Assembly: GCA_945869505.1 (NCBI GenBank)
Contig: CAMBOZ010000072.1
Span: 1-6,151, forward strand
Direction: 5' to 3'
DNA: 6,151 bases
Source of the DNA: Bifidobacterium breve
Lineage (GTDB): Bacteria > Actinomycetota > Actinomycetes > Nanopelagicales > Nanopelagicaceae
Under the pieces are notes generated by a model that searched no databases, had not been told where the DNA came from, and worked only from the letters and a program-made list of their open reading frames with translations. Made by a program: the position numbers and the translations under genes. This document shows positions 1 to 6,151 of this stretch, piece by piece (the stretch's first letter is position 1; each line of letters begins with the position of its first letter).

Positions 1-246
1 TGACTGAGTCCAAGCCTTGGCAAACTCTTCATCGTTAACGAGGCCCGCTTCTTGAAGACGAAAGATAATTGCTTGCGCAACATCATCTTCTACGCCCCGG
101 GTTTTAAGGTGAGCGAGAAGCTCGCCCTTACTTTTCGCACGAGTAACCAAAGCATTTAACGCAATGGTGTGTGCTACTTCGTAAGGGTCGGAGCCTTCGC
201 CACCGTTCTTAGATTGCCTAGGAACCTTTACAAATTCCAGGCTAAT
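1..246 (-). CDS. recX: RecX regulatory protein, N-terminal part (runs off left edge)
   Basis: RecX binds RecA filaments and modulates their growth and activity; it is usually encoded just downstream of recA, as here. Reading the minus strand from the recA stop gives 82 codons open to the window edge. The stretch DPYEVAHTIALNALVTRAKS, followed by KGELLAHLKTRGV and ending AGLVNDEEFAKAWTQS, matches the first RecX three-helix repeat (family pattern: Ala-rich helix, R-A-K/R-S-x-x-E-L, then D-x-x-F-A-x-x-W). The start is odd: after an in-frame TGA there is no ATG, GTG or TTG before the conserved region. The only near-cognate candidates are ATT at 246-244, which shares one base with the recA TAA, and CTG at 240-238. 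An AGAGG lies about 10 bases before the ATT. I set the start at ATT as the longest possible. It is very likely co-transcribed and translationally coupled with recA. The protein assignment is firm; the start is not. Confidence 0.88.
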   Translation of the reverse strand, partial: MSLEFVKVPRQSKNGGEGSDPYEVAHTIALNALVTRAKSKGELLAHLKTRGVEDDVAQAIIFRLQEAGLVNDEEFAKAWTQS

Positions 247-1328
247 TAGAAATCAACCTCTGCAGCTGCTTCATCGATCGCAGCAACGAGCTCGGCATCT
301 ACCTCAATTGGCACAAAGTGAGCGCGAATTTTGGACTCGATCTCATTTGCTAGATCTGGATTATCGATTAGGAAGGCGCGTGAATTCTCTTTGCCCTGTC
401 CTAACTGATCTGCTTCGTAGGTGTACCAAGCGCCAGCCTTCTTCACTACACCGATTTCAACGCCAAGGTCGATTAGTGAACCTTCACGTGAGATACCTGT
501 GCCGTAGATGATGTCGAACTCTGCTTGCTTAAATGGTGGAGCCATCTTGTTCTTGACGACCTTAACGCGGGTGCGGTTACCGACGGATTCGGTGCCATCC
601 TGAAGGGTTTCGATGCGACGGATGTCGAGGCGAACTGAAGCGTAGAACTTAAGTGCTTTACCACCTGTAGTTGTTTCAGGTGAACCGAAGAAGACACCGA
701 TCTTTTCACGGAGCTGGTTGATAAAGATCGCAGTTGTCTTTGATTGGTGAAGAGCGCCAGTGATCTTGCGCAGTGCTTGTGACATAAGGCGTGCTTGCAA
801 GCCCATATGTGAATCGCCCATCTCGCCTTCAATTTCAGCGCGCGGAACAAGTGCTGCAACAGAGTCAACGACAACGAGATCAAGTGCGCCAGAGCGGATC
901 AACATATCCATAATCTCAAGTGCTTGTTCGCCAGTATCTGGTTGTGAAACAAGAAGTGCGTCAATGTCAACGCCAAGTTTCTTTGCGTACTCTGCATCAA
1001 ATGCATGTTCAGCATCGATAAATGCGCAGATGCCGCCAGCTTTTTGGGCATTTGCAATTGCGTGCAAGGTAAGTGTTGTCTTACCGGAAGATTCAGGGCC
1101 GTAGATTTCTACGATACGTCCACGTGGCAATCCGCCGATACCAAGTGCGATATCGAGTGCGATTGAACCGGTTGGGATAACTTCAATGATCGCATTTTGA
1201 CGATCAGACATCTTCATTACTGAGCCTTTTCCAAATTGACGTTCAATCTGGGCGAGCGCGGTATCGAGCGCCTTTTGGCGATCTGATGTATTTTTCTCTT
1301 CGGCTTTACTTGCTTTTTCAGCAGCCAC
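246..1328 (-). CDS. recA: Recombinase RecA
   Basis: RecA is the ATP-dependent strand-exchange recombinase of homologous recombination; its filament on single-stranded DNA also triggers LexA self-cleavage in the SOS response. The 360-residue protein is full length with no intein. Visible motifs are Walker A GPESSGKT (77-84), Walker B LVVVD (151-155), the L1 DNA-binding loop region around 167-188 ([18 protein letters not shown]) and the L2 region from about 204 ([20 protein letters not shown]), then [15 protein letters not shown]. The usual Met in GVMFG is Phe here. The C-terminal tail is acidic ([19 protein letters not shown]), as is normal for RecA. The start is GTG at 1328, set by an AAAGGAG Shine-Dalgarno six bases upstream and by the normal N-terminal length. 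The gene carries its own long leader and control region, with an SOS box and an NDp-type promoter about 165-200 bases upstream. recX follows with overlap or no gap. Confidence 0.99.
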
Positions 1329-1334
1329 GGTTTA

Positions 1335-1341
1335 CTCCTTT
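1335..1341 (-). promoter_or_regulatory. recA ribosome binding site
   Basis: AAAGGAG on the minus strand, six bases before the GTG at 1328. It decides the recA start, because the initiation codon is GTG and not ATG. Confidence 0.85.
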
Positions 1342-1380
1342 AGATAAGAACGTCTATGCCTATGTTTTTACATTTGCATA

Positions 1381-1421
1381 TTCGTTGGTAGTCGGCCCAG
1401 AAGGTACGGTGCTCCAACGAC
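1381..1421 (-). other. Possible hairpin in the recA mRNA leader
   Basis: The arms TCGTTGG (1382-1388) and CCAACGA (1414-1420) are perfect reverse complements separated by 25 bases; the stem can be lengthened by two pairs past one bulged A. It would form in the long recA leader between the mapped promoter motifs and the Shine-Dalgarno. It is not followed by a T-tract on the minus strand, so it does not look like an intrinsic terminator. Any role, such as RNA stability or masking, is inference. Confidence 0.3.
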
Positions 1422-1480
1422 GGCCTACGAGGCTTATAGAGAGCCTGTGGGCGGAGGATGGAACCGCTCTGGTTGTGCAG

Positions 1481-1494
1481 GGATAACTTTATCC
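1481..1494. promoter_or_regulatory. Perfect inverted repeat with divergent -10 hexamers
   Basis: GGATAA-CT-TTATCC is a perfect 6-base inverted repeat with a 2-base centre, and it abuts the SOS box, sharing base 1494. It contains a TANNNT hexamer on both strands: TAAAGT on the minus strand (1491-1486, towards recA) and TAACTT on the plus strand (1484-1489, towards yaaA). It could therefore be a symmetrical bidirectional -10 region or a second operator. No convincing -35 is seen at standard spacing on either side. The inverted repeat is plain in the sequence; the function is inferred. Confidence 0.45.
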
Positions 1495-1507
1495 GAACAT
1501 CTGTTCG
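1494..1507. promoter_or_regulatory. LexA binding site (SOS box)
   Basis: CGAACATCTGTTCG has perfect 6-base arms CGAACA and TGTTCG. It fits the actinobacterial and Gram-positive LexA consensus CGAAC-N4-GTTCG, and flanking bases extend it towards TCGAAC-N4-GTTCGA. It lies about 166 bases upstream of the recA start and about 124 bases upstream of the yaaA start. LexA bound here would cover the predicted start of transcription of the NDp-type promoter, and would sit just upstream of the TAAAGT -10 towards recA. LexA-repressed recA is the standard arrangement; whether yaaA is also repressed is inferred from position. Confidence 0.85.
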
Positions 1508-1508
1508 A

Positions 1509-1531
1509 AAGGTAGCAGGCTGGACCGACAA
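1509..1531 (-). promoter_or_regulatory. RecA-NDp-type (ClgR-dependent, LexA-independent) recA promoter
   Basis: On the minus strand TTGTCGGTC (1531-1523) is followed by exactly 8 bases and then TACCTT (1514-1509). This fits the mycobacterial RecA-NDp promoter motif TTGTCRGTG-N8-TANNNT at all but the last base of the first block. In mycobacteria this motif drives DNA-damage-inducible genes, recA included, independently of RecA and LexA, and is bound by the ClgR/ClpR-like regulator. A clgR gene lies at 3393-3659 in this window. Transcription would begin near 1502, inside the SOS box. The TTGTC is also the edge of repeat unit 1, so its conservation as a promoter needs testing. Confidence 0.6.
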
Positions 1532-1615
1532 CGCCTTTAGGCGTGTCGCGAAGAAAGGGACAACGCCTTTAGGCGTGTCGCGAAGAAAGGGACATAAGCC
1601 TTTATGCGTGTCGCG
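1527..1615. repeat. Tandem 32-base repeat, two identical copies plus a diverged partial third
   Basis: Units at 1527-1558 and 1559-1590 are identical over 32 bases; a diverged copy covers 1591-1615 and its tail merges into the yaaA ribosome binding site. Each unit contains an inverted repeat. In units 1 and 2 it is CGCC-TTTA-GGCG, extended by outer GAC/GTC pairing past a bulged A to an 8-base-pair stem. In unit 3 the stem is CATAA-GCCT-TTATG, so the bases differ but a hairpin remains. Each unit then has GTGTCGCG, and units 1 and 2 end in AAGAAAGG, which resembles an actinobacterial Shine-Dalgarno. The array lies in the presumed yaaA leader, and its left edge overlaps the NDp-type promoter of recA. 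It could be a leader RNA structure, a protein-binding array or a dispersed extragenic palindrome. Confidence 0.85.
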
Positions 1616-1616
1616 T

Positions 1617-1623
1617 GGGAGGA
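1617..1623 (+). promoter_or_regulatory. yaaA ribosome binding site
   Basis: GGGAGGA lies seven bases before the GTG at 1631. It argues for that GTG over the upstream ATG at 1604, whose nearest SD-like sequence (AGAAAGG, 1584-1590) is 13 bases away and which falls inside the repeat array. Confidence 0.7.
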
Positions 1624-1630
1624 TGCCCGG

Positions 1631-2185
1631 GTGTTGATCCTGCTCCCGCCTTCTGAGAAGAAGCATCCCACCGAGAAGCCAACGCCTGCGATCAACGTTT
1701 ACACGGGGGTTCTCTACCAGGCACTTGATTGGGCGAGCCTTTCTGTCGCTGCCAAGAAGCGGGGAGCGAGCGCCGTTGTGATCATCTCCGCGAAGTACGG
1801 GGCGGTTCGCACCGATCAGCTAATTGAGAGCTACAAGGAAAAAATCGATACCAGCGCAATGCGTGCTCCGGTATCTGCAGTTTTAGACCCAATCAAGACC
1901 CCGCTAATCGTAGATTGCCGATCATCAACCTATAAATCGGTTTGGCACTCCCCCGTGGAAAAGACGGTTGAAGTTCGCGTCTCAACTGTGGTCGATGGAG
2001 TCCGCACCGTGGTGACGCATATGTCAAAGAAGACGCGCGGTGAGATTACGAGATGGCTTCTGCAATCACGTTCTATGCCCAAGACCCCCGAAGACTTGTA
2101 TGCAATCGTCTCGGAAAAATATCCTTGCGCGCTTACCCCAAGTGATGGCGTTGCGCCTTGGGCGCTCGAAGTTATAGCAGTTTAA
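1631..2185 (+). CDS. yaaA: YaaA-family (DUF328/UPF0246) peroxide stress protein, short form
   Basis: YaaA proteins are cytoplasmic and DNA-binding. In E. coli YaaA is induced by peroxide through OxyR and limits iron-driven oxidative DNA damage. Family hallmarks seen here, numbered from the GTG start, are LILLPPSEKK (2-11), YTGVLYQALDW (about 20-30), VVIISAKYGAVR followed by YKEKI, VDCRSSTYKSVW, HMSKKTRGEITRWLL and the closing ALTPSDGVAPW segment. At 184 residues it is clearly shorter than the usual 240-260. The missing part appears to be the block normally found between the PPSE motif and YTGVLY. The reading frame could begin at ATG 1604 (193 residues), but the GTG at 1631 has a better ribosome binding site and gives the normal family N-terminus. 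It is the only plus-strand gene, divergent from recA across a shared control region with an SOS box, and its stop is 14 bases from the convergent tspO stop. Confidence 0.85.
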   Translation: MLILLPPSEKKHPTEKPTPAINVYTGVLYQALDWASLSVAAKKRGASAVVIISAKYGAVRTDQLIESYKEKIDTSAMRAPVSAVLDPIKTPLIVDCRSSTYKSVWHSPVEKTVEVRVSTVVDGVRTVVTHMSKKTRGEITRWLLQSRSMPKTPEDLYAIVSEKYPCALTPSDGVAPWALEVIAV

Positions 2186-2199
2186 ATGATTGCGAATTG

Positions 2200-2667
2200 T
2201 TAATTCTTAGCAAGATATCCCCAAGCTAGGCTTGCAGCAATTGCTACCCAAATTTGATAAGGAACAAGTAATAGCCCCATCGCCATCGATGCCCTAAAGG
2301 TTAGAAGAAGAACTGGGAGTGTTAAAAGCGCAGCAGAAGTCAAGGCTATTGATGCGTATAAGAAATTATGCGGAACATAGAATTGATAAGCCCAAGTTAA
2401 AGCGGCGGCAATGCTTAGGCCAAAGAAAACCAACCAAGATAGATTCTCAATTCGAGTCAACGTTCTTGATACTTGATAAGAGGCAATACCAAGAACTGCA
2501 AAGTTATAAGGCCAAATCAATCCGATAAAGGCACTGGGTGGCTGCCACGATGGACGATTCAGCGTTGAATACCAGCCAGGTGAAGAAGAGACCCAAATTC
2601 CAGAACCGAAGGCGTAGATAAAGACGAAGAGAATTCCAATTGCTGCGGCGATCAATTTAAAATCCAT
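2200..2667 (-). CDS. tspO: TspO/MBR-family membrane protein
   Basis: TspO proteins are five-helix membrane proteins that bind porphyrins and other tetrapyrroles and are linked to stress and light/oxygen responses in bacteria. The 155-residue product is very hydrophobic with about five membrane segments. It carries the family signature GWYSTLNRPSWQPP (31-44), then IWPYNFAVLGIASYQV (51-66), a middle TWAYQFYVPHNFLYASIAL and VPYQIWVAIAASLAWGYLAKN at the C-terminus. The usual last-helix L-N-x-x-I-x-x-L-N pattern is not kept (LAWGYLAKN), so ligand binding may differ. The ATG at 2667 is 9 bases after the DUF3046 stop and has no Shine-Dalgarno. A TAGATT hexamer six bases upstream suggests a possible leaderless transcript. 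Tetrapyrrole binding is not shown by the sequence alone. Confidence 0.85.
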   Translation of the reverse strand: MDFKLIAAAIGILFVFIYAFGSGIWVSSSPGWYSTLNRPSWQPPSAFIGLIWPYNFAVLGIASYQVSRTLTRIENLSWLVFFGLSIAAALTWAYQFYVPHNFLYASIALTSAALLTLPVLLLTFRASMAMGLLLVPYQIWVAIAASLAWGYLAKN

Positions 2668-2673
2668 AGCAAG

Positions 2674-2679
2674 AATCTA
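2674..2679 (-). promoter_or_regulatory. Possible -10 element for a leaderless tspO transcript
   Basis: TAGATT fits the actinobacterial TANNNT -10 and lies six bases before the tspO ATG, the distance expected if transcription starts at the A of ATG. It overlaps the DUF3046 stop codon TAG. A TTGAAA lies 14 bases further upstream, too close for a standard -35. The lack of any ribosome binding site for tspO supports the idea only weakly. Confidence 0.35.
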
Positions 2680-2874
2680 GCGGTACTTTTCTGTTTCAAC
2701 GGGGCATTGTTTGCAAACTGCGCGCCATATTTCTGCCGCTTCTAGACCGGCTTTTAACGCTTCATCTACAGTCTTGCTACCAAGTTCGCTGATTGCAATA
2801 TCTTGAGAAAAAGAAGGCGCCCACTCAGCGCCAAAAGAGAGCATGAGGCGCTCACGCAAATCAGAAATACGCAT
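2677..2874 (-). CDS. DUF3046 family small protein
   Basis: This 65-residue protein, MRISDLRERLMLSFG...SELGSKTVDEALKAGLEAAEIWRAVC..., matches the actinobacterial DUF3046 family, whose pattern is M-R-L-T-x-F-W-x-R-M at the start, L-x-E-L-G-x-R-T-V-x-x-A-L-x-x-G in the middle and W-R-A-V-C near the end. The function is unknown. In many actinobacteria the gene sits directly upstream of recA, as with Rv2738c in Mycobacterium tuberculosis; here tspO and the divergent yaaA lie between. It begins 7 bases after the TetR stop and shows no clear Shine-Dalgarno, so coupled translation is likely. The family match is by pattern recognition and the length is normal. Confidence 0.85.
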   Translation of the reverse strand: MRISDLRERLMLSFGAEWAPSFSQDIAISELGSKTVDEALKAGLEAAEIWRAVCKQCPVETEKYR

Positions 2875-2881
2875 TTAAAAA

Positions 2882-3430
2882 TTAAAAGAGGGTGCGATCG
2901 ACAAGAAGTTCGGCTTGTTCGCGTGATTGTTTTGCACTTAGCGGCTGCATTACCTGTCCAATTAGCCAGCGCATGGCAACGCCAGTTCCGGCCTCGGATT
3001 TGGTAGCGCCGTACAAACAACGGGCAATTTCGAGATAAAGCGGATGGTCAGCGTGGGCAAGAGAGCTAGTCAGTGCGCCTTGATCGTGTATGCGCATTGC
3101 AGCCAGAGCGGCATCGGAGGAAATATAGATTGAGAGTTTTTCCAGGGCATCGGCTGGCGTTCCAGCTTTATTGGCTAACTCAATCATGTATTCCACCTCT
3201 GCCGTAATCAAGGCAGATATCACAGCGCTCTTATCGCGATAATGGTTATATAAAGTTGCGCGAGATACTTCAGATGCATCCGCGATTTCAATCATCGAAA
3301 TGTTAGATAAACCAGATTGGGAAATTAAAGTTTTTGTTCCCTCGAGAATTGCGCTCTCTGTTCGGCGATGAGTCGCGCCTTGAGTTGCGTACTTAGGCTG
3401 CGTCGACAACGGACAACTTCGCGCTCTCAA
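2882..3430 (-). CDS. TetR-family transcriptional regulator
   Basis: The N-terminal DNA-binding domain is typical of TetR: a helix with [19 protein letters not shown], then the helix-turn-helix at about residues 44-66 ([24 protein letters not shown]) and the usual S-A-V-I-S-A-L-I continuation. The C-terminal ligand and dimerisation half (about 75-182) is not recognisable, so the inducer and target are unknown. No ATG precedes the domain. The possible starts are TTG at 3430 (182 residues, used here) and TTG at 3409 (175 residues), neither with a good ribosome binding site. Both overlap the 3' end of clgR, by 38 and 17 bases, which suggests translational coupling. Being sandwiched between clgR and DUF3046, it may regulate this operon or tspO, but that is only positional inference. 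Confidence 0.88.
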
Positions 3431-3659
3431 GAACTTTTAGTTCAGTTGAGACGTTTGCGATCACTGTAGAAAGTGTTAAGCCAAGTGCTTCGCAGATTGC
3501 ATTAAGTAGTTCAGATGAAGCTTCTTTTTGGCCACGTTCTACTTCTGAGAGATAACCAAGCGAGACGCGCGCTTCACGAGCGACATCGCGCAGTGTGCGA
3601 GATTGCTCAGCGCGGGCAGCGCGAAGAGTCTGGCCAACTGCGGTGCGTAACAAAGCCAT
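3393..3659 (-). CDS. clgR: ClgR-type XRE-family transcriptional activator
   Basis: ClgR activates clp protease and stress genes in actinobacteria, and in mycobacteria a ClgR/ClpR-like protein also drives LexA-independent DNA-damage promoters. The sequence matches closely: [19 protein letters not shown], then [40 protein letters not shown], an XRE helix-turn-helix at about residues 22-46. At 88 residues it is shorter than the mycobacterial and streptomycete proteins (about 110 or more); the linker after the domain is reduced. It ends in VVDAA; in Streptomyces a C-terminal Ala-Ala marks ClgR for ClpP-dependent degradation. Two starts are possible. ATG 3668 overlaps the cinA stop as ATGA but has its AGAAAGG directly adjacent. 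ATG 3659 has that same Shine-Dalgarno nine bases upstream and gives the family N-terminus, so it is chosen. Confidence 0.93.
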
Positions 3660-3664
3660 AGTGG

Positions 3665-4183
3665 TCATCCTTTCTGCTGCGTCGAGGCGCTGGTGTCTCG
3701 TTGCCTAAGGATACGCGCAAATGAGGCGATCGCGCTTGCTACCGTGGCGTTTCGCACGACTTCACGGTCACCAGAGAGTGAAAGTTCAATCACCTGCACC
3801 GTTGGGCCAACAAATGCGACGAAGACTCGGCCGGCGTCTGAACCATCAGATGGGCCTGGGCCGGCGACTCCAGTAGTTGCAATCGCCCAAGTGGAACCGA
3901 AAGATTTATTTGCACCATGCGCCATTTCAATGGCAACTTCTTCGCTGACCACTGAATGTTCTGCAATTGCTGATTTTGAGACGCTTAAGTGAGCGATTTT
4001 TACATCTGGTCTGTAGGCAGTTATCGAACCCAGGAAAACATCAGATGCACCAGGAACAATAGTTAAAGCGTTACTTAGCCCACCAGCAGTCAGTGATTCT
4101 GCGGTAGAAAGAGTCTCGCCCCTGGCGCGCAAAGAATCATGGATATCGGAAATTAATCCGATGATCTCGTTTGCTAGCGCCAT
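3665..4183 (-). CDS. pncC: CinA/PncC-type nicotinamide-nucleotide amidohydrolase
   Basis: This is the CinA C-terminal domain as a stand-alone protein of 172 residues. Characterised members deamidate nicotinamide mononucleotide to nicotinate mononucleotide, recycling the pyridine by-product of NAD-dependent enzymes such as DNA ligase. The active-site motif TAESLTAGG (28-35) supplies Ser30. Tyr57 and Lys62 in ITAYRPDVK match the Tyr and Lys near the catalytic Ser in the E. coli enzyme. The TTGVAGP loop is at 103-109. The extra N-terminal domain of longer CinA proteins is absent, as is usual for actinobacterial copies next to pgsA. The ATG at 4183 has an AGGA seven bases upstream that overlaps the pgsA stop. 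The 3' end overlaps the upstream clgR ATG as ATGA. The older name, competence-damage inducible protein, comes from Streptococcus and need not apply. Confidence 0.93.
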
Positions 4184-4192
4184 TGAAAATTC

Positions 4193-4741
4193 CTAGTTAC
4201 TCTGCGGCTTAAAAGCAGATCTTACATAGTAGGCACCTGTGACCAGCGTTAGCGCTATAGCAATGTACATAAATCCATCTCGGAACCAATATAAATCTGG
4301 GCTAAGTGGGAGAACATAAAAACCGGTGCCAAAGTTTTGGAAGGTTGCCTTCATCTTTCCGCCTTTATTGGCCGGAATAACTCCGCGTTTGACGACCGCT
4401 AGGCGGAAGAAGGTAATACCAATCTCACGCGCCAAAATAACTATTGTGATCCACCAAGGCATACGATCAAGAATCGATAAGCAAATCATTGCGGTTCCAA
4501 CCATCGCTTTATCAGCAACCGGATCTAGAAATTTACCGAGTTCGGTGATTTGCTGTCTACTGCGAGCTAGATTTCCATCGACGATATCGGTTAAACCAAG
4601 AACGAAGAATATCCACCAAGAAATGATCTGCCAGTTGTAATCATCTCCGCCATTCATAAATAAGGCGATAGCACCAAAAGGAATTAGAACTAAGCGTCCA
4701 ATGGTTAATGAGTTGGGAGTTATAAAACTTGGAATGTTCAT
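4193..4741 (-). CDS. pgsA: CDP-diacylglycerol-glycerol-3-phosphate phosphatidyltransferase
   Basis: The likely reaction joins CDP-diacylglycerol and glycerol 3-phosphate to give phosphatidylglycerophosphate, the precursor of phosphatidylglycerol and cardiolipin, at the inner membrane. The CDP-alcohol phosphotransferase signature D-x2-D-G-x2-A-R-x8-G-x3-D-x3-D is complete at residues 52-77 (Asp52, Asp55, Gly56, Ala59, Arg60, Gly69, Asp73, Asp77). Several hydrophobic helices flank it, and the PANKGGKMKATFQNF stretch is typical of PgsA. The N-terminus NIPSFITPNSLTIGRL is also typical. The 182-residue length is normal. The ATG at 4741 overlaps the rimO stop as ATGA, so translation is coupled. Other CDP-alcohol transferases share the signature, but the rimO-pgsA-cinA context supports this assignment. 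Confidence 0.93.
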   Translation of the reverse strand: MNIPSFITPNSLTIGRLVLIPFGAIALFMNGGDDYNWQIISWWIFFVLGLTDIVDGNLARSRQQITELGKFLDPVADKAMVGTAMICLSILDRMPWWITIVILAREIGITFFRLAVVKRGVIPANKGGKMKATFQNFGTGFYVLPLSPDLYWFRDGFMYIAIALTLVTGAYYVRSAFKPQSN

Positions 4742-6132
4742 AGCGGGCGCGCCACCAGATCTGCGCCCATAGAATCAATGATCACCGCATCAATATATTG
4801 GCCAACTTCAAAATTGGTGCCGATAAATGATGTGGTGCCATCTACCTCCGGCCCCTGGTGCGCTGCCCGACCCTCCTGCAGCTCTTTATCTTCAATGAGT
4901 ACGCGCACGTTTTCGCCGATTCTGGCGGAGGCGCGAAGTGAAACCATTTCATCTGCAAGCGATGAAAGTGACTCAACTCTCTGGCGAATTACATCTTCGT
5001 CAACCTTATCGGCAAGTTCTAGAGCCTCCGTGTTATCTTCATCTGAATATCCAAAAATTCCGATTGCATCCAACTTAGCAGCGCTTATGAAGTCCGCTAA
5101 TTCATCAAAATCTGCCTGCGTCTCCCCCGGAAAACCGACTATAAAGTTTGAACGAATTCCTGCTTCCGGTGATAGCGCACGAATTTGAGTGATCAAATGT
5201 AAGAACTTTTCTGAGTCACCGAAGCGTCGCATTCGGCGCAAAACAGTAGGGCTGGTATGTTGAAATGAAAGATCAAAGTATGGTGCGATCTTTTCGGTCT
5301 CAATCATTGCCTGCAGTAAAGATGGGCGCATTTCTGCGGGCTGCAAGTATGAAAGCCTGACTCTCTCAACACCTTCAATAGCGGCAAACTCCGGCAGAAT
5401 TTTCTCCATCAACTTCAGATCACCCAAATCTTTTCCATATGAAGTTGTATTTTCACTTACCAAGAAGAGTTCGCTGACTCCATTTTGCGCAAGCCATTTA
5501 CCTTCCTCAATAATTTCAGTCGGCTTGCGGGATATAAACGAGCCACGAAAGTATGGACTAGCGCAGAAGGAGCAACGACGGTCGCAGCCAGATGCGATCT
5601 TGAGAGGTGCCCAAGGTGCGTTACCAAGTCGCTTACGAAATAACGATCCACCAGCACCAAGTGATGATGCATAAGATTCACTTATCGCTTCTTGGCGAGC
5701 AGATGGACGATCGGCAGGTGCGATTGGCAAAAGAGAGCGACGATCGCGCGGTACATGTGGAGTATGCGCATTTCCAGAGACAATTGATTGCAAGCGCGCA
5801 GAAATGTCTTGATAATCATCGAAACCTAAAATGCCATCGGCTTCGGGAAGTGCTTTAGCCAACTCTTGCCCGTATCGCTCGGCCATACAGCCAACTGCCA
5901 CAACTGCGCGAGTTTTTCCATGGCCCTTTAGTGAATTAGCTTCCAAAAGGGCATCAATGGAATCTTTCTTCGCCGATTCAATAAAGCCGCAAGTGTTAAC
6001 TACTGCGACTTCGGCTGCTTCAACATCTGAAACTAAAGTCCAACCATCGGCCGCTAATCTTCCGGCTAATTCTTCAGAGTCGACTTCATTACGGGCACAG
6101 CCCATGGTCACAATTGCAACGGTCCGACTCAT
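4738..6132 (-). CDS. rimO: Ribosomal protein S12 methylthiotransferase RimO
   Basis: RimO is a radical-SAM enzyme that adds a methylthio group to a conserved aspartate of ribosomal protein S12. The N-terminal domain has the three cysteines for the auxiliary iron-sulfur cluster: Cys12 (TMGCARN), Cys48 (NTCGF) and Cys82 (VGCMAERY). The radical-SAM motif C-x3-C-x2-C is at Cys183, Cys187 and Cys190 (SGCDRRCSFC). The TIM-barrel follows, with NFIVGFPGET and IGIFGYSDEDNT typical of RimO rather than the tRNA enzyme MiaB, and a C-terminal TRAM domain from about residue 398. The length of 464 is near normal for actinobacterial members. The ATG at 6132 has no Shine-Dalgarno, but TACCAT lies seven bases upstream, pointing to a leaderless message. 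It is the first visible gene of the rimO-pgsA-cinA-clgR run, and its end overlaps pgsA. Confidence 0.97.
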   Translation of the reverse strand: MSRTVAIVTMGCARNEVDSEELAGRLAADGWTLVSDVEAAEVAVVNTCGFIESAKKDSIDALLEANSLKGHGKTRAVVAVGCMAERYGQELAKALPEADGILGFDDYQDISARLQSIVSGNAHTPHVPRDRRSLLPIAPADRPSARQEAISESYASSLGAGGSLFRKRLGNAPWAPLKIASGCDRRCSFCASPYFRGSFISRKPTEIIEEGKWLAQNGVSELFLVSENTTSYGKDLGDLKLMEKILPEFAAIEGVERVRLSYLQPAEMRPSLLQAMIETEKIAPYFDLSFQHTSPTVLRRMRRFGDSEKFLHLITQIRALSPEAGIRSNFIVGFPGETQADFDELADFISAAKLDAIGIFGYSDEDNTEALELADKVDEDVIRQRVESLSSLADEMVSLRASARIGENVRVLIEDKELQEGRAAHQGPEVDGTTSFIGTNFEVGQYIDAVIIDSMGADLVARPL

Positions 6133-6139
6133 TTGTCAG

Positions 6140-6145
6140 ATGGTA
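6140..6145 (-). promoter_or_regulatory. Putative -10 element for a leaderless rimO transcript
   Basis: TACCAT fits TANNNT and is separated from the rimO ATG by seven bases (CTGACAA), so transcription would start at or one base from the A of ATG. No ribosome binding site is present. The -35 region lies beyond the window edge and cannot be judged. Confidence 0.45.
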
Positions 6146-6151
6146 CAGCGT

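Follow-up and report, generated by a model that had tools for sequence, protein, structure and literature searches.

A putative PafBC-type promoter stacked on a LexA box, and a structured leader RNA, upstream of recA in Nanopelagicales-type bacteria

How are two DNA-damage inputs combined at recA when their sites lie one on the other? The question is raised by a stretch of 6,151 nt, analysed here at its full length and termed the window, in which recA occupies positions 246–1328 of the minus strand (GTG start; TIGR02012, 574.3 bits). The nearest recA relatives found belong to Candidatus Planktophila and other actinobacterial genomes, with RecA identities of 82–93% (L001–L013). We take the order of the compared relatives to be the one named Nanopelagicales. 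Lake bacteria of this type are among the most abundant in fresh water. The majority of the titled loci come from metagenome bins or single cells, and a literature search for Planktophila with recA and LexA found nothing; a further search gave a single paper, on Pelagibacter.

PafBC and LexA have so far been regarded as the two arms of the actinobacterial response to damage, converging on some genes. In the accessible parts of the cited papers, PafBC is the factor acting at the RecA-NDp-type motif (PMC8223512, PMC6789036, PMC11804915), and several genes that bear both this motif and an SOS box are under both branches (PMC8223512). Since such dual-regulated genes are already published, co-regulation as such is known, and a fixed overlap of the two sites is the variant considered here. 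Mycobacterial recA resembles the window in having both inputs, the same −26/−10 motif and an SOS box upstream of the gene (PMC5656591, PMC8223512). In that organism group, however, P1 (PafBC) and P2 (LexA) are separately mutable promoters, and P1 is described, in the text accessible to us, as LexA-independent, whereas in the window the PafBC-type start would fall inside the box.

Promoter, LexA box and second −10 upstream of recA

Read on the recA strand, the control region consists of TTGTCGGTC, 8 nt, TACCTT, a single T and CGAACAGATGTTCG. The first part of this arrangement, found by motif scan, is a PafBC-type (RecA-NDp) promoter at 1509–1531 of the minus strand, with TTGTCGGTC as the −26 element and TACCTT as the −10, in a spacing that is kept in relatives. 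As a whole, TTGTCGGTCCAGCCTGCTACCTT has 0 mismatches to TTGTCNGT-N9-TANNNT; against the consensus TTGTCRGTG-N8-TANNNT, all bases of the −26 element match except the ninth, C for G (GTG to GTC), and the spacing is exact. The LexA (SOS) box CGAACATCTGTTCG, at 1494–1507, was found by scan with 0 mismatches, matches CGAACNNNNGTTCG exactly and lies upstream of an SOS gene, recA. The position of the −10 implies a start near 1502, which the box covers. An earlier note on this DNA had claimed a TTGTC-type element-N8-TACCTT on the minus strand with a LexA box directly after it, over the start of transcription; both are present, the box being perfect, one base on, and over the expected start.

Shuffles of the window gave a promoter-like match (≤1 mismatch) in 46/200 cases and a box-like match (≤2 mismatches) in 119/200. 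The in-window scans are thus non-significant at the mismatch levels used; from the window alone the stack could be chance, and it is the comparative evidence that decides. We scanned 116 loci (the window, L001–L012, L146–L228 and L269–L288). Three were duplicates and 9 yielded no row, 7 because they are not recA loci and two (L177, L286) because they lie at a contig edge; this left 104 distinct recA upstream rows, window included. Rows were admitted only with a LexA box as well as the leader (see below); the box is therefore present in all 104 by selection, and L013, which lacks the leader, stands outside them. In the alignment of recA upstream regions, which the earlier note had proposed as a check, the TTGTC-N8-TANNNT-type spacing, scored as TGTC-N12-TANNNT ending one base before the box (hereafter the stack), is kept in 46/104 rows and absent from 58. 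RecA protein alone led to 12 of the rows, 5 of which are stacked. Since this pattern itself defined a stacked row, TGTC and TANNNT do not vary among the 46. The letters after TGTC were not selected: RG follows in 45 rows, with T next in 37 and G after it in 38, and spacer position −13 is nearly random. The rows are related, and their counts are not independent events. The clade of each row was judged by sequence, not from a tree, and 'Planktophila-like clade' denotes the rows with the stack.

Across the order, the pattern TGTC-N12-TANNNT-N-CGAAC-N4-GTTCG gave 133 matches in 91/111 genomes, and the reversed pattern gave 0 in all 111. On these counts, chance does not account for the exact combination at its fixed spacing. 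Forty-two of the 133 stacks lie at recA, in 41 genomes, as assigned by hand from their position next to leader hits. In 13 genomes, the promoter motif alone (TTGTCRGT-N9-TANNNT) matched 22 times and its reversed form 14 times; on its own, as these scans indicate, the NDp motif is a weak genome-wide signal with a high background.

Past the box lies a second, P2-like −10, TAAAGT (1486–1491, minus strand), from which a start would be expected near 1479. A TANNNT starts 0–2 nt past the LexA box in 104/104 recA rows, so that one LexA box spans the upstream start and sits just upstream of the downstream −10.

Farther from recA, the GGCGTGTC element (1540–1547, plus strand; GACACGCC on the recA strand) also stands upstream of the gene in relatives. 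GACAC, in the reversed orientation, is found upstream in 44/46 stacked rows, and GYGTGTY, in the forward orientation, in 55 of the 58 rows that lack the stack. Genome-wide, among nine genomes searched, GGCGTGTC was not enriched over its reversed form in the seven that belong to the group. In the window, the GGCGTGTC palindrome is carried by a 32-nt unit present three times in tandem (two copies identical, the third 66% like) at 1527–1623 between recA and yaaA; two such units are present in L190, and one or part of one in L179, L181, L185 and L272. The yaaA gene (1631–2185, plus strand; Pfam match) is short. Its 184-aa product has a Pfam match that starts at profile position 71 despite the presence of the N-terminal LILLPPSEKK, which suggests an internal deletion. 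Also encoded in the window are tspO, a DUF3046 gene, a TetR regulator, cinA, pgsA and rimO.

A structured leader and the fate of the gene-proximal promoter

Conserved blocks between the LexA box and the start codon were seen in 13/14 of the loci first compared, the exception being L013. They belong to a conserved structured leader RNA (model R1), recognised by covariation and located in the window at 1390–1478 of the minus strand (80.3 bits; core hairpin ~1397–1472). Its fold comprises CCAGA-GCGG ... CCGU-ACCU-UCUGG, an inner stem and a variable terminal hairpin.

Two alignments bear on this fold. In A2, which is fitted to the model and has 98 distinct rows, 88.3% of cells pair, compared to 78.2% in shuffled and 34–48% in slid controls. 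The covariation score is 0.243 versus 0.086, a value reached by 0/500 shuffles. Weaker measures are the number of double-change pairs (13 versus 10.5; 11/500) and of further pair types (44 versus 38.4; 3/500). Eight of the 22 pairs are invariant, and one outer pair is A-U in 84 rows, U-A in 10 and C-G in 4. RNAalifold kept 13 pairs on A2, with a small covariation term of −0.68 kcal/mol. A1, a MAFFT alignment, gave the same picture (87.0% paired, score 0.211), but most of its rows had been retrieved by a set 3′ pattern, TACCTTCWGGRCC, so that part of one strand is frozen. A2 includes 20 additional covariance-model rows, some with a CCCGA/UCGGG outer stem, as well as L217, whose short 5′ end kept it out of A1; 7/96 TACCTTCWGGRCC matches were dropped as not lying upstream of recA, and so were 10 duplicate leaders. 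By single-sequence folding, some members reach significance while others do not (z of −2.5 for the window, −4.2 for L010, −3.4 for L006, −1.7 for L271, −1.0 for L009 and −0.9 for L183). As judged from the aligned rows, the element is a covarying conserved structure in the 5′ leader.

The covariance model matches 101/111 genomes of the order, as a single copy in 100. In the class sample, 17/197 genomes match, namely 16 order members and L268; the match in L268, which is outside the order, lies inside open reading frames and was rejected as a chance hit. With its covarying hairpin and conserved internal loop before one gene, the element resembles structured 5′ leaders of the riboswitch or attenuator-like kind, but it differs from the known ones in that none of the 4227 Rfam models matches the window at E ≤ 1 in a scan of the window. 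No recA leader RNA of this group was seen among the papers listed in searches of a mostly open-access literature.

The hairpin could be only a 5′ stabiliser or a DNA-level structure, without any regulatory role. In 72/104 rows it starts 12–14 nt beyond the P2 −10, which would place it close to the 5′ terminus of a P2 transcript, and by eye no U-run terminator follows it and it falls short of the ribosome site, all of which would suit such a role; in the other 32 rows the distance is 28–57 nt. Unpaired stretches are conserved too, however: the unpaired TACCTTC is present in 12/12 leader-bearing loci found by RecA protein alone (in pattern-found rows it is fixed by selection), and the internal loop is largely conserved. 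We therefore treat a purely structural hairpin as a serious alternative, while leaning against it.

The 3′ side of the hairpin also contains a possible relic of the gene-proximal PafBC promoter P1, CGTCGTTG-N8-TACCTT, at 1401–1422 of the minus strand. This side keeps the spacing of a PafBC promoter (CGTCRKTG-N8-TACCTT), and in 11/13 of the leader-bearing loci first compared the relic lies 73–120 nt past the start of the box, L002 and L004 being the two in which it was not seen. L013, without a leader, has TGTCAGTG-N8-TACCGT at the same place. Outside the order, TGTCRG-N10-TANNNT was found upstream of recA in 31 of 32 loci examined (out of 67), at 38–169 nt from the first RecA residue in the match (not necessarily the start codon), and the position of the relic resembles that of this real motif. 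A LexA box lies upstream of the motif in 6 of these loci, at a gap of 80–116 nt. We abandoned the notion of a still active P1, since TGTC is found at the relic in 0/98 leaders, with CGTC in 80; compared with the mycobacterial gene-proximal P1, the order has thus lost TGTC at that site in 98/98 leaders.

The hairpin sits at the place of the gene-proximal PafBC-type promoter of other actinobacteria, which it appears to have replaced. We infer that the old P1 became part of the RNA element and that the PafBC input reappeared upstream, on the LexA box, in one clade. A wider reading would join these steps: a leader RNA of an as yet undescribed class, restricted to Nanopelagicales, would control RecA post-transcriptionally, having arisen on and replaced the ancestral PafBC P1, and in the Planktophila-like clade the PafBC input would have moved upstream under a LexA veto, giving recA three stacked controls (PafBC activation, LexA veto and the RNA element, which would respond to a signal of its own). 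As a whole, this scenario is offered tentatively, and we would sooner doubt it than rely on it. Should the leader work as a switch, it would represent a new point at which RecA is controlled post-transcriptionally.

Gate logic and the candidate activator

We consider it likely that the stack is a PafBC-dependent damage promoter whose start lies inside a LexA operator, with the binding events, the starts and the logic all read from sequence. In such a scheme, single-stranded DNA would activate PafBC, and housekeeping RNA polymerase would then use the −26/−10 pair; the same signal, acting via RecA filaments, would make LexA cleave itself and leave. LexA could veto PafBC here because the box covers the start, and it most likely vetoes both recA starts. 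The logic at recA would then be 'not LexA', followed by P2 output plus PafBC-driven output, and both transcripts would begin with, or near, the conserved hairpin.

The earlier note had read the stack as an AND gate. A LexA box over a PafBC-type start is in keeping with that idea, but a pure AND is doubtful at recA: as a second −10 follows the box in all 104 rows, release of LexA alone should give some transcript. This layout shares with the RecA-NDp/PafBC regulon (sigma adaptation) the TGTCRG motif, an identical distance from TGTC to TANNNT and a PafC-type domain in relatives. That regulon is described as LexA/RecA-independent, whereas here a LexA box covers the expected start at both recA and the dnaE2-type genes considered below, and LexA independence is therefore not expected. 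With the SOS (LexA) regulon it shares the CGAACNNNNGTTCG box and a lexA gene in relatives (one checked), and it differs in that the box is stacked on an activator-dependent promoter.

Ninety-one of the stacks do not lie at recA. Of these, we examined 44: 41 precede a DnaE-type gene (by eye), 2 precede another ORF and 1 lies at a contig end. One DnaE at a stack, cut by the end of its stretch, scored 428.6 bits with the error-prone and 429.8 bits with the replicative model. Two DnaE genes are present in each of 6 genomes checked, and in the four that bear a stack it is located at the second, lower-scoring copy, for which reason we call the gene dnaE2-type; G021 and G037 have no stack, yet the second copy is present. 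TTGC occurs a few bases ahead of TGTC in 45/52 distinct dnaE2-type stacks, compared to 0/46 recA stacks. TANNNT lies within 0–5 nt of the box in only 2/52. Given that the second −10 is mostly missing, the dnaE2-type gene offers the cleaner AND-like case, and its promoter, as predicted, would come close to a true AND gate. In the accessible text of PMC8151990, dnaE2 of M. tuberculosis shows a clear RecA dependency and is still induced with both pathways tuned down. The dnaE2-type stack is mostly found ~240–380 nt before the apparent start of the gene (L289–L331), which suggests a long 5′ leader there too. In G049 and G111 (L306, L317, L318 and L319), a further stack lies ~1.9 kb upstream of another, before an unrelated ORF of ~205 aa.

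These stacks also bear on the possibility that the TGTC/−10 pair is unused at recA. Transcription would then come from the downstream −10 only, under LexA control, and the upstream motif would be either a leftover or a portion of the GGCGTGTC element. The downstream −10 is indeed present in 104/104 rows and the stack in 46, and the forward GYGTGTY of nearly all the others would be compatible with such an element. Yet the unselected letters after TGTC stay near consensus next to an almost random spacer position, and the identical stack and spacing recur before DnaE-type genes, mostly without a second −10. An unused pair is thus unlikely, in our estimation. Points against a PafBC-dependent promoter include the 58/104 recA rows that lack the stack though nearly all searched genomes have PafC, the high background of the NDp motif and the GTC of the window's −26 element. 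A LexA veto over PafBC, if it operates at recA and at a dnaE2-type polymerase gene, would merge two parallel inputs in a single gated response, and the gated layout makes such a veto testable on natural promoters.

As to the activator, the accessible portions of the literature trace a shift in assignment from ClgR to PafBC: without pafBC, induction of recA P1 is blocked, the PafBC motif resembles RecA-NDp, the HTH of PafB contacts the −26 motif, and single-stranded DNA activates PafBC (PMC5656591, PMC8223512, PMC6789036, PMC11804915). HTH_PafC was found in 107/111 relatives; the same model also hits 5/14 control genomes, 3 of them above the cut-off. In four loci examined (L083, L084, L086 and L089), pafB and pafC lie side by side, one pair being confirmed by family, and PafB of that pair matches the PafBC structures 9fnd, 7p5x and 6sj9 with E ≤ 3e-40. 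PafBC of the window's own genome is assumed from these relatives. In the same four loci, the gene pair is flanked by a methyltransferase-like gene (trmI by eye) and a tatC-like gene, and no pup or proteasome gene was noticed between these neighbours (3.3-kb stretches, ORFs of at least 150 aa).

The earlier note had named ClgR as the activator and had pointed to its gene in the same window. A clgR-like XRE regulator gene is indeed there (3393–3668, minus strand); its NF041677 score, 109.4 bits, does not reach the curated cut-off of 170. A ClgR-like gene was also found in 106/111 relatives, none above the curated cut-off; as the Corynebacterium glutamicum control falls below it as well, sub-threshold scores say little. 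PafC and ClgR are both near-universal in the order, and gene presence therefore does not choose between them. Outside the order, 61 loci extend at least 4.2 kb upstream; the window's ClgR, used as query, matched in 10 of them and in none of the other 51, mostly Streptomyces. On this comparison, having a ClgR gene close to recA does not set the window apart. The ClgR operator is given, in the accessible text, as CGC-N5-GCG, with a longer form MGCYNNNRGCG (WNNWMGCYNNNRGCGWWS) (PMC3613350, PMC2905415). Neither form occurs on either strand of 1330–1631, the recA control region. The tandem repeats do contain a palindrome, ACGCCTTTAGGCGT, but we discounted it as a ClgR box, its form being CGC-N6-GCG rather than N5. 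With PafBC as the published factor for the motif and the ClgR box absent, the claim for ClgR is left unsupported. That ClgR activates at TTGTC-N8-TANNNT, as a 2011 mycobacterial study proposed (via PMC5656591, whose accessible text has ClgR recognising the recA P1 region, a clgR mutant impaired in induction, and both factors possibly acting there), is very improbable even with a ClgR-like protein encoded so widely, given that later papers, in their accessible parts, assign the motif to PafBC (PMC8223512, PMC6789036, PMC11804915) and that the near-miss palindrome is present in few of the rows inspected.

Stacks outside the order

In the class as a whole, the stack, searched with a pattern one base shorter, occurs in 54/296 genomes, 24 of which, by our count, are order members, and the reversed pattern in 0. 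None of 20 class-wide stack loci examined by eye lies at recA. By these sequence searches, the stack is thus a recurrent actinobacterial layout, seen at recA only in this order among the loci examined. Many of the stacks in these loci (L332–L351) precede DUF222- or DUF4262-like genes in other Actinomycetia, one of each having been checked with Pfam. In several of the lexA intergenic regions inspected (L136, L137, L139, L142, L145, L128 and L116), lexA is divergent from a LysM/YneA-like gene, a pairing for which one lexA and one LysM gene were checked. By eye, the same regions have an NDp-type motif that points away from lexA and lies beside one or two LexA boxes.
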